Of a stretch of 64,000 bases of DNA, positions 1 through 64,000 are shown in pieces. Each line of letters starts with the position of its first letter. The first letter of the stretch is position 1. The position numbers and the translations under genes were made by a program. Source of the DNA: Sulfitobacter sp. 20_GPM-1509m (lineage in GTDB: Bacteria > Pseudomonadota > Alphaproteobacteria > Rhodobacterales > Rhodobacteraceae); NCBI RefSeq assembly GCF_000620505.1, contig NZ_JIBC01000005.1, positions 1-64,000 on the forward strand, written 5' to 3'. The notes below the pieces were generated by a model. The model was not told where the DNA came from and did no database searches. It saw only the letters and a list, made by a program, of their open reading frames with translations.

Positions 1-40
1 GCTCTGGCCGCGCTCTTGCGTCTTGGCTCGGGGGTCAAAA

Positions 41-76
41 CACAAAAAGGCCTGAGCGATGGAACTCAAGCCTTTG
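41..76 (-). terminator. rRNA operon intrinsic terminator
   Basis: On the minus strand an 11-bp stem with one mismatch (arms at 65-75 and 46-56) closes an 8-9 nt loop and runs into a T-rich tail. It lies just downstream of tRNA-fMet, the last gene of the rrn operon, and is the natural end of that transcript. Confidence 0.75.
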
Positions 77-97
77 AATATAATGAAGAATTAGCGT

Positions 98-174
<77 letters not shown>

Positions 175-231
175 CCAGATGGTGTTAGGAGATCGTTTAG
201 AGAGATACGATTTGTAGAGGTTTTACTAGGT

Positions 232-346
232 TTGGCAATGACCTACTCTCCCACGTCTTAAGACGCAGTACCATCGGCGCTACAGCACTTAACTGCCAGG
301 TTCGGGATGGGGCTGGGTGTTTTGCTTGCGCTATGATCACCAAACC
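232..346 (-). rRNA. rrf: 5S ribosomal RNA
   Basis: About 115 nt on the minus strand match conserved bacterial 5S, including the GTAGCGCCGATGG block and the 3' TGGGAGAGTAGG block. It lies between 23S rRNA and tRNA-fMet. End positions are good to a few bases. Confidence 0.95.
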
Positions 347-530
347 AAGAAAAACCTCTACGTTGTGATTTTACCGAAGGTAAAACACAACTGGTCGGAG
401 GCAGCGTATCCAAAGGATACGCGTTCCGACACCGTCGCGTTCAATCACAACATCTGTCCAAGTCAAAGTACATCTATACTGATGTGTATGCTTTTGATTG
501 TCGTTCGAAGTTTCATTCACAGTGTTATGT

Positions 531-556
531 GTGAAGTCTTTCTTCTACTGGATCAA

Positions 557-563
<7 letters not shown>
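531..563 (-). other. pre-23S processing stem, 3' arm
   Basis: Positions 550-563 are the perfect reverse complement of 3377-3390 (14 bp). Pairing continues imperfectly for about 15 more bases through an AAGTCTTTCT block. The two arms bracket 23S rRNA and would form the RNase III processing stem of the precursor. The partner arm is at 3377-3410. Confidence 0.75.
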
Positions 564-3376
<2,813 letters not shown>

Positions 3377-3384
<8 letters not shown>

Positions 3385-3410
3385 TGATCCAGAAAAAGAA
3401 AGACTTGAAG
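3377..3410 (-). other. pre-23S processing stem, 5' arm
   Basis: This is the partner of the arm at 531-563: a 14-bp perfect complement at 3377-3390 followed by an imperfect extension. It lies at the 5' boundary of 23S rRNA, as expected for the precursor stem. Confidence 0.75.
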
Positions 3411-3950
3411 GCCGTCCTATCGCCTTGCGGCTACTTGAGGACCTTTGCGTCAATCGCGACCGGGCAGCTGGTAACTAAACCCGATCTTCTCCTGGGATCA
3501 AAAGTATACTTTTTCCCGCCAGCATGTTTGTAGCATGCTGACAATGAACGGCTCTGGAACGTCCACCATCCGTGCAGGAGGTGAACAGAACCGTTCTGGT
3601 TAGTGTACTTGACTTGGACAACATCGTTCGTTTCGGATGGCAGACGTCTGGGGGACCGAGGAAACAGTCCATGCAAACGCTCGCTTGAACCCGAAGGTGC
3701 AAGCACCAACCCGAGATCATCCACTTACTTATGGCGATCAAACGGTGTTGTTGTTACTTCAAGATTGCTCTCAAAGTAACTTGTATCTCTCTATACGATG
3801 TCAATCGGATGCAATTCCTGTTGGAATTGGCATCCTCGTCTGCAGAACAGACGTTCAAACATTCAGCGAATGCTTGAAGATGTGTTCTACAAGATGGTGT
3901 TTTCTCATGCCTTCCAATGAAAGGCATTGTCAAAACCAACACCGAGGTGT
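3411..3950 (-). other. 16S-23S spacer between tRNA-Ile and 23S (no gene)
   Basis: About 540 bases between the 23S leader arm and tRNA-Ile. Short ORFs on both strands lack ribosome binding sites and similarity I recognise. It contains several short inverted repeats and is transcribed spacer (ITS) of the rrn operon. I see no further tRNA in it. Confidence 0.8.
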
Positions 3951-4027
<77 letters not shown>

Positions 4028-4072
4028 ATCTTGTACGGGCCTAAGCTTTTACCTTCTGCACTGCAAAAGGCT

Positions 4073-4148
4073 TGGTGGAGCCTAGGAGGATCGAACTCCT
4101 GACCTCCTGAATGCAAATCAGGCGCTCTCCCAGCTGAGCTAAGGCCCC
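4073..4148 (-). tRNA. tRNA-Ala (TGC)
   Basis: This is a 76-nt minus-strand cloverleaf with anticodon TGC, acceptor start GGGGCCT and an encoded CCA end. It lies between 16S rRNA and tRNA-Ile in the transcribed spacer. Transcription order is 16S, Ala, Ile, 23S as read on the minus strand, reversed from the commoner Ile-Ala order in E. coli. Confidence 0.95.
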
Positions 4149-4311
4149 ATGCTTTGGAACCCTACGCAGCTGCGCGGGACCTACGTTTCTGAAGAGATAT
4201 GAGGACGGCTCGGTCCGAAAGGTCATCTTGCGATGCCTTCAATGTGGACAGCTTTGTTTGCTGTCCTGCTAAGTGTTTCACGATCAAGAGCAAGCTCGAG
4301 ATACTAGAAAC

Positions 4312-5780
<1,469 letters not shown>

Positions 5781-6195
5781 GAAAAGCAATTGCTTGCTTA
5801 TCCTTGACGTCGAACCTCTGCACATCGACCTGCATCACTTACTGAATGATACAGGCGTCTTTTCTGTTTGTTGTGCTTGCAGTTACCAAAGTAACCAGAA
5901 GCCGTACAAACAGTGAAGCTGACACTCTATAATCGGTAGCGAGATAAATCCCATTCCCTAAGAGCGCGATATACAGACGTTGATCCATCGAATGAACCAA
6001 ACCGCCCACATATCTCTTCAGATATTATCAATTTCAAAGAGCGTAGAGACAAAAACAAACCGTGATGCGCCCTAACTTCTTGGCGCGCCCCGCCTGCTCT
6101 ATCTCTGTTTTTACTTCCGCCTCGTTGCCACCGCGTCTCCGCTCCGGCCCGTCTGGCGCCCCGTTGGTGCATCACTGCGCCGCCGGTGAAGGGGG
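5781..6195 (-). other. rRNA operon leader (no gene)
   Basis: This is the transcribed leader between the proposed rrn promoter and 16S. It includes a boxA-like antitermination element at 6031-6043 and several GC-rich hairpins (for example GGCGCC repeats near 6157). Short ORFs here have no coding character. Confidence 0.75.
6031..6043 (-). promoter_or_regulatory. boxA-like antitermination element of rrn leader
   Basis: The minus strand reads CGCTCTTTGAAAT, close to the bacterial rrn boxA core (TGCTCTTTAACA) and to the form usual in alphaproteobacteria. It lies about 250 nt before 16S, where NusB/NusE would load to prevent Rho termination. Confidence 0.65.
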
Positions 6196-6265
6196 TTCTA
6201 AGTCTAACGCCCAAAACCCGCAACCCCTTTTTTCAGCAATATGACAGTTTTCTGAAAAAAACCGA
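6196..6265 (-). promoter_or_regulatory. rrn promoter with AT-rich upstream element
   Basis: On the minus strand a -35 TTGCGG (6218-6223) and a -10 TTAGAA (6196-6201) are separated by 16 bp. They are followed by a C-rich initially transcribed region and preceded by an AT-rich tract with T and A runs (about 6226-6265) that could serve as an UP element. This is an inference from position and motif; no other promoter of comparable quality was seen in the leader. Confidence 0.5.
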
Positions 6266-6382
6266 ATTTCCCAAGAAAATCATGCCCTTGGGTTCGCAAT
6301 ATTTCGCGGAGGCCGGGTCAGATCGGTCGATTATTACCCGATCCCGCCCATCATGTTAGCGCGAGACAACACTTCAGGCGAC

Positions 6383-6662
6383 TTATCCACAGACTCGCAC
6401 CAGCAATAGCGCCGACTCGTCGCCTGGGAATCGCAATTTCGGGGTGCCGAGCGCGGTTTCTGCAGCAGATTCTTTGAAATTTCTTTGCCCGCCCCCGCGA
6501 TTCACGCGAGTCGCGGGCAGCGATTCCACCGTTTCACCGCTTTTTTCGCGGAACTTCGGCGATTCCCGTCTTTGATAAGCGCTGTGAAACGCAGCTCAGG
6601 GGCGATTCAGCTGCCTCTTCGATGAGCAAACCGAGAACAAATCGCCCGATTCCGCATGAATC
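6383..6662. promoter_or_regulatory. dense GANTC (CcrM site) array with one DnaA box
   Basis: Eleven GANTC sites occur in 271 bases, at 6392, 6414, 6428, 6468, 6499, 6508, 6522, 6561, 6604, 6648 and 6658. About one would be expected by chance at this base composition. Four are in the same-orientation context GCGATTC (6498, 6521, 6560, 6603). A perfect DnaA box TTATCCACA (6383-6391) abuts the first site. The array fills the gene-free stretch between the 3' end of msrQ and the rrn promoter. GANTC is the target of the cell-cycle methylase CcrM in alphaproteobacteria; the role of this array is unknown. Confidence 0.6.
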
Positions 6663-6686
6663 ACCGGTCAGAGCTCTCTCTTGCCC

Positions 6687-7292
6687 TCACGCAGCTGCCC
6701 GTTTGGGCCAGCGCAGGCGCAAAGCCAGCAGCCCCACGATGATTGCCATATAGACCAGCGGTTCAATCTGGATGCCTTTGACCAGCCATATGTAATGCAC
6801 CCCACCCAGCACTGCGGCCGCATAGACCAGCTTGTGCAGCTTGCGCCACGCAGGCCCCATTTTGCGGATCGACCAGTTGTTCGAAGTCACGGCGAGCGGA
6901 ATCAGCAGCACGAAGGCGGCAAAGCCGATGGTCACATAGGGACGTTTGACGATGTCCGCCCAGATCTGGCTCCAGATCTGCACATCAAGGAACAGCCAGA
7001 CGGCAAAGTGCAGACAGACATAAGCGAAAGCCATCAGCCCCACGGCACGGCGAAAGCGGATCAGGTTCACGCCTGCGAACCGCCGCAGCGGCGTGATCGC
7101 CAGCCCTGCGATAATCAGCTTCAGCGCCCATTGCCCCAGCTCGTGCTCCAGCGCCTTGACCGGATCGCGGCCCAGACCGCCAAAAAACGCCTGATAGACC
7201 AGAAACAGCGCCGGCAGCAGCAACACTATATATACGACCCATGTGGGGACACTGCGCGCTGCACTGTTGATACGATTCACAAAGGCTGTCAT
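6687..7292 (-). CDS. msrQ: MsrQ, heme-binding membrane subunit of periplasmic Met-sulfoxide reductase
   Basis: The protein is about 201 aa with six hydrophobic segments and the ferric-reductase-like fold of MsrQ/YedZ, including histidines in transmembrane helices (VCLHFAVW, WRKLHKLVY, GGVHYIW) expected to bind b-type heme. MsrQ passes quinol or flavin electrons to the periplasmic molybdoenzyme MsrP, which repairs oxidised methionines. I chose the ATG at 7292 (MTAFVNR). An upstream in-frame start at 7349 would abut the divergent gene and leave no promoter. In most relatives msrQ directly follows msrP; here a DUF2306 gene on the other strand lies between them. Confidence 0.9.
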   Translation of the reverse strand: MTAFVNRINSAARSVPTWVVYIVLLLPALFLVYQAFFGGLGRDPVKALEHELGQWALKLIIAGLAITPLRRFAGVNLIRFRRAVGLMAFAYVCLHFAVWLFLDVQIWSQIWADIVKRPYVTIGFAAFVLLIPLAVTSNNWSIRKMGPAWRKLHKLVYAAAVLGGVHYIWLVKGIQIEPLVYMAIIVGLLALRLRWPKRAAA

Positions 7293-7350
7293 CACAAACT
7301 TAACTCTTTCCCTGCGGGGCTTGACGCGCCGCGATACTGATAGGTGCATT

Positions 7351-7755
7351 ATGAGCGTTAGCGTGCAGCCCCTGGTTCAAGCAGGCCCCACGATCTTTAT
7401 TCACGCAACCCTTGCCATCGGCGCGCTGGTTCTGGGCATATGGCAAATGCTGGCGACCAAAGGCACGCCGCAGCATCGCCTCATTGGGCGCGTCTGGGTG
7501 GGCATCATGGCCATCGTCGCGCTGTCGAGCTTCTGGATCCACGAGTTTCGCCTGTTCGGTCCTTTCAGTCCCATCCACATCCTGTCGGCTATCACGCTGG
7601 TCAGCCTGCCTTTTGCCGTGCGCGCCGCGCGGCAGGGCAACATCAACAAACACCGCCGCATGATGCGCATGCTTTTCTTTATCGGCCTTCTGGTGCCCGG
7701 CGCCTTTACCCTTCTGCCCGGCCGCGTGATGCATGCGGTGTTTTTCGGTGGCTGA
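7351..7755 (+). CDS. DUF2306-like four-helix membrane protein
   Basis: The protein is 134 aa with about four transmembrane helices and the DUF2306 pattern: an HxxxA-type first helix, the HRLIGRVW motif near residue 43, the WIHEF segment, and NKHRRMMR before the last helix. The histidine-rich helices suggest a small integral membrane, possibly heme- or metal-linked, protein. The biochemical role of the family is not established. Its start is divergent from msrQ with 58 bp between, and it ends 5 bp before the stop of msrP, so it sits inside what is usually the msrPQ operon. It may be redox-related by context only. Confidence 0.75.
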   Translation: MSVSVQPLVQAGPTIFIHATLAIGALVLGIWQMLATKGTPQHRLIGRVWVGIMAIVALSSFWIHEFRLFGPFSPIHILSAITLVSLPFAVRAARQGNINKHRRMMRMLFFIGLLVPGAFTLLPGRVMHAVFFGG

Positions 7756-7760
7756 CAGGA

Positions 7761-8666
7761 TCAGTAATTCGCTTTCAGATCCATGCCTGCGTACAGGCTG
7801 GCCACCTCGTCTTCATATCCGTTGAACATCAACGTCGGGACACGGCGGGCAAACAATCCGCCGCCCAAGGGGCGTTCGGTGGCCTGTGACCAGCGCGGGT
7901 GGCTGACCTCGGGGTTCACGTTGCTGTAGAACCCGTATTCCCGCGCGTTCGCCTTGTTCCAGCTGGTCGGCGGCTCCTTGTCGGTCAGCGTGATCCGCAC
8001 GATCGATTTGATCGACTTGAACCCGTACTTCCACGGCACCACCAGACGCATGGGCGCACCGTTCTGGTTCGGGATGTCCTTGCCATAGATGCCGGTCGCC
8101 ATGATCGTCAGCGGGTGCATGGCCTCATCCAGGCGCAACCCTTCGACATAGGGCCAGTCCAGCACGGGATAGCGCACACCGGGCATCTCGTCAGGGCGCA
8201 GCACGGTTTCAAAGGCCACGTATTTCGCACCCGACTGCACACCGGCCATGTTCAAAAGGTCAGCCAGCTCGAACCCGTTCCACGGCACCACCATCGACCA
8301 GGCCTCGACACAGCGGAACCGATAGATGCGCTCCTCGATGGTCATCGCCTTGAGGATGTCCTCCAAAGCATAGTCGGCAGGCTTGTCGACCATGCCGTCG
8401 ATTTTCACGGTCCAGGGCTTGGTCGTCAAAGCGCCGGCATATTCCGCCGGGTCTTCCTTTCCGGTGCCGAACTCATAGTAGTTGTTGTATTGGGTGATAT
8501 CTTCCCAGACGTTCGGCTCGAGCGTCTCCTGCGCCGCACGGGCGGTTCCCGCCAGGCCGACCAAACCAAGCCCCGCCGCACCAGCCATCAGCTGCCGCCG
8601 GTTCAAAAAGGCGGCTTCGGGCGTGACATCCCGTTCGGTCAATGTGTTCGTCCAGCGGTTGGCCAT
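7761..8666 (-). CDS. msrP: MsrP, periplasmic molybdopterin methionine sulfoxide reductase
   Basis: The protein is 301 aa. A Tat signal lies at about residues 20-45 (RR at 23-24 followed by a hydrophobic stretch and an ARAA cleavage site), and a sulfite-oxidase-type molybdopterin domain follows. Cys119 in [10 protein letters not shown] is the expected molybdenum ligand. MsrP reduces both diastereomers of methionine sulfoxide in exported proteins, with electrons from MsrQ. It is transcribed toward msrQ but separated from it by a convergent DUF2306 gene, so the two subunits need separate promoters or read-through. Confidence 0.93.
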
Positions 8667-8792
8667 TTGGATCGTCTCCTCATCCGTTTCACAACGTTAT
8701 GCACAGAATGTGGGACGAACAAACGCTCAGGCCAGCCAGATCACGCGAAGTTGGCCCCGTGTAACAATTGCAAACGGGCTGGGTGGCAGCCG

Positions 8793-10280
8793 TCAGCCGT
8801 CGGCGCGCAGACTGGGATAGATCTCATTCATCGGGGCAGACCGGCCGCTGTCCTGCACGATCCGCACATGCCTGCGCCGCAACAGGCGTGGTTCGGCCAC
8901 GCCGACGGAATGGGCGATGATCTCGACCTCGTGAATGACTTCCTTGGCATAGAGCGCAACACGCTGGTCCTTGTCCTCGACCACCAGCCCCTTTTGCAGG
9001 CGGGGATTGTGGGTGGTGATGCCCGTGGGGCAAGTGTTCTTGTTGCACTTCAACGACTGGATGCAGCCCAGCGAGAACATGAAGCCCCGCGCCGAGGTGA
9101 CAAAATCGGCACCCGCCGCCAGCGCCCATGCCACGTCGCCGGGATTGACCAGCTTGCCGCTGGCAACCAGCCGGATGCGGTCTTTCAATCCCGCCTCGTT
9201 GCGCAGGTCGGCAGCCAGTGGCAGAGATTCCCGGACCGACATCCCGACCAGATCAATCAGCGGCATCGGTGCCGCGCCCGTGCCGCCCTCTCCCCCGTCG
9301 ATGGTGATAAAGTCTGGGGCGCAGTCGTCGCCCCGTTTCTTGATGGTCTGCATCAGGTCACGAAACGACTCCCTGTCGCCAACCACTGTCTTGATGCCCA
9401 CCGGCTTCCCCGTGATGTCACGCAAGCGCACGATCATATCCAGCAGGTCATCCCAATCGTCGATCTCGACATGCCGGTTGGGCGAAATGGCATCGACACC
9501 TTCCCGCAACCCCCGGATCTCGGCAATCTCGGCGGTGACCTTGGCGCCGGGCAGAATGCCGCCCTTGCCCGGTTTGGCCCCTTGGGCCAGTTTCAGCTCG
9601 AACATCTTGACGCAGGCGTTGGCGGCGATCTTGCGCAGCTTGTCCTCGTTCAGCGATCCGTCTTCGTTGCGCACACCGAACTTGGCCGTGCCGATCTGGA
9701 AAACGATGTCACAACCACCTTCGAGGTGAAACGGGCTGAGGCCCCCTTCGCCGGTGTTCATCCAGATGCCGGCCTTGGCCGCCCCCCGGCTAAGCGCACG
9801 CACCGCAGGGCGCGACAGCGCACCATAGCTCATACCTGAAATGTTGAAGAACGAATGCGCCGTGTAGGGCATGCGCGCGCCCGCGCCGATCACCATCGGT
9901 TCCGAACTGGCGAACTGGTCGTCCAGCGGCGGGAAGGCAGCGTTGACAAAAATCGGGGTGCCGACAATCGAAAGATTACGGGTTGATCCAAAGGCGACCG
10001 TGTTGCTGTGTGGCTCGCCCGTGCGTTTGATCCAGTCACGCTGTGCACGGTTGAAGGGCAGCTCTTCGCGGTCCATGGCAAAGAAATACTGACGGAAAAA
10101 TTCGCCCAGCGTCGAGAAGATATGCCTGAACCGTCCGATCACCGGATAGTTGCGGCGTATCGCGTCCTCGGTCTGCAGCCGGTCAATCGCGAACAGAACA
10201 ACGACACACAACAGGCCGACGCCGATCACTCCGATAAACGCAAAAGCCAGGACTTCCAGAACGGTCAGGGGTGAGGACAT
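8793..10280 (-). CDS. membrane-anchored FMN glutamate-synthase-like protein
   Basis: The protein is 495 aa. An N-terminal transmembrane helix (about residues 8-32) is followed by the FMN-binding synthase domain of glutamate synthase (GltB C-terminal half). Visible marks are the ISGMSYGALS and TIDGGEGGTGAAP segments and a 3Fe-4S-type cluster motif CIQSLKCNKNTC (C-x5-C-x4-C) near residue 415. It lacks the amidotransferase and the GXGXG beta-helix of true GOGAT, so it is one of the stand-alone 'FMN-binding glutamate synthase family' proteins of unproven substrate. No GltD partner is nearby. The start ATG at 10280 gives a short periplasmic or cytoplasmic tail before the helix. Confidence 0.88.
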   Translation of the reverse strand: MSSPLTVLEVLAFAFIGVIGVGLLCVVVLFAIDRLQTEDAIRRNYPVIGRFRHIFSTLGEFFRQYFFAMDREELPFNRAQRDWIKRTGEPHSNTVAFGSTRNLSIVGTPIFVNAAFPPLDDQFASSEPMVIGAGARMPYTAHSFFNISGMSYGALSRPAVRALSRGAAKAGIWMNTGEGGLSPFHLEGGCDIVFQIGTAKFGVRNEDGSLNEDKLRKIAANACVKMFELKLAQGAKPGKGGILPGAKVTAEIAEIRGLREGVDAISPNRHVEIDDWDDLLDMIVRLRDITGKPVGIKTVVGDRESFRDLMQTIKKRGDDCAPDFITIDGGEGGTGAAPMPLIDLVGMSVRESLPLAADLRNEAGLKDRIRLVASGKLVNPGDVAWALAAGADFVTSARGFMFSLGCIQSLKCNKNTCPTGITTHNPRLQKGLVVEDKDQRVALYAKEVIHEVEIIAHSVGVAEPRLLRRRHVRIVQDSGRSAPMNEIYPSLRADG

Positions 10281-10570
10281 GTCGTATTCTCGCTGTTTCC
10301 AAGGTTTAACGCACAGTTAAGCCACATACACGCCAACGCAAGGGCGCGCCGGTGTCACACTGTGGCGCGGATTCGTCGGGCCAAGCGCCGAACCCGCAAC
10401 AGAAGCACCTCGCGGAGCGCCATTGGTGCTTGGTTGGTCAACAATGTACCAAGTCCGCCCGCCAAAACCACGGGAATACCCCAGACAAAACTCTGTTTAC
10501 ACATACCTTTAGAGGGCGGGCATGATAACGTTGTGGCAACAAGAACATCGACAAGACAATGGGGACACAC

Positions 10571-12325
10571 ATGCCGACCACGTACACAGAGACCGTTGAA
10601 CTCGACACCGACAGCTTTGCTGAAAGTTTCAACAATGACATGCCCATCGACATCGCCCTTTTCGACAACATCAATGGCAGCCTTGGCCTGCAACGGGCGG
10701 CGCAGACCGACACGTCGGATGCGATTGCGCTGAACCTGACCGCGGGGTTCACCTATACTTTCGTTGTCGTGGTCGACACCGCCAATGCCGACAGCGCATT
10801 CGCCGTCGGATTTGGCGATCAGACGGAAACGGCTGCGGGTCTTGATGGCACCTATGAGGTCACGATAACCTTTACCGCAGAGGCGACCGAAACCGCCTAT
10901 TTCACTGTCTCGCAAACCGGTGGCACCGCGGATTACTCTATTTCGCTAGAAGACATCGTCGACCCCAGCATTCCGACCGAAGGCGACGACTATATCGTCG
11001 GCAACATGACCTCCGACCGCGTCAATCTGCTGGGCGGCAATGACACCTACATCGCGCTTGGCGGTTCGGATCAGGTCTGGGGAGGGTTGGGCGACGACTA
11101 TATCAACGGCGTCTGCGGCAACGACAAACTGTGGGGCGAAGACGGCAACGATACAATCGAGGGCGGCAATGGCCGCGACAGCATGTGGGGCGGCATCGGC
11201 AACGACAGCATGAACGGCCAGAACCAGGATGACATGCTGTGGGGCAACGAAGGCAACGACACGCTGATCGGTGAAAAAGGCAACGACACAATCGACGGCG
11301 GTTCAGGCGATGACGACATCGACGGCGGCAAGGAAAACGATCTGCTGACCGGCGGCACCGGCGCTGACATCTTCCGCTATGCCAGCGACATGGGTTGCGA
11401 CACGATCACCGACTTTACCAGCGGGGAAGACCGGCTGGATGTGTCAAAGCTGGACATCTGGGACATCAGCCAATTGACCATCACCCAGGTGGGCGACAAT
11501 GCCCGCATCAACTTTGGTGATTTTCAATATGTCGAGCTGACCGGCGTCAACGCAGACGACCTGACCAACGCCGACTTTATCCTGGATCAAGCCCCTGAAA
11601 TGGTCTCCTCCGAGGGAGGCGACAACCTGTGGGGCACCGAGGCTGCCGATACCATTGACCTGATGGGCGGCAGCGACCGAATTCGCGCCGGCGCAGGTGA
11701 TGACACCGTCATGGGCGGCACAGGCAAGGACACCATTGAGGGCGGTGATGACAATGATCTGATCCAGGGTGGCTCGGGGGCCGACCGGCTTTATGGAGAT
11801 GCAGGCAACGACGTGATCTACGGCGATGCGGGCAACGACCTGATCCTTGCCGGCACCGGCGACGACTATGTCAACGGCGGCAACAAGAATGACCGCATCT
11901 ACGGCGCGGGCGGCAATGACACACTGGACGGCGAAAACGGCAACGACAATATCTGGGGCGGCGCGGGCAACGACCTGATTTCAGGCGGTGCCGGCAAGGA
12001 CCAGATCGACGGCGGCGACGGCGATGACACGATTGACGGCGGATGGGGTGACGACAATCTGACCGGCGGCACAGGCGCTGACATCTTTGTCTTCGACGAC
12101 CGGATGCGTGCCGACACCATCACCGACTTTACCGATGGCGAGGACCGGTTGGACATGACCGCCTGGGGCTTTACCGGCGTCGATGACATGACTTTCCAAC
12201 AGGTCGGTGACGACGTGTTCATCCAGTTCACCGACCGCGACAGCCTGCTGCTGCAGAACGTCGAAGTGGCCGATCTGGATGCCAGTGACTTTATTTTTGA
12301 CACCGAACCGGTGCCATTCACCTGA
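10571..12325 (+). CDS. secreted RTX calcium-binding protein with duplicated module
   Basis: The protein is about 584 aa and very acidic. Residues about 1-125 resemble a bacterial pre-peptidase C-terminal (PPC) beta domain. Then come two tandem modules, each a run of GGxGxDxxx nonapeptides ending in a GTGADIF...DTITDF...GEDRLD segment as in serralysin-type C-terminal domains (about 165-330 and 350-580). There is no Sec signal and no catalytic domain, so it is probably exported by a type I system, but no HlyB/HlyD/TolC genes are in the window. The ATG at 10571 is preceded by GGGGA; an in-frame ATG at 10559 is possible. Confidence 0.9.
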   Translation: MPTTYTETVELDTDSFAESFNNDMPIDIALFDNINGSLGLQRAAQTDTSDAIALNLTAGFTYTFVVVVDTANADSAFAVGFGDQTETAAGLDGTYEVTITFTAEATETAYFTVSQTGGTADYSISLEDIVDPSIPTEGDDYIVGNMTSDRVNLLGGNDTYIALGGSDQVWGGLGDDYINGVCGNDKLWGEDGNDTIEGGNGRDSMWGGIGNDSMNGQNQDDMLWGNEGNDTLIGEKGNDTIDGGSGDDDIDGGKENDLLTGGTGADIFRYASDMGCDTITDFTSGEDRLDVSKLDIWDISQLTITQVGDNARINFGDFQYVELTGVNADDLTNADFILDQAPEMVSSEGGDNLWGTEAADTIDLMGGSDRIRAGAGDDTVMGGTGKDTIEGGDDNDLIQGGSGADRLYGDAGNDVIYGDAGNDLILAGTGDDYVNGGNKNDRIYGAGGNDTLDGENGNDNIWGGAGNDLISGGAGKDQIDGGDGDDTIDGGWGDDNLTGGTGADIFVFDDRMRADTITDFTDGEDRLDMTAWGFTGVDDMTFQQVGDDVFIQFTDRDSLLLQNVEVADLDASDFIFDTEPVPFT

Positions 12326-12347
12326 TGACCTCCAAAGTCTGACTGCG

Positions 12348-12381
12348 GAAAGGGGCGTTCGGAAACGAACGTCCCTTTTTG
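12348..12381 (+). terminator. terminator after RTX gene
   Basis: A hairpin with arms at 12349-12361 and 12366-12378, GAAA loop and one G-T pair, is followed by a run of T. It lies 23 bp after the RTX stop codon. Confidence 0.8.
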
Positions 12382-12401
12382 TATCCGCCAACGGCAGCAC
12401 C

Positions 12402-12995
12402 TCAGGCAAGATAGCCCTTGGCCAGTCTCAGCGTCCGCTCGAACAACGCCTGCGCATCGGTCTCTCCCGCCAGCCCGGCGCCATCGATCATGCCACGCAA
12501 GGCTGACACCAGATCGCGCGCAGCCACAGGGGCGCCGGCCACCTGATGATGCTCCAGAAACGCCACGATGGTCTGGTTGATCTGCTCATTCAGGACACGG
12601 GTCTCCTGCTCAAGCGGCAAAAAGCTTTCGGCATATTCCAGCGCCTTGGACAGCTTCGGCCAGTGCAACTGGCTTTCAACGGCGGCACGCAACAGCTTGG
12701 CCAGGGTCGCGTCAAAGGACTCGTTTCGCATTGCCAGCGTGGCAGCTTGCAAATCTTCCAGCAGTCTGGCGCGCTTCTGACGGATGATGTCGGTCAGGAT
12801 CGCCTCTTTCGACGGGTAATACTGGTACAGTGTGCCGATGCTGACGCCAGCAACTTCGGCCACGTAATTTGTCGTCAGTGTCTCCAATCCACCGCGTTCC
12901 AAAATATGAGCGGCCGCTTGCAGAATGGCCTGAACCGACGCCTTGGCGCGCGCCTGTTTGGGTGTCTTTCTTGGGTTGATCTGTGCCTGCTTCAT
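12402..12995 (-). CDS. TetR/AcrR family repressor
   Basis: The protein is 197 aa. The N-terminal HTH (about residues 15-65) contains the TetR signature VAEVAGVSIGTLYQYYPSKE; the C-terminal half is a helical ligand-binding and dimer domain. The ATG at 12995 (MKQAQIN) is chosen because the DNA-binding domain starts there; an in-frame upstream extension to 13385 would run through the divergent gene. It is divergent from the darcynin/SDR pair, with a perfect palindrome in the 81-bp gap, so it probably represses both itself and that operon. The ligand is unknown. Confidence 0.9.
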   Translation of the reverse strand: MKQAQINPRKTPKQARAKASVQAILQAAAHILERGGLETLTTNYVAEVAGVSIGTLYQYYPSKEAILTDIIRQKRARLLEDLQAATLAMRNESFDATLAKLLRAAVESQLHWPKLSKALEYAESFLPLEQETRVLNEQINQTIVAFLEHHQVAGAPVAARDLVSALRGMIDGAGLAGETDAQALFERTLRLAKGYLA

Positions 12996-13026
12996 TGCCG
13001 CCTGAATGCGAGTTGAGAAATGTGAG

Positions 13027-13040
13027 TATTCGCTCGAATA
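13027..13040. promoter_or_regulatory. putative TetR operator
   Basis: TATTCG-CT-CGAATA is a perfect 14-bp palindrome centred in the 81-bp gap between the divergent tetR gene and the darcynin gene, where a TetR dimer would block both promoters. It is called from symmetry and position only. Confidence 0.6.
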
Positions 13041-13076
13041 TTGCGTGAGTGTCCTCCAACGCAAAGGAAATTCGAC

Positions 13077-13403
13077 ATGATCTGGACAATCTTCATGCTC
13101 TTGCGGGCCACGCCCCACTGGCTGGGCCACACCATCACGGAACGCGACAGCATCGCAGCCGACTGTCTGGCGCAGGCGGGCCTGGGCGATCAGGTTTCGA
13201 TGCGTTTCTATGACGCCGAGGCGTTTTCGGGCACCTGCTCGGACGTGGCGGTGTTCGAGACCCGCGATCTGCGGGCCTACTACTTTGTCGTCGAACGGCT
13301 GCGCAACACACCCCTGTTCGGCAAGCCCTACTTTGATGTCATCGACATTATTCCTGCGCTGGAAAACGGCCATCAGACCTTTCAACGAGAGGCCAGCGCA
13401 TGA
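13077..13403 (+). CDS. darcynin-like small protein
   Basis: The protein is about 108 aa, soluble, and starts MIWTIFMLLRATPHWLG. It resembles the darcynin family (about 100-aa alpha/beta proteins of unknown function, often beside oxidoreductases). The ATG at 13077 follows AAAGGA; an in-frame ATG at 13041 would overlap the operator region. Its stop overlaps the start of the next SDR gene by 4 bp (ATGA), so the two are co-translated. The divergent TetR regulator probably controls it. The family name is from memory of the sequence pattern. Confidence 0.65.
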   Translation: MIWTIFMLLRATPHWLGHTITERDSIAADCLAQAGLGDQVSMRFYDAEAFSGTCSDVAVFETRDLRAYYFVVERLRNTPLFGKPYFDVIDIIPALENGHQTFQREASA

Positions 13404-14149
13404 GCAACGCGTTGGCAGGCCGTCGCGCGTTGGTCACCGGCGGAGCGCGGGGGATCGGTCTGGAACTGTCCCTCCAGTTGATCGCGCAAGGCTGCGCGGT
13501 TGTCGCCGTGGGGCGCAACATGCAGCATCTGGACGCTTTGAAATCGGAGGGCGGGCCAAATGTCATCACGGTGCAGGCCGATCTGTCCCGACAGGCAGAG
13601 ATCGACAGGCTGATCGCGCAGATCGCGGCAGAGCATCGCGACCTCAGCATCCTGATCAACAATGCGGGCCTCCAGCAGGAGATGAACCTGTTTGCCGATC
13701 CCGTCGGGACGTCCATCGCCTCTGCCCGTCAGGAGATCGCGCTGAATCTGGACGGGCTGGTCAGCCTGACCCTGGGAGTGCTGCCAACTCTTGCGGCCCA
13801 GAACAGATCAGCCATCGTCAACATCAGCTCGGGGCTTGCCATCTCCCCCAAGGCTGCATCGCCGGTATATTGCGCCACCAAGGCCGCCACGCGCGCGTTC
13901 AGCCAGGCGTTGCGTTATCAATGCGAAGACAACGCCCCGCATATCATGGTGACCGAGGCGATCATGGCGCTGGTGGACACAGATATGACCGCAGGACGCG
14001 GATCGGGGAAAATCACGGCCCACCGCGCTGCAACCGAGGTGATCGCCGGGCTGGCACGTGGACAGCCCGAGGTCTGGGTCGGCAAGGCCAAGATGCTGCG
14101 TGTTCTGAACCGCCTGCTGCCCTCGGTCGCGGCACGGATCATGCGCTAG
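13400..14149 (+). CDS. SDR-family NAD(P)-dependent oxidoreductase (DltE-like)
   Basis: The protein is 249 aa, a classical short-chain dehydrogenase. The nucleotide-binding TGGARGIGL is at about residues 14-22, NNAG at about 89-92, the catalytic Ser in NISSG, and YxxxK in VYCATKAA (about 153-158). The motif reads YCATK, so the catalytic Tyr and Lys are present. It is translationally coupled to the darcynin-like gene upstream and lies under the same TetR-type control. The substrate is unknown. Confidence 0.88.
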   Translation: MSNALAGRRALVTGGARGIGLELSLQLIAQGCAVVAVGRNMQHLDALKSEGGPNVITVQADLSRQAEIDRLIAQIAAEHRDLSILINNAGLQQEMNLFADPVGTSIASARQEIALNLDGLVSLTLGVLPTLAAQNRSAIVNISSGLAISPKAASPVYCATKAATRAFSQALRYQCEDNAPHIMVTEAIMALVDTDMTAGRGSGKITAHRAATEVIAGLARGQPEVWVGKAKMLRVLNRLLPSVAARIMR

Positions 14150-14179
14150 GGGCGCCCTGTCACGGGCACCCCAGAGATG

Positions 14180-15025
14180 TCAGGCCAGCGCTTCAGACAC
14201 CGATGTCGACAGCGGCGTGGTGGGCCGTCCGATCAGGTCCGACAGATCCTTGCCGTCATGGAACAGTGCGCCCTGCGACGCATCGACATCAAAGCTTGCC
14301 AAAGCGCCCGCAAATCCCTCGGGCAGGCCGACAGACACCAGAACCTTGGCATATTCATCCTGTGGCAGGTTCTGATAGGGGATCGTCTTTCCCGTCTGCG
14401 CGCTGATCTCTGCGGCCAGATCGCTGAGCGTATAGGCGGCGTCGCCCGCCAGTTCATAGGTCTTGCCCACGTGATCACCTGCCGTCAGCACCGCGACGGC
14501 CGCATCGGCATAATCCGCACGTGCGGCCGAGCTGATACGTCCGTCACCCGCAGAGCCGACCAACGCACCCGCCTGCACGGCCCCCGGCACGGACCCGGTG
14601 TAATTCTCGGTATACCAACCATTGCGCAGGATCGTGTATGTCAGGCCCGAGGCTTTGATCAGCGCCTCGGTCTCGCGGTGTTCGACCGCCAGCGACATGG
14701 GCGAGGTATCGGCCCGCAGCAGGCTGGTATAGACAATGTGTCCCACGCCCGCTGATTTCGCCGCTTCGATCACCGCACGATGCTGGGCTGTGCGCTGGCC
14801 AATCTCGTTGCCGGAAATCAACAGCAGCGTGTCCACACCCGCCAGTGCGGGGGCCAGTGTTTCGGGCGCATCGTAATCCGCCTCGCGCGCGGTCACACCC
14901 AGATCGGCGGCTTTTTCGGGGCTGCGCGCCAGCGCGATGATGTCGCCCGCTTCCAACTTGTCCTTGAGGCCTGCAATGACCAATCGGCCCAGCTGTCCGG
15001 TGGCGCCTGTTACTGCAACTGTCAT
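14180..15025 (-). CDS. NmrA-type NAD(P)H quinone oxidoreductase (QorB-like)
   Basis: The protein is 281 aa, an atypical SDR of the NmrA/QorB (YtfG) type. The Rossmann motif VTGATGQLGRLV is at residues 5-16, followed by the VEHRETE and LRNGWYTEN segments characteristic of QorB. These enzymes reduce small quinones with NADPH. It is divergent from an HxlR regulator with palindromic sites between, the same arrangement as E. coli ytfG-ytfH (qorB-qorR). The stress that induces it is probably quinone or electrophile exposure, by analogy. Confidence 0.87.
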   Translation of the reverse strand: MTVAVTGATGQLGRLVIAGLKDKLEAGDIIALARSPEKAADLGVTAREADYDAPETLAPALAGVDTLLLISGNEIGQRTAQHRAVIEAAKSAGVGHIVYTSLLRADTSPMSLAVEHRETEALIKASGLTYTILRNGWYTENYTGSVPGAVQAGALVGSAGDGRISSAARADYADAAVAVLTAGDHVGKTYELAGDAAYTLSDLAAEISAQTGKTIPYQNLPQDEYAKVLVSVGLPEGFAGALASFDVDASQGALFHDGKDLSDLIGRPTTPLSTSVSEALA

Positions 15026-15075
15026 GGGATCGTCCTTTCAAAACGTCATGTTCTGCCAAAAGAGCTAGACCCTTT

Positions 15076-15110
15076 ACTTACGAATGGTAAGTACGTACAA
15101 AAATGTAAGT
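15076..15110. promoter_or_regulatory. putative HxlR/QorR operator
   Basis: ACTTAC-N5-GTAAGT (15076-15092) is a perfect 6+6 inverted repeat. GTACGTAC follows at 15091-15098 and a further GTAAGT half-site at 15105-15110. All lie in the 113-bp gap between the divergent qorB-like and hxlR-like genes and would overlap both promoters. Confidence 0.65.
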
Positions 15111-15138
15111 GACAAATTTCTGACCTGCGGAGCCATCC

Positions 15139-15543
15139 ATGACCGAACATCCCCCTGCCCTGACGCCCGAGCCGCTGTCGGACCGTGTCCGGCGCGGCGA
15201 TCTGATGGCAGCGCAATGTCCCTCGCGCGATGTGCTGAAACATGTGACCAGCCGCTGGGGCGTGCTGGCGCTGATGGCGCTTGAGGACGGCACGCTGCGT
15301 TTCAGCGCCCTGCGCCAGCAGATCGGCGGCGTCAGCGAGCGGATGCTGGCCCAAACCCTGCAAGCCCTGACCGCCGACGGCTTTGTCAACCGCGTGTCCT
15401 TTGACGTGGTGCCGCCGCATGTGGAATACAGCCTGTCTCCACTGGGCCGAGAGGTGGCGGAAAAGGTGCGCAGACTGGCCGACTGGATCGAAGTGTCGAT
15501 GCCGCGCATTGCAGAGGCCCAACAGGCACGCGCCCAGAGTTAA
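15139..15543 (+). CDS. HxlR-family transcriptional regulator (QorR/YtfH-like)
   Basis: The protein is 134 aa, a single winged-helix HxlR domain. Residues about 30-115 include HVTSRWGVLALMAL, LRQQIGGVSERMLAQTLQAL and VEYSLSPLGREV, the usual family blocks. A conserved N-terminal cysteine (CPSRDV, Cys about 30) matches the redox- or quinone-sensing Cys of QorR/YodB-type regulators. It is divergent from a QorB-like gene; it probably represses that gene and itself until the cysteine is modified. Confidence 0.88.
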   Translation: MTEHPPALTPEPLSDRVRRGDLMAAQCPSRDVLKHVTSRWGVLALMALEDGTLRFSALRQQIGGVSERMLAQTLQALTADGFVNRVSFDVVPPHVEYSLSPLGREVAEKVRRLADWIEVSMPRIAEAQQARAQS

Positions 15544-15550
15544 ACCAACG

Positions 15551-16123
15551 TTAAGCCTCGGGGGTCCACTCGGGCTTGATCGTGATCGGCGTCCCGTCCG
15601 GCGTGCGCGCCCAGATCTCGCGCATTTCACTGTTGGTCACAGCAATGCAGCCGTCCGTCCAGTTCATCAGCAGATGCAGCGGCCCGATGGCACCCCATCC
15701 GTTCGGCAATCCGTGGATCATGATATTACCGCCGGGATCGTACCCACCCTGCGCCGCACGCACCTGATCGGCGGCATCGGGATAAGAGATATGCAAGCTG
15801 AGGTGCGCCACCGACTGCGGATTGCGCCAGTCAATCCGGTATTCACCCTCCGGCGTACGCTCGTCCCCTTCGCTTTGCTTGGGCCCACCGTCCCAGCGTG
15901 CACCCATGGCGATATCATAGGATTGCAGCACTCTGCCGTCCTGCATCAGGTAAAGCCTTCTGTCGGCCTTTGAGACGATGAGGTGATCCGCCAACAGCGC
16001 GTCCGCAGCCTGCAACGGCGGCTCTGCCAGAGAAATCCGCGCCATCACCTTGGTGTAGCCCAGCACCGCGACGCCCATCAGCGCCACCATCAGAAGAACG
16101 CGAAAAAACCAGCGACGTTTCAA
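15551..16123 (-). CDS. L,D-transpeptidase (YkuD) with N-terminal anchor
   Basis: The protein is about 190 aa. An N-terminal transmembrane or signal segment (about residues 5-25) is followed by a YkuD catalytic domain with the signature IMIHGLPN...TDGCIAVTNSEM, where His and Cys are the catalytic residues. Such enzymes make 3-3 cross-links or attach proteins to peptidoglycan. I prefer the TTG start at 16123 because GAGGGAT lies 5-10 bases before it and it gives a compact positively charged N-terminus; a start at 16177 is possible. It converges on hxlR with 7 bp between stops. Confidence 0.85.
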   Translation of the reverse strand: MKRRWFFRVLLMVALMGVAVLGYTKVMARISLAEPPLQAADALLADHLIVSKADRRLYLMQDGRVLQSYDIAMGARWDGGPKQSEGDERTPEGEYRIDWRNPQSVAHLSLHISYPDAADQVRAAQGGYDPGGNIMIHGLPNGWGAIGPLHLLMNWTDGCIAVTNSEMREIWARTPDGTPITIKPEWTPEA

Positions 16124-16193
16124 TTGATATCCCTCACTCCAACACAGCAGGTTTACCAAACCCCGCCCCGGCATCAATCGCCATCACAAACAC

Positions 16194-16221
16194 AAAAGGG
16201 CGCCCGATGCGGGCGCCCCTT
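16194..16221 (-). terminator. terminator after clpB
   Basis: On the minus strand a 9-bp perfect stem (16210-16218 with 16198-16206) and 3-nt loop are followed by TTTTGTGTTTG. It lies just downstream of the clpB stop. Confidence 0.75.
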
Positions 16222-16239
16222 GCAGCTTCATTATGTGGT

Positions 16240-18855
16240 TCAGTGCACGACGGCATCATCCGGTCTGGGCCGGTTGGTGCCCGCAACCCGGTCACCGATG
16301 ATCAACCCCTCGCTGCCTGCTGTCACGGGAATGGAATCCCCATCCATCACGTCACCGGCCAGCAACATCTCGGCCAGCGGGTTTTGCAGCGTGTTCTGGA
16401 TCACCCGCTTCAACGGACGCGCCCCGAACACCGGATCATAGCCTTCGTCGGCCAGCCATTTGCGGGCGCTGTCGTCCAGATCCAGCGTGATCTTGCGCGC
16501 TTGCAGACGTTTCAGCAGGCGGGCCATCTGGATATCGACGATGCCATCCATGTTGTCACGGCTGAGGCGGTCAAAGATGATCGTCTCGTCCAGACGGTTC
16601 AGGAACTCGGGGCGGAAGTGCGCCCGCACCGCGTCCATCACATCGCGTTTGGCACCTGCCATGTCGCCGCCTTCGGGAAGCTGGCTCAGCGCCTGCGCCC
16701 CAAGGTTGCTGGTCAGGATGATCAGCGTCTGCTTGAAGTCGACCTTGCGGCCCTGACCATCGGTCAGCACACCATCATCCAGCACCTGCAACAGCACGTT
16801 GAACACATCCGGGTGCGCCTTTTCGACCTCGTCGAACAGCACCACCTGATAAGGCCTGCGCCGCACGGCTTCGGTCAGAACGCCACCTTCGTCATAGCCG
16901 ACATAGCCCGGAGGGGCACCGATCAAACGCGCGACGCTGTGTTTCTCCATGAACTCGGACATATCCAGACGCACCATGGCGTTGTCGTCGTCGAACATGA
17001 AGTTCGCCACGGCTTTGGTCAGCTCGGTTTTGCCGACGCCGGTTGGTCCAAGGAACAGGAAACTGCCCAAGGGACGGTTTTCGTCGTTCAGACCGGCCCG
17101 CGCACGGCGCACCGCGTTGGCCACCGCATGTACGGCGCTGTCTTGGCCCACCACACGGCTGTGCAACTGCTCTTCCATGCGCAACAGCTTGTCCCGCTCG
17201 CCTTCCAGCATCCGCGAGGTCGGGATACCGGTCCAGCGTTCAACGACGCTGGCGATCTGCTCGGGGCGCACGGTGTCGGCGGTCTTGGCATCCGCCTCGG
17301 TCGCGTCCAGCGTTTCAAGCTGACGCTCCAGCTGCGGGATCACGCCATAGGACAGCTCACCGGCTTTCGCCAGATTGCCCTCACGCTTGGCGATGTCCAG
17401 ATCGGCACGGGCGCGGTCCAGTTGCTCCTTGATGCCCTGCGCCGAGGCGATGGCGTCGCGGTTGGTCTGCCATTGCGCCGTCATTTCGGCACTGCGATCC
17501 TGCAGGTCGGCCAGATCTTTTTCCAGGGCTCCCAGACGGTCCTTGCTGGCCGTGTCATCCTCGGCGCGCAAGGCTTCGGCCTCGATCTGCAATTGCAGGA
17601 TCTGACGGTCGATGGCGTCCAGCTCTTCGGGCTTGCTGTCCACCTCCATGCGCAGCCGACTGGCGGCTTCGTCCACAAGGTCGATGGCCTTGTCCGGCAG
17701 GAAACGGTCGGTGATATAACGATGGCTGAGTGTAGCCGCTGCAACCAGCGCGCTGTCACTGACACGCACCCCGTGGTGCAATTCGTATTTCTCCTTGATG
17801 CCGCGCAAAATGCTGATCGTATCCTCGACTGTGGGCTCCTGCACCATCACGGGCTGGAACCGGCGGGCCAAAGCCGCGTCTTTCTCGACATATTTGCGGT
17901 ATTCATCCAGCGTGGTCGCACCAATACAGTGCAGTTCGCCCCGCGCCAGCGCCGGTTTGATCAGGTTCGCCGCATCCATGGCACCGTCAGCCTTGCCCGC
18001 GCCCACAAGCGTGTGCATCTCATCGATGAACAGAATGATCTCGCCCGCGGCATCCGTCACTTCGTTAAGAACCGCCTTCAGACGTTCCTCGAACTCGCCA
18101 CGGTATTTCGCACCGGCAATCAGCGCGCCCATGTCCAGCGCCAGCAGTTTCTTGTTGCGCAGGCTTTCGGGCACATCGCCGTTGATGATGCGCAAGGCCA
18201 AGCCTTCGGCAATCGCGGTTTTACCCACGCCCGGCTCCCCAATCAGAACGGGGTTGTTCTTGGTCCGACGGCTCAGCACCTGCATCGTGCGGCGGATTTC
18301 CTCGTCGCGGCCGATGATCGGGTCGATCTTGCCCTGTTCGGCGCGTTCGGTCAGGTCGGCGCTGTATTTCTTCAGCGCCTCATAGCTGTCCTCTGCGCTG
18401 GCGGAATCGGCTGTGCGTCCCTTGCGAATGTCATTGATCGCGGAATTCAACGCCTGCGCGGTCACGGACCCCGCTTCCAGCGCCGTCTTGGCCCCGGATT
18501 TGACCATGCAAAGGGCCATCAGGATGCGTTCGACCGGCACGAAACTGTCGCCAGCCTTCTGGGCCAGAGCCTCGGCCTCGGCCAGAACCTTGGCAGTTGT
18601 GTTGTCCAGATAAACCTGTGCCGCATCGCCCGTGACGACGGGCATCTTGCCCAGCGACAGGGTCAGCGCCTCGGTCACGCGTGCGGGATTGCCGCCTGCA
18701 CGTGCGATCAGGTTGCTGGCCAACCCCTGTTCGTCATCCATCAATGCCTTGAGTATGTGCTCGGGCGCCAAACGCTGATGGCTTTCCCGTGTGGCGATCG
18801 TCTGCGCTGCTTGCACAAAGCCGCGCGACCGCTCCGTGAACTTGGACAAGTCCAT
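16240..18855 (-). CDS. clpB: ATP-dependent disaggregase ClpB
   Basis: The protein is 871 aa, the usual ClpB length. It has an N-terminal Clp repeat domain, a first AAA+ module with GEPGVGKT (near residue 207), a coiled-coil middle domain (about 400-525), and a second AAA+ module with GPTGVGKT (near 610). The C-terminal small domain has the RPLKRVIQ segment. With DnaK it extracts proteins from aggregates after heat or stress. The ATG at 18855 ([10 protein letters not shown]) has AAGGAGA 6 bases upstream and starts where the family starts; an in-frame ATG at 18912 is ignored. A possible heat-shock promoter lies at 18938-18968. Confidence 0.97.
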
Positions 18856-18937
18856 AGATAGTCTCCTTTTCAAAAGCGCCCTGATGATATCGCGCGCCTG
18901 AATTTGCAGCACACACGACGGTGAAGGGCCTTGATCA

Positions 18938-18968
18938 CTAGGTGGGCTCTGGCAGCTTCGGGTTCAAG
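18938..18968 (-). promoter_or_regulatory. candidate RpoH-type promoter of clpB
   Basis: The minus strand reads CTTGAA, 16 bp, then CCCACCTA, close to the sigma32-type pattern CTTGAA...CCCCATnT. It lies about 85 bp upstream of the clpB start. It is weakly supported: chosen because clpB is a heat-shock gene and the motif stands alone. Confidence 0.35.
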
Positions 18969-19227
18969 ATTTCAATCGCCACAATCTGTCTCTTTCGACG
19001 CTAAGACAGGGTTTCCTTGCCCCGAGGCCAATCGGCCGCCGTCGACTGGCAGATTGCACAGACAGGCCGGTGTGATTCGGGCCAAAAGCGGGCAACTCTC
19101 CCATAGGGTGCAATTCCCTCATAAAAAATCGTTAAAAATCAATGTGTCAAAAAATCGTTAACTAAATTTGAAACCGTAGAAGCATGTCAAACGTTTATTA
19201 TGCAGACGACAACAAATAGGTGTCAAA
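18969..19227. other. intergenic stretch between clpB and a small ORF
   Basis: Together with the promoter region this makes a 372-bp gap (18856-19227). A short plus-strand ORF (18931-19161) has no ribosome binding site or recognisable product. The last 100 bases are AT-rich and contain repeated AAAAATCGTTAA words (about 19125-19160), likely the promoter area of the gene at 19228. Confidence 0.5.
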
Positions 19228-19545
19228 ATGCAACAGTATCCCGTTGAGTTGAACAGTGTGATCTACAACGCGACGACACAAAGCTTCGAAGCTCTGGTCA
19301 CGGTACATGCACCACAGGGCGCGCGCAAATATGCCTGCGCAATTGATGCGCCGATCACCATGACCTATTCCGACGCGGCCTCTGGCCTCGCCACGCAGGC
19401 GCTGCGGCGCCATGCCGGGCGCGGCGGGTTGTCGTCTTCCACCGCTCTTGCCGCCGCCCAGGCCCGCGCCCGCTCCGGCGCGACCAAGGTGCGCCGCAAG
19501 CTTTCGATGGACCCCATTGCCATGTTGCGACGCCTCGCAGCATAG
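19228..19545 (+). CDS. hypothetical 105-aa protein
   Basis: I do not recognise this protein. It has 105 aa: a beta-rich first half (MQQYPVELNSVIYNATTQSF to about residue 55) and an alanine- and arginine-rich basic tail that is probably helical. It has no signal or membrane segment. The ATG follows an AT-rich region; codon use matches the neighbours. A strong terminator 97 bp downstream closes it as a single-gene unit between clpB and pyrF. The first half resembles small conserved Rhodobacteraceae orphans, but I cannot assign a family. Confidence 0.65.
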   Translation: MQQYPVELNSVIYNATTQSFEALVTVHAPQGARKYACAIDAPITMTYSDAASGLATQALRRHAGRGGLSSSTALAAAQARARSGATKVRRKLSMDPIAMLRRLAA

Positions 19546-19641
19546 CATCGCGGCACATTCTGAAGGTCGTTTCTGTCCCCGATCCTTCATGACGCCGCAC
19601 AACCAGAGACACGTGCCTGCCTGCTAGGTCTCTGATGCTCT

Positions 19642-19680
19642 GCCCGGATGTGCCCCTGTGCCATCCGGGCGTTTTTTTTG
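19642..19680 (+). terminator. strong intrinsic terminator
   Basis: A 9-bp perfect stem (19642-19650 with 19662-19670) and 11-nt loop are followed by eight T. It ends the transcript of the 105-aa ORF before pyrF. Confidence 0.85.
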
Positions 19681-19760
19681 CCCATAGCCCCACCGCACCC
19701 CGGACTTGCCGCAACAGGCCCATTCGCGCTAAGCGCATGCCAGCGCAAAGGAGCCCGCAC

Positions 19761-20459
19761 ATGACCCATTCCCCAAATGACCGCCTGATCGTTGCCCTTG
19801 ATGTTCCCAATGCTGTTGCCGGTTTGAAACTGGCCGAGGATCTGGGCGATGCTGTCACCTTTTACAAAATCGGACTGGGGATGCTGACCGGCGGCGGGCT
19901 GGCCCTGGCCAACGAGTTGAAGCAGGAACAGGGCAAGCGCATCTTTCTGGATATGAAACTGTTCGACATCGGTGCCACGGTCGAGGCAGCGGTGCGCGGG
20001 CTGGCGCAGTTCGATCTGGATTTCCTGACCGTGCACGGCGACCCCCACGTGGTCCGTGCCGCCAAGGAGGGGGCTGCAGGGTCAAACATGAAAATCCTCG
20101 CCGTCACCATCCTGACCTCACTGGACCGCGCCGATCTGGATGCCTGCCTGATCAAGGACGGGGCCACCGCCGATCTGGTGGTCGAACGCGCAAGCCGCGC
20201 CTTTGACGCGGGGGCCGACGGCATCATCGCCTCGCCGCAAGAGGCCGCGATGATCCGCGCCCTGCCCGAGGCCGCGAACCGCCTGATCGTCACCCCTGGC
20301 GTGCGCCCTGCAGGGGCTGATCTGGGCGATCAGAAACGGGTGGCGACACCGGCGCAGGCCATCACCGACGGCGCGGATCACATCGTCGTCGGACGCCCGA
20401 TCTGGGCTGCTGCCAACCCCACACAGGCAGCAAAAGACATCCTCGCCAGCCTGCCCTGA
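19761..20459 (+). CDS. pyrF: orotidine 5'-phosphate decarboxylase
   Basis: The protein is 232 aa, the standard length. It decarboxylates OMP to UMP, the last step of de novo pyrimidine synthesis. The catalytic DxKxxD motif is seen in FLDMKLFDIG (about residues 59-68), with IVALDVP near the start and VTPGVRP and DHIVVGRPI for phosphate binding near the end. The ATG at 19761 is preceded by AAAGGAG. It stands alone between two terminators, so it has its own promoter. Confidence 0.96.
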   Translation: MTHSPNDRLIVALDVPNAVAGLKLAEDLGDAVTFYKIGLGMLTGGGLALANELKQEQGKRIFLDMKLFDIGATVEAAVRGLAQFDLDFLTVHGDPHVVRAAKEGAAGSNMKILAVTILTSLDRADLDACLIKDGATADLVVERASRAFDAGADGIIASPQEAAMIRALPEAANRLIVTPGVRPAGADLGDQKRVATPAQAITDGADHIVVGRPIWAAANPTQAAKDILASLP

Positions 20460-20559
20460 TCGCACAGGATGTGGGAAAATTGGCACAGGCCACCGCATAT
20501 AGGTTGGGTCTGGATTTCCTTACTCGCCTGAAAGGCGAAATTCGGCTATGTTAAAAGAC

Positions 20560-20638
20560 AGGTGATACTCCCCGACGAACTGGTTCTTCCTGAAGTTCGT
20601 CACCTCCCCCCGCTTGTTTTGCGGGGGGTCTTTCTTTT
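20560..20638 (+). ncRNA. small RNA resembling alpha-r8 / MmgR (suhB RNA family)
   Basis: The segment has two hairpins. The first has an 8-bp perfect stem (20574-20581 with 20594-20601) and a pyrimidine-rich loop GGTTCTTCCTGA. The second is a Rho-independent terminator with an 8-bp G/C stem (20606-20613 with 20621-20628) and T-rich tail. CACCTCCCC between and within the stems is an anti-Shine-Dalgarno-like seed. The pattern of an ACTCCCC start, TTCTTCC loop and CACCTCCC before the terminator matches my recollection of the alphaproteobacterial alpha-r8 sRNAs. A weak -10 (TATGTT, 20547-20552) suggests a start near 20560. Family membership is an inference. Confidence 0.65.
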
Positions 20639-20652
20639 GAAAGCACCGGATT

Positions 20653-21081
20653 TCAAACCGCAAAATCATCCCCAGACACGCCCGACAGATACAGCGCCAG
20701 CCGGGTCTGAAAGTGCGGAACCGCCTTGGGATGGGCAATAAACATCTGCGGCGCCATCAGTTGCCAGCTTTGGCCTTCGTCCCCCAAAACGATCTGAGAC
20801 GCGACTTCCTCGGGCAAATGTCCGGCAAAAAACCATTTGTCGCCACCTCCTTCGGTAAACCGCTTCCCCCAGGTCACCACCGGCACGGGCACCACCAACC
20901 CCAGTTCCTCGCGTGTCTCGCGCAAGGCGCAGGCCAAAGGCGTTTCATCCCCCTCGCGTCCGCCGCCAGGCAGGTCAAGATAGTCAGGCCATGGAATCCC
21001 CGCGATGTCATCGCGCCGGATCACCGCCACCCGCGTGCCAATAAAAAGCGCCAGCTTGGCGCCTGCAAATGGCATGTTCAT
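20653..21081 (-). CDS. Nudix hydrolase
   Basis: The protein is 142 aa. A complete Nudix box spans G40 to L62 (G-x5-E-x7-RE-x2-EE-x-G), with E55, E58 and E59 as metal ligands. The preceding YLDLPGGG is typical of MutT-like pyrophosphohydrolases of nucleotides. It is divergent from dinB with 51 bp between, which could hint at a shared nucleotide-pool/DNA-damage role, but the substrate cannot be read from sequence. A start at 21075 is equally possible. Confidence 0.9.
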   Translation of the reverse strand: MNMPFAGAKLALFIGTRVAVIRRDDIAGIPWPDYLDLPGGGREGDETPLACALRETREELGLVVPVPVVTWGKRFTEGGGDKWFFAGHLPEEVASQIVLGDEGQSWQLMAPQMFIAHPKAVPHFQTRLALYLSGVSGDDFAV

Positions 21082-21132
21082 TTCCGCATCCCCGCGCTAG
21101 ACTGATCCCCACTCTAGCACAGATGCAAAGCC

Positions 21133-22386
21133 ATGCCTGCCCTCTGCCGAGACTGCCTGCACCAATTCGACACCGCGCGCCGCTGTCCGGCCTGCGCAAG
21201 TCCGCGTGTCGTCAGCCATCCCGAACTGAACAGCCTGAGCATCGCCCACATGGATTGCGATGCCTTCTACGCCTCGGTTGAAAAACGCGACAACCCCGCG
21301 TTAGAGGGGAAACCGCTGATCATCGGCGGCGGACGGCGTGGCGTGGTGTCCACTGCCTGCTATGTCGCACGAATTCGCGGCGTGCGCTCCGCGATGCCGA
21401 TGTTCCAGGCGCTGAAACTGTGCCCGGACGCGATTATCGTCAAACCGCGCATGGCCGCCTATGTCGATGCCTCGCGGGCCATCCGCGCGATGATGGAGGA
21501 CCTGACACCCGCCATCCAGCCGCTGTCACTGGACGAGGCCTTTATGGATCTCAGCGGCACGCAACGGATGCACGGCGCACCGCCCGCAGTGATGCTGGCA
21601 CGCCTGATCAAACGGATGCGCAGCGAACTGGGGCTGACCGGGTCTATCGGGCTGTCCCATAACAAGTTTCTGGCCAAGATCGCCTCGGACCTCGACAAGC
21701 CGCACGGATTCTCGGTGATCGGCAAGGCCGAAACCGAGAGCTTTCTGCATGACAAGCCGGTGCGGCTGATCTGGGGTGTGGGCAGTGCGGCGCAGGCCTC
21801 GCTGGACAAGGCAGGTATCCGCAGTTTTGCCGACCTCAAACGCTGGGACAAACAGGACCTGATCGCCCGCTTCGGCGCGATGGGCGACCGGTTGTGGCAT
21901 CTGGCGCGCGGCATTGACGCACGGCGGGTGACGGCGCACGAGCCGATGAAATCCATCTCGAATGAGACCACCTTCAACGATGACACCGCCGATCCCGATA
22001 TTCTGGACGGCCACCTGTGGCGCATGGCGGAAAAAGTATCAGACCGCGCCAAGGCCAAGGACATGGCGGGCCGCGTCGTCACGCTGAAGCTCAAGCGCGC
22101 GAACCACAGCACCCTGACGCGACGCGTATCGCTGCACAGTCCCACGCAGATGGCCGACACCATCTATCGCACCGCGCGTGCCCTGTTCGATCAGGTCGGC
22201 AACGAAGGCCCCTACCGGCTGCTGGGCTGTGGCATTTCCGACCTGACAAATGCGGACAAGGCCGACACCGAGGGCGATCTTCTGGACCCGAACAAGACCA
22301 AGCGCACCCAGGCCGAACGCGCCACCGACAAAATCCGCAGCCGCTTTGGCCCCGATGCCATCGTCAAGGGCCGAGCATTGCGTTAG
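21133..22386 (+). CDS. dinB: DNA polymerase IV (Y family) with N-terminal zinc ribbon
   Basis: The protein is 417 aa. It carries an extra N-terminal CxxC...CxxC element (Cys5, Cys8, Cys18, Cys21) before the catalytic part, a variant seen in alphaproteobacterial DinB. The palm shows MDCDAFYASVE (about 39-49) and SLDEAFMDLSG (about 131-141) with the metal-binding acidic residues. HhH and little-finger domains follow. It performs error-prone lesion bypass. I see no LexA box in the short upstream gap. It ends 3 bp before the convergent nitroreductase stop. Confidence 0.95.
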   Translation: MPALCRDCLHQFDTARRCPACASPRVVSHPELNSLSIAHMDCDAFYASVEKRDNPALEGKPLIIGGGRRGVVSTACYVARIRGVRSAMPMFQALKLCPDAIIVKPRMAAYVDASRAIRAMMEDLTPAIQPLSLDEAFMDLSGTQRMHGAPPAVMLARLIKRMRSELGLTGSIGLSHNKFLAKIASDLDKPHGFSVIGKAETESFLHDKPVRLIWGVGSAAQASLDKAGIRSFADLKRWDKQDLIARFGAMGDRLWHLARGIDARRVTAHEPMKSISNETTFNDDTADPDILDGHLWRMAEKVSDRAKAKDMAGRVVTLKLKRANHSTLTRRVSLHSPTQMADTIYRTARALFDQVGNEGPYRLLGCGISDLTNADKADTEGDLLDPNKTKRTQAERATDKIRSRFGPDAIVKGRALR

Positions 22387-22389
22387 CCC

Positions 22390-23064
22390 TCAGTCGAACC
22401 CGACAAACCGCGCCATCTCGCTCACATCCCGTCGCCGCGATACAACCGAATTGGCCGAGAACTCCTCATCCGGCCAGCCCAGCGCCACACAGGTCAGAAT
22501 CACCTGATCGTCGGGAATGCCCGCATGTTCGCGCACCACCGGCGACTGCATGATCCCCTGACCGTTGATCACAGCCCCCAGGCCACGGCTCCATGCTGCC
22601 AGCACCAGCCCATAGGTCACGGCGCCCAAGTCGAAATGCGCAATCGTCCCGCCGTCCAGATCCCTGTCAAAGGTCACAACCACCGACACCGGCGCATCGA
22701 ACTGGCGAAAGCCGCGCATCACCCAGTCCTGCCGCTTTTCCTTGTTGTCACGCTCGATCCCCATCGCCTCGAACAACTGGATCGCAATCTCAACCTGCCG
22801 GTCGCGGTGAACGCCCTGATAGGCGCCATGATCCACGATCTCGCGCTGTGGCGGCACGCCGGACAGCATCCGCTCGGAATTGCCCGCGCGCACAGCTTCC
22901 AGCGGCGCACCGGTCAGCACATGAAAATGCCAGGGCTGCGTGTTCATCGACGAAGGTGCGCGATTGGCCAGCGCGATAATCTCTTCCAACAGGTCGCGCG
23001 GCACCGGATCGGGTTTGAAACCCCGAATGCTGCGCCGCTCGGACATTGCCTGTTCCAGGTCCAT
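22390..23064 (-). CDS. nitroreductase family FMN oxidoreductase
   Basis: The protein is 224 aa. The FMN-binding RRSIRGFKPDPV is at residues 10-21, with APSSMNTQPW (about 36-45) and LGAVINGQGI (about 161-170), the usual blocks of NfsA/NfnB-like nitroreductases. These reduce nitroaromatics or quinones with NAD(P)H. It converges on dinB with almost no gap and lies 77 bp after the N-formylglutamate amidohydrolase on the same strand, perhaps one transcript. Substrate unknown. Confidence 0.9.
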   Translation of the reverse strand: MDLEQAMSERRSIRGFKPDPVPRDLLEEIIALANRAPSSMNTQPWHFHVLTGAPLEAVRAGNSERMLSGVPPQREIVDHGAYQGVHRDRQVEIAIQLFEAMGIERDNKEKRQDWVMRGFRQFDAPVSVVVTFDRDLDGGTIAHFDLGAVTYGLVLAAWSRGLGAVINGQGIMQSPVVREHAGIPDDQVILTCVALGWPDEEFSANSVVSRRRDVSEMARFVGFD

Positions 23065-23141
23065 CGCTCTCTCTCCCCTGAGTACCGTTCAGGCAACGCT
23101 ACCTGCAATCGCCCCGGAGACCAGCGTAACGGGACGTCAGA

Positions 23142-24002
23142 TCACTCGGCTGCCAGGGGCATCCGCCCCTGACCGATCTGCGCCACGTCAGCCACAACCG
23201 CCGCCAGCCGTGCGCGGATGTCGTCAAAGCCGCCGTTGGGCCGCACCAGCGCCTCGTTCATATACAGCGACCGGTCGATCTCGACCTGAACCGCATGTTG
23301 CCCCCGCGCAGGACGCCCATAGGCCTGCGTGATATAGGCCCCGGCAAAGGGCGCATTGCGCGTCACGACAAACCCGGCAGCCACAAAGGCGGCCTCGATC
23401 CGGTCCACGACCTCGCCCGCTGCCGCCGCGCCAAAGCGGTCACCCAACACCACATCAGGCCGCTTCATCCCGCCACGCACGACACTGTCCATCGCCTCGT
23501 GCGGCATCGAATGGCAATCAATCAGAATCGCCTGCCCGTGACGGCGGTGTGCGCTGTCCAGCAATTGCTGCAACATCGTGTGGTAGGGTCGCCAATACAG
23601 ATCAATGCGCCGCTCGGCCTCTGCAAGGCTGAGCTTGCCGCGATAGATCGCACGGCCATTCGCCACCACGCGCGGCACCACGCCAAGCCCCGACGCCACG
23701 CGCGGGTTGTGCCCCTTGGGACGCACCCCTTCGATCAACGCGGGGTCCAGCTCGTCCACTGCACGGTTCAGGTCCACAAAAGCGCGCGGCGCGCCGGCCT
23801 TGAGAAAGCTCGCTCCGAACCGGGGGGCACAATCAAACAGCTTGTCGACAAAGGCATCTTCCGACGACCGCACCTGATGCTCGTTCAGCACCGTCGTCCG
23901 CAAGAATCGCCACGGATAATCGCGCCCCGAATGGGGCGAGGCGAACACCACACAGGACGTATTCCTGTCAGGGTGCAGGACTTCGTAAGCAAGCTTGGGC
24001 AT
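23142..24002 (-). CDS. N-formylglutamate amidohydrolase family protein
   Basis: The protein is 286 aa. The zinc-binding blocks are ASPHSGRDYP (about 22-31), VRSSEDAFVD (about 45-54) and LIDCHSMPHEA (about 153-163), and EIDRSLYMNE lies near residue 240, all typical of HutG-type N-formylglutamate amidohydrolases. In histidine breakdown this enzyme releases glutamate and formate. No other hut gene is present here, so it may act on other N-formyl compounds. Confidence 0.88.
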   Translation of the reverse strand: MPKLAYEVLHPDRNTSCVVFASPHSGRDYPWRFLRTTVLNEHQVRSSEDAFVDKLFDCAPRFGASFLKAGAPRAFVDLNRAVDELDPALIEGVRPKGHNPRVASGLGVVPRVVANGRAIYRGKLSLAEAERRIDLYWRPYHTMLQQLLDSAHRRHGQAILIDCHSMPHEAMDSVVRGGMKRPDVVLGDRFGAAAAGEVVDRIEAAFVAAGFVVTRNAPFAGAYITQAYGRPARGQHAVQVEIDRSLYMNEALVRPNGGFDDIRARLAAVVADVAQIGQGRMPLAAE

Positions 24003-24152
24003 CGGCTCTCCTCATGGAAATAACATAGCGCAGGAAATACACGTATCAAAAGCCCTTGATCCCGCTTCCGACTCCTTTTATACGCCCCCCTACCGGCGCG
24101 AAATCTCGCGCCCCATTTTTGTTTTGGGGCATAGTTTCGTGAAGGCCAGAGT

Positions 24153-24227
24153 GGGCGATTAGCTCAGCGGTAGAGCACTTCGTTGACATCGAAGGGGTCA
24201 CAAGTTCGATCCTTGTATCGCCCACCA
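24153..24227 (+). tRNA. tRNA-Val (GAC)
   Basis: This is a 75-nt cloverleaf with anticodon stem CTTCG/CGAAG and loop TTGACAT (anticodon GAC), and an encoded CCA end. The D-loop AGCTCAGCGGTA and T-loop TTCGATC are normal. It lies alone upstream of the L36 gene. Confidence 0.95.
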
Positions 24228-24310
24228 TTCTATTCACAGTTCGGGCACCCTGCCCGGACACCCGCAACCCCGGCGCTGCTTCGCGCCATGAAACATGAGG
24301 AAGAAGCGCC

Positions 24311-24436
24311 ATGAAGGTTCGCAACTCGCTCCGCTCGCTCAAAAACCGGCACCGTGACTGCCGCGTTGTGCGTCGCAAAGGCCGTGTGTACGTCATCAAC
24401 AAGACGCAGCGCCGGTTCAAAGCCCGCCAGGGCTAA
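24311..24436 (+). CDS. rpmJ: 50S ribosomal protein bL36
   Basis: The protein is 41 aa, very basic, starting [14 protein letters not shown], with one cysteine (DCRVVRRKG) rather than the four of the zinc-binding form. It is the zinc-free bL36 type (YkgO-like) that is the normal form in alphaproteobacteria. AGGAAG precedes the ATG. It is too short for most ORF callers. A terminator follows 27 bp after the stop. Confidence 0.95.
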
Positions 24437-24462
24437 GGCTTACGCCAGATCAATTTCAAAAA

Positions 24463-24488
24463 GGCCGTCCTTCGGGGCGGCTTTTTTA
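24463..24488 (+). terminator. terminator after rpmJ
   Basis: A 7-bp stem (24464-24470 with 24475-24481) closed by TTCG is followed by TTTTTTATT. Confidence 0.85.
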
Positions 24489-24514
24489 TTGCCTGAAATC
24501 CCCATGTCCGCGTT

Positions 24515-24571
24515 CTTTTGGCCGCAAATATCCCGGGGGAGGCGCGCCAGCGCCGGGGGCAGCGCCCCCAA
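24515..24571. repeat. GC-rich intergenic repeat, copy A
   Basis: It consists of TTTTGGCCGCAAATATCCC, a G run, then a palindromic GGCGC...GCGCC and GGGGGCAGCGCCCCC block. It is one of four related elements in this window (others at 29110, 33812 and 42432), each between genes. Confidence 0.7.
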
Positions 24572-24638
24572 CACGGCCTTGCGCCTTCCGCACAAGACCA
24601 TAAGTTGTCCCCAAACCCCTGACCGAAAGGCATTCAGA

Positions 24639-25514
24639 ATGACCGACACCTACACGCCCCCCGACGTCTGGACCTGGGACAAAAGCAGTGGCGGGCGATT
24701 CGCCAACATCAACCGCCCCATCGCAGGCCCGACTCACGACAAAGAGCTGGACGTCGGCAAACACCCGATGCAATTGCACTCGCTCGCCACGCCCAACGGC
24801 GTCAAGGCAACCGTGATGCTCGAAGAGTTGCTGGAAAAAGGCCACAAGGGCGCGGAATACGACGCCTACCTGATCAACATCGGAGAAGGCGAACAGTTTT
24901 CCTCGGGCTTTGTCGAGATCAACCCGAACTCTAAAATCCCCGCCCTGATGGACCGCTCGGGCGACACGCCGGTGCGCGTGTTCGAAAGCGCGTCGATCCT
25001 GTTCCATCTGGCCGAGAAGTTCGGCGAATTCCTCCCCGCTTCCGGCCCGGCCCGCACCGAGGTGATGAACTGGGTGATGTGGCAAATGGGCAGCGCGCCC
25101 TATCTGGGCGGCGGCTTTGGCCACTTTTACGCCTATGCGCCGGAAAAATGGGAATACCCGATCAACCGCTTCACCATGGAAGCCAAACGTCAGCTTGACG
25201 TGCTCGAGCGGCAACTGGCCGATCATCCCTATATCGCAGGCGACGAATACACGATTGCCGACATCGCGATCTGGCCCTGGTACGGCCAGTTGGTTCTGGG
25301 CCGCCTGTACGACGCTGCAACCTTCCTGGATGTGGAAAGCTATACCAACGTGATGGCCTGGGCGAAAAAGATCGACGAACGCCCCGCCGTTAAACGTGGC
25401 CGCATGGTCAACCGTGCCTTTGGCGAACCGCAATTCCAGCTGCGTGAACGTCACGACGCATCGGATTTCGAAACCCGGACATGGGACAAGATCGGCGACG
25501 ACAGCGAAAGCTGA
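24639..25514 (+). CDS. yghU: glutathione-dependent disulfide-bond oxidoreductase (YghU-like GST)
   Basis: The protein is 291 aa. It has the YghU-specific N-terminal extension (WTWDKSSGGRFANINRP), a thioredoxin-fold GST N-domain (LHSLATPNGVKATVMLEEL, with Asn replacing the usual catalytic Ser/Tyr as in YghU), and a helical C-domain with YTIADIAIWPWYG. YghU enzymes reduce disulfides with two bound glutathiones. The ATG at 24639 follows GACCGAAAGG. It converges on the iron-permease gene with a shared terminator. Confidence 0.92.
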   Translation: MTDTYTPPDVWTWDKSSGGRFANINRPIAGPTHDKELDVGKHPMQLHSLATPNGVKATVMLEELLEKGHKGAEYDAYLINIGEGEQFSSGFVEINPNSKIPALMDRSGDTPVRVFESASILFHLAEKFGEFLPASGPARTEVMNWVMWQMGSAPYLGGGFGHFYAYAPEKWEYPINRFTMEAKRQLDVLERQLADHPYIAGDEYTIADIAIWPWYGQLVLGRLYDAATFLDVESYTNVMAWAKKIDERPAVKRGRMVNRAFGEPQFQLRERHDASDFETRTWDKIGDDSES

Positions 25515-25520
25515 CAGGCA

Positions 25521-25555
25521 ACGCTGCGGGTGGCCCTTCGGGGCTGCCCGCGCTT
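25521..25555. terminator. bidirectional hairpin between convergent genes
   Basis: GCGGG-TG-GCCC / GGGC-TG-CCCGC with a TTCG loop lies in the 39-bp gap between yghU and the ABC permease. It lacks a clear T tract on either strand, so termination efficiency is uncertain. Confidence 0.5.
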
Positions 25556-27224
25556 ACCGGCTGCGTCCGACCTGACGACAGATCAGGATGACCGGCAACA
25601 CCCCCACCGCAACGATCACCAGCGACGGCACCGCCGCCCCGTCCAGCCGTTCGTCGCTGGCCAGGCGGTACGCCTGTACCGCCAGCGTGTCATAGTTGAA
25701 CGGGCGCATGATCAGCGTCGCAGGCAGTTCTTTCATCACGTCCACGAACACGATCAGCGCCGCCGTCAGCAGGCTGGGTGTCAGGATTGGCAGGTGCACA
25801 CGGCGCAGCGTGGCCATCGGCCCCTTGCCCAGCGACCGGCTGGCCGCGTCCATGTTCACGTGCACCAGCGCCTGTCCGCCTTCATAAGCCCCCAGCGCCG
25901 CCGCTAGGAATCGCACCATATAGGCCGCGATCAGCAACCAGATCGACCCGGTGATCAGCAAGCCCGTCGAAACATCAAAGGTCGCGCGCATCCAGGCATC
26001 CAGCCGGTTGTCAAAAGCGGCAAAGGGCACCATCAGCCCGACCGCAATCACGCCGCCCGGTACCGCATACCCCAACCGCGCCACATAGGCCGCGGCGCGT
26101 GCCAAGCGGCCCGGCTGAATGCGGTTGTAGAAGCCGACCGCAATCGCAGCGCCCAGCGTCAGAGCCGCCGCAATCGCCGCCAGCGTCAGCGAGTTCTGCA
26201 CAAAACCCAGATACCGCGCGCTGGTCAGATCCTGCTCGGACCCCAACCCCATGACCACCAGCACCACAATCGGCAACAGCGCACCCAACAGCACCGGCAC
26301 ACCGCACAGCAGCATCGCCAGCCCCGCCGGCAGGCCTGACAACTGAACCGGCGGGTTGCTGCCTTTGCCACCCCGCGACGGGTCATGATACTTGGCCCGC
26401 CCGCGCTGCGCCCGCTCCAGCATCGCCAGCAGCAGCGCAAACCCCAGCAGGCATAGCGCCAGCTGAGCGGCGCCCGTGCGGTCACCCAGGCTGAACCAGC
26501 TGGTATAAATGCCGGTGGCAAAGGTCTGGACGCCGAAATAGGCGACCGTGCCAAAATCCGCGATGGTCTCCATCACCGTCAGCAGCACCCCCGCCGCAAT
26601 CGCAGGCCGCGCCAACGGCAGGCTGACCTTGAAGAACGCCCCCCAGACCGAGCTGCCCAAGGCCCGCGCCGCCAAAAAGGTCGTGCCCGATTGCTGCAGG
26701 AAGGATGCCCGCGCCAGCAGGTAGACATAAGGGTACAACACCAGCACCAGCATCATCGCCGCGCCGCCCAGACTGCGGATCTCGGGAAACCAATAGTCAC
26801 GCGGCCCCCACCCCATGACCCCGCGCAAGGTCGATTGCACGATTCCGGGGTGATCCAGAATATGCGTATAGGCATAGGCCAGAACATAGGCCGGAAAGGC
26901 CAGTGGCAGCACCAGCGCGATCTCGAACAGGCGCACGCCCGGAAAACGGGTCATCGTCACCAGCCACGCCGCACCGACGCCGACCATGAAAGTGCCCACC
27001 GACACCAGCAGCGCCAGCGCCACCGTATTGCCCATATAGCGAGGCAGCACGGTCTGCATCAGGTGCTGCACCGTGTCGAACCCGCCACCAAAGGACGCCA
27101 GCAACACCGCAACCATCGGCAACAGGCACACTGCAGCCGCCAGCAACGCCACCGTCGCCAGCCCCTTTGGGGCCAGCCGCGCAGGCGCGGGTTGTCCCAC
27201 GGTATGTATCGACTGATCGCTCAT
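25554..27224 (-). CDS. Fe3+-type ABC transporter permease (FbpB-like)
   Basis: The protein is about 556 aa with about 12 transmembrane helices and two binding-protein-dependent permease domains fused in one chain, each with an EAA-like loop (ARALGSSVWGAFFKVSLPLARP and SRSLGKGPMATLRRVHLPIL). This two-domain layout is typical of FbpB/HitB/ThiP-like iron permeases. No ATPase or binding protein is adjacent, so partners must be elsewhere. The ATG at 27224 (MSDQSIH) follows AAGGG closely; a start at 27242 is possible. Confidence 0.85.
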   Translation of the reverse strand: MSDQSIHTVGQPAPARLAPKGLATVALLAAAVCLLPMVAVLLASFGGGFDTVQHLMQTVLPRYMGNTVALALLVSVGTFMVGVGAAWLVTMTRFPGVRLFEIALVLPLAFPAYVLAYAYTHILDHPGIVQSTLRGVMGWGPRDYWFPEIRSLGGAAMMLVLVLYPYVYLLARASFLQQSGTTFLAARALGSSVWGAFFKVSLPLARPAIAAGVLLTVMETIADFGTVAYFGVQTFATGIYTSWFSLGDRTGAAQLALCLLGFALLLAMLERAQRGRAKYHDPSRGGKGSNPPVQLSGLPAGLAMLLCGVPVLLGALLPIVVLVVMGLGSEQDLTSARYLGFVQNSLTLAAIAAALTLGAAIAVGFYNRIQPGRLARAAAYVARLGYAVPGGVIAVGLMVPFAAFDNRLDAWMRATFDVSTGLLITGSIWLLIAAYMVRFLAAALGAYEGGQALVHVNMDAASRSLGKGPMATLRRVHLPILTPSLLTAALIVFVDVMKELPATLIMRPFNYDTLAVQAYRLASDERLDGAAVPSLVIVAVGVLPVILICRQVGRSR

Positions 27225-27275
27225 AGCCCTTATGTCGATCATTTCTGTCGGAATGACCAGACCACGCGCGGCCCC

Positions 27276-28163
27276 CTATCCTTGCTCGAAGAACGCCAGA
27301 ATATCATCGAACACACGTGGTTCTGCGACATACAGCAGATGGCCCAGACCGGGGTAGAAGGTGATCGGCGCGCCGCCGATGCTCTTGGCAAACCGGCGCA
27401 CTTGGCGGGGCCGGAACACCGTGTCTGCGGTGCCTGCGTACAGGTGCACCTGTTCGGGCGGCAAGGTGAACCCCTCGGGCATCTGCCAGCCCACCAGCGC
27501 CATGGTGTGCGCCTTGAAGATGTTGAACGACGGCTCGACCACGATCTTTTTCGGACGGCTGGTGATGCGGGCAATATCGTCGGCCCTTTCGGGCGACCGC
27601 GCGCCCGCACGTCCGAACAGGAGCACGGGAAAATAATTCTCCCACACCTTGCGCGTGTTCACCGACTGCGCCCGCGCCGCGGCGACCAGAATGTCATCGA
27701 CGCCGCGCAGTGCTGTCTGCGCGCCACCGCCGAATTCGACCGCGCTGGACATGCCAGCCACCTGCGCGCGCGGACCGATCTGCTTGGCCGCCAGCATGGC
27801 AATCGGCGCGCCGGTGGAAAAACCCAACAGCTTGATCTGCTTGTCGGGAAAACGTTCGGCCAGCTTTACGATGGTCTGCGCCGCGGTGGCGATGTCCAGC
27901 GGTCCGTCCAACGGCCGACCATCCATGCCAGGAAAACGATACGCGGCAAAGGCATAGCCCTTGGATCGCCACTCCACCACCGGATCAAAGATGCCCAGCG
28001 GCGTCATGGATCCGGGTATCAGGATCAGCAGCTTGTCCTGCTTCTGGATATCAGCCGCGTTGAACAACAACGGCATCACTGGCGCATCAGCCCCCTCGGG
28101 CTTTGGCCCACACGCCGCCAGCAGGCCGCAGACCGCCAAAACCAAAACCCGTACCATCCGCAT
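27276..28163 (-). CDS. lipoprotein alpha/beta hydrolase
   Basis: The protein is 295 aa. A lipoprotein signal ends in LLAACG (lipobox Cys about 18), so it is probably membrane-tethered in the periplasm. The mature part is an alpha/beta hydrolase with nucleophile elbow GFSTG (Ser about 116), an Asp in GTADTVF, and a C-terminal GLGHLL histidine. It may belong with VirJ/AcvB-like or other small lipoprotein esterases. It is 51 bp upstream of the ABC permease on the same strand, but a functional link is not evident. Confidence 0.8.
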   Translation of the reverse strand: MRMVRVLVLAVCGLLAACGPKPEGADAPVMPLLFNAADIQKQDKLLILIPGSMTPLGIFDPVVEWRSKGYAFAAYRFPGMDGRPLDGPLDIATAAQTIVKLAERFPDKQIKLLGFSTGAPIAMLAAKQIGPRAQVAGMSSAVEFGGGAQTALRGVDDILVAAARAQSVNTRKVWENYFPVLLFGRAGARSPERADDIARITSRPKKIVVEPSFNIFKAHTMALVGWQMPEGFTLPPEQVHLYAGTADTVFRPRQVRRFAKSIGGAPITFYPGLGHLLYVAEPRVFDDILAFFEQG

Positions 28164-28357
28164 GCGCGCGCCCTTGCTCTGCCCATTGATCCCTAAACGG
28201 CAGTCCTAGCCGCAGCGCAGGGCATCCGCCAGCCGCCCGAGATCACAATATTACAACAGCTGGGAAAGAAACTTTGGAACCTTCCCGCCCTGGAAACCCG
28301 TTTTTCCTATGGCCCGTACAAATTCTACCGCGGCTGGCAAACGCAAAGGACCAATAC

Positions 28358-29104
28358 ATGACCCAGAAAACAGCCCATCTTTACCGCATGGTCATGCCCG
28401 ACCACCTGTGCCCTTACGGCCTCAAGTCAAAATCCCTTCTGCAACGTCACGGCTATGTCATTCTCGACCACCACCTGACCAATCGCGCGGAAACCGACGC
28501 ATTCAAGGCCGAGCATGACGTGAAAACCACCCCCCAAACCTTTATCGGAAACGAAAGGATCGGCGGCCACGACGATCTGCGCCGGTTCTTTGGCCAGCAT
28601 GTGGGGGACGGCGACGAAAAAACCTATCGGCCCGTGCTGGTGATCTTTGCGATTTCTTTTCTGATCGCGCTGGCGATCTCGGTGATTGCCCATGGCACTC
28701 CGCTCAGCTGGTCGGTGATACCGTGGTTCGTCGCCACCGCCATGACCATACTTGCGCTGCAAAAACTGCAAGACGTCGAACAATTCTCGACCATGTTCCT
28801 GGGCTATGACCTGTTGGCGCGGCGCTGGGTGCCCTACGCCTATATCTACCCCTATGCCGAAGCCGTCGCGGGGGTGTTGATGCTGGCAGGTGTCGCCTTG
28901 TGGCTGGCCGCGCCGCTCGCCTTGTTTGTCGGAACCGTCGGCGCAATCTCGGTGATCAAGGCTGTCTACATCGACAAACGAGATCTGAAATGCGCTTGCA
29001 CAGGCGGCAACGACAACGTGCCACTTGGCTTCATCTCGCTCAGCGAGAACCTTGCCATGGCGGGCATGGGCACATGGATGCTGATCCGCCTGATCATCGG
29101 CTGA
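28358..29104 (+). CDS. glutaredoxin-MauE fusion membrane protein
   Basis: The protein is about 248 aa. Residues about 7-80 form a glutaredoxin-like domain with CPYG (Cys18) in place of CPYC and the TTPQTFIGNERIGGHDDLRRFF core. Residues about 95-245 have four transmembrane helices of the MauE/DoxX-like redox family, with CAC near residue 210. This suggests a membrane thiol-transfer protein that moves electrons or reshuffles disulfides across the membrane. The ATG at 28358 has AAAGGA upstream; an in-frame start at 28274 is less likely. The substrate is unknown. Confidence 0.8.
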   Translation: MTQKTAHLYRMVMPDHLCPYGLKSKSLLQRHGYVILDHHLTNRAETDAFKAEHDVKTTPQTFIGNERIGGHDDLRRFFGQHVGDGDEKTYRPVLVIFAISFLIALAISVIAHGTPLSWSVIPWFVATAMTILALQKLQDVEQFSTMFLGYDLLARRWVPYAYIYPYAEAVAGVLMLAGVALWLAAPLALFVGTVGAISVIKAVYIDKRDLKCACTGGNDNVPLGFISLSENLAMAGMGTWMLIRLIIG

Positions 29105-29109
29105 CCCTT

Positions 29110-29165
29110 CATCTTGCCAGATAAACTCCGGGGGAGCGCCGCGAGGCGCGGGGGCAGCGCCCCCA
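29110..29165. repeat. GC-rich intergenic repeat, copy B
   Basis: It starts CATCTTGCCAGATAAACTCC and continues with GGGGGAGCGCC...GGCGC and GGGGGCAGCGCCCCC. The first half matches copy D at 42432 closely and the G/C-rich half matches copy A. Confidence 0.7.
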
Positions 29166-29172
29166 CCCCGCA

Positions 29173-30378
29173 TCAGTCGTAAGTGCGCTGATCCTCGATC
29201 ACCAGCCCGTCACGTGGCAGGCTGCCAACCGGGACGATCTCGACTGCGCCTTTCAACTTCAGCGTATCGACCACGCTGGCGGCATAGGTCTGCACATCGC
29301 CGCCCTCGGCCTCGATCTGCACCGTCATGGCGTCCTGCTGGCCATCGCGTTTGGCGACCACACGGGCACGCGCAATCTCGGGGTGTTTGGCGACCAAGGC
29401 GGCCACCTGTTCGGGGCGCACGAACATGCCCTTGATCTTGGTTGTCTGATCGGCGCGGCCCATCCAGCCCTTGATGCGCATATTCGTGCGCCCGCAAGGG
29501 CTTTGCCCTGCCAGCACCGCGCTCATGTCGCCGGTGGCAAAACGGATCAGCGGATAGTCAGGGTTCAACGAAGTCACGACAACCTCGCCCACTTCGCCCG
29601 GCTCGACCGGATTGCCGGTGCCGGGGGTCAGGATCTCGACGATCACGCCTTCGTCGACAATCATCCCCTCCATCGCAGCACTCTCATACGCGATGTTGCC
29701 CAGATCGGCGGTGGCATAGGACTGCAAACAGGCAATGCCACGATCTGCATATTCCTGACGCAAGCTGGGGAACAGCGCCCCACCGCCCACGACGGCGCGT
29801 GACAACTTCAGTGTCACACCCATCTCGGCGGCCTTGTCCAGGATGACCTTCAGATAGTCCGGCGTGCCCGCATAGGCCGTGGTGCCAATATCACGTGCAG
29901 CGATCACTTGCAGTTCGGTTTGCCCTGTGCCCGCAGGCAGCACCGCCGCACCCACCGCCCGCGCGCCGGATTCAAAGATCATCCCCGCAGGCGTCAGGTG
30001 ATAGCCAAAGCAGTTCTGGACGATGTCACCCTTGCCAATGCCTGCCGCGTGCAGAAAACGACCCATCCGCCACCAATCGTGGCTGATCCCGCCGGGTTCA
30101 TAGATCGGTCCGGGCGACTGAAACACATGCGCCACATTGCTGACGGCGATGCCACCAAAAGGCGGGTTCTCCTTTTGCCACGCCGACAGGTCGGACTTGC
30201 GCATCACCGGCAGTTTTACCAGATCATCAGGCCCCTGCACCGACGCCGCCGCGTCACGCCAGTCGGCAGGCGCATGGGTGATCGACGCCAGCCGCGTGCG
30301 CAGCAACGCGGCCTGTTCAGCTTGCCGCTGGTCTGCACTGCGGGTTTCCAGATCGTCAAAATACGCTGTGTGCGGCAT
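29173..30378 (-). CDS. PaaK-like acyl/aryl-CoA ligase
   Basis: The protein is about 401 aa and belongs to the phenylacetate-CoA ligase group of ANL enzymes: FQSPGPIYEPGG (phosphate-loop-like, degenerate), LQSYATADLGNIAYES (A5-like) and GRADQTTKIKGMFVRPEQV (hinge). It would activate an aromatic or related acid to its CoA thioester. It is last in the minus-strand operon fadD-livGHMKF, fitting uptake followed by activation. The ATG at 30378 with AGGA 9 bases upstream is preferred over a TTG at 30405. Confidence 0.88.
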   Translation of the reverse strand: MPHTAYFDDLETRSADQRQAEQAALLRTRLASITHAPADWRDAAASVQGPDDLVKLPVMRKSDLSAWQKENPPFGGIAVSNVAHVFQSPGPIYEPGGISHDWWRMGRFLHAAGIGKGDIVQNCFGYHLTPAGMIFESGARAVGAAVLPAGTGQTELQVIAARDIGTTAYAGTPDYLKVILDKAAEMGVTLKLSRAVVGGGALFPSLRQEYADRGIACLQSYATADLGNIAYESAAMEGMIVDEGVIVEILTPGTGNPVEPGEVGEVVVTSLNPDYPLIRFATGDMSAVLAGQSPCGRTNMRIKGWMGRADQTTKIKGMFVRPEQVAALVAKHPEIARARVVAKRDGQQDAMTVQIEAEGGDVQTYAASVVDTLKLKGAVEIVPVGSLPRDGLVIEDQRTYD

Positions 30379-30427
30379 CGGAGAATGTCCTGTTGGTGTG
30401 TTCAAAAATTGCGCGGATCGGTCTTGC

Positions 30428-31252
30428 TCAGCTCAGCCAACGCTTGCGCCGGCGGTAGGACCGCACATCGCGGAACGATTTTCGGCCTTCGTCGGACATG
30501 CCCAGATAGAATTCCTTCACGTCCGGGTTCTCGCGCAGCTCGGCGGCGGGGCCGTCCATCACCACGCGGCCCGACTCCAGAATATAGCCGTAATGCGCAA
30601 ACCGCAGCGCCACGTTGGTGTTCTGTTCGGCCAGCAGGAAGGACACGCCTTCGTTTTCGTTCACCGATTTCACGATCGAGAAAATCTGTTCCACCAACTG
30701 CGGCGCCAGACCCATGCTGGGTTCGTCCAGCAGGATCGTCTCGGGGCGGCTCATCAGGGCGCGACCGATCGCGCACATCTGTTGTTCCCCGCCCGAGGTG
30801 TACCCCGCCTGGGATTTGCGCCGCTCTCGCAGACGCGGGAAATAGTTGTAAACCATTTCGAGATCCGCCGCGATGGCGCCCTTGCCGTCGGTGCGCGTAT
30901 AGGCGCCGGTCAGCAGGTTTTCCTCGATGGTCAGGTGCTCAAAACAGTGACGGCCCTCCATCACCTGCACCACACCGCGCTTCACGGTTTCGGCAGGGTC
31001 GGTGTGCTGGATCACATCACCGCGGTATTTGATCGAGCCCTTGGTGACTTCGCCCCGCTCCGAGGCCAGCAAGCCGCTGATGGCCTTCAGCGTCGTGGTC
31101 TTGCCCGCGCCGTTGCCGCCCAGCAATGCGGTGATCCCGCCCTTGGGCACCGACAGGCTGACACCTTTCAGCACCAGGATGACGTGATTGTAGATCACCT
31201 CGATGTTGTTGACCTCAAGCAAGGTCTCGTCAGTTTTTCCGGCATCCAGCAT
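30428..31252 (-). CDS. livF: branched-chain-type ABC transporter ATPase
   Basis: The protein is 274 aa. The Walker A is LLGGNGAGKTTT, with a signature TSGGEQQMCAIGRAL and Walker B ETILLDEPSMGL. The LivF-type order and small size fit the second ATPase of a LivGHMKF importer. It lies 71 bp after the binding-protein gene. The ATG at 31252 is chosen over an upstream TTG at 31258. Confidence 0.92.
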   Translation of the reverse strand: MLDAGKTDETLLEVNNIEVIYNHVILVLKGVSLSVPKGGITALLGGNGAGKTTTLKAISGLLASERGEVTKGSIKYRGDVIQHTDPAETVKRGVVQVMEGRHCFEHLTIEENLLTGAYTRTDGKGAIAADLEMVYNYFPRLRERRKSQAGYTSGGEQQMCAIGRALMSRPETILLDEPSMGLAPQLVEQIFSIVKSVNENEGVSFLLAEQNTNVALRFAHYGYILESGRVVMDGPAAELRENPDVKEFYLGMSDEGRKSFRDVRSYRRRKRWLS

Positions 31253-31323
31253 GGTCAACCTGCCCCGTTTGGTGGTGTTTGGGAAAACTCCGGCGACGCG
31301 GACGCGCCGCCGGAGGGTTCGAC

Positions 31324-32607
31324 TTAGTTACAGCCGGGTTCGATGTTGTTTTCAGCCGCGTAAGCTGCCGAATCTTCGGCCACCAGACGGCCGATCAACT
31401 CGCGGTCGGTGGGTTTATAGTCAGAGATGACATTCCACTTGCCTGCGGCTGCATCCCACTGGGTCACACCCACCAGGCCCGGACCACCGTGCTCTTCGCA
31501 CGACACCTTGAACTCGGGGCCAAAGTTGGGAAGGCCCAGCGCGGCCATCTTCGCTTCGGTGATCTCCAGCGCTTCCATACCGTCGCGCATCATCTTGGCG
31601 TCGATATCCGGCGTGCCGTGGATTTCCTGCGCGGTTTTCGCAGCTTCGGCGGCCAGCATCGCGGCGTACATGCCACGGTTGTACTGAACCGTCCCGATCT
31701 GGTCGCCCGCACCGGCGGCTTTGCCCGTGTCCACAACGTATTTCTGGATATCGTCATAGATCGGATAGTCTTTGCCAACACCGTGGAACGTCAGCGCCTT
31801 GTAGCCGTTGGCCGCCGCACCGGCGGGGATCACGTCCGCTTCGGAACCCGACCACCACACACCGATGAAGTTTTCCATCGGATAGCGGATGTTCACAGCC
31901 TCTTGGATCGCGACCTGGTTCATCACGCCCCAGCCCCACATGATCACATAGTCGGGCTTTTCACGGCGGATTTGCAGCCACTGCGATTTCTGCTCTTGGC
32001 CGGGGTGGTCAACGGGCAGCAATGTCAGCTCGAAACCGTGTGTCTTTTGCAGCTCTTCCAGGGTGCGGATCGGCTCCTTGCCATAGGCCGAGTTGTGGTA
32101 GACCAAGGCGATCTTCTTGCCTTTGATGTCGCCACCGTTCTCGTCCAGCAGATAGTTGATCGCGCCCGATGCACCGTCCCAATAGTTGGCCGGATAGTTG
32201 AACACGTCACGGAACACTTTGCCGTTGGCTGCCGATGTCCGGCCATAGCCCATCGAGTGGATCGGAATACCGTCCGCTGTCGCCTTGGGGATCAGCTGAT
32301 AGGTGATGCCGGTGGACAGCGGTTGATAGACCAACGCACCTTCGCCCTTGGTGGATTCGTAGCATTCCACACCTTTTTCAGTGTTATAGCCGGTTTCACA
32401 TTCGGGCACACGGATCTTGGCACCTCCAATGCCGCCATCCCGCTCGTTCAGCAGGGTAAAGTAATCGGCATAGCCATCCGCAAACGGGATGCCGCTGGCC
32501 GCATAAGGCCCGGTCCGGTAGCTCAGCGATGGGAACACAAGGTCCGCCATAACCGGGCCTGCCGCCATAACAGCAGCAACAGCCATTGTTGCAAACTTCA
32601 TCTTCAT
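31324..32607 (-). CDS. LivK-like periplasmic substrate-binding protein
   Basis: The protein is 427 aa. A Sec signal occupies residues 1-22 (MKMKF...AAGPVMA). The mature part is a two-lobed Peripla_BP_6 receptor starting DLVFPSLSYRTGPYAASG. GGAGGAAA precedes the ATG. The ligand is not readable, but the operon has two CoA ligases and no amino-acid enzymes, so an organic acid is more likely than leucine. An upstream in-frame extension to 33147 is antisense-like and discarded. Confidence 0.92.
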   Translation of the reverse strand: MKMKFATMAVAAVMAAGPVMADLVFPSLSYRTGPYAASGIPFADGYADYFTLLNERDGGIGGAKIRVPECETGYNTEKGVECYESTKGEGALVYQPLSTGITYQLIPKATADGIPIHSMGYGRTSAANGKVFRDVFNYPANYWDGASGAINYLLDENGGDIKGKKIALVYHNSAYGKEPIRTLEELQKTHGFELTLLPVDHPGQEQKSQWLQIRREKPDYVIMWGWGVMNQVAIQEAVNIRYPMENFIGVWWSGSEADVIPAGAAANGYKALTFHGVGKDYPIYDDIQKYVVDTGKAAGAGDQIGTVQYNRGMYAAMLAAEAAKTAQEIHGTPDIDAKMMRDGMEALEITEAKMAALGLPNFGPEFKVSCEEHGGPGLVGVTQWDAAAGKWNVISDYKPTDRELIGRLVAEDSAAYAAENNIEPGCN

Positions 32608-32702
32608 CGGTGTTTCCTCCCTTGGTTTTTCCGATGTGGCCCCTCGCGGAACCAGCGCAGTGCGGGATTGTAGGCCCCCGCCGGTCTTGGCGACCGTCCC
32701 CG

Positions 32703-33779
32703 TTAATGCGGGAACGGCCACAATCTCAGTTTCTCCTTGGTCACGCGCCACAGCTGCGCGATGCCATGGGGTTCGGCGATCAGGAACACGATGATCAGCG
32801 CCCCGACGATCACCAGCTGCAAATGCGCCACGATGTCGGTGGGCCAGCCCAACCAGTCCACGCCCACAACCTTCAGCGCCACAGGCAGCAGCACCAGGAA
32901 CGCAGCCCCGGCAAAGCTGCCGAAAATGCTGCCCAACCCGCCGATGATGATCATGAACAGCACCAGGAACGACTTGTTGATGCCAAAGGCTTCGCCGACT
33001 TCGACGGCGCCCAGATAGACGCTGAAGAACAACGCGCCCGAGATGCCGACAAAGAACGAAGAGATTGCAAAGGCACTCAGCTTGGCGGTCAGCGGGTTCA
33101 CCCCGATGATTTCGGCCGCGATGTCCATATCCCGGATGGCCATCCATTTACGCCCCACCGACCCGCGCGTCAGGTTGCGCGCGATAATGGCGCTGACCAC
33201 CGTGAAGATCAGGCAGAACAGATAGGTTGCCCAGGCCTCGGTGTTCGGTCCGGTGATCAGGATGCCAAAGGTATCACGCTCGGGCGCGTTGATCTGGCCG
33301 GAGGCGGAATAGTTGTAGAACCACGGCACGCGGTTAAAGAGCCACACCAGAAAGAACTGCGCCGCCAGCGTCGCCACGGCCAGGTAAAACCCCTTGATCC
33401 GCAGCGATGGCAGGCCAAACAACATGCCCACGCCCGCTGTGATCACCCCGGCAAGGATCACATGAATGAACATGCTCACATCGGGAAAGGCCGTCATCAG
33501 CTTGTAGCAGGCATAGGCCCCCACCGCCATGAACCCGCCGGTGCCCAGCGACACCTGACCGCAATAACCCACAAGGATATTCAGCCCGATCGCCGCAATC
33601 GCATAGATCAGGAAGGGCAGGAAAATCGAGTTCACCCAATAGTCGTTGACCATGAACGGAATGACACAGATCGCCACGAACAGCACAAAGTAATAGCGCC
33701 ACCGGTCGAACCGGATCGGAAAGGTCTGGCTGTCTTCCTTGTAGGTCGTGCGAAATTCGCCCGCTTCACGATAAAACAT
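32703..33779 (-). CDS. livM: LivM-type permease
   Basis: The protein is 358 aa with about 10 transmembrane helices. The LivM marks GLNILVGYCGQVSLGTGGFMAVGAY (about 64-88) and GGLGSIFGSFAGAAFL near residue 283 are present. With LivH it forms the channel of the importer. An ATG at 33779 is taken; relatives start similarly before the first helix. Confidence 0.92.
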   Translation of the reverse strand: MFYREAGEFRTTYKEDSQTFPIRFDRWRYYFVLFVAICVIPFMVNDYWVNSIFLPFLIYAIAAIGLNILVGYCGQVSLGTGGFMAVGAYACYKLMTAFPDVSMFIHVILAGVITAGVGMLFGLPSLRIKGFYLAVATLAAQFFLVWLFNRVPWFYNYSASGQINAPERDTFGILITGPNTEAWATYLFCLIFTVVSAIIARNLTRGSVGRKWMAIRDMDIAAEIIGVNPLTAKLSAFAISSFFVGISGALFFSVYLGAVEVGEAFGINKSFLVLFMIIIGGLGSIFGSFAGAAFLVLLPVALKVVGVDWLGWPTDIVAHLQLVIVGALIIVFLIAEPHGIAQLWRVTKEKLRLWPFPH

Positions 33780-33811
33780 CAGAGTACTCCCACAGCCCGC
33801 AGGCTTTTCAT

Positions 33812-33856
33812 TCTTTTGGCTGTAAATATCCCGGGGGTGCGGGGGCTGGCCCCCGC
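33812..33856. repeat. GC-rich intergenic repeat, copy C
   Basis: TTTTGGCTGTAAATATCCC with a G run, then GGGGGCTGGCCCCC, lies in the 93-bp gap between livM and livH. It shares the TTTTGGC...AAATATCCCGGGGG half with copy A. Because it sits within an operon it could also act as an mRNA hairpin. Confidence 0.65.
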
Positions 33857-33872
33857 TGCTGCTTCGGTCAGA

Positions 33873-34889
33873 TCAAACACGTTCAATGATCTTCTCCCCG
33901 AACAGACCCTGCGGACGGAACACCAGAAACAACAGCGCCAGCATATAGGCGAACCAGTTCTCGGTCGCCCCGCCCAGGAAGGGCGCGCCGATCAGGAACT
34001 CGAACAGCTTCTCGCCAACACCGATGATCAACCCGCCCACGATGGCACCGGGGATCGAGGTGAACCCGCCCAGCATCAGCACCGGCAGCGCCTTGAGCGC
34101 GATCAGCGAGAGCGAGAACTGAACACCCGATTTGGCCCCCCACATGATGCCCGCCACAAGGGCAACAAAGCCCGCCAGCGACCACACAAGGATCCAGATA
34201 AAGTTCAGCGACACCCCGACCGACAGCGCCGCCTGATGGTCATCCGCCACAGCGCGCATTGCGCGCCCCTGTTTGGTGTATTGGGCAAAGGCCACCAGCG
34301 CTGCCACCAGCACCATCGCCACAACCGCCGCAACAATATCCAGGCTGTCGATAAAGAAGCCATAGAACCCTTCGCCACCCAGACCGGCGGTCATGTCCTC
34401 GATCCAGAAGTTTCCGCCCTGCGGCAGGCAGTGCCCTGCGGACCAGCACAGATCCAGCGTCTTGATCTCGGATCCCCACATCAGGTCCGCGAACCCTTCG
34501 AGGAAATAGGCCAGACCGATGGTCGCCATGAACAGGATAATCGGCTCTTGCCCCACCAGATGCCGGAACACGAACCGCTGCACGGCCCATGCCAGAAAGA
34601 TCATCACCAGCACGGTCAGGAACACCGCAACAACCGAATGCAGGTTCCAACCAAAGTTGGTGACATGTAGCCCGAAGGTTGCGTTGATCAGATGCGCGAA
34701 CGGCACCTGTCCGTTCTGAAAGCCCACCAGCGTCATCGCCGCAAACAGCGCCATGACCCCTTGGGCAAAGTTGAAAATGCCTGACGCCTTGTAAATCAAC
34801 ACAAAGCCCAGCGCGACCAGCGCATAGAGAACGCCCGCCATCAGCCCGTTCAGGAACACCTCGACCGTATAGAGAAAAGCCTCAGACAT
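33873..34889 (-). CDS. livH: LivH-type permease
   Basis: The protein is 338 aa with about 8 transmembrane helices. LivH marks are LYALVALGFVLIYKASGIFNFAQGVMALF (about 21-49) and the EAA-like RAMRAVADDHQAA. It is longer than E. coli LivH because of a loop around residues 140-180 (CWSAGHCLPQGGNFW). It pairs with LivM. Confidence 0.92.
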   Translation of the reverse strand: MSEAFLYTVEVFLNGLMAGVLYALVALGFVLIYKASGIFNFAQGVMALFAAMTLVGFQNGQVPFAHLINATFGLHVTNFGWNLHSVVAVFLTVLVMIFLAWAVQRFVFRHLVGQEPIILFMATIGLAYFLEGFADLMWGSEIKTLDLCWSAGHCLPQGGNFWIEDMTAGLGGEGFYGFFIDSLDIVAAVVAMVLVAALVAFAQYTKQGRAMRAVADDHQAALSVGVSLNFIWILVWSLAGFVALVAGIMWGAKSGVQFSLSLIALKALPVLMLGGFTSIPGAIVGGLIIGVGEKLFEFLIGAPFLGGATENWFAYMLALLFLVFRPQGLFGEKIIERV

Positions 34890-34921
34890 CGCGCAGTTCC
34901 TTCACATTCCAAATCTTTGCA

Positions 34922-35740
34922 TCAGTCATGAGCCACCCCCAGATAGGCGTCGATCACGTCCTGATTGTTGCGCACCTCGTCCGGGGTGCCGTCGCCGATT
35001 TTCTTGCCGTAATCCATCACCACCACGCGGTCGCTCAGGTCCATCACCACGCCCATGTCATGTTCGATCAGGGCGATCGTGGTGCCGAATTCATCGTTCA
35101 CATCCAGGATAAAGCGGCTCATGTCCTCTTTTTCCTCGACGTTCATGCCCGCCATAGGCTCGTCCAGCAGCAGCAACGATGGCTCGGCCGCCAGCGCCCG
35201 CGCCAGTTCGACCCGCTTTTTCAGACCATAAGGCAGACGCGCCACAGGCGTCTTGCGGATCGCCTGAATTTCGAGAAAGTCGATGATCTTTTCGGCAACT
35301 TCGCGGTTGGCGGTCTCTTCTTGCTCGGCCTTGCCCTTCCACATCGACTGCCAGAACAGGCCGGTCTGCATGTGGGTCAAACGTCCCGTCATGACGTTGT
35401 CCAGCACGCTCATGCCCTCGAACAGCGCAATGTTCTGGAACGTGCGCGCGATGCCCTGACGCGCCACCTGAAACGGCTTCATCGGCGGACGCGGCTGGCC
35501 CTGATAGAACACCTGTCCCTCTTGCGGCACGTAAAACCCCGAGATCACGTTCAACATCGACGACTTGCCCGCCCCGTTCGGCCCGATGATCGCCCGGATC
35601 TCGCCCTCGCGGATGTCAAACGAGATGTCCTTGATCGCCTCGACGCCGCCAAAGCGCAGGGTGATGTTTTTCATCTCCATCACAACCGGGCCAATCCTGC
35701 GCCCGTCCGCGGTTGTGTAGCCTTCTGCCTGATCCAGCAT
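34922..35740 (-). CDS. livG: branched-chain-type ABC transporter ATPase
   Basis: The protein is 272 aa. The Walker A is IIGPNGAGKSS, with signature YGLKKRVELARAL and Walker B LLLLDEPMAGM, and a LivG-type helical insert (TGLFWQSMWKGKAEQEE). It is the first transporter gene after the acyl-CoA synthetase, 88 bp downstream. A GTG at 35743 directly precedes the chosen ATG. Confidence 0.92.
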   Translation of the reverse strand: MLDQAEGYTTADGRRIGPVVMEMKNITLRFGGVEAIKDISFDIREGEIRAIIGPNGAGKSSMLNVISGFYVPQEGQVFYQGQPRPPMKPFQVARQGIARTFQNIALFEGMSVLDNVMTGRLTHMQTGLFWQSMWKGKAEQEETANREVAEKIIDFLEIQAIRKTPVARLPYGLKKRVELARALAAEPSLLLLDEPMAGMNVEEKEDMSRFILDVNDEFGTTIALIEHDMGVVMDLSDRVVVMDYGKKIGDGTPDEVRNNQDVIDAYLGVAHD

Positions 35741-35754
35741 CACACGTCCCCCTG

Positions 35755-35795
35755 CTTCTCTGGTTCAAAAAATTCGCCCCCGGAGGGCCAGCTTG
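35755..35795. repeat. short intergenic repeat, second family, copy 1
   Basis: CTTCTCTGGTTCAAAAAA is followed by a C/G-rich GGAGGGCC-AGCTT block. It matches 62865-62900 (CTTCTCTGGTTC-TTAAAA ... GAAGGGCC-GACTT), also between genes. Confidence 0.5.
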
Positions 35796-35828
35796 CCACG
35801 GCCTTAGGGCCGACAGATGCAAACCCCA

Positions 35829-37799
35829 TCATTCCGCCGCCATCCGCGTGGCGACAGGCTGGACCATCGCATGACGGATCTCCAAGGTCGCCTTGATCGC
35901 GCCCTTGCGGCCATCCTCATAGGTCACTTCGGTCACCGTGCTGATCTGCTCGGACCCGTCATAAAGCGCCGTGATGATGTCGTGGAATTTCTCCTCGATC
36001 TTCTTGCGACGCACTTTGCGGGTGCGGGTCAACTCGCCGTCGTCGGCGTCCAGTTCCTTGTGCAGCACGACAAAGCGATGGACCTGACAGCCCGACAGCA
36101 TCTCGTCCTCGGCCACTGAACGGTTCACTTCTTCTACGTGGTTCTGGATCGTCGCCAGCACCTGCGGGTGTCCTGCAAGCTCCTGATAGGACGCATAGGC
36201 GATGTTGTTGCGCTCGGCCCAGTTGCTGACCGCCGTCAGGTCGATGTTGATGAACGCCGTGCATTCATCGCGCCCGTTGCCAAACACGACGGCTTCCAGA
36301 ATGTTGGGATAGAACTTCAGCTTGTTCTCGACGTATTTCGGCGCGAACAGCGACCCGTCCGCCATCTTGCCCACATCCTTGGCGCGGTCGATGATGCGCA
36401 AATGGCCTGTATCAGGCTCGATAAAGCCCGCATCCCCCGTGGCCACCCAGCCTTCGGCGTCCTTGGTGTCGGCGGTGCTTTCGGGGTTCTTGTAGTATTC
36501 GACGAACACACCCGGCGAGCGGTAATAGACCTCGCCGGTGTCGTTTATCTTTAGCTCAACTCCGGGACAGACCACGCCCACCGTGTCACTGCGCACTTGT
36601 CCGTCCGGCTGCGCGGTGATGTAGACCGTGGCTTCGGTCTGACCGTAAAGCTGTTTCAGGTTGATCCCCAGCGAGCGGTAGAAATCAAAGATTTCCGGCC
36701 CGATCGCCTCGCCTGCCGTGTAGCCCACGCGCACGCGGGTAAAGCCCAGCGTGTTTTTCAACGGGCCATATACCAGCAGATCACCCAGCTTGTATTTCAG
36801 CCGGTCCATCAGCCCCACGGGTTTGCCATCCAGCAAATCCGGCCCGACCTTGCGCGCATGGGCCATGAAGTGATCGAACATGCGCTTTTTCAGCGGGCTG
36901 GCGTCCTCCATACGGATCATCACGTTGGTCAACTGGTTTTCAAACACGCGCGGCGGGGCGAAATAATAGGTCGGCCCGATCTCGCGCAGGTCGGTCATCA
37001 TCGTCTCGGGGCTTTCGGGGCAGTTGGTGCAATAGCCCGTCCACAGCGCCTGTCCGACCGAAAAGATGAAATCGCCGACCCATGCCATCGGCAGATAGGC
37101 CAGGATATCATCTGTCTGGCGCAGCCCGTCGAACTCGGAACTGGTGCGCGAGGTTTCGATCACGTTGCGGTTGCTCAGCACCACACCCTTGGGGTTGCCG
37201 GTGGTGCCGGAGGTGTACAGCATCACGGCGGTGCTGTCGTAGTCCAGCTTGGCAATGCGGGCGTTCATTTCGGCGACCAGCATCTCGCGCTTGGCGCGAC
37301 CGTTGTACTGGATCTGCTCGTAGGACCGCAGCTTTTCGTGGTCGTACTTCCGCAAGCCGCGCGGGTCGAGATAGATCATCTCTTCGAATTGGGGCAACTG
37401 GTCCTGGATTTCCATGACCTTGTCGACCTGTTCCTGATCACCCGCGACCACGTATTTCGCGCCGCAGTGCCCAAGGGTATAGGCCATCTCTTCCGCCGCA
37501 GCGTCGTTGTACAGGGGCACCGGAATCGCGCCGCACATCTGCGCCGACATCATTGCCCAGTACAGCCGGGGCCGGTTGCGTCCGATCACGGCGACAAAAT
37601 CGCCCTCGGCCACGCCCAGGTCGATCATCCCCAGCGCCAGCGCCTCGATTTCCTCAAGCGCCTGCGACCAGGTCCAGCTTTGCCAGATACCAAACTCTTT
37701 TTCACGATAGGCGGGGGCATCTGCGAACTGGGTCGCATTGCGATGCAGCAACGCCGGTACGGACCGCAGTCCTTCGGCGCCTTCCAGCGTCTTGGTCAA
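35829..37799 (-). CDS. long-chain acyl-CoA synthetase (AMP-forming)
   Basis: The protein is 656 aa, an ANL-family ligase of the FadD/FAA type. The P-loop motif is YTSGTTGNPKG (about 193-203), with YGQTEA (A5), GEVYYRSPGVF, a GWVATGDAG block and the hinge RIIDRAKDVGKMADG. It is the first gene of the operon with LivGHMKF and the PaaK-like ligase. It should activate a fatty or hydrophobic acid to its CoA ester after import; its exact substrate is not determined. Confidence 0.92.
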   Translation of the reverse strand: MTKTLEGAEGLRSVPALLHRNATQFADAPAYREKEFGIWQSWTWSQALEEIEALALGMIDLGVAEGDFVAVIGRNRPRLYWAMMSAQMCGAIPVPLYNDAAAEEMAYTLGHCGAKYVVAGDQEQVDKVMEIQDQLPQFEEMIYLDPRGLRKYDHEKLRSYEQIQYNGRAKREMLVAEMNARIAKLDYDSTAVMLYTSGTTGNPKGVVLSNRNVIETSRTSSEFDGLRQTDDILAYLPMAWVGDFIFSVGQALWTGYCTNCPESPETMMTDLREIGPTYYFAPPRVFENQLTNVMIRMEDASPLKKRMFDHFMAHARKVGPDLLDGKPVGLMDRLKYKLGDLLVYGPLKNTLGFTRVRVGYTAGEAIGPEIFDFYRSLGINLKQLYGQTEATVYITAQPDGQVRSDTVGVVCPGVELKINDTGEVYYRSPGVFVEYYKNPESTADTKDAEGWVATGDAGFIEPDTGHLRIIDRAKDVGKMADGSLFAPKYVENKLKFYPNILEAVVFGNGRDECTAFINIDLTAVSNWAERNNIAYASYQELAGHPQVLATIQNHVEEVNRSVAEDEMLSGCQVHRFVVLHKELDADDGELTRTRKVRRKKIEEKFHDIITALYDGSEQISTVTEVTYEDGRKGAIKATLEIRHAMVQPVATRMAAE

Positions 37800-37959
37800 T
37801 GTGTTCTCCTCCCGAACCCGCCGACGTTGTCGCGACAGGCCTTTTTCGCGTGACCTGCGAATCCTCCTCGCAAATCATGCTGGCTGCACACTCGCGGTCA
37901 ACTTTTTCGGGATGTTTGCTGGATTCTAACGAATTGTTACACGCAAGGCGGAATGCGCG

Positions 37960-38859
37960 TCAGACTGCCCGCAAGAGCAATCCGCCCGCGCCTGCGACCA
38001 CCAGCGCACCGGCGGCAATCTCGACCAAGGGCAAGAGGTGCGTGGCCCATGGCCCACCTGCCGCGCTGCCCAGCAGGCCGCTGCGCAGGCCAATGGCACC
38101 TGTGCCCACGGCGACGGTGACAACCGCCGTGCCAACCGCCATCGCAAAGACACCGGCGATACCCGCGCCCGCAATGCCCATGCCATGCGTGATCACCAGC
38201 ACGAACAGCGCCCCCGTGCAGGGCCGGATCGCCACACCTGCAATCAACAGCAGCGCCTCGCGCAGCGATGTCAGGCCTGCGACCTCCTCGACGCTGGGGG
38301 CGTGTCGGTGCCCGCAATGGCTGCAGGTGCCGTCGTCATGGCTGTGGTCATGGTCGTGCCCCAAAGGACGCCGCAGCATCCGCCGCGCACCACGCCCCAG
38401 CAACCACAGCCCGATCAACACAATCGCCCCATAGCTGACAGGGGCCATGATATCCTCGGCCGTCCCCACCATCTGTTCGCGGGTCAGTGCAAACAGCCAC
38501 AGCCCGCCCTGCACCAGCACAATTGCCGTTACCGCCTGACCCAGCGACGACAGCAGCGCAATCATGCCCAGCCGCCAGACTGTCACCCGACGCCCCAGCC
38601 CATAACCGCCGATCAGCACCTTGCCGTGCCCCGGACCCACCGCATGAAAGAACCCGTAGGCGAAACACACACCCAGCAGCGTCCAGAACGCGCCCGCGTT
38701 GCCCGCCTTGGTGGCGCGCAGGGTCAGGGCCATCTCGTTCTGAAAGGATCGTTGATAGCCCGCCGCCATCTGACCGATCTGCCCCAGCCCGCCACCAGGC
38801 CACAGCCACCAGCCCAACACGGCCAGCAGCACCAGCAGGACGATCAGCGGGGCGCGCAC
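37960..38859 (-). CDS. NicO/RcnA-type nickel-cobalt transporter
   Basis: The protein is 299 aa with about six transmembrane helices. FHAVGPGHGKVL (about 71-82) is the RcnA/NicO metal motif, and a histidine-rich loop HDHDHSHDDGTCSHCGHRH spans about 168-186. RCPTGA-like RPCTGALFVLV follows. These proteins export or import Ni2+/Co2+. It starts with GTG at 38859 and overlaps the end of the DUF1007 gene by 16 bp, so the two work as a pair. Confidence 0.88.
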   Translation of the reverse strand: MRAPLIVLLVLLAVLGWWLWPGGGLGQIGQMAAGYQRSFQNEMALTLRATKAGNAGAFWTLLGVCFAYGFFHAVGPGHGKVLIGGYGLGRRVTVWRLGMIALLSSLGQAVTAIVLVQGGLWLFALTREQMVGTAEDIMAPVSYGAIVLIGLWLLGRGARRMLRRPLGHDHDHSHDDGTCSHCGHRHAPSVEEVAGLTSLREALLLIAGVAIRPCTGALFVLVITHGMGIAGAGIAGVFAMAVGTAVVTVAVGTGAIGLRSGLLGSAAGGPWATHLLPLVEIAAGALVVAGAGGLLLRAV

Positions 38860-39494
38860 GTGATTTCAACCTCGGTGGCAAAGACTTCGCCCACTTCGGG
38901 AAATCCTTCCTCGATGGCATCCTGATCACGCCCCAGCTTGGACAGCGCCCCCTGCAACTCTTTCATCCCCGCATCCAGGTCAGGCAGGTTGCGTGCGATG
39001 GTACAACCGTCGAGCCCCTGAACATTCACATTCAGGGTGACATCGTAAGAGGTGTAATAGGTCGGGTCATAGGGTTTCATCGACAAGCTGTGCCCGACCA
39101 GCACCGGCGCCCCCACCACGTCGCGCACATGCGTGGTGACCAGACGCCCCTCGCGCATGATCAGCGTGGCATCACGTGGTCCGGACAGCTCCAGCGGCTG
39201 TCCGTCCAGCCGTGCGACCAGATCGCCGTTGTACCCTTCGATCCACTGCATATCAAAGCCGCGCAACTGCGCCTCTTCGTCCCTGGTCAGGACAGCGTTG
39301 CCATCAGCGTCCAGTCCCGCGTCCTCGGTGACCAGCAGGGAATAGAATGCATCATAGGCCCAGGTGACCTTGATCGCCTGCAACCTGCCGGTCTCGTCCA
39401 CGATCGCAGTCAGGCCCGCATCAATGAAGATGTGCGGATGCGCCTGCGCGGCAGGGCCGGTGCAGATCAACGCGATTGCGGCAAGGGTTCTCAT
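38844..39494 (-). CDS. DUF1007 periplasmic protein
   Basis: The protein is about 216 aa. A signal peptide (residues 1-17) is followed directly by HPHIFIDA, a metal-binding-like N-terminal motif typical of DUF1007. The rest is beta-rich and soluble, with two cysteines (GCTIAR, ITCAPR). DUF1007 genes often precede NicO/HupE/RcnA-type metal permeases, as here. It probably delivers or senses the metal in the periplasm. The ATG at 39494 is chosen because the signal peptide starts there. Confidence 0.85.
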   Translation of the reverse strand: MRTLAAIALICTGPAAQAHPHIFIDAGLTAIVDETGRLQAIKVTWAYDAFYSLLVTEDAGLDADGNAVLTRDEEAQLRGFDMQWIEGYNGDLVARLDGQPLELSGPRDATLIMREGRLVTTHVRDVVGAPVLVGHSLSMKPYDPTYYTSYDVTLNVNVQGLDGCTIARNLPDLDAGMKELQGALSKLGRDQDAIEEGFPEVGEVFATEVEITCAPR

Positions 39495-39587
39495 GGCGCA
39501 ATCTGTACCCATCTTCGCGGACCCGCGCAAACCACCCCTTTGCGATTGCGGTCCGCGATGCTACCCCCATCGGCGGAGGATCGCCAC

Positions 39588-41489
39588 GTGCCAAGAAATG
39601 ACGACCAGAACAGGGCGCTGACAACCGCCGGGCTGAACCTGATCGCCCAGGCGCTGTCGATCTATGACAGCGACCTGCGCCTGTCGGTCTGCAACGTGGC
39701 CTTTCAACAGATGTTCCGGCTGCCCGATGCGCTGGTGCAGCCCGGTGCCACATTCGAGGACACCATCCGTCATATCGCCACACAGGGCGAATACGGCCCC
39801 ATCGACGACATCGAAGCCTTTGTCGCAGAGCGCGTCAGCACCGCCCGCGCGTTCGAGCCGCATTACATGGAACGCACCCGCGCCAACGGGCGCACCATCT
39901 CGGTCGAGGGGGCACCGCTGCCGCAGGGGGGATGGGTCACCGTCTATACCGACATCACCCGCACCAAGGATCAGGAACACATGCTGCGCGCGCGGTCCGA
40001 TGCGCTGTCCGATATGGTTCTGTCCCGCTCGGAAGAACTGGCCGCGACAAACCGCCAGCTTTCGGCCACTGTCGCCGCACTGGAAGAGGCCAAGCGCGAG
40101 CTGACCGAGATGGAAGCGCGCACCCGGCTGGTGACCGAAATGATGCCTGCGCATATCGCCCACGTCGATGAAACCGGCCACTACACCTATACCAACCGCC
40201 GCCTCTCCAGCATCCTGCCCGACCGGCCCAGCGACCTGATGGGCCTGCATATCTCTGATGCGTTGGGGCCTACCAATTACGCACTGATCGCGCCGCATCT
40301 TCAGGCCGCATACGAAGGCCGCCCGTCCGTGTTCGAGTTCACCGACGGCCCCAGCGCCCGCCGCATCCGCGCGGCCTTTACCCCGGACACGGCGCAGGGT
40401 GCTTACATCCTGTCCATGGACGTGACCGAGGAAACCCAGGCCCGCGTCGCCCTGCAACAAAACCGCAAGCGGGCGCTCGCGGCGCAGATGACATCCGGTC
40501 TGGCGCATGATTTCTCGAACCTGCTGACGATTATCCTGGGTCTGCAAAGCAAGCTCGAGCGGATGGACGACCTGCCCGAGGGGGCCGCCCCCCTGATCGA
40601 AGGCACCCGCGCCGCCGCGCGTCGTGGCGGGCACCTGCTGGACGGGATCGCCAACGCCACCGCCGCCCGCGTGCTGCGTCCCGGCCCCGTCGAAGTCGCG
40701 GGATTGCTTGCAGACGTGGCCACATTGGCCTCGCCCACATTGCCTGCGGGACAAACCCTGCGTGTCGATTGCACCCTGCCACCGGGACCGCTCTTGCTGG
40801 ACACCGGCATCGTACAGGACAGTCTGCTGAACCTGATCCTGAACGCCCGCGACGCCTGCGGAGCCAAGGGTACGATCACCCTGACCGCGGCCGCGATTGG
40901 CGAGACCTGGGTGGAATTCACAGTAACCGACACCGGACCCGGCTTTTCGGATGAAGCCCTGCACAAGGCCTGCGATCCGTTTTTCACCACGAAGGGCGGC
41001 GAAGGCTCGGGGCTGGGGCTGCCGATGGTCTATGACATGACCAAGACCGCAGGCGGGCACCTTGGGCTCAGGAATACCCTCACCGGCGCCGAAGTGCGCC
41101 TGCGTCTGCCGCTGAACCGCCCTGCGCCTGTCACGGGCGGCATGGTCCTGCTGGTCGAAGACCGCGACGACCTGCGCGCGCTGTACCGCGACATGCTGAT
41201 GGACCTGGGCCATTCCGTGATCGAGGCCGCCAGCGTCGACGAGGCAACGGCACTGACCGCCGCCCTGCCCGACATCGGTCTGATCCTCAGCGACATCCGG
41301 CTGGGCGCAGCTTCGGGAATTGATCTGGTGGACCGGCTGAAAGACGCAGGCTTGCCGATCATCCTGATGACCTCGCTGCCCGTGACCGACCCGATGCACC
41401 GCGCCGCCCTGACCCGCGCGCCGGTGCTGCAAAAACCCTTTTCCGCGGATGATCTTGCCGCACTCTTAATGCCGCAGGCCGCCCAATGA
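39588..41489 (+). CDS. hybrid sensor histidine kinase (PAS-PAS-HisKA-HATPase-REC)
   Basis: The protein is about 633 aa and soluble. It has two PAS-like sensor segments (about 10-120 with PAS_7 features, and about 180-290), a HisKA with phospho-acceptor His307 in GLAHDFSNLLT, an ATPase with NLILNARDA and GEGSGLGLPMV, and a C-terminal receiver with Asp569. It starts GTG at 39588 with GGAGGA 7 bases upstream; an ATG at 39558 is an alternative, and the much longer in-frame ORF reaching back to 38487 is antisense to DUF1007/NicO. It overlaps the response-regulator gene by 4 bp. Confidence 0.9.
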   Translation: MPRNDDQNRALTTAGLNLIAQALSIYDSDLRLSVCNVAFQQMFRLPDALVQPGATFEDTIRHIATQGEYGPIDDIEAFVAERVSTARAFEPHYMERTRANGRTISVEGAPLPQGGWVTVYTDITRTKDQEHMLRARSDALSDMVLSRSEELAATNRQLSATVAALEEAKRELTEMEARTRLVTEMMPAHIAHVDETGHYTYTNRRLSSILPDRPSDLMGLHISDALGPTNYALIAPHLQAAYEGRPSVFEFTDGPSARRIRAAFTPDTAQGAYILSMDVTEETQARVALQQNRKRALAAQMTSGLAHDFSNLLTIILGLQSKLERMDDLPEGAAPLIEGTRAAARRGGHLLDGIANATAARVLRPGPVEVAGLLADVATLASPTLPAGQTLRVDCTLPPGPLLLDTGIVQDSLLNLILNARDACGAKGTITLTAAAIGETWVEFTVTDTGPGFSDEALHKACDPFFTTKGGEGSGLGLPMVYDMTKTAGGHLGLRNTLTGAEVRLRLPLNRPAPVTGGMVLLVEDRDDLRALYRDMLMDLGHSVIEAASVDEATALTAALPDIGLILSDIRLGAASGIDLVDRLKDAGLPIILMTSLPVTDPMHRAALTRAPVLQKPFSADDLAALLMPQAAQ

Positions 41490-42196
41490 CCAAATCCGAC
41501 AGCCCCCTTGTCACAATTCTGGATGACGAACCCGCCATCCGCACCATGCTGGCTGACGCTCTGGAAGAGGCGGGCTTTCGAACCCTCAGCTTTGCGCGCG
41601 CCTCGGCCTTCGAGGCGGCGCTGAAAACCCATCAGCCCGACGTGTGCCTTGTCGATCTGGGCCTGCCCGACACCGACGGGCTGACCATCGTGCACCGCCT
41701 GGCGTTGGAACAGGGGGCGACGGTCATCATCATCTCGGGCCGCGCCCAGGTGCAGGACAAGGTCACGGGGCTGGAACTGGGGGCCGACGATTACATCATC
41801 AAACCCTTCGACCCCGCCGAGGTCGTCGCCCGCGTGCGCGCCCGCCTGCGGTCGAACCATCAGCCCACCCACAGCGGCAACACCGCGCGCTTTCAGGGCT
41901 GGACTGCCCTGTTCGACCGCTACACGCTGGTCGACGATGCGGGCGGGGAGACCACGTTCTCGCACGCCGAGGGCGAAGTGCTGCGGCTGTTCCTGTCCAG
42001 CCCGCGCCGCTTGATCTCGCGGGCGCAGATGCAGGAATCGCTTGGCGGCGGTGCCGGAGAAAGCTTTGACAGGGCCATGGACGTGCGCATCTCGCGGCTG
42101 CGCACAAAACTGCGCGAAGATCCGAAAAATCCACAATTGATCAAGACAATCTACGGCGCAGGTTATATCTTTCTGGGTGACGTTCACTGGAGCTGA
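41486..42196 (+). CDS. OmpR-family response regulator
   Basis: The protein is 236 aa. The receiver has acidic DDE (about 13-15), phospho-acceptor Asp57 and Lys about 107 in YIIKPF. A winged-helix DNA-binding domain follows, with MDVRISRLRTKLREDPKNP and TIYGAGYIF near the end. It is translationally coupled (ATGA) to the hybrid kinase and 2 bp before a WGR protein gene. Target genes are not visible in the window. Confidence 0.93.
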   Translation: MTKSDSPLVTILDDEPAIRTMLADALEEAGFRTLSFARASAFEAALKTHQPDVCLVDLGLPDTDGLTIVHRLALEQGATVIIISGRAQVQDKVTGLELGADDYIIKPFDPAEVVARVRARLRSNHQPTHSGNTARFQGWTALFDRYTLVDDAGGETTFSHAEGEVLRLFLSSPRRLISRAQMQESLGGGAGESFDRAMDVRISRLRTKLREDPKNPQLIKTIYGAGYIFLGDVHWS

Positions 42197-42198
42197 CG

Positions 42199-42459
42199 AT
42201 GCTGCAAGCCCTTCTTTACCGCACCGGCAAGGCCCGCCCGCTGTTCTACCGCGTCGAAATTTCGCGCAACCTGTTCGAAGAGGCGTCCGTGACCCGCGAA
42301 TGGGGCGCGGTTGGCGGCACGCCGCGTACGATCACCTCGTGCCACACTGACCTGCGCGCGGCCTCTCAGGTGGCCGATACCTACCGCCAGCGCGCCCTGC
42401 AACGCGGATACATACGCGACACCGTCCCCCTTCATCTTGCCAAACAAACTCCGGGGTGA
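42199..42459 (+). CDS. WGR-domain protein
   Basis: The protein is 86 aa and is almost entirely a WGR domain: FYRVEISRNLFEEASVTREWGAVGG with the WGR-like WGAVGG, then AASQVADTYRQRALQRGY. WGR domains bind nucleic acid or DNA ends and are found in PARPs and polymerases; stand-alone copies are common in alphaproteobacteria with no known role. It is part of the kinase-regulator transcription unit (2-bp gap). Confidence 0.85.
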   Translation: MLQALLYRTGKARPLFYRVEISRNLFEEASVTREWGAVGGTPRTITSCHTDLRAASQVADTYRQRALQRGYIRDTVPLHLAKQTPG

Positions 42460-42488
42460 GGCCGCAGGCCGAGGGGCAGCGCCCCTTA
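42432..42488. repeat. GC-rich intergenic repeat, copy D
   Basis: CATCTTGCCAAACAAACTCC followed by GGGGTGAGGCCGCAGGCCGAG and GGGGCAGCGCCCC. It begins inside the last codons of the WGR gene and ends within the 3' end of the amidase gene, so both reading frames end in the repeat. Confidence 0.7.
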
Positions 42489-43670
42489 GCCCGCCTGCAC
42501 CTGCTCCACGGCCCGCGCCATCACGCGCAGCCCCGCAACCAGGTCCTCCTCGGCGGTGTCCTCCTCGAAGGCATGGCTGATCCCGCCAATCGACGGCACG
42601 AACAGCATCGCCACCGGCATCAGCTGTGACACGTTGGTGGCATCATGCAACGCGCCCGAAGGCATGATACGCCACTTGCCCGGCGCCTCCACTTCGGCGG
42701 CCCCCTCCAGCGCGCCACGCAGGCGGGCATCCATCTGCACCGGCTCCAGCCCCAGCATCGGACCGAAGGACAGCTTCATGTTCCGCTCTGCCGCGATCTC
42801 TTCGGCCAGGTCGCGAATGATCTTCTCCATCCGCACCAGCCGGTCGCTCTCACCATCCCGCCACTGCATCGAGAACCGTACCTGTCCGGGCACGATGGAC
42901 GAGGCATTGGGCGACAGCGACACATGGCCGATGGTCCAGACCGTGCTGGGCGTCACCACATTGCGCAGCCGGTCGTTCAGCGCGGTGTTGAACGCACTCA
43001 GCGCCTGAAAGGCATCCTGACGCAGGTGCATGGGCGTGGTGCCCGCATGGTTCTGCTGGCCGGTCATCGTGATGACCATGTCGCGGATGCCCACGATATG
43101 TTCCACCACGCCGATCTGTTCGTTGTTGGCCTCCAGATAGGGCCCCTGCTCGATGTGCATCTCGATATATCCGGTGAACTGCGCCGGATCGACGGGGCCC
43201 GTGACCATCTCCGCCATGGCCTGCCGCGCCTCGGCCAGCGATTGGCCTGCGTGATCCTCCAGCCCGTCCGCCTTGTCCTGCGCCAGATTGCCCGACCAGA
43301 CGGCACTGCCCGTGGTCACGCCGAACCGGCCCTCTTCGTCCTGAAACGACACCACCGACACACCGCCACCCGCCACGCGGGCAATTTCCAACGCCGCGAT
43401 CACGCCCAGCGCACCATCCAGCCAGCCGCCCGTCGGCTGGCTGTCGCTGTGTGATCCCAACAGGATCGACGGTCCATCGGCCAGCCCGAAGAGATTGCCC
43501 ATCGCGTCCATCTCGACCCGCAGCCCCGCATCGCGCATCTGATCGGCCAACCATGCACGCGCCGCCACATCCGGCTCGGAATAGGCAGGGCGCACCACAC
43601 CCGCTCCCTGCGCGCCAAAGCGGCGCAATGCGTGCAAATCCTTCAGAAACCGCTGACCGTCTACCTGCAT
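42486..43670 (-). CDS. Zn-dependent N-carbamoylase/hydantoinase (M20 family)
   Basis: The protein is about 394 aa. Metal-binding blocks are [20 protein letters not shown] (about 69-88), [10 protein letters not shown] (about 108-117) and IEMHIEQGP (about 172-180), with NHAGTTPM dimer-domain residues near 210. This pattern fits N-carbamoyl-L-amino-acid hydrolases, beta-ureidopropionase and allantoate amidohydrolases; I cannot separate them. It is divergent from hscC with 80 bp between. The start ATG at 43670 has GAGGGG six bases upstream; another ATG is at 43676. Confidence 0.88.
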
Positions 43671-43750
43671 ATTCATCCCCTCGCGGTTGACCACCGCCCT
43701 TGCCCACGAAATAACGTGGGCAACATGCCCTGCCACAAGGTAATAAGTCC

Positions 43751-45454
43751 ATGGCCCAGCCCATCATTGGTATTGATCTTGGCACCACCAATTCCCTGAT
43801 CGCCGTGTTCGAGGATGGCGCGCCGCGCCTGCTGGCCAATGCGCTGGGGCATTTGCTGACGCCCTCTGTGGTCTCACTGGACGGGGACAAGGTATTGGTG
43901 GGCGAGGCCGCGCGCGACCGTCAGACGACCCACCCCAAGGACACCGCAGCCGCGTTCAAACGCGCCATGGGGACAGACACGACATTTCAACTGGGCCACA
44001 AGAAGTTGCGGGCCGAGGAGCTGTCCTCGCTGGTGCTGCGCAAACTCAAGGACGACGCCGAGGCGGCCCTTGGCCAGACCATCCGCGATGTGGTCGTGTC
44101 CGTGCCTGCCTATTTCAATCAGGGCCAGCGTCAGGCCACCATGGCCGCCTGCGCCATGGCCGACCTGAACGCGGTCCGGCTGGTAAATGAACCCACGGCT
44201 GCGGCGCTGGCTTACGGCTTGCAGGACCGCGATGGCGAAAGTCAGTTTCTGGTTTTCGACCTTGGCGGCGGCACCTTTGACGTGACCGTGCTGGAACATT
44301 TCGACGGCGTGATGGAGGTCAAAGCCTCTTCCGGAGATGCCTTTCTGGGCGGCGAGGATTTCTCGGAAGCATTGGCCAAGGCGATGGCCGACCAGATCGG
44401 AACCCCGTGGGCCAAGTTGAGCAAGGACACCCAGCAACAGCTGCGCTTGCAAGCCGATGTGGCCAAGCGTCACCTGAGCGGCAAGGATGATTTCGAAGCG
44501 CGGCTGAAACTGGACGACGCGCACCACACCCTCAGCCTCAGCCGCGCCGATTTCGAGACCGCCTGTGCCGCGTTGATCAAACGCCTGCACCGCCCAATCG
44601 AGCGGTGTTTCTACGACACCGGCCTTGATACCGACGCGCTGGACCGCGTCATTCTGGTCGGTGGTGCCACCCGTATGCCGATGATCCGCCAGATGGTTGC
44701 CCGCCAGTTCAAGCGGCTGCCCGAGATGACCATCGACCCGGATCATGCGGTGGCGCTTGGCGCTGCGGTGCAGGCCGCCCTCGTGGCCGAAGACCGCGCG
44801 CTGGACGACGTGGTGATGACCGATGTTTCGCCCTTTTCCGTCGGCATCGAAACCGCAACCAAGCTGAAGAACGGCACCGTCATCGGCGGCTTCTTCCAAC
44901 CGATCATCGAACGCAACACACCCCTGCCCGCGTCGCGGCAGGACAGCTTTTCAACGATGGACGACAACCAGACCCAACTGCGCGTCGATATCTATCAGGG
45001 CGAGGCCCCCAAGGTCAGCGATAACGTGCATCTGGGCCAGTTCAAACTGGACGTGCCCAAAGGCAAGGCCGGGCACGAGGGTATGTTCGTGCGCATCACC
45101 TATGACCCCTCCGGCCTGATCGAGGTCGAGGCAACGTCGATCAGCACCGGCAAAAAAGCGGGGCTGGTGATCCGCGACAACGTGTCGAACCTGACCGAGG
45201 CAGACATCGCCAAACGGCTGAAACAAATGCAGACGTTCAAGATGCACCCGCGCGAGGACGAGGAAAACACCGCCTTTCTGGCCCGCATTCGCCGCCTGTA
45301 CGAAATGGCCAGCGGCGACGACCGGCACCTGCTGCAAGGCATGTTGATGGAATTCGAAGGCGCGCTTGAAGGGCAGGACCCCGCCGAGATTTCGCGGATG
45401 CGCGGCGACATGGGCGAAACGCTGGACCGGATCGACGACTATTATGTCTCCTAG
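43751..45454 (+). CDS. hscC: Hsp70-family chaperone, HscC type
   Basis: The protein is 567 aa, shorter than DnaK (about 635), with the HscC-like truncated lid. The ATPase marks are [10 protein letters not shown] (6-15), [36 protein letters not shown] and [10 protein letters not shown]. The substrate-binding domain starts about residue 380 ([14 protein letters not shown]). E. coli HscC works with the J-proteins DjlB/DjlC; here the next gene overlaps by 11 bp and encodes a J-like membrane protein. Confidence 0.92.
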
Positions 45455-46625
45455 GTGGCCGTGGTCCGAACTGGGCCTTGAGAAACGCGCGACCGAACGC
45501 GAGGTCAAACGCGCCTATGCCGCGCGGCTGAAACAGATCGACCGCAATGATCCCGCAGCTTTTGGTGCGCTGCGCGATGCCTTTTCAGCAGCAAAGAACG
45601 GTGCGCTGAAAGACAAGGCTGCCCCCAAGCGCCCGCGCATGGCCGACATTGCAGAAGGGCGCACCGGAGTGGATTCCGCACCGGATGATGCACCGCCCAT
45701 AAGCCTGCAAGAGCCGCTCAGGCCGCCACCCGTCCAACCCGAAACCCACGTGCCGGACACCGCGACAGAACCCGACACGCCGGTCGATCCAGTCCAAAAC
45801 CCTGAACCCGATGTTCAGGACCTCTTCGCCGACCTCCCCCCGCCGCCCCCCGAACCCGCGCTGCGCAAACCCACGCAACCGTGGGGTATCGCCATTGGCC
45901 AGCTTGACGCCTTGGCCCAGGAGGATCCGGCCAAGGCACAGTCGATATTCCAGACCAAATTCAATGACGCGCTGCGCAACACGTACTGGGATACCAAAGC
46001 TCTGGATGCGCTGCTGTCTTTGGACATGGCCCATGACCTGACGCTGCGCCGCTCTCTTGAAGCGCAACTTTATGATACGCTTCAAACGCGGCTAAACGAT
46101 CCGGAAACGGGCTATCCCACCGAAATGGCCAGTGTCATCGAAACCCATTTCCAATGGGCCACCGACGGCGTCGGTGCCAGCAAACGGCTTGGACGGCGGC
46201 CCGATTATCAACTGCTGATGTATGGCCACGCGCGGTCTGTGCCGCAAACCTCAAGGCCCGTCAGCACGAAGACTTCTAAGAACAAGGAAAAATACATCTG
46301 GCACAAGGCCGCTATCTTCGCTGTGCTTTGGTTGCTGTCGCTGAGCGTGCAAAAAATGCGCGGTCCAGAAGATTATTTTATCCAGATCATCGCTCTGGCG
46401 GTCCTTTTCATGTTCCTGCGTTGGCTGACCATGCTGGGGATTGCCGTCATTTCCAAACTGGCCCGCACGCTCAGACTGTCTGGCCCCGCGGTACGCTTGG
46501 CCGCTTGGGCCTTTCCCGCGACCACGCAGAAACTGAACACCAGTGCAGAATTCCGCAAACTGGGCACCTTTGCACTCACAGCGGTTTTCGCCGTGGTCCT
46601 TTTCCTGGCCGACAAATACAGCTGA
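45444..46625 (+). CDS. membrane J-like co-chaperone without HPD motif
   Basis: The protein is 393 aa. Residues about 5-50 resemble the J-domain helices (WSELGLEKRATEREVKRAYA and FGALRDAFSAA), but the HPD tripeptide is replaced by QIDRND at 31-36. A proline-rich linker spans about 80-150, a helical region about 150-280, and three transmembrane helices lie near the C-terminus. It overlaps the stop of hscC by 11 bp, so it is co-translated with it. DjlB/DjlC-like partners of HscC have similarly altered J-domains. Function beyond that is inference. Confidence 0.75.
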   Translation: MSPRWPWSELGLEKRATEREVKRAYAARLKQIDRNDPAAFGALRDAFSAAKNGALKDKAAPKRPRMADIAEGRTGVDSAPDDAPPISLQEPLRPPPVQPETHVPDTATEPDTPVDPVQNPEPDVQDLFADLPPPPPEPALRKPTQPWGIAIGQLDALAQEDPAKAQSIFQTKFNDALRNTYWDTKALDALLSLDMAHDLTLRRSLEAQLYDTLQTRLNDPETGYPTEMASVIETHFQWATDGVGASKRLGRRPDYQLLMYGHARSVPQTSRPVSTKTSKNKEKYIWHKAAIFAVLWLLSLSVQKMRGPEDYFIQIIALAVLFMFLRWLTMLGIAVISKLARTLRLSGPAVRLAAWAFPATTQKLNTSAEFRKLGTFALTAVFAVVLFLADKYS

Positions 46626-46635
46626 TGCCCGCCGC

Positions 46636-49398
46636 CTATTCGGCGGCCACAGCCTCCGCCGCCTCGACCCTTACTGCCGAGAATTTGAACTCGGGGATTT
46701 TCCCATAGGGGTCCACCGCCGGATTGGTCAGGATGTTCGCCGCCGCCTCGACATAGGCAAAGGGCAGGAACACCATATCCGGCGCAACGGCGCGGTCTTC
46801 ACGCGCCATCACGGTGATGCTGCCCCGCTTGGTGGTCAGCCGCACGTGCCCGCCCGCCGCCACACCCAGTTTGCGCAGGGTGGACGGATGCAGCGAACAG
46901 TTTGCCTCGGGTTCGATCCCGTCCAGAACCGTGGCGCGGCGGGTCATCGACCCTGTGTGCCAGTGCTCCAACTGCCGCCCCGTGGTCAGGATCATCGGAT
47001 ATTCCGCATCCGGCACATCATCGGGCGCGATCACCGCCGCAGGGGTAAACTTCGCCCGCCCGTCCTTGCGCGGGAACCCGTCGCCAAAAACGATGGCCTG
47101 CCCCGGATCCGTCGGAGACAGCGACGGATAGGTCACGACGTTCTGTGTCTCAAGCCGATCCCACGTGATGTTGTCCAGCGACGGCATGTTCAGCGCCATC
47201 TCGGCAAAGACCTCGGAAGGGTTGGTATAGGTCCAGCCCAGCCCCAGCCGCTTGGCCAGTTCGACCTCGATCCACCAGTCCTCGCGCGCCTCGCCCGGCG
47301 GGGCGACAGCCGCGCGGCCCATCTGGACCTGACGGTTGGTGTTGGTCACAGTACCGGTTTTCTCGGCAAAGGCCGATGCCGGCAGGATCACGTCGGCATA
47401 GTTCGCGGTTTCGGTGATGAAAATGTCCTGCACCACCAGATGGTCCAGCTTGGCCAGCGCATCGCGGGCGTGTTCCACGTCGGGGTCGGACATGGCGGGG
47501 TTTTCGCCCAGCACATACATCGCCTTGATGTCGCCCGCGTGCACCGCGTCCATGATCTCGGTCACGGTCAGTCCCTTCTCGGCCGAGAAATCCTCCGTGC
47601 CCCAAACCTCGGTAAAGGCACGGCGCACGCCTTCGTCGGTCACGTCCTGATAGTCGGGCAGGAACATCGGGATCAGCCCGGCATCAGATGCGCCCTGCAC
47701 GTTGTTCTGGCCCCGCAGCGGGTGCAGCCCCGACCCGGGCCGCCCGACCTGTCCCGTCATCAGCGCCAGCGAGATCAGGCAGCGGCTGTTGTCGGTGCCG
47801 TGAATGTGCTGCGACACGCCCATGCCCCAGAAAATCATCGCGGCCTTGGCCCCGGCAAAGGTCCGCGCCACATCGCGCAGCACTTCGGCGTCGATGCCGC
47901 ACATCGGCGCCATCTTCTCGGGGCTGAAATCCTTCAGATGCGCCTTCTCGGCCTCCCAGTTCTCGGTATAGGCGTCGATGTATTGCTGGTCGTACAGCCC
48001 TTCCTCGACAATCGTGTGCATGATCGCGTTCAGCATCGACACATCCGCGCCGGGGCGGAATTGCAGCATGTGGCTGGCAAAGCGTTTCAACGCCTGCCCG
48101 CGCGGGTCCATCACGATCAGCTTGCCGCCGCGTTTGGTGAACTGTTTGAAATAGGTCGCCGCAACGGGGTGGTTTTCAATCGGGTTGGCCCCGATCACGA
48201 TGGCCACATCGGCGTTCTCGATCTCGTTGAACGTGGCCGTGACGGCACCGCTGCCCACGTTCTCCATCAACGCCGCCACCGATGACGCATGGCACAGCCG
48301 CGTGCAGTGATCGACGTTGTTATGACCAAAGCCCTGACGGATCATCTTCTGGAACAGGTAGGCCTCTTCATTGGTGCATTTCGCACTGCCGAACCCGGCC
48401 ACCTCGCGACCCCGCCCCTTCATGCCGGCGGCGGCAAAATCCAGCGCCTCGTCCCATGACGCCTCGCGGAAATGGGTCTGCCAGTTGGCGGGGTCCACGT
48501 TCAGCCCCTTGGCGGGCGCATCGTCGCGGCGGATCAGCGGTTTGGTCAGGCGGTGGTCGTGGTGAATATAGTCAAAGCCAAAGCGCCCCTTGACGCACAG
48601 GCGGCCTTCGTTCGCGGGGCCATTGATGCCCTCGACGTATTTCACTTTGCCGTCCTTGACCTTCAGGCTGATCTGGCAGCCGACGCCGCAGAAGGGGCAG
48701 ATGCTGTCAACCTCATCGTCGAAATCGGCGCTGTCACCAACCTGATCCGCGTCGACGACCGTTGCAGGCATCAACGCCCCCGTCGGGCAGGCCTGCACAC
48801 ATTCGCCGCAGGCCACACAGGTGCTGTCGCCCATCGGGTCGGCCATGTCGAAGACGGGATAGGCATCATGCCCGCGACCGGCCATGCCGATCACGTCGTT
48901 AACCTGCACTTCTCGGCAGGCCCGCACGCACAGCCCGCATTGGATACAGGCATCCAGGTTCACGCGCATCGCGACATGGCTGTCGTCCAGCAGCGGAATG
49001 CGGCCTTCCTCCAGCTTGGGGAAACGGCTGTGGGTCACACCGTTCAGCGCGGCCATGTCCCACAGGTGGGCGGATTTGTCGTGGGCGACGTCTTGGGCGG
49101 GCTGGTCGGTCACCAGCATCTCGACCACCATCCTGCGCGCGGTTTCGGCGCGGGCGGAATTGGTGGTGACAACCATGCCCTCCCTGGGTTCGCGGATGCA
49201 GGACGCGGCCAGTGTCCGCTCACCTTCGATTTCAACCATGCAAGCACGACAGTTGCCGTCAGGGCGATAGCCGGGCGCGGGTTTGTGACACAGATGCGGG
49301 ATGACCAGACCCCGACCATGGGCCACTTCCCAGATGGTCAGACCCGCCTCGGCTTCAACCTCTTGTCCATCCAGTACAAACTTGACCACATCCGACAT
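46636..49398 (-). CDS. fdhF: formate dehydrogenase alpha subunit (NuoG-like N-terminus)
   Basis: The protein is 920 aa. N-terminal 2Fe-2S ligands are Cys37, Cys50, Cys53 and Cys67. Two 4Fe-4S sites follow (CIQCGLCVRAC and CVACGECVQAC), then the molybdopterin domain with its own CPFCGVGC. The active-site segment DHCTRLCHASS has Cys in the Mo/W ligand position. It oxidises formate to CO2. No FdsB, FdsG or FdhD gene is next to it, so the electron acceptor partner is not in this window. GTG precedes the chosen ATG by 3 bases. Confidence 0.92.
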   Translation of the reverse strand: MSDVVKFVLDGQEVEAEAGLTIWEVAHGRGLVIPHLCHKPAPGYRPDGNCRACMVEIEGERTLAASCIREPREGMVVTTNSARAETARRMVVEMLVTDQPAQDVAHDKSAHLWDMAALNGVTHSRFPKLEEGRIPLLDDSHVAMRVNLDACIQCGLCVRACREVQVNDVIGMAGRGHDAYPVFDMADPMGDSTCVACGECVQACPTGALMPATVVDADQVGDSADFDDEVDSICPFCGVGCQISLKVKDGKVKYVEGINGPANEGRLCVKGRFGFDYIHHDHRLTKPLIRRDDAPAKGLNVDPANWQTHFREASWDEALDFAAAGMKGRGREVAGFGSAKCTNEEAYLFQKMIRQGFGHNNVDHCTRLCHASSVAALMENVGSGAVTATFNEIENADVAIVIGANPIENHPVAATYFKQFTKRGGKLIVMDPRGQALKRFASHMLQFRPGADVSMLNAIMHTIVEEGLYDQQYIDAYTENWEAEKAHLKDFSPEKMAPMCGIDAEVLRDVARTFAGAKAAMIFWGMGVSQHIHGTDNSRCLISLALMTGQVGRPGSGLHPLRGQNNVQGASDAGLIPMFLPDYQDVTDEGVRRAFTEVWGTEDFSAEKGLTVTEIMDAVHAGDIKAMYVLGENPAMSDPDVEHARDALAKLDHLVVQDIFITETANYADVILPASAFAEKTGTVTNTNRQVQMGRAAVAPPGEAREDWWIEVELAKRLGLGWTYTNPSEVFAEMALNMPSLDNITWDRLETQNVVTYPSLSPTDPGQAIVFGDGFPRKDGRAKFTPAAVIAPDDVPDAEYPMILTTGRQLEHWHTGSMTRRATVLDGIEPEANCSLHPSTLRKLGVAAGGHVRLTTKRGSITVMAREDRAVAPDMVFLPFAYVEAAANILTNPAVDPYGKIPEFKFSAVRVEAAEAVAAE

Positions 49399-49519
49399 CA
49401 CTGCTGTCTCCCAAACTACTCTTCTCCTTCTATCAAGATGCGAAGCGCTAGGGGACTCCTATTCCCGACGCCCGAACCCGAATTTGCGCCACCGGCGTTT
49501 CCGATAGCGGTCGCGCCTC

Positions 49520-50941
49520 TCACCTGCGCACAAAGGCCAGCGTTGCGATCATCCCAAGTGCGGCCAGCGGCAGGCACGAGACATAGACCCACTGGGCGAC
49601 CTCAATGGCGCTTGAGCCCGTGGTCATGGTCAGGATGCCCGCCGCATTCGCCACCAACCCGACATAGACCGCGCCCAGCGCATAACCCAAACGCTGGACC
49701 GTCGGGATTGCGCCCGCAATGCGCTGGACCTCTGACGCCGATGCCAATGTTTCAGTGCGGCGCAGGACAAAGGTCCACGCCATGCCAAAGCCGATCCCTT
49801 CGATCAGGGCAACGAGCGCGATCAGCCACAGCGGCCCGTAGGGGACAGCGTAGAGCATTCCGGGCACGCTGGCTGCCACCAGTCCCATGCCCAGCGAAAT
49901 CATCAGCCTGTCGGTCCGCTCGGAAAAGCCGCTGACAAGGATCGCAGCCAGCGTCCAGCCAATCGACCCGCAACTGACCACGTAACCGACGGTCAGCGCG
50001 GGCGCGTCGTGAATCGCGGTGATCAGCAACGGGCCAAAGGCCGCAATCGCGATGGTGGCCATGGACAGCGTGACAATCATCACCAGCGCCGCCCCGATCC
50101 GCGTGCGCAGATCAAAGGGGCGATGCGGCAACATCCTGCTGTCGCCTGCGCGTGCGTCCAGCCACAGGAACAGGCCAAGGGCCGCGATCCCGCACAGGAT
50201 CGTCACACCGCTGCGCAGGGGCGCGATGCTGACCCCGCTGGCCGCGATCAGCAGGATGGCAATGCAAAGCAGCATAAGCCGGCGAAACGGAAACACGGAC
50301 CCGGCGCTTTGCTGCGGTGCAGGTTCGCTTTGCGGGCGCATGAAAATCCATACACCCAGACCAAACGCCACGGCACCAAAGCACACAAACCCCCAGCGCC
50401 AGGTCGCATAGGCCACAAAGGCACCGCCAAAAAGCGGCCCTAAAAAGGACGAAACGCCCCAGATCGTCGATACCACGGCCAGCGCCCGCGCGGCATAGCG
50501 GCGGGGGAACAGCACGCTGATGGCGATAAAGCACATCGCCACCATGCCGCCGCCGCCCAGCCCTTGCATCGTGCGTCCGACCAGAAACAGGGCCATCGTC
50601 GGGCTAGCGGCACTGACCAGACAGCCCAGCCCGAACATCCCCGCCGCCAGCGCCATCGGATGCCGCAATCCGATCCGCATCGTCAGGATCGCGCTGGCAG
50701 CGCCCGCCACGATCGAGCCCATCTCATACAGCGACACCGCCAGCCCGACCAACGACGCGCCCTTGATGTCGGCCACAATCGACGGCAACATCGTGGCCAC
50801 AATCAAACTGTCGGCGGCGTGCAGCATCACCGCAAGGCTGACCAGAACCAGCGCGGCCGTGTGCCCGCCGGTCAGAAATTCACGCCACGAAACATAGGCA
50901 TCCGGCGCAGATGTGGTGACTATATCGGGGGCTTGGGTCAT
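49520..50941 (-). CDS. MFS drug-type exporter (DHA2-like)
   Basis: The protein is 473 aa with 12-14 hydrophobic helices. The MFS loop RIGLRHPMALAAG (about 96-108) and RTMQGLGGGGMVAM (about 121-134) point to the DHA2/EmrB-QacA group. The exported compound is unknown. It is divergent from a phosphatase gene with 152 bp between, and no regulator gene is adjacent. Confidence 0.88.
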   Translation of the reverse strand: MTQAPDIVTTSAPDAYVSWREFLTGGHTAALVLVSLAVMLHAADSLIVATMLPSIVADIKGASLVGLAVSLYEMGSIVAGAASAILTMRIGLRHPMALAAGMFGLGCLVSAASPTMALFLVGRTMQGLGGGGMVAMCFIAISVLFPRRYAARALAVVSTIWGVSSFLGPLFGGAFVAYATWRWGFVCFGAVAFGLGVWIFMRPQSEPAPQQSAGSVFPFRRLMLLCIAILLIAASGVSIAPLRSGVTILCGIAALGLFLWLDARAGDSRMLPHRPFDLRTRIGAALVMIVTLSMATIAIAAFGPLLITAIHDAPALTVGYVVSCGSIGWTLAAILVSGFSERTDRLMISLGMGLVAASVPGMLYAVPYGPLWLIALVALIEGIGFGMAWTFVLRRTETLASASEVQRIAGAIPTVQRLGYALGAVYVGLVANAAGILTMTTGSSAIEVAQWVYVSCLPLAALGMIATLAFVRR

Positions 50942-51093
50942 CGTCTTCTCCTACTGACGATGACCTATGTAATTGCTCAACCCTACTTGAGATCAAGCCA
51001 CAATTTACCCGAATTTGGTTTGCGCGGCGCCGCGTGACACTTTCCACGCCCGCGCCCCTCGCCTACAACGGCACCAAAGCGCGAAAGGCTGTC

Positions 51094-51747
51094 ATGTCCC
51101 ACATCACTCTCATCCGCCACGGTCAGGCCAATTCCGGTGCCACCGACGAAGAATCCTACGACCGTCTGTCTCCCTTGGGCTTTCAGCAAGCCGCCTGGCT
51201 GGGTGCCCATATGCGCGACACCGGCCAGCACCATATGCGGCTCTATACCGGCACATTGCGCCGCCATATCGAGACCGCCGACGCGATGGAGACGGGGCTG
51301 ACGCCGATCCGCGATGCACGGCTGAACGAGCTGGAGTATTTCAATCTGGCCGCTGCCCTGCGCGACGAACAAGGCATACCGATCCCCACCGAGCAGACCG
51401 AATTCACGGCCCACCTGCCCCGCGTGTTTGCGGCTTGGCAGAACGGTGAGATCGTGAATGTGCCCGAGACTTTTGAACAATTCGAAACCCGCGTCAGCGA
51501 GGCGTTGACCGAGATTGCCGAAGGGGACGGGCCTGCGCTGGTGGTCACATCCGGCGGGCTGATTTCGATGGCGATGCGTCAGCACATGGGGCTGGACATC
51601 CGCGCCATGGCCAATCTGGCGCTGGCGATCATGAACACCTCGCAGCACCGGCTGTTCCCGGTCGGCGGCATCTGGTCGCCGGTCCTGTTCAACGCCGTGC
51701 CGCATCTGGAGCACCCAGACCGGCATCACGCCCAAACCCACGTCTGA
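51094..51747 (+). CDS. histidine phosphatase family protein
   Basis: The protein is about 217 aa. The catalytic RHGQAN (about 8-13) is at the start, with a phosphoglycerate-mutase-like fold and a second Arg/His pair (LRRHIETA and VVTSGGL). The second catalytic His of the family, usually in a GHGG-like motif, reads VVTSGGLISM, so His is replaced; activity may be altered. It sits 21 bp upstream of a GST gene, probably co-transcribed. Confidence 0.82.
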   Translation: MSHITLIRHGQANSGATDEESYDRLSPLGFQQAAWLGAHMRDTGQHHMRLYTGTLRRHIETADAMETGLTPIRDARLNELEYFNLAAALRDEQGIPIPTEQTEFTAHLPRVFAAWQNGEIVNVPETFEQFETRVSEALTEIAEGDGPALVVTSGGLISMAMRQHMGLDIRAMANLALAIMNTSQHRLFPVGGIWSPVLFNAVPHLEHPDRHHAQTHV

Positions 51748-51768
51748 CCCTTTCAGAAAGGCACGATC

Positions 51769-52386
51769 ATGCATCTGTACTATACCCCAGGCACCATCTC
51801 GATTGCCGTGGCCATCACACTGGAAGAAGCGGGGCTGGACTATACCACCACCAGGATCAGCTTTGCCGACGCCGAGCAGACCAAAGAACCCTATCTGGCC
51901 AAGAACCCCAAAGGCCGCGTGCCGACGCTTGAGGTACAGGGTCAGATGCTGACAGAAACCGGCGCGCTGCTGGACTACATCGCCGCCAGCGCCCCGCAGG
52001 CCGGTCTGGTGCCCGCCAATCCGCTGGATGCGGCCCACATGCGCAGCGTGATGTATTATCTGGCCTCGACGATGCACATCAACCACGCCCACAAGATGCG
52101 CGGCAGCCGTTGGGCCGACCAGCAATCCAGCTTTGACGACATGAAAGCCAAGGTGCCGCAGACGATGGCCGCCTCTGCACGCTATGTCGAAGATCACGCG
52201 CTCAAAGGTCCCTTTGTCATGGGCGATACCTTGTCGCTGGCCGATCCCTACCTGTTCGTGGTCTGCAACTGGCTGAAGGGCGATGAGGTCGACCCCGCAG
52301 ACTATCCGCGCATCTCGGCGTTCATGGCCGCAATGGAATCGCGCGCCTCGGTCAAGGCGGTGCGTGCCAACGGCATGTTGCCCTGA
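51769..52386 (+). CDS. glutathione S-transferase
   Basis: The protein is 205 aa. The thioredoxin-fold N-domain (HLYYTPGTISIAVAITLEEAG, GRVPTLEVQGQMLTETGALLDYI) shows the ligand Ser/Glu pair of beta/theta-like GSTs, and a helical C-domain follows with LSLADPYLFV. It is 21 bp after the phosphatase. Substrate unknown. Confidence 0.9.
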   Translation: MHLYYTPGTISIAVAITLEEAGLDYTTTRISFADAEQTKEPYLAKNPKGRVPTLEVQGQMLTETGALLDYIAASAPQAGLVPANPLDAAHMRSVMYYLASTMHINHAHKMRGSRWADQQSSFDDMKAKVPQTMAASARYVEDHALKGPFVMGDTLSLADPYLFVVCNWLKGDEVDPADYPRISAFMAAMESRASVKAVRANGMLP

Positions 52387-52689
52387 TCTTCAGGTGTCAG
52401 GAAAACCGGCTACAGTGTCACATTCCTGACCCAGATCACCGCAGCGGAGCGCAAAAGCGGTCGTTCATGCCAGGCGCAGCTAAGGTCCGGTTCGAGCCCA
52501 TTCCGCATTCCCCCGCGCGGAATCAAGGCCGCAGGCCGCCGCGCATCGCCGGGCCGCCCGCCGGCACGGCGATGCGCGGCTTCGCGAATGGCAGCTAAGT
52601 CCCGCACACCCGACTTTCGGCGCACGGCCTCGCCGGGTCAAAGGTCCAATTCAAACCGCTTTCGCTTGGCACTTGCCGCCTGACACGCC
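52387..52689. other. gene-free 303-bp region with nested palindromes
   Basis: It has no convincing gene. It has a 7-bp hairpin ATTCCGC/GCGGAAT (52500-52523) and a 13-bp perfect inverted repeat (52538-52550 with 52568-52580) around a 17-nt GC loop. Two GGCGCAGCTAAG/GGCAGCTAAG-like words (about 52474 and 52590) recur. This resembles a decayed dispersed repeat of Roseobacter genomes, but I cannot name the element. Confidence 0.5.
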
Positions 52690-53418
52690 CTAACTGAAAA
52701 TCCGGTAATACAGCCAGTCCGGCAGGAAATTCGCACCGCGAAACACCAAAGAGAACAGCCAGGGAAAGCTGGTCTTGAACTGATCTGTTTCCATGTGCTC
52801 GACCATATGCTGCGCGGCCTCTTCGGGCTGCATGATCATCGGCATTTTAAAGTCGTTCTTGTCGGTCAGCTGCGTCTTGATAAATCCCGGATTGCACACC
52901 TGCACCAACACGCCGGTCTTGCGCAGATCGGCGTGCATACATTCCGCCAGCGACATTGTCGCCGCCTTGCTGGCGGTATATCCGATGGAACCGGGCAGAC
53001 CGCGAAACCCCGTCAGGCTGGACGTAATCACGATATGCCCCGCATCGCGCGCCACGAAGTCAGGCACCACCTGCCCCAGCACGCGCATGAACCCGGTAAA
53101 GTTGATGTCGGCCATGGCAACGGCCTGATCCGCATCCCACTCCTTGGCCCCGAACGGCCAATAGACCCCCGCCAGCAGCACCAGCCCGTCGATCCGGCCC
53201 ACCGCCTTGGCGGCCTCCTTGACGCTGTCTTGGTCGGCAATATCAACGGTCTGGATTGACGCCTTTCCCGGCAATTCGTCGGCAAGCGCGCTGAGCTTGT
53301 CCTCAGAGCGGGCGGACAAGACCACCTCGACACCGCGCGCGCTGAGCTTGCGGGCCAGTGCCGCCCCCAGCCCATCGCTTGCGCCCACCAGCCAATAACG
53401 TTTGCCGTGCCAATTCAT
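52690..53418 (-). CDS. SDR oxidoreductase of the sigmaE-linked operon
   Basis: The protein is 242 aa. The nucleotide-binding GASDGLGAAL is at about 12-21, LLAG replaces NNAG (about 81-84), the catalytic Ser is in ITSSLTG and YTASK is at about 147-151. It is the last gene of the five-gene coupled operon (4-bp overlap with DUF3833). The cognate R. sphaeroides gene, RSP_1087 by my recollection, is in the singlet-oxygen sigmaE regulon. Confidence 0.88.
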   Translation of the reverse strand: MNWHGKRYWLVGASDGLGAALARKLSARGVEVVLSARSEDKLSALADELPGKASIQTVDIADQDSVKEAAKAVGRIDGLVLLAGVYWPFGAKEWDADQAVAMADINFTGFMRVLGQVVPDFVARDAGHIVITSSLTGFRGLPGSIGYTASKAATMSLAECMHADLRKTGVLVQVCNPGFIKTQLTDKNDFKMPMIMQPEEAAQHMVEHMETDQFKTSFPWLFSLVFRGANFLPDWLYYRIFS

Positions 53419-54002
53419 GTCTTACTCCCTGTCAGTTTGATCTGCGCCGCGCCGTCTGCGGGCCGGATGGTGGCGACCAGTTCGGCCACGCATATCCCCA
53501 GTTTGTAAAACCGCGACCGGTTGGTGATGGTTCCGTTTGGCGTCAGATACATCCAGTCCACGGCGCGCAAAACATGCCCGCCCTGCGCCTCGGGCAATCT
53601 GATCCGGTAGCGCATCTGCAAGGCCGGGCCGCTGGTGATCCCTTGGGCTGTGCCCACCACATCCTGCGCCGTCGCGCTGAGATGGCCGTCTGCGTGACAG
53701 CTCAGCGCCCAGGCGCGGGACTGTGTGGTGCCGTCGTCATAGGTGAACAATTCCTCCATCCTGCCGGTGTCGCCGTCCCATGTGGCCTGGATCTGTGCCT
53801 GAAAACGGCTGGTGACGCGACCAAGGGGGCCGTAAATCACACCTTCGCAGATCATCGGACCGTTCAGATGGGTCCGCAGGTCAAAGACCGGGCCATTAGC
53901 CCCGGCATAATCGCTGGGCCGCTGGGCGGCGAAGCCACCCCAGTGTCGGCGTGCCCAGACCAGCGCCAGGATCAGGGCAAGCAATATCAGCGCAACCGTC
54001 AT
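53415..54002 (-). CDS. DUF3833 protein
   Basis: The protein is 195 aa with one N-terminal transmembrane or signal segment (about 1-20), then a soluble beta-rich domain containing GPMICEGVIYGPLGRVTSRFQ and DWMYLTPNGTITNRSRFYKLG, the DUF3833 marks. Function unknown. It overlaps both neighbours by 4 bp (ATGA on each side). The longer in-frame ORF to 54329 is a shadow of the MFS gene. Confidence 0.85.
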   Translation of the reverse strand: MTVALILLALILALVWARRHWGGFAAQRPSDYAGANGPVFDLRTHLNGPMICEGVIYGPLGRVTSRFQAQIQATWDGDTGRMEELFTYDDGTTQSRAWALSCHADGHLSATAQDVVGTAQGITSGPALQMRYRIRLPEAQGGHVLRAVDWMYLTPNGTITNRSRFYKLGICVAELVATIRPADGAAQIKLTGSKT

Positions 54003-55231
54003 GACAAGGCCTCCCTGATCGGTGTTGCGATCAGCAATGCCATCGCGAACAGTTTCAACCCGCAAGGCACCAGCGCATATAACACCGCCAACAGCGTGAG
54101 CGCCGATGCGGGGCTGTCCCCTGTGCTGTCGAACCCGGCGGACTGCAAGGCGGGCAACAGGGTGACAGCGGCAAAGGCCAGCGTGAACTTGGACACGAAG
54201 GACCACAGGCCGAACCCGTCCGTTGCTCCCGGTGAAATCTGCGCCATGCGCGCGGCAAAGATCGCGGGCAGCAACGTCAGATCCGCACCCAATGCCGCGC
54301 CAGACGCCAAACAGATCACCGCAAACCACAGCCAGTCGCCTGCGCCCAGAAACACCGCGCCGCCCAGCGACAGGATCGACAATGTCATCGCCGCCAGCAG
54401 CACAGGCTTGGGACCGTGGCGTTCGGCCAAAATCCCCCAGACAGGCGCCGCACAGGCCGCCGCAAGGAAAAACAGCAACAGCAGCGGCCCTTCCTTGCCG
54501 CCTTCATCCAGCCGCGCATCGACAAAGAACAGAAACAGCGTGCTGGTGACCGCCACCGGGGCGGCATTCAGCAGGGCGATCAGCAACAACCGCCGTGCCA
54601 GCCCGTCCCGCAACACCGCACGCAATCCGGTCGAGGCGGGCAAGCCCACCCCTGACCATTCGCGCCGCATCATCATCACCGCCAACAGCGCCAGAACGGC
54701 AAACCCCGCAGCAAATCCGGCAAAAGGCGTTTGCATCCAGACCCCCAGACCCACCGGCGCAATCGCTGCGACACAGACCCCCAGCAACGCGCCCGTCTCG
54801 CGCCAGCGGGCCAGCCGAAGGTGGCCCTGACCTTGCAGACGATCTGCGGTCAGAACCCCTTGGGCATAGAAGACAATCGTGAGAAAGCTGAAGCCCGAGA
54901 ACACCAGCGTCAGCATCGCCGCGAACCACAGCAGCGGCGGCCCGACTGGGGGCACTGCGAACAGCCCCACCATCGCCAGTGCCATCACCGCAGCGGCCAC
55001 CGCAACCGCCAGCCCGCGCCTGTCGCGCAACCGGTCGCCCAGCCGGCCGAACAGCGGGTCCTGCACCACGTCCAGCAGCCGCAGGCCAAACAGCACGGCC
55101 CCCAAAGCGCCCAGCGACACGCCGTATTCATCGACATAGAACTTGGGCGCATGGATATAGATCGGCAGACCCGCCGCCGCCAGCAGTGCTGCAAAGACAG
55201 CAAAGGCCGGAAGGCGCGGCGTGCGGCTCAT
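53999..55231 (-). CDS. MFS transporter (GPH-like) of the sigmaE-linked operon
   Basis: The protein is 410 aa with about 12 transmembrane helices. RLLDVVQDPLFGRLGDRL (about 50-67) resembles the glycoside-pentoside-hexuronide/cation symporter motif. The substrate is unknown; no sugar enzymes are near. It is translationally coupled to DUF1365 and DUF3833. The ATG at 55231 (MSRTPRLPAF) is chosen because it starts the first helix and gives the 4-bp overlap seen in the other genes. Confidence 0.87.
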   Translation of the reverse strand: MSRTPRLPAFAVFAALLAAAGLPIYIHAPKFYVDEYGVSLGALGAVLFGLRLLDVVQDPLFGRLGDRLRDRRGLAVAVAAAVMALAMVGLFAVPPVGPPLLWFAAMLTLVFSGFSFLTIVFYAQGVLTADRLQGQGHLRLARWRETGALLGVCVAAIAPVGLGVWMQTPFAGFAAGFAVLALLAVMMMRREWSGVGLPASTGLRAVLRDGLARRLLLIALLNAAPVAVTSTLFLFFVDARLDEGGKEGPLLLLFFLAAACAAPVWGILAERHGPKPVLLAAMTLSILSLGGAVFLGAGDWLWFAVICLASGAALGADLTLLPAIFAARMAQISPGATDGFGLWSFVSKFTLAFAAVTLLPALQSAGFDSTGDSPASALTLLAVLYALVPCGLKLFAMALLIATPIREALS

Positions 55232-55989
55232 CCCCGCGACACATCCTTGGCGGGCGGAGCGGGGCGGGCGCGATAGGTGGCCTGCTTGATCCACAGCTTC
55301 AACGCTTGCCAATGGATCAGCGCCAGCACCCGGCGCGACCCGAACGGGCGGCGCAGCAATGCCCGCAGGATCGACCCGTTGCTCATGCGGGCGCGGCGGC
55401 CTGTCAACGTGGCGATCAATCCGCCCTGCCCCCGGCTGTAGTCGATCCAGATCCCGATGCGGTCGTCGCGGATGTCAAAGCGGAACTCGTACCCGCCCTC
55501 TACGGGCTGGAACGGCGAGACGTGGAAAATCTTGGTCGCCTGCATCCGGTCGCTGGGCGCAATCGGGCGATGGTCGGCGTGGTGGATCAGATAGTTGTGG
55601 CGGTCGCCAAAGGTGTTCGTCACCTCGGCTATCACCGCCAACAGCGCCCCGTCGGCCCCGCGACACAGCCAGAAGCTGACCGGATTGAACACATGACCCA
55701 GCAGCTTCGGCTGGGCCAGCAGCTCGACCTTGACCACGTTCGGCACCTGCCAGTCGCGCAAGACATCGCGCACCCACGCAGCACCACGCCCGTCTTCTGG
55801 CGCACCGCCGTGATCCACATCGTCCAGCGCCGCCAGCCCGCGCCCGTTGCGGGTGAACAGGGACGGGCCCTGAACATCGGCTTCGGCATCCAGCAGCACA
55901 TAGTCCACCGAATAACGAAAGGCGTTTTCAATCGCCCCCTTGCGCCCGTGAAAGGTTTGCGCCGCGATATGGTCAATGGCAGATGTCAT
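55228..55989 (-). CDS. DUF1365 protein
   Basis: The protein is 253 aa. DUF1365 marks are FHGRKGAIENAFRYSVDYVLLD (about 13-34), HVFNPVSFWLC (about 98-108) and HVSPFQPVEGGYEF. It is always found beside FAD amine oxidases of the cyclopropane/furan fatty-acid type. Its exact role is unknown; proposed work is in modification of membrane fatty acids. It is coupled to both neighbours by 4-bp overlaps. Confidence 0.87.
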   Translation of the reverse strand: MTSAIDHIAAQTFHGRKGAIENAFRYSVDYVLLDAEADVQGPSLFTRNGRGLAALDDVDHGGAPEDGRGAAWVRDVLRDWQVPNVVKVELLAQPKLLGHVFNPVSFWLCRGADGALLAVIAEVTNTFGDRHNYLIHHADHRPIAPSDRMQATKIFHVSPFQPVEGGYEFRFDIRDDRIGIWIDYSRGQGGLIATLTGRRARMSNGSILRALLRRPFGSRRVLALIHWQALKLWIKQATYRARPAPPAKDVSRG

Positions 55990-57296
55990 TCCGCCGCCAG
56001 CACGTCCGGCACGGCCAGCAACCGCTGTGCCACGTCAAAGGCCGAGGACAGCCCGTCCTCGTGAAAGCCGTTCTTCATCCACGCACCGCAGAACCATGTG
56101 TTGTTGGTCCCGTTCATCAGCGCCGCCTGCTTTTGTGCTGCCAGTGCTGCCAGATCATAGACCGGATGGCGCAGGGTGACCTGATCCCAGATCAAATCGG
56201 GGTTGATCTCGCGTCGGCTGTTGAGAGTGACAAAAAATTGCTCGCCCTTCAGCCACGGCTGCAACGAGTTCATCCAATAGGTCAGGTCGATCCGCTCGGA
56301 CGCGTTGTCTGCCGCCTCGGTATAAACCCACGACGACCACGTCTGACGACGGCGCGGCATGATGGTCTCATCAGAATGCAGCACGATGTCGTTGGGTTGA
56401 TAGGCCACAGCGCCCAGCACCGATTGTTCCTGCTCGGACGGATCCTCCAACAGCTTCAGCGTGTCGTCGGAATGGGTGGCAAAGATCACCTCGTCAAAAG
56501 TCTCCCACTCTCCGCCCCATGCCTTCACCTGCGCACCCGCCGCTGTACGGCGCACCGATTGCACGGGGGATTTCAGCCGAATGTCGATCCCGTTGCGGCG
56601 CAATGCGGCCTCAAGCCGTGTGACATAAGAACGACTGCCGCCCTCGACCGTGTACCATTGGTGCTGGCCAGTGTGATGCAACAAGGCGTGGTTTTCAAAG
56701 AACTGGATCATCGCGTGCGCAGGGAAATCCATGATCTTTTCCGTCGGCGTCGACCAGATCGCACCGGACAGCGGCAACAGGTAATAATCGCGGAACCACT
56801 TGCCTGTCCCCAACAATTTCAGGAACGCACCCACGGTCATCTGCCGATCCGCCTGCGCCAGCCGCAAGGCCCGTTTGTTGAACCGGAACACATCCCGAAC
56901 CATGCCCAGAAACCGCGGATCAACCGCATTGCGTGGCTGCGCGAACAGCGCGCCGAGGCTCGCCAGCCCGTACTCCAGCCGCCCGCCACCGATAGACGCG
57001 CCAAAGCTCATGTTCGAGGGCACCACCGGCACCTCCAGCTCTGCAAAGAGGGCCGCCAGATGCGGATAGTTGGCATAGTTGAACACGATAAAGCCGGTGT
57101 CGACCGGCGTATCACCCTTGCGGCCCGCCATGCGGGTGCGCGCGTGCCCCCCCAGATCCGGCTCGGCCTCGTACAAGGTGACTGCGTGCTGGTCACCCAA
57201 CATATGGGCTGCGCCCATCCCTGAAATACCTGCGCCGATGACTGCGATTTTCTTGGGGCCGGAGGCGCTGTGGGCGCGGGGGGCTTCAAATGGCAT
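55986..57296 (-). CDS. FAD-dependent amine-oxidase-like protein
   Basis: The protein is 436 aa. The dinucleotide motif VIGAGISGMGAAHML (about 19-33) and YEAEPDLGGHARTR (about 42-55) bind FAD; DTGFIVFNYANYP and a C-terminal FCGAW follow. It is the first gene of the five-gene operon and divergent from rpoE-chrR. In R. sphaeroides the orthologous gene is sigmaE-dependent and linked to furan or modified fatty acids by my recollection. The minus-strand promoter at 57325-57353 fits that control. Confidence 0.88.
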   Translation of the reverse strand: MPFEAPRAHSASGPKKIAVIGAGISGMGAAHMLGDQHAVTLYEAEPDLGGHARTRMAGRKGDTPVDTGFIVFNYANYPHLAALFAELEVPVVPSNMSFGASIGGGRLEYGLASLGALFAQPRNAVDPRFLGMVRDVFRFNKRALRLAQADRQMTVGAFLKLLGTGKWFRDYYLLPLSGAIWSTPTEKIMDFPAHAMIQFFENHALLHHTGQHQWYTVEGGSRSYVTRLEAALRRNGIDIRLKSPVQSVRRTAAGAQVKAWGGEWETFDEVIFATHSDDTLKLLEDPSEQEQSVLGAVAYQPNDIVLHSDETIMPRRRQTWSSWVYTEAADNASERIDLTYWMNSLQPWLKGEQFFVTLNSRREINPDLIWDQVTLRHPVYDLAALAAQKQAALMNGTNNTWFCGAWMKNGFHEDGLSSAFDVAQRLLAVPDVLAAE

Positions 57297-57324
57297 TGTG
57301 TTTTTGTTTCCTTGGCCGTGTTTG

Positions 57325-57353
57325 TTCTTATGCCATACGTACGGGACAAATCA
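57325..57353 (-). promoter_or_regulatory. sigmaE-like promoter of the amine oxidase operon
   Basis: The minus strand has TGATTT (57348-57353), 17 bp, then TAAGAA (57325-57330), 29 bp before the ATG. It resembles the rpoE promoter on the other strand, suggesting co-regulation by RpoE-ChrR. The -35 is a weaker match than TGATCC. Confidence 0.5.
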
Positions 57354-57389
57354 GCTTTCGGTTTCAAATTGCTTCAAAAAAATAAATTG

Positions 57390-57419
57390 TGATCCAACTG
57401 GTGACCGGACGCGTAACAG
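57390..57419 (+). promoter_or_regulatory. sigmaE (ChrR-type) promoter of rpoE
   Basis: TGATCC (57390-57395), 18 bp, TAACAG (57414-57419). TGATCC is the -35 core I recall for Rhodobacter sphaeroides sigmaE targets. It lies about 98 bp before the rpoE start, implying autoregulation. Confidence 0.65.
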
Positions 57420-57516
57420 GGGTATGTTCGCAGGTCACGACACTCAGACGCCCGCTTTGCGGGTTTACCCACATGACAAGGGGACGGGGTTTGCCCCTGC
57501 GACAGGAACAACAAAA

Positions 57517-58071
57517 GTGAGCACGCGCGAAAAGGCCGAGAAACGATCCTTGTGGGTGGACCATATGGTGCGCATCCACACATCACGGGACCGTGCTGCC
57601 TTTGCCGAGCTTTACGGCCACTTCGCGCCGCGGGTGAAGGGGTTTCTGATCAAATCGGGGGCGGATGCGTCCCTGGCCGAGGAATGCGCCCAAGAGGTCA
57701 TGGTGACCGTCTGGGCCAAAGCTCATTTGTTCGATGCGTCGCGGGCATCGGTGGCGACGTGGATCTTCACGATTGCCCGGAACCGCAAGATCGACGCGCT
57801 GCGCAAGCAGCGCCGCCCCGAGCCGGAAGAGCTGACATGGGGCCCCGAAGAAGAACCGGCGCAGGCGGATGTGATCGCCCTGCAGCAGGAAAGTGAATCA
57901 CTGGCCCGCGCCATCGCGGAGCTGCCGGCGCGACAACGCGCATTGTTGGAAAAGGCGTATTTCGGGGATCTGACCCACAGCGAAATCGCCGCTCAGACCG
58001 GTCTGCCCTTGGGCACGATCAAATCAAGAATACGTCTGGCGCTGGATCGACTGCGCCACGCAATGAAGTAG
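57517..58071 (+). CDS. rpoE: ECF sigma factor RpoE (ChrR-controlled, ECF11-like)
   Basis: The protein is 184 aa. Sigma region 2 (FAELYGHFAPRVKGFLIKSGADASLAEECAQEVMVTVW, positions about 29-66) and region 4 (LPARQRALLEKAYFGDLTHSEIAAQTGLPLGTIKSRI) are joined by a linker. It starts GTG at 57517 with AGGA upstream; an ATG at 57565 would delete part of region 2. It is followed 5 bp later by chrR, and with the divergent operon forms a singlet-oxygen/photooxidative-stress locus as in R. sphaeroides. Confidence 0.92.
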   Translation: MSTREKAEKRSLWVDHMVRIHTSRDRAAFAELYGHFAPRVKGFLIKSGADASLAEECAQEVMVTVWAKAHLFDASRASVATWIFTIARNRKIDALRKQRRPEPEELTWGPEEEPAQADVIALQQESESLARAIAELPARQRALLEKAYFGDLTHSEIAAQTGLPLGTIKSRIRLALDRLRHAMK

Positions 58072-58076
58072 AAGCC

Positions 58077-58736
58077 ATGAAAAACGATATCAAACACCAC
58101 ATCACGGACCAGATGCTGATGGGCTATTCGGCAGGCACCCTGCCCGAGGCGTTCAACATCCTCGTGGCGACCCATATTTCGCTGTGCGACGATTGCCGCG
58201 CGCAACTGGCCAGTTACGACAGCATCGGCGGTGCCATGCTGGGCGCGGACAACGACGCACTGGCGACAATGGACACAGGCAGCCTCGCCGCCGTGATGGA
58301 ACGGCTTGAGGATTGCCCAGCGGGCGCCACGGAACGCGCGCCTTCGGCCCGCAACAACACCGTGCCTGCACCGCTCAGCGATTATATCGGCAACGACCTG
58401 TCCGGCGTGAAATGGCGCAACATCGGGATGGGTGTGCGGCAGGCGATCCTGCCCACCTCGGCGGATGCAACGGCGCGTCTGCTGCACATCCCCGCCGGCG
58501 TCGCCATGCCCGACCATGGCCACAACGGCACCGAAATGACGCTGGTGCTGCAAGGCGCCTTTCAGGACGACGACGGCTATTTCGCGCGCGGTGACGTGGA
58601 GACCGCCGACGCGGATGTGAACCACACACCTGTCGCCGACATCCACGAGGATTGCATCTGTCTGGCCGTCACCGATGCGCCCTTGCGGTTCAAGGGGCTG
58701 TTTCTGAAGATCTTCCAGCGCTTCATCCGCATCTGA
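58077..58736 (+). CDS. chrR: zinc anti-sigma factor ChrR
   Basis: The protein is 219 aa. The N-terminal anti-sigma domain has H33-x3-C37-x2-C40 with His7/His8 as the further zinc ligand, as in R. sphaeroides ChrR. The C-terminal cupin shows PDHGHNGTEMTLVL (His-x-His and Glu) and a later His in ADIHED. It holds RpoE inactive until singlet oxygen triggers release. Its stop codon is directly followed by the stop of the convergent gene with no gap. Confidence 0.92.
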   Translation: MKNDIKHHITDQMLMGYSAGTLPEAFNILVATHISLCDDCRAQLASYDSIGGAMLGADNDALATMDTGSLAAVMERLEDCPAGATERAPSARNNTVPAPLSDYIGNDLSGVKWRNIGMGVRQAILPTSADATARLLHIPAGVAMPDHGHNGTEMTLVLQGAFQDDDGYFARGDVETADADVNHTPVADIHEDCICLAVTDAPLRFKGLFLKIFQRFIRI

Positions 58737-59282
58737 TCACGAAGCGGGCGAGGCGAACTCGGACACACGCCTGCCTGACCGCCAACCCTCCAAAAGCGCC
58801 GACACGTTCGCCGCCGTATCCGCAGTGCCATCCAGTTCAATGTCATAGGTTCGCCCGACATGAACGGTATGAAAATCCTGCGAGGCACTGCCCACCGGGC
58901 GGTCCCCACGCGCGGTTTCACGTCGGTTCAACGTGTTCAAATCACAATGCAATCCCACGAAATACACATCGAACGGGCCAAGCATCCGTTTCAGATCGGC
59001 AATCCACTCGGGCTGTTCCAGGATGTGTTCGACGATCAGATTGTTGCCCGCATGGGCATAGGCCGCCAGCGAGGCATGAAACCCGTCAAAGAACGGCTGG
59101 CGCATCTGCGACCACTGAAACGCGCGCGACCTGATGCGCTTGTCAGGCAACACGCCGCTGTCGCGCAGGTGGTCGATGGAAATATGCCAGAACGGCAGTT
59201 CGATTGCGTCTTGCAATGCCTTCGCGGTGGTTGACTTGCCGCTGCTGGATGGCCCGTGAAGAAATATGATCTGTCCGCCCAT
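58737..59282 (-). CDS. chloramphenicol phosphotransferase-like P-loop kinase
   Basis: The protein is about 181 aa. The P-loop HGPSSSGKSTT (about 9-19) and ISIDHLRDSG fit the CPT-like kinase group, with HVGRTYDIELDG at the C-terminal side. Substrate unknown; name is by family likeness only. Start ATG at 59282 (MGGQIIF) is chosen to begin just before the P-loop strand. It converges on chrR with stops back to back. Confidence 0.8.
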   Translation of the reverse strand: MGGQIIFLHGPSSSGKSTTAKALQDAIELPFWHISIDHLRDSGVLPDKRIRSRAFQWSQMRQPFFDGFHASLAAYAHAGNNLIVEHILEQPEWIADLKRMLGPFDVYFVGLHCDLNTLNRRETARGDRPVGSASQDFHTVHVGRTYDIELDGTADTAANVSALLEGWRSGRRVSEFASPAS

Positions 59283-59423
59283 ATCAACACCTTGCACTGC
59301 CTGCACAAGGCGCAGTGATACGCACGTTCCGGGTCAAAATAAAAGTCAGATGGCGCATGTGCGCCCCGCATCCACGTTTTCAAAACTGTGAATGCGGATG
59401 CAAACCTGTCAGAGCCCGGGCGT

Positions 59424-59591
59424 TCAGCCCTGTTTCTTCTTCGCCTCGGCAGCAGCCTTCATCCGGGCCAGCAGGGCGGCCTTGTCGGTGCCTTTGCCAA
59501 AGGGATTCTTGTCGCTGCCCTTGGCGTTGTGTTCGCTGTGACGGGGCGCGTTCTTGCCAACCTTGGCATTGCCTGATTTCTTGTAATCCAC
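59424..59591 (-). CDS. small lysine-rich protein
   Basis: The protein is 55 aa and basic: VDYKKSGNAKVGKNAPRHSE and so on, then a helical AALLARMKAAAEAKKKQG. It starts with GTG at 59591. It has a consistent frame with the bias of the neighbours and a pattern I have seen in other Rhodobacteraceae, but no function is known. It is too short and GTG-started for most callers. AAAGGCGA lies upstream. Confidence 0.6.
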   Translation of the reverse strand: MDYKKSGNAKVGKNAPRHSEHNAKGSDKNPFGKGTDKAALLARMKAAAEAKKKQG

Positions 59592-59660
59592 GGGGGTCGC
59601 CTTTCTCGGCTGGGGGATGGCTGCCTATGCCGCAAACCGCGTTGCTTCACAAGCCTGCGT

Positions 59661-60896
59661 TCATGTCTCGGGTGTGGTCAGCGGCACGACCGTGCTGGGG
59701 GCCTCGTCGATTTCCTCGAAATCAAAGTTGTCCAGCCGCGCCGCCCGCTTGCCAGCCCGTTCGGCGGCGGTACTGATCCCGTCCAGATCCTTGCGGGCCT
59801 GCCCGAAATGCAGGTTCAGCTTGTCCACCCGCTCGACCACGATCTCAACGTCGCGGTGCAACTGGCGCAGCGTCGTGCGAATGGCCCCCGCCTGCTCGCG
59901 CATCCGCGCGTCTTTCAGGATTGCGCGCATGGTGTTCAGCGTGGCCATGCAGGTGGTGGGCGACACGATCCAAACCCGCGCGTCAAAGCCTGCGCGCACC
60001 AGTTCGGGAAAATTCGCGTGCAATTCGGCATAGACGGCCTCGGAGGGCAGGAACATCAGCGCACCGTCAGCGGTTTCGCCTTCGAGGATATACTTGGTGG
60101 AAATGTCGTTGATGTGTTTCTTGACCGCGACACGCATCGCCTTGGCCGCCTCGTTCAGATCCCACTCGGTCTTGGCCCTGCGCAGCGCCTCATAGGCTTC
60201 CAGCGGGAATTTGCTGTCGATCACAATGGGGCCGGGCGGGTTCGGCAGGTGGATCAGGCAATCGGCCCGCCGCCCGTTCGAAAGCGTCGCCTGCATCTGG
60301 TAGCTGTCACGCGGCAACGCCTTGCTGACGATGTCGGTCAGCTGGATTTCGCCAAAGGCCCCGCGCGTCTGCTTGTTCGACAGGATGTCCTGCAAGGACA
60401 GCACGTCCCCCGACAGCTTGGTGATATTGTCCTGCGCCTTGTCAATGGACGCCAGCCGTTCCTGCAACTGCGTCAGGCTGGTGGTGGTCTGTTTCGACGA
60501 GCCGTGCAGGGTCTCGCGCATCCGCTCCTGCATCTCGGTCAGCGCACGCTGGCTGCGCATGGCGTTGTCGGCCAGCCGGTCCTGCATCTGCTGTTGCACA
60601 TGGGCCAGCCGCGCCTCGACGGTCTGGATCATCTGCGCCTGGGCGTGTGCCTGCGTGTCGCTGACGGTCTGCAAACCACCCTGCAGCTGCGCCTGCCCCA
60701 TGCCCAGCTGATGCACGTTCTGCCCCAACACCTGCATCTGCTGCGACAGCGGCATCGCCATCCGCGCAGAACGCCCCGCCGCGCGCACCGTGGCGATCAG
60801 CAGAATAACGATCAACAACAGCAAAGCGCCCGCCCCCGCAGCGGCCAACACCAGCGGATCGCTCAGCGCATAGGACTGCCCCGCAATCTCGATCAT
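59661..60896 (-). CDS. rmuC: DNA recombination protein RmuC
   Basis: The protein is about 411 aa. An N-terminal transmembrane helix (about 12-38) and a long coiled coil (about 45-170, many Gln) come before the RmuC nuclease-like domain: [43 protein letters not shown] and [11 protein letters not shown]. RmuC limits inversions between short repeats. It overlaps the mutL stop by 4 bp (ATGA), so the two repair genes are coupled. Confidence 0.92.
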
Positions 60897-62746
60897 GTGC
60901 GCCCGAACAGCCGTTCGATATCGGCCAGCTTCAGCTCCACATAGGTCGGCCGCCCGTGGTTGCACTGGCCCGAATGTGGCGTTGCCTCCATTTCGCGCAG
61001 CAGCGCGTTCATCTCTTCGGCACGCATCCAGCGCCCCGAGCGGATCGACCCGTGACAGGCCACGCGGCTGAGAATCGCCTCGATCCGCGCCTGCACGGTC
61101 TGGCTGCTGCCCATGTCATCCAGCTCGTCCAGAATATCCTTGATCATCGCCTCGGCGTTGACCTCGCCCAGAATGGCCGGCGTCTCTCGCACTGCGATGG
61201 CCCCGCCACCAAAGGCTTCGATCCCCAGCCCCAGCCGCGCCAGATCCTCGGCCAACTCCAACAAACGGGCGCAATCGCCATCGCTCAGCTCGACAATCTC
61301 GGGGATCAGCAACGCCTGCGCGGCGACCCCGTTGTCGGCCATCTGGCGTTTCAGCTTTTCATAGACCAGCCGTTCATGCGCCGCATGCTGGTCGACAATC
61401 ACCATGCCCGTGGCGGTCTGCGCGATGATGTAATTCTCGTGCACCTGCCCCCGCGCGGTGCCCAGCGGCAGGTCCTGCGGATCGCTTTCGGCCACGGGTT
61501 CGGGCGCGGCCACCTGCCCGCTGTAGTCCCGCGCCATCTCGGCAAAGCCGGTGGTCTGCTGCGGTGTCTGATATGGCGCCGCCCGCAACCCAAGGCTGGG
61601 CCGGTCCATCTGATAAACACGCGGTGCGCCCGCATCGACGCTTGCCCCTTCAGGCCGCATCGCCTCGATCACGCCCCCCGCCACAGTGGACGACGCGCGG
61701 TGCCCCGCTCCCGCCAGCGCATGACGCAGCGCCGAGACAATCAGCCCCCGCGCCAGCGCCGGATCGCGAAAGCGCACCTCGGATTTCGCAGGGTGCACGT
61801 TCACGTCCACCAGCGTCGGATCACAATCCAGAAACAGCGCCGCCGCCGGATGCCGGTCCCGACTGAGGAAATCGAAATAGGCCCCGCGCAGCGCCCCCAC
61901 CAACAGCTTGTCACGCACGGGCCGCCCGTTCACGAACAGATACTGCGCCACGGCAGAGCCACGCGAATAGGTCGGCAAGGCCGCATAGCCGGTCAGGTGC
62001 AGCCCGTCGCGTTCAGCATCAATCGCCAATGAATTGTCCGCAAACTCGCGCCCCAACACCGTGGCCAGCCGCCCGTGCAGCGCGTCGAACATATCGCCCG
62101 TCTGCGCTTCGGCCACGAACACCGTGCGCGGGCTGTCGTTGCTGATGTCGCGCAGCTCGAACCGCACAAAGGGCTCGGCCATCGCCAGCCGCTTGATGAT
62201 GTCGGTGATCGCCTGCGCCTCGGCGCGGTCGGTGCGCATGAACTTCAGCCGCGCGGGCGTGGCATAGAACAGATCGCCCAGCGTCACCACGGTGCCTGCA
62301 TTCAGCGCCACGGGCCGCACCTTGCCCATTGCGCCGCCTTCGACCTTGATCTGGAACGCTTCGGCCCCCGGCACGCGGCTGGCAATGCTCAGACGGCCCA
62401 CCGCGCCCAGACTGGGCAACGCCTCGCCGCGAAAGCCGAACGTGTGGATGTTCAACAGGTCGGAGCCGTCGATTTTCGACGTGGCATGGCGGCTCAGCGC
62501 CAGCGCCAGATCGTGCCCGGCAATCCCGCAACCGTCATCGGTCACGCGGATCAGCGTCTTGCCGCCATCCGCAATGTCGATGGTCACACGCCGCGCGCCC
62601 GCATCCAGCGCGTTTTCCACCAGTTCCTTGACCGCCGAGGCCGGCCGTTCAACAACCTCGCCCGCCGCAATGCGGTTGATCGCGCCCTCGTCCAACTGCC
62701 GGATCACCGGGCGTGAATCGTTGATATTGTTGTCTACTATGGCCAT
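60893..62746 (-). CDS. mutL: DNA mismatch repair protein MutL
   Basis: The protein is 617 aa. The GHKL ATPase has [27 protein letters not shown] (about 25-51), DDGCGI and [14 protein letters not shown]. The C-terminal dimer domain is present, including [15 protein letters not shown] and [10 protein letters not shown]. There is no DQHAxxExxxE endonuclease motif as a complete set: [17 protein letters not shown] is visible, so the first part of the endonuclease motif exists. It is coupled to rmuC. Confidence 0.95.
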
Positions 62747-62864
62747 ACCGCGATATCTAGCATGGCCGGGCCCGATTCTGAAAGCGTGAAGCCTGAGTTA
62801 TCCACTGCCCTTTTCCAGGCCCCACCCTGTCAAAAAGGGGCAAGCCGCCCGCTGCGCCCCGCCC

Positions 62865-62900
62865 CTTCTCTGGTTCTTAAAATCCAACCCGAAGGGCCGA
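62865..62900. repeat. short intergenic repeat, second family, copy 2
   Basis: CTTCTCTGGTTC-TTAAAATCC then GAAGGGCC-GACTT, a partner of 35755-35795. It lies in the 168-bp gap between mutL and the permease gene. Confidence 0.5.
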
Positions 62901-62914
62901 CTTACGGAACGCTG

Positions 62915-64000
62915 TCAAATCTCCTCAGGCAGCACCAGATTCAACACAACCGCAACCAGCGCCGTCGGCGCCACCGCACTTGTCGCCAGCGTCGACAGGA
63001 CACCGGGCAGATATTGCACCGCCGTCGGCACCAGGTTCAGACCCAAGCCCGCCGTCAGCGCCACGGCGATGATCACCATGTTGCGGCGGTTCATCTTGAC
63101 CTCGGTCAGCACGTTCAGACCGGCCGCCGCCACCATCCCGAACATCACGATCACCCCACCGCCCAGCACCGGCAGCGGCATCGACGCGATCACCGCCCCG
63201 ATCTTGGGCAGCAGCCCGCAAACGATCAGCACCAGCCCGCCAATGGTCACCACATGGCGCGACATCACACCGGTCATGCCGACGATGCCGACGTTCTGGC
63301 TGAACGATGTGTTGGGCAAACCGCCAAAGACCGCCGCCACCGCCGTGCCCAGCCCGTCGGCATATGTGGCACCGGCAATCTCGTCATCCGTCGCATCGCG
63401 CCCCGCGCCGGCCTTGGTGGTGGCCGAGGTGTCGCCCACGGTCTCAATCGCAGAGACCACACACACCAGCGTCACGGCAATCACGGCACCCAGATTGAAC
63501 TCGAAGCCGAAGGGCATCGGCGTGATGCCGGTGATCCACGCGGCCTTGCCCACGGCGGCAAAGTTGACCATGCCAAGAATGAACGCCAGCACATAGCCCG
63601 CCAGCAACCCGATCAGGATGCCCGAGTTGCTGAGCGACCCCTTGGCAAAGAATTTGACCGCTAACGCCACCACAACCACGGTCAGCGCCACGGCCCAGTG
63701 TTTAAGCGACCCAAAGCTTTCCGCCGCCATCTGGAAATCGGCTGCGCCGCCTGCGGCGTATTTGATCGCGGTCGGGATCAGGTAGAGACCAATCGCCAGA
63801 ATGACCAATCCCGTGACCAGCGGCGGGAACAGCCACCGCAGGCTTTTGATAAAGGCCCCCAGACAAAAGTGCAGAGTGCCCCCGATCAGGCAGGCGGTCA
63901 GCGCCACGCCCATCCCTTGGGTCGCGGCAACGCCCGCCAGCACACCGACAAAGGCAAAGCTGGTGCCCTGCATGATCGGCAACCGCGCCCCCACAGGGCC
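62915..64000 (-). CDS. NCS2 purine/xanthine permease, 5' end cut by window
   Basis: At least 361 codons are visible; the N-terminus lies beyond 64000. About nine transmembrane helices remain, with NCS2 marks: ARLPIMQGTSFAF near the visible start, SAIETVGDTSATTKAG (signature with the conserved Glu), GGLPNTSFSQNVGIVGMTGVMSR and the C-terminal VLGGGVIVMFGMV. It carries xanthine, uric acid or uracil with protons. Partners are outside the window. Confidence 0.92.
   Translation of the reverse strand, partial: GPVGARLPIMQGTSFAFVGVLAGVAATQGMGVALTACLIGGTLHFCLGAFIKSLRWLFPPLVTGLVILAIGLYLIPTAIKYAAGGAADFQMAAESFGSLKHWAVALTVVVVALAVKFFAKGSLSNSGILIGLLAGYVLAFILGMVNFAAVGKAAWITGITPMPFGFEFNLGAVIAVTLVCVVSAIETVGDTSATTKAGAGRDATDDEIAGATYADGLGTAVAAVFGGLPNTSFSQNVGIVGMTGVMSRHVVTIGGLVLIVCGLLPKIGAVIASMPLPVLGGGVIVMFGMVAAAGLNVLTEVKMNRRNMVIIAVALTAGLGLNLVPTAVQYLPGVLSTLATSAVAPTALVAVVLNLVLPEEI

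Follow-up and report, generated by a model that had tools for sequence, protein, structure and literature searches.

A conserved, helically phased array of CcrM target sites upstream of ribosomal RNA operons in Rhodobacteraceae

The DNA upstream of a ribosomal RNA (rrn) operon in the window that we analyzed (a whole stretch of 64,000 nucleotides) carries a dense array of GANTC, the target sequence of the methyltransferase CcrM. Such arrays are conserved across the family, are built of the exact CcrM target, recur at rrn paralogues whose more distant upstream sequences are unrelated, and keep a constant helical phase relative to the rrn promoter. Our findings suggest that this is probably a regulatory array lying upstream of the rrn promoter, made of CcrM sites and bound by a reader of the methyl mark, that would raise rRNA transcription.

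Results

A GANTC array lies between an msrQ-like gene and the rrn promoter

The order upstream of the 16S rRNA gene is promoter, spacer, DnaA box, GANTC array and msrQ-like gene, with the following window coordinates.

230-344, minus strand: 5S rRNA gene, after the 23S rRNA gene of the same operon
554-3384, minus strand: 23S rRNA gene, after the 16S rRNA gene of the same operon
4320-5781, minus strand: 16S rRNA gene of the downstream rrn operon
6195-6223, minus strand: predicted rrn promoter TTGCGG-N17-TAGAAC, with the first base of the -35 element at 6223
6224-6378, minus strand: spacer between the DnaA box and the -35 element, with short conserved blocks (GCGCTAAC-like, GGGTAATAATC-like and TTTTTTCAGAAAAC)
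6379-6392, minus strand: 14-bp block CTGTGGATAAGTCG, invariant across six same-genus sequences
6383-6391, minus strand: perfect match to the DnaA box, which reads TGTGGATAA on the rrn strand and starts 168 bp upstream of the -35 element
6392-6662, no strand assigned: array of 11 GANTC sites, 173-439 bp upstream of the rrn -35 element
6687-7349, minus strand: msrQ-like gene, upstream neighbour of the array, on the same strand as rrn

The array begins directly past the stop codon of the msrQ-like gene (6687) and lies between it and the predicted -35 element. The gene is termed msrQ-like after the preliminary description of the region. Across the six same-genus sequences, the array itself is far more variable than the block CTGTGGATAAGTCG. 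The spacer blocks recur in the genus, and GCGCTAAC resembles half of a palindromic operator. Elsewhere in the window, a plus-strand ORF of 588 amino acids (10559-12325) contains many GGxGxD-type repeats and looks by eye like an RTX-like calcium-binding protein.

All 11 GANTC sites claimed in the preliminary description are present, at 6392, 6414, 6428, 6468, 6499, 6508, 6522, 6561, 6604, 6648 and 6658, and its estimate that composition predicts about one in these 271 bp agrees with our hand calculation at 56% GC. The perfect DnaA box TTATCCACA at 6383-6391 abuts the first GANTC, as had been stated, and is the sole perfect one in the window. The whole window contains 59 GANTC per 64 kb (0.92/kb), and its runner-up 271-bp stretch holds 3. 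Twenty 20-kb stretches of the same genome (400 kb, about 8%) contain 0.79 GANTC/kb, with 4 in the densest 271 bp; equal clustering at unrelated loci, which the preliminary description had named as the finding that would speak against it, was absent from these 400 kb. Four GCGATTC copies in a single orientation were likewise found (6497, 6520, 6559 and 6602). The accompanying idea that they resemble iterons gained no support, given that similar 15-mers occur in 24 of 375 neighbouring family-array sites and that the flanks are weakly conserved; on these grounds we rejected an iteron or tandem repeat array, which would consist of direct repeats of one longer unit.

Twenty samples of a relative's genome (G004) contain a single further dense cluster, formed by a 7-bp tandem repeat beside an unrelated operon. 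This repeat (L069, G004:C1, positions 4772-4804) consists of five head-to-tail AAGATTC-type units of 7 bp, each with one GANTC, just upstream of a two-gene operon that by eye encodes a DUF1778-type antitoxin and a GNAT acetyltransferase toxin, and is possibly a methylatable promoter of variable length. In the window's own genome, four GANTC in 271 bp surround the start of ccrM, from about position 5740 of the stretch G000:C3:150001-170000 (L180), in which ccrM starts at 5834 on the minus strand.

The array is conserved in the family

Using the first bases of 16S as a search pattern, we obtained exact 16S-start matches in 48 of 150 family genomes and examined 50 loci; 7 with less than 1 kb of upstream sequence were dropped, leaving 43 rrn copies, including 4 from CcrM-lacking genomes. 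In these copies, the stretch 550-750 bp upstream of 16S has 19-21 GANTC/kb and the stretch at 750-850 bp has 7.0/kb, compared with 0.8-2.3/kb nearer to 16S and 1.5-2.0/kb farther out. The 15 remaining palindromic gapped pentamers have no comparable peak in the 43 copies. At 540-840 bp upstream of 16S (the zone), at least one site is present in 43 of 43 copies and at least three in 32, while 33 of the 43 have none at 1040-1340 bp. Later sets, which also required an exact 16S-start match, drew on 121 of 395 genomes and on 69 of 193 genomes (30 loci looked at). The rrn upstream regions of CcrM-encoding family genomes (105 loci, unpruned for relatedness, as are the 107 loci used below) contain 490 GANTC in the zone (15.6/kb) and 137 outside it (1.09/kb). 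At least three zone sites are found at 72 of these loci and fewer than three at 33, with none at 7. Strong cases have five to fourteen GANTC about 130-400 bp upstream of the -35 element, and density in the held-out loci described below reaches its maximum, 38.5/kb, at 200-250 bp from it. The other finding named in advance as counting against the proposal, lack of conservation upstream of rrn in relatives, is thus contradicted by the arrays found in the family.

A protein search with msrQ yielded 56 loci from named genomes, 33 of which were counted as Rhodobacterales or labelled near; 32 were scored, L037 having no msrQ stop in range. At least three GANTC lie within 450 bp after msrQ at 23 of the 32 scored Rhodobacterales-type loci and fewer at 9, a tally by position after msrQ, whether or not rrn could be seen to follow, as many contigs end there; two of the loci (L015 and L018) have a GC content below 0.15 after msrQ, probably from runs of N. 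At the other 23 msrQ loci, from Rhizobium, Acidobacteria, Chloroflexi and others, the count is 0-1 GANTC, except for three with 3-4. At 28 rrn loci from other families of the class, 1.5 kb of upstream sequence contains at most 4 sites per 250 bp and no array; one of these loci, with 21% GC, is probably partly N. According to PMC3973325, most of the alphaproteobacterial class has kept CcrM; on that account, CcrM alone seems not to imply the array.

Arrays recur at rrn paralogues with unrelated upstream sequences

In six multi-rrn genomes (14 copies), upstream identity detected by blastn runs from 16S out to 312-594 bp only, roughly to the promoter or slightly past it, the exception being one pair within a four-copy genome that shares 871 bp. 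Of the 14, 12 contain at least two zone sites. In a second set, with 25 copies from 11 genomes, the shared upstream sequence measures at most about 513 bp in seven genomes and 589-792 bp in the remaining ones (G353, G523, G546 and G551); zero or one zone site is found in 6 of the 25 copies. A second rrn copy of the window's own genome has an array of its own, without a DnaA box, whose sites lie 143, 161, 184, 195 and 255 bp from the -35 element. Since paralogues with unrelated upstream sequences carry arrays, the arrays arose or were kept separately at many copies.

Array sites are exact CcrM targets

At 107 loci, the region 100-400 bp upstream of the -35 element contains 569 GANTC, where first-order Markov simulations predict 136 (z=40). 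The runner-up among gapped pentamers reaches z=9, and words one mismatch away from GANTC (twelve in all) occur on average at 0.69 of their expected frequency, with a maximum of 1.04. All four bases occur at the N of array sites (T 222, A 138, G 132, C 77). A GANTC that is exact and free at N matches the specificity of CcrM and points to the methyl mark. The window's genome encodes a 366-aa CcrM with a RAMA match (G000:C3:154737-155834), and near full-length CcrM (E <1e-140) was found in 385 of 395 family genomes. For Paracoccus aminophilus, GANTC methylation and an essential CcrM have been described (PMC3925955).

A candidate for the reader of the array is GcrA (PF07750), which is present in the window's genome and in 42 of 42 genomes examined. 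GcrA is described as binding methylated GANTC more strongly than hemimethylated or unmethylated GANTC and as contacting RNA polymerase (PMC3667746, PMC7987155), and a GcrA-type extended motif is given as YGAKTCG/YGAKTCK (PMC7987155). YGAKTCG occurs at 73 of 302 array sites versus 57 of 619 background sites, with 44 expected from local composition (about 1.65-fold excess); site flanks lean to Y before GANTC and R after it. By a criterion quoted in PMC7987155, a GcrA site should be no more than about 40 bp from the transcription start. The array sites mostly lie farther out: those in the held-out loci occur at 0.4/kb within 100 bp upstream of the -35 element, and the window's array is 173-439 bp away from it. 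We treat GcrA as no more than a candidate because 44 of the motifs are expected by composition and described GcrA sites lie at the promoter.

Ten of the 395 genomes have no near full-length CcrM match (G018, G029, G057, G091, G097, G358, G365, G376, G532 and G547), and rrn upstream sequences were obtained for nine of them, none being found for G057. Eight of these genomes pooled have 4.2 GANTC/kb in the zone versus 4.6/kb outside, that is, no excess over a background that is higher in the CcrM-lacking rrn upstream regions examined. G018 and G097 have 3 zone sites each. The rrn upstream sequence of G091 has dense, unphased GANTC, 10 in the zone and 12 outside (22 in 1.5 kb). In a 16S tree, G547 is an early branch, G358 falls among the outgroups and G091 inside the family, the other six being too short to place. 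Taken as a natural experiment, the lack of a pooled zone excess in eight CcrM-lacking genomes lends weak support to a role of CcrM; the losses may not be independent, since most of the nine genomes could not be placed in the tree. An Rfam 16S search of the ten genomes found 16S in 1 despite pattern matches elsewhere, making its misses uninformative. G091 is an oddly built genome or assembly, in which the GcrA match falls in three pieces within a 919-aa frame (L104/L190, G091:C273; G091:C507).

Array sites are in helical register with the rrn promoter

We analyzed inter-site distances in 55 arrays, comprising 16 of the 56 msrQ loci, 38 family loci and the window. The distances peak at 12, 21-22, 32, 42-44, 53, 73-74 and about 95 bp, with a vector strength of 0.305 at 10.75 bp, against a null of 0.035 (SD 0.018) and a maximum of 0.097 in 500 random placements. 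Neither other pentamers in the arrays nor GANTC pairs elsewhere in two genomes show comparable periodicity; that of A/T runs is low (vector strength 0.09-0.15) and hard to judge, since overlapping runs were counted. Single arrays with at least five sites are phased at p<0.05 in 16 of 30 cases.

The sites are also phased to the promoter. Of 55 loci with an accepted promoter, a near-identical one (L123) was dropped, leaving 54 (39 msrQ-linked and 15 not), and L010 was later taken out, leaving 53. Distances from the -35 element form a ladder at about 131, 141, 151, 163, 174, 185, 195, 206, 217, 228, 238, 249 and 261 bp, with further rungs at 279, 290, 302 and 312 bp. The 39 msrQ-linked loci give R=0.43 at 10.75 bp, a value as high being reached in 0 of 2000 random-shift controls. 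For the 15 non-msrQ loci, R is 0.27 at 10.75 bp with nearly the same phase, and the V-test depends on the period (p=0.0005 at 11.0, 0.0014 at 10.75, 0.020 at 10.6 and 0.16 at 10.5). Thirty similarity-pruned loci give R=0.318 (p=0.0008) at 10.75 bp.

Before a held-out test, the period (10.65 bp), the phase (3.60) and the promoter matrix were fixed from the first set (53 loci, R=0.426). The held-out loci were further rrn copies, mostly from new genomes; of 77 fetched, 11 had less than 1 kb of upstream sequence and 12 lacked an accepted promoter, leaving 54. Their V at the preset phase is 0.397, which 0 of 20,000 shifted controls reached. Pruning by 100-bp blastn matches, both to the first set and among the held-out loci, leaves 37 loci, for which V is 0.298 (p=0.00005) and pairwise phasing is 0.315 versus a null of 0.054. 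Ten of the 11 array sites in the window are confined to positions 1.2-4.8 bp of the 10.65-bp turn, a span of 3.6 bp; the site at 6428 is the exception. Three of the four N forms of GANTC share a phase of 3.3-3.9, and the C form is weaker and about 2 bp off. The near-cognate words GANTT and AANTC are unenriched yet phased (R of 0.42 and 0.35, respectively), and several other words are weakly phased. For the sites to keep their register with the promoter over 130-400 bp, whatever is bound or bent there has to be oriented towards the polymerase or the promoter DNA.

A DnaA box accompanies a third of the loci

A perfect DnaA box is present at 33 of the 107 loci, 32 times in the orientation of rrn (TGTGGATAA) and once inverted. 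The 32 rrn-oriented boxes lie 136, 147, 155-158, 167-169 or 178-179 bp from the -35 element, at whole turns (R=0.89); part of this register will be shared descent, the 107 loci being unpruned. The length of the spacer between box and -35 element seems to change by whole turns, and DnaA may be a second input at some rrn copies. Since only 33 of the 107 loci have a perfect box, we regard it as an accessory part. A chromosomal origin was considered and rejected, as there is one perfect DnaA box here, not several, and arrays stand at several rrn copies per genome.

Discussion

The preliminary description had proposed that the array could tie rRNA transcription to the state of replication through hemimethylation. 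Conservation in the family, the arrays at paralogues, the exact specificity and the phasing to the promoter all speak for a connection with rRNA transcription and with CcrM; the coupling to replication we offer as a conditional extension. In the mechanism that we envisage, the sites lie mostly on one face of the helix in fixed register with the promoter, with a DnaA box in a fixed register of its own at the promoter-proximal end of roughly a third of the loci. CcrM would methylate the sites, a reader of methyl-GANTC, for which GcrA is the best candidate, would assemble along one face of the DNA, and looping or wrapping would bring it to the promoter, presumably increasing rRNA transcription rather than repressing it. 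Passage of a replication fork would leave all sites of one rrn copy hemimethylated together, and the output of that copy would be altered until CcrM restored the marks. Tentatively, then, the array could be a methylation-dependent, phased rRNA enhancer that is flipped by the fork at each copy and couples ribosome synthesis to replication, through GcrA or through an undescribed reader. If this is true, coupling copy by copy could serve, for example, gene-dosage compensation.

Several features would also suit a sequence-specific transcription factor that recognizes GANTC whether methylated or not, an ordinary rrn activator to which CcrM is irrelevant: phasing to the -35 element is expected of any upstream activator, the flanks have their Y and R preferences, and the near-cognate words GANTT and AANTC are phased. 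However, one-mismatch words are not notably enriched, all four bases are used at N, the resident methyltransferase has the same specificity, and eight of nine CcrM-lacking relatives pooled show no zone excess. Such a factor is less likely than an array built for CcrM, and we consider it unlikely overall. Alternatively, m6A or the sequence itself at whole-turn intervals might curve or soften the region, with no dedicated reader, so that upstream DNA or a nucleoid protein would come close to RNA polymerase. The 10.65-bp period and its fixed register fit this explanation, as do the phasing of some other zone words to the -35 element and the weak periodicity of A/T runs. Pure sequence curvature would, however, tolerate words like AANTT, which show no peak, so an explanation by DNA shape would have to invoke the methyl mark or a shape rule that is very exact; we judge it quite improbable.

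The DnaA box raises the question of whether the array is a replication element (an origin, a DnaA-titration site or a timing site) that stands beside rrn by chance, given that a perfect box abuts the array here and is found at 33 of 107 loci. This is very unlikely, because genomes carry arrays at several of their rrn copies, in varied contexts and in the register of the rrn promoter, and because two thirds of the loci have no perfect box; coarse GC skew along one relative's main contig (20 samples) is mixed, with no clear ori or ter. GANTC has also been reported to be rare in genes and commoner between genes in alphaproteobacteria (PMC3973325), and sites kept out of genes might simply be tolerated in a long intergenic stretch. 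To this we give hardly any credence: the density is about 4.2-fold over local composition (569 versus 136), and tolerance would not yield the phasing to the promoter that was replicated in the held-out loci.

The E. coli rrn P1 promoters have an upstream activating sequence with helically phased sites for the activator Fis, at several rrn copies. The array resembles this region in the helical phasing of its sites to the rrn promoter (R=0.43; held-out V=0.40) and in its occurrence at several copies, and differs in that its unit is a methyltransferase target, its sites are more numerous and they lie farther upstream. By analogy of phasing and position, it may work like a Fis-type upstream region. 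In enterobacteria, clusters of GATC are read by SeqA in the Dam system. These are likewise dense groups of replication-sensitive methylation sites, whereas the array involves a different methyltransferase, stands at rrn rather than at oriC, and is phase-locked to a promoter. Dryden and Kaplan reportedly described a cis-acting region upstream of the rrn operons of Rhodobacter sphaeroides that affects rrn expression. It belongs to the same family and is possibly the same element, although GANTC, methylation and phasing are not known to feature in that account.

Promoters described as controlled by CcrM and GcrA include Caulobacter ctrA P1, mipZ and ftsZ (PMC3667746, PMC8116508). As in the array, GANTC sites lie near the promoter in genomes that encode both proteins; these promoters are presented as having one or a few sites at protein genes, whereas the array has many phased sites far upstream of rRNA genes. 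The repABC/ori2 region of the Agrobacterium second chromosome has three groups of three GANTC (PMC11514494) and thus also carries grouped sites at a regulatory locus, but it is described as a replication module, and we found no phasing reported for it. The enrichment of GANTC near ori and ter cited for D. shibae (PMC6473078) is of a different scale from the array at rrn. In the open-access literature that we searched, we found no description of GANTC arrays at rrn and no direct link from the CcrM methylation cycle to rRNA transcription.

The helical register makes the array sharply testable, in that a half-turn insertion should break its function and a full turn restore it. A published perspective suggests that replication-dependent methylation is possibly no major regulator in Rhodobacterales, where ctrA promoters are described as GANTC-poor (PMC8116508). 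The array suggests that in this order the methylation cycle may act instead on the rRNA genes. rRNA synthesis sets the growth rate, and our findings suggest that ribosome production may be wired to the methylation cycle.
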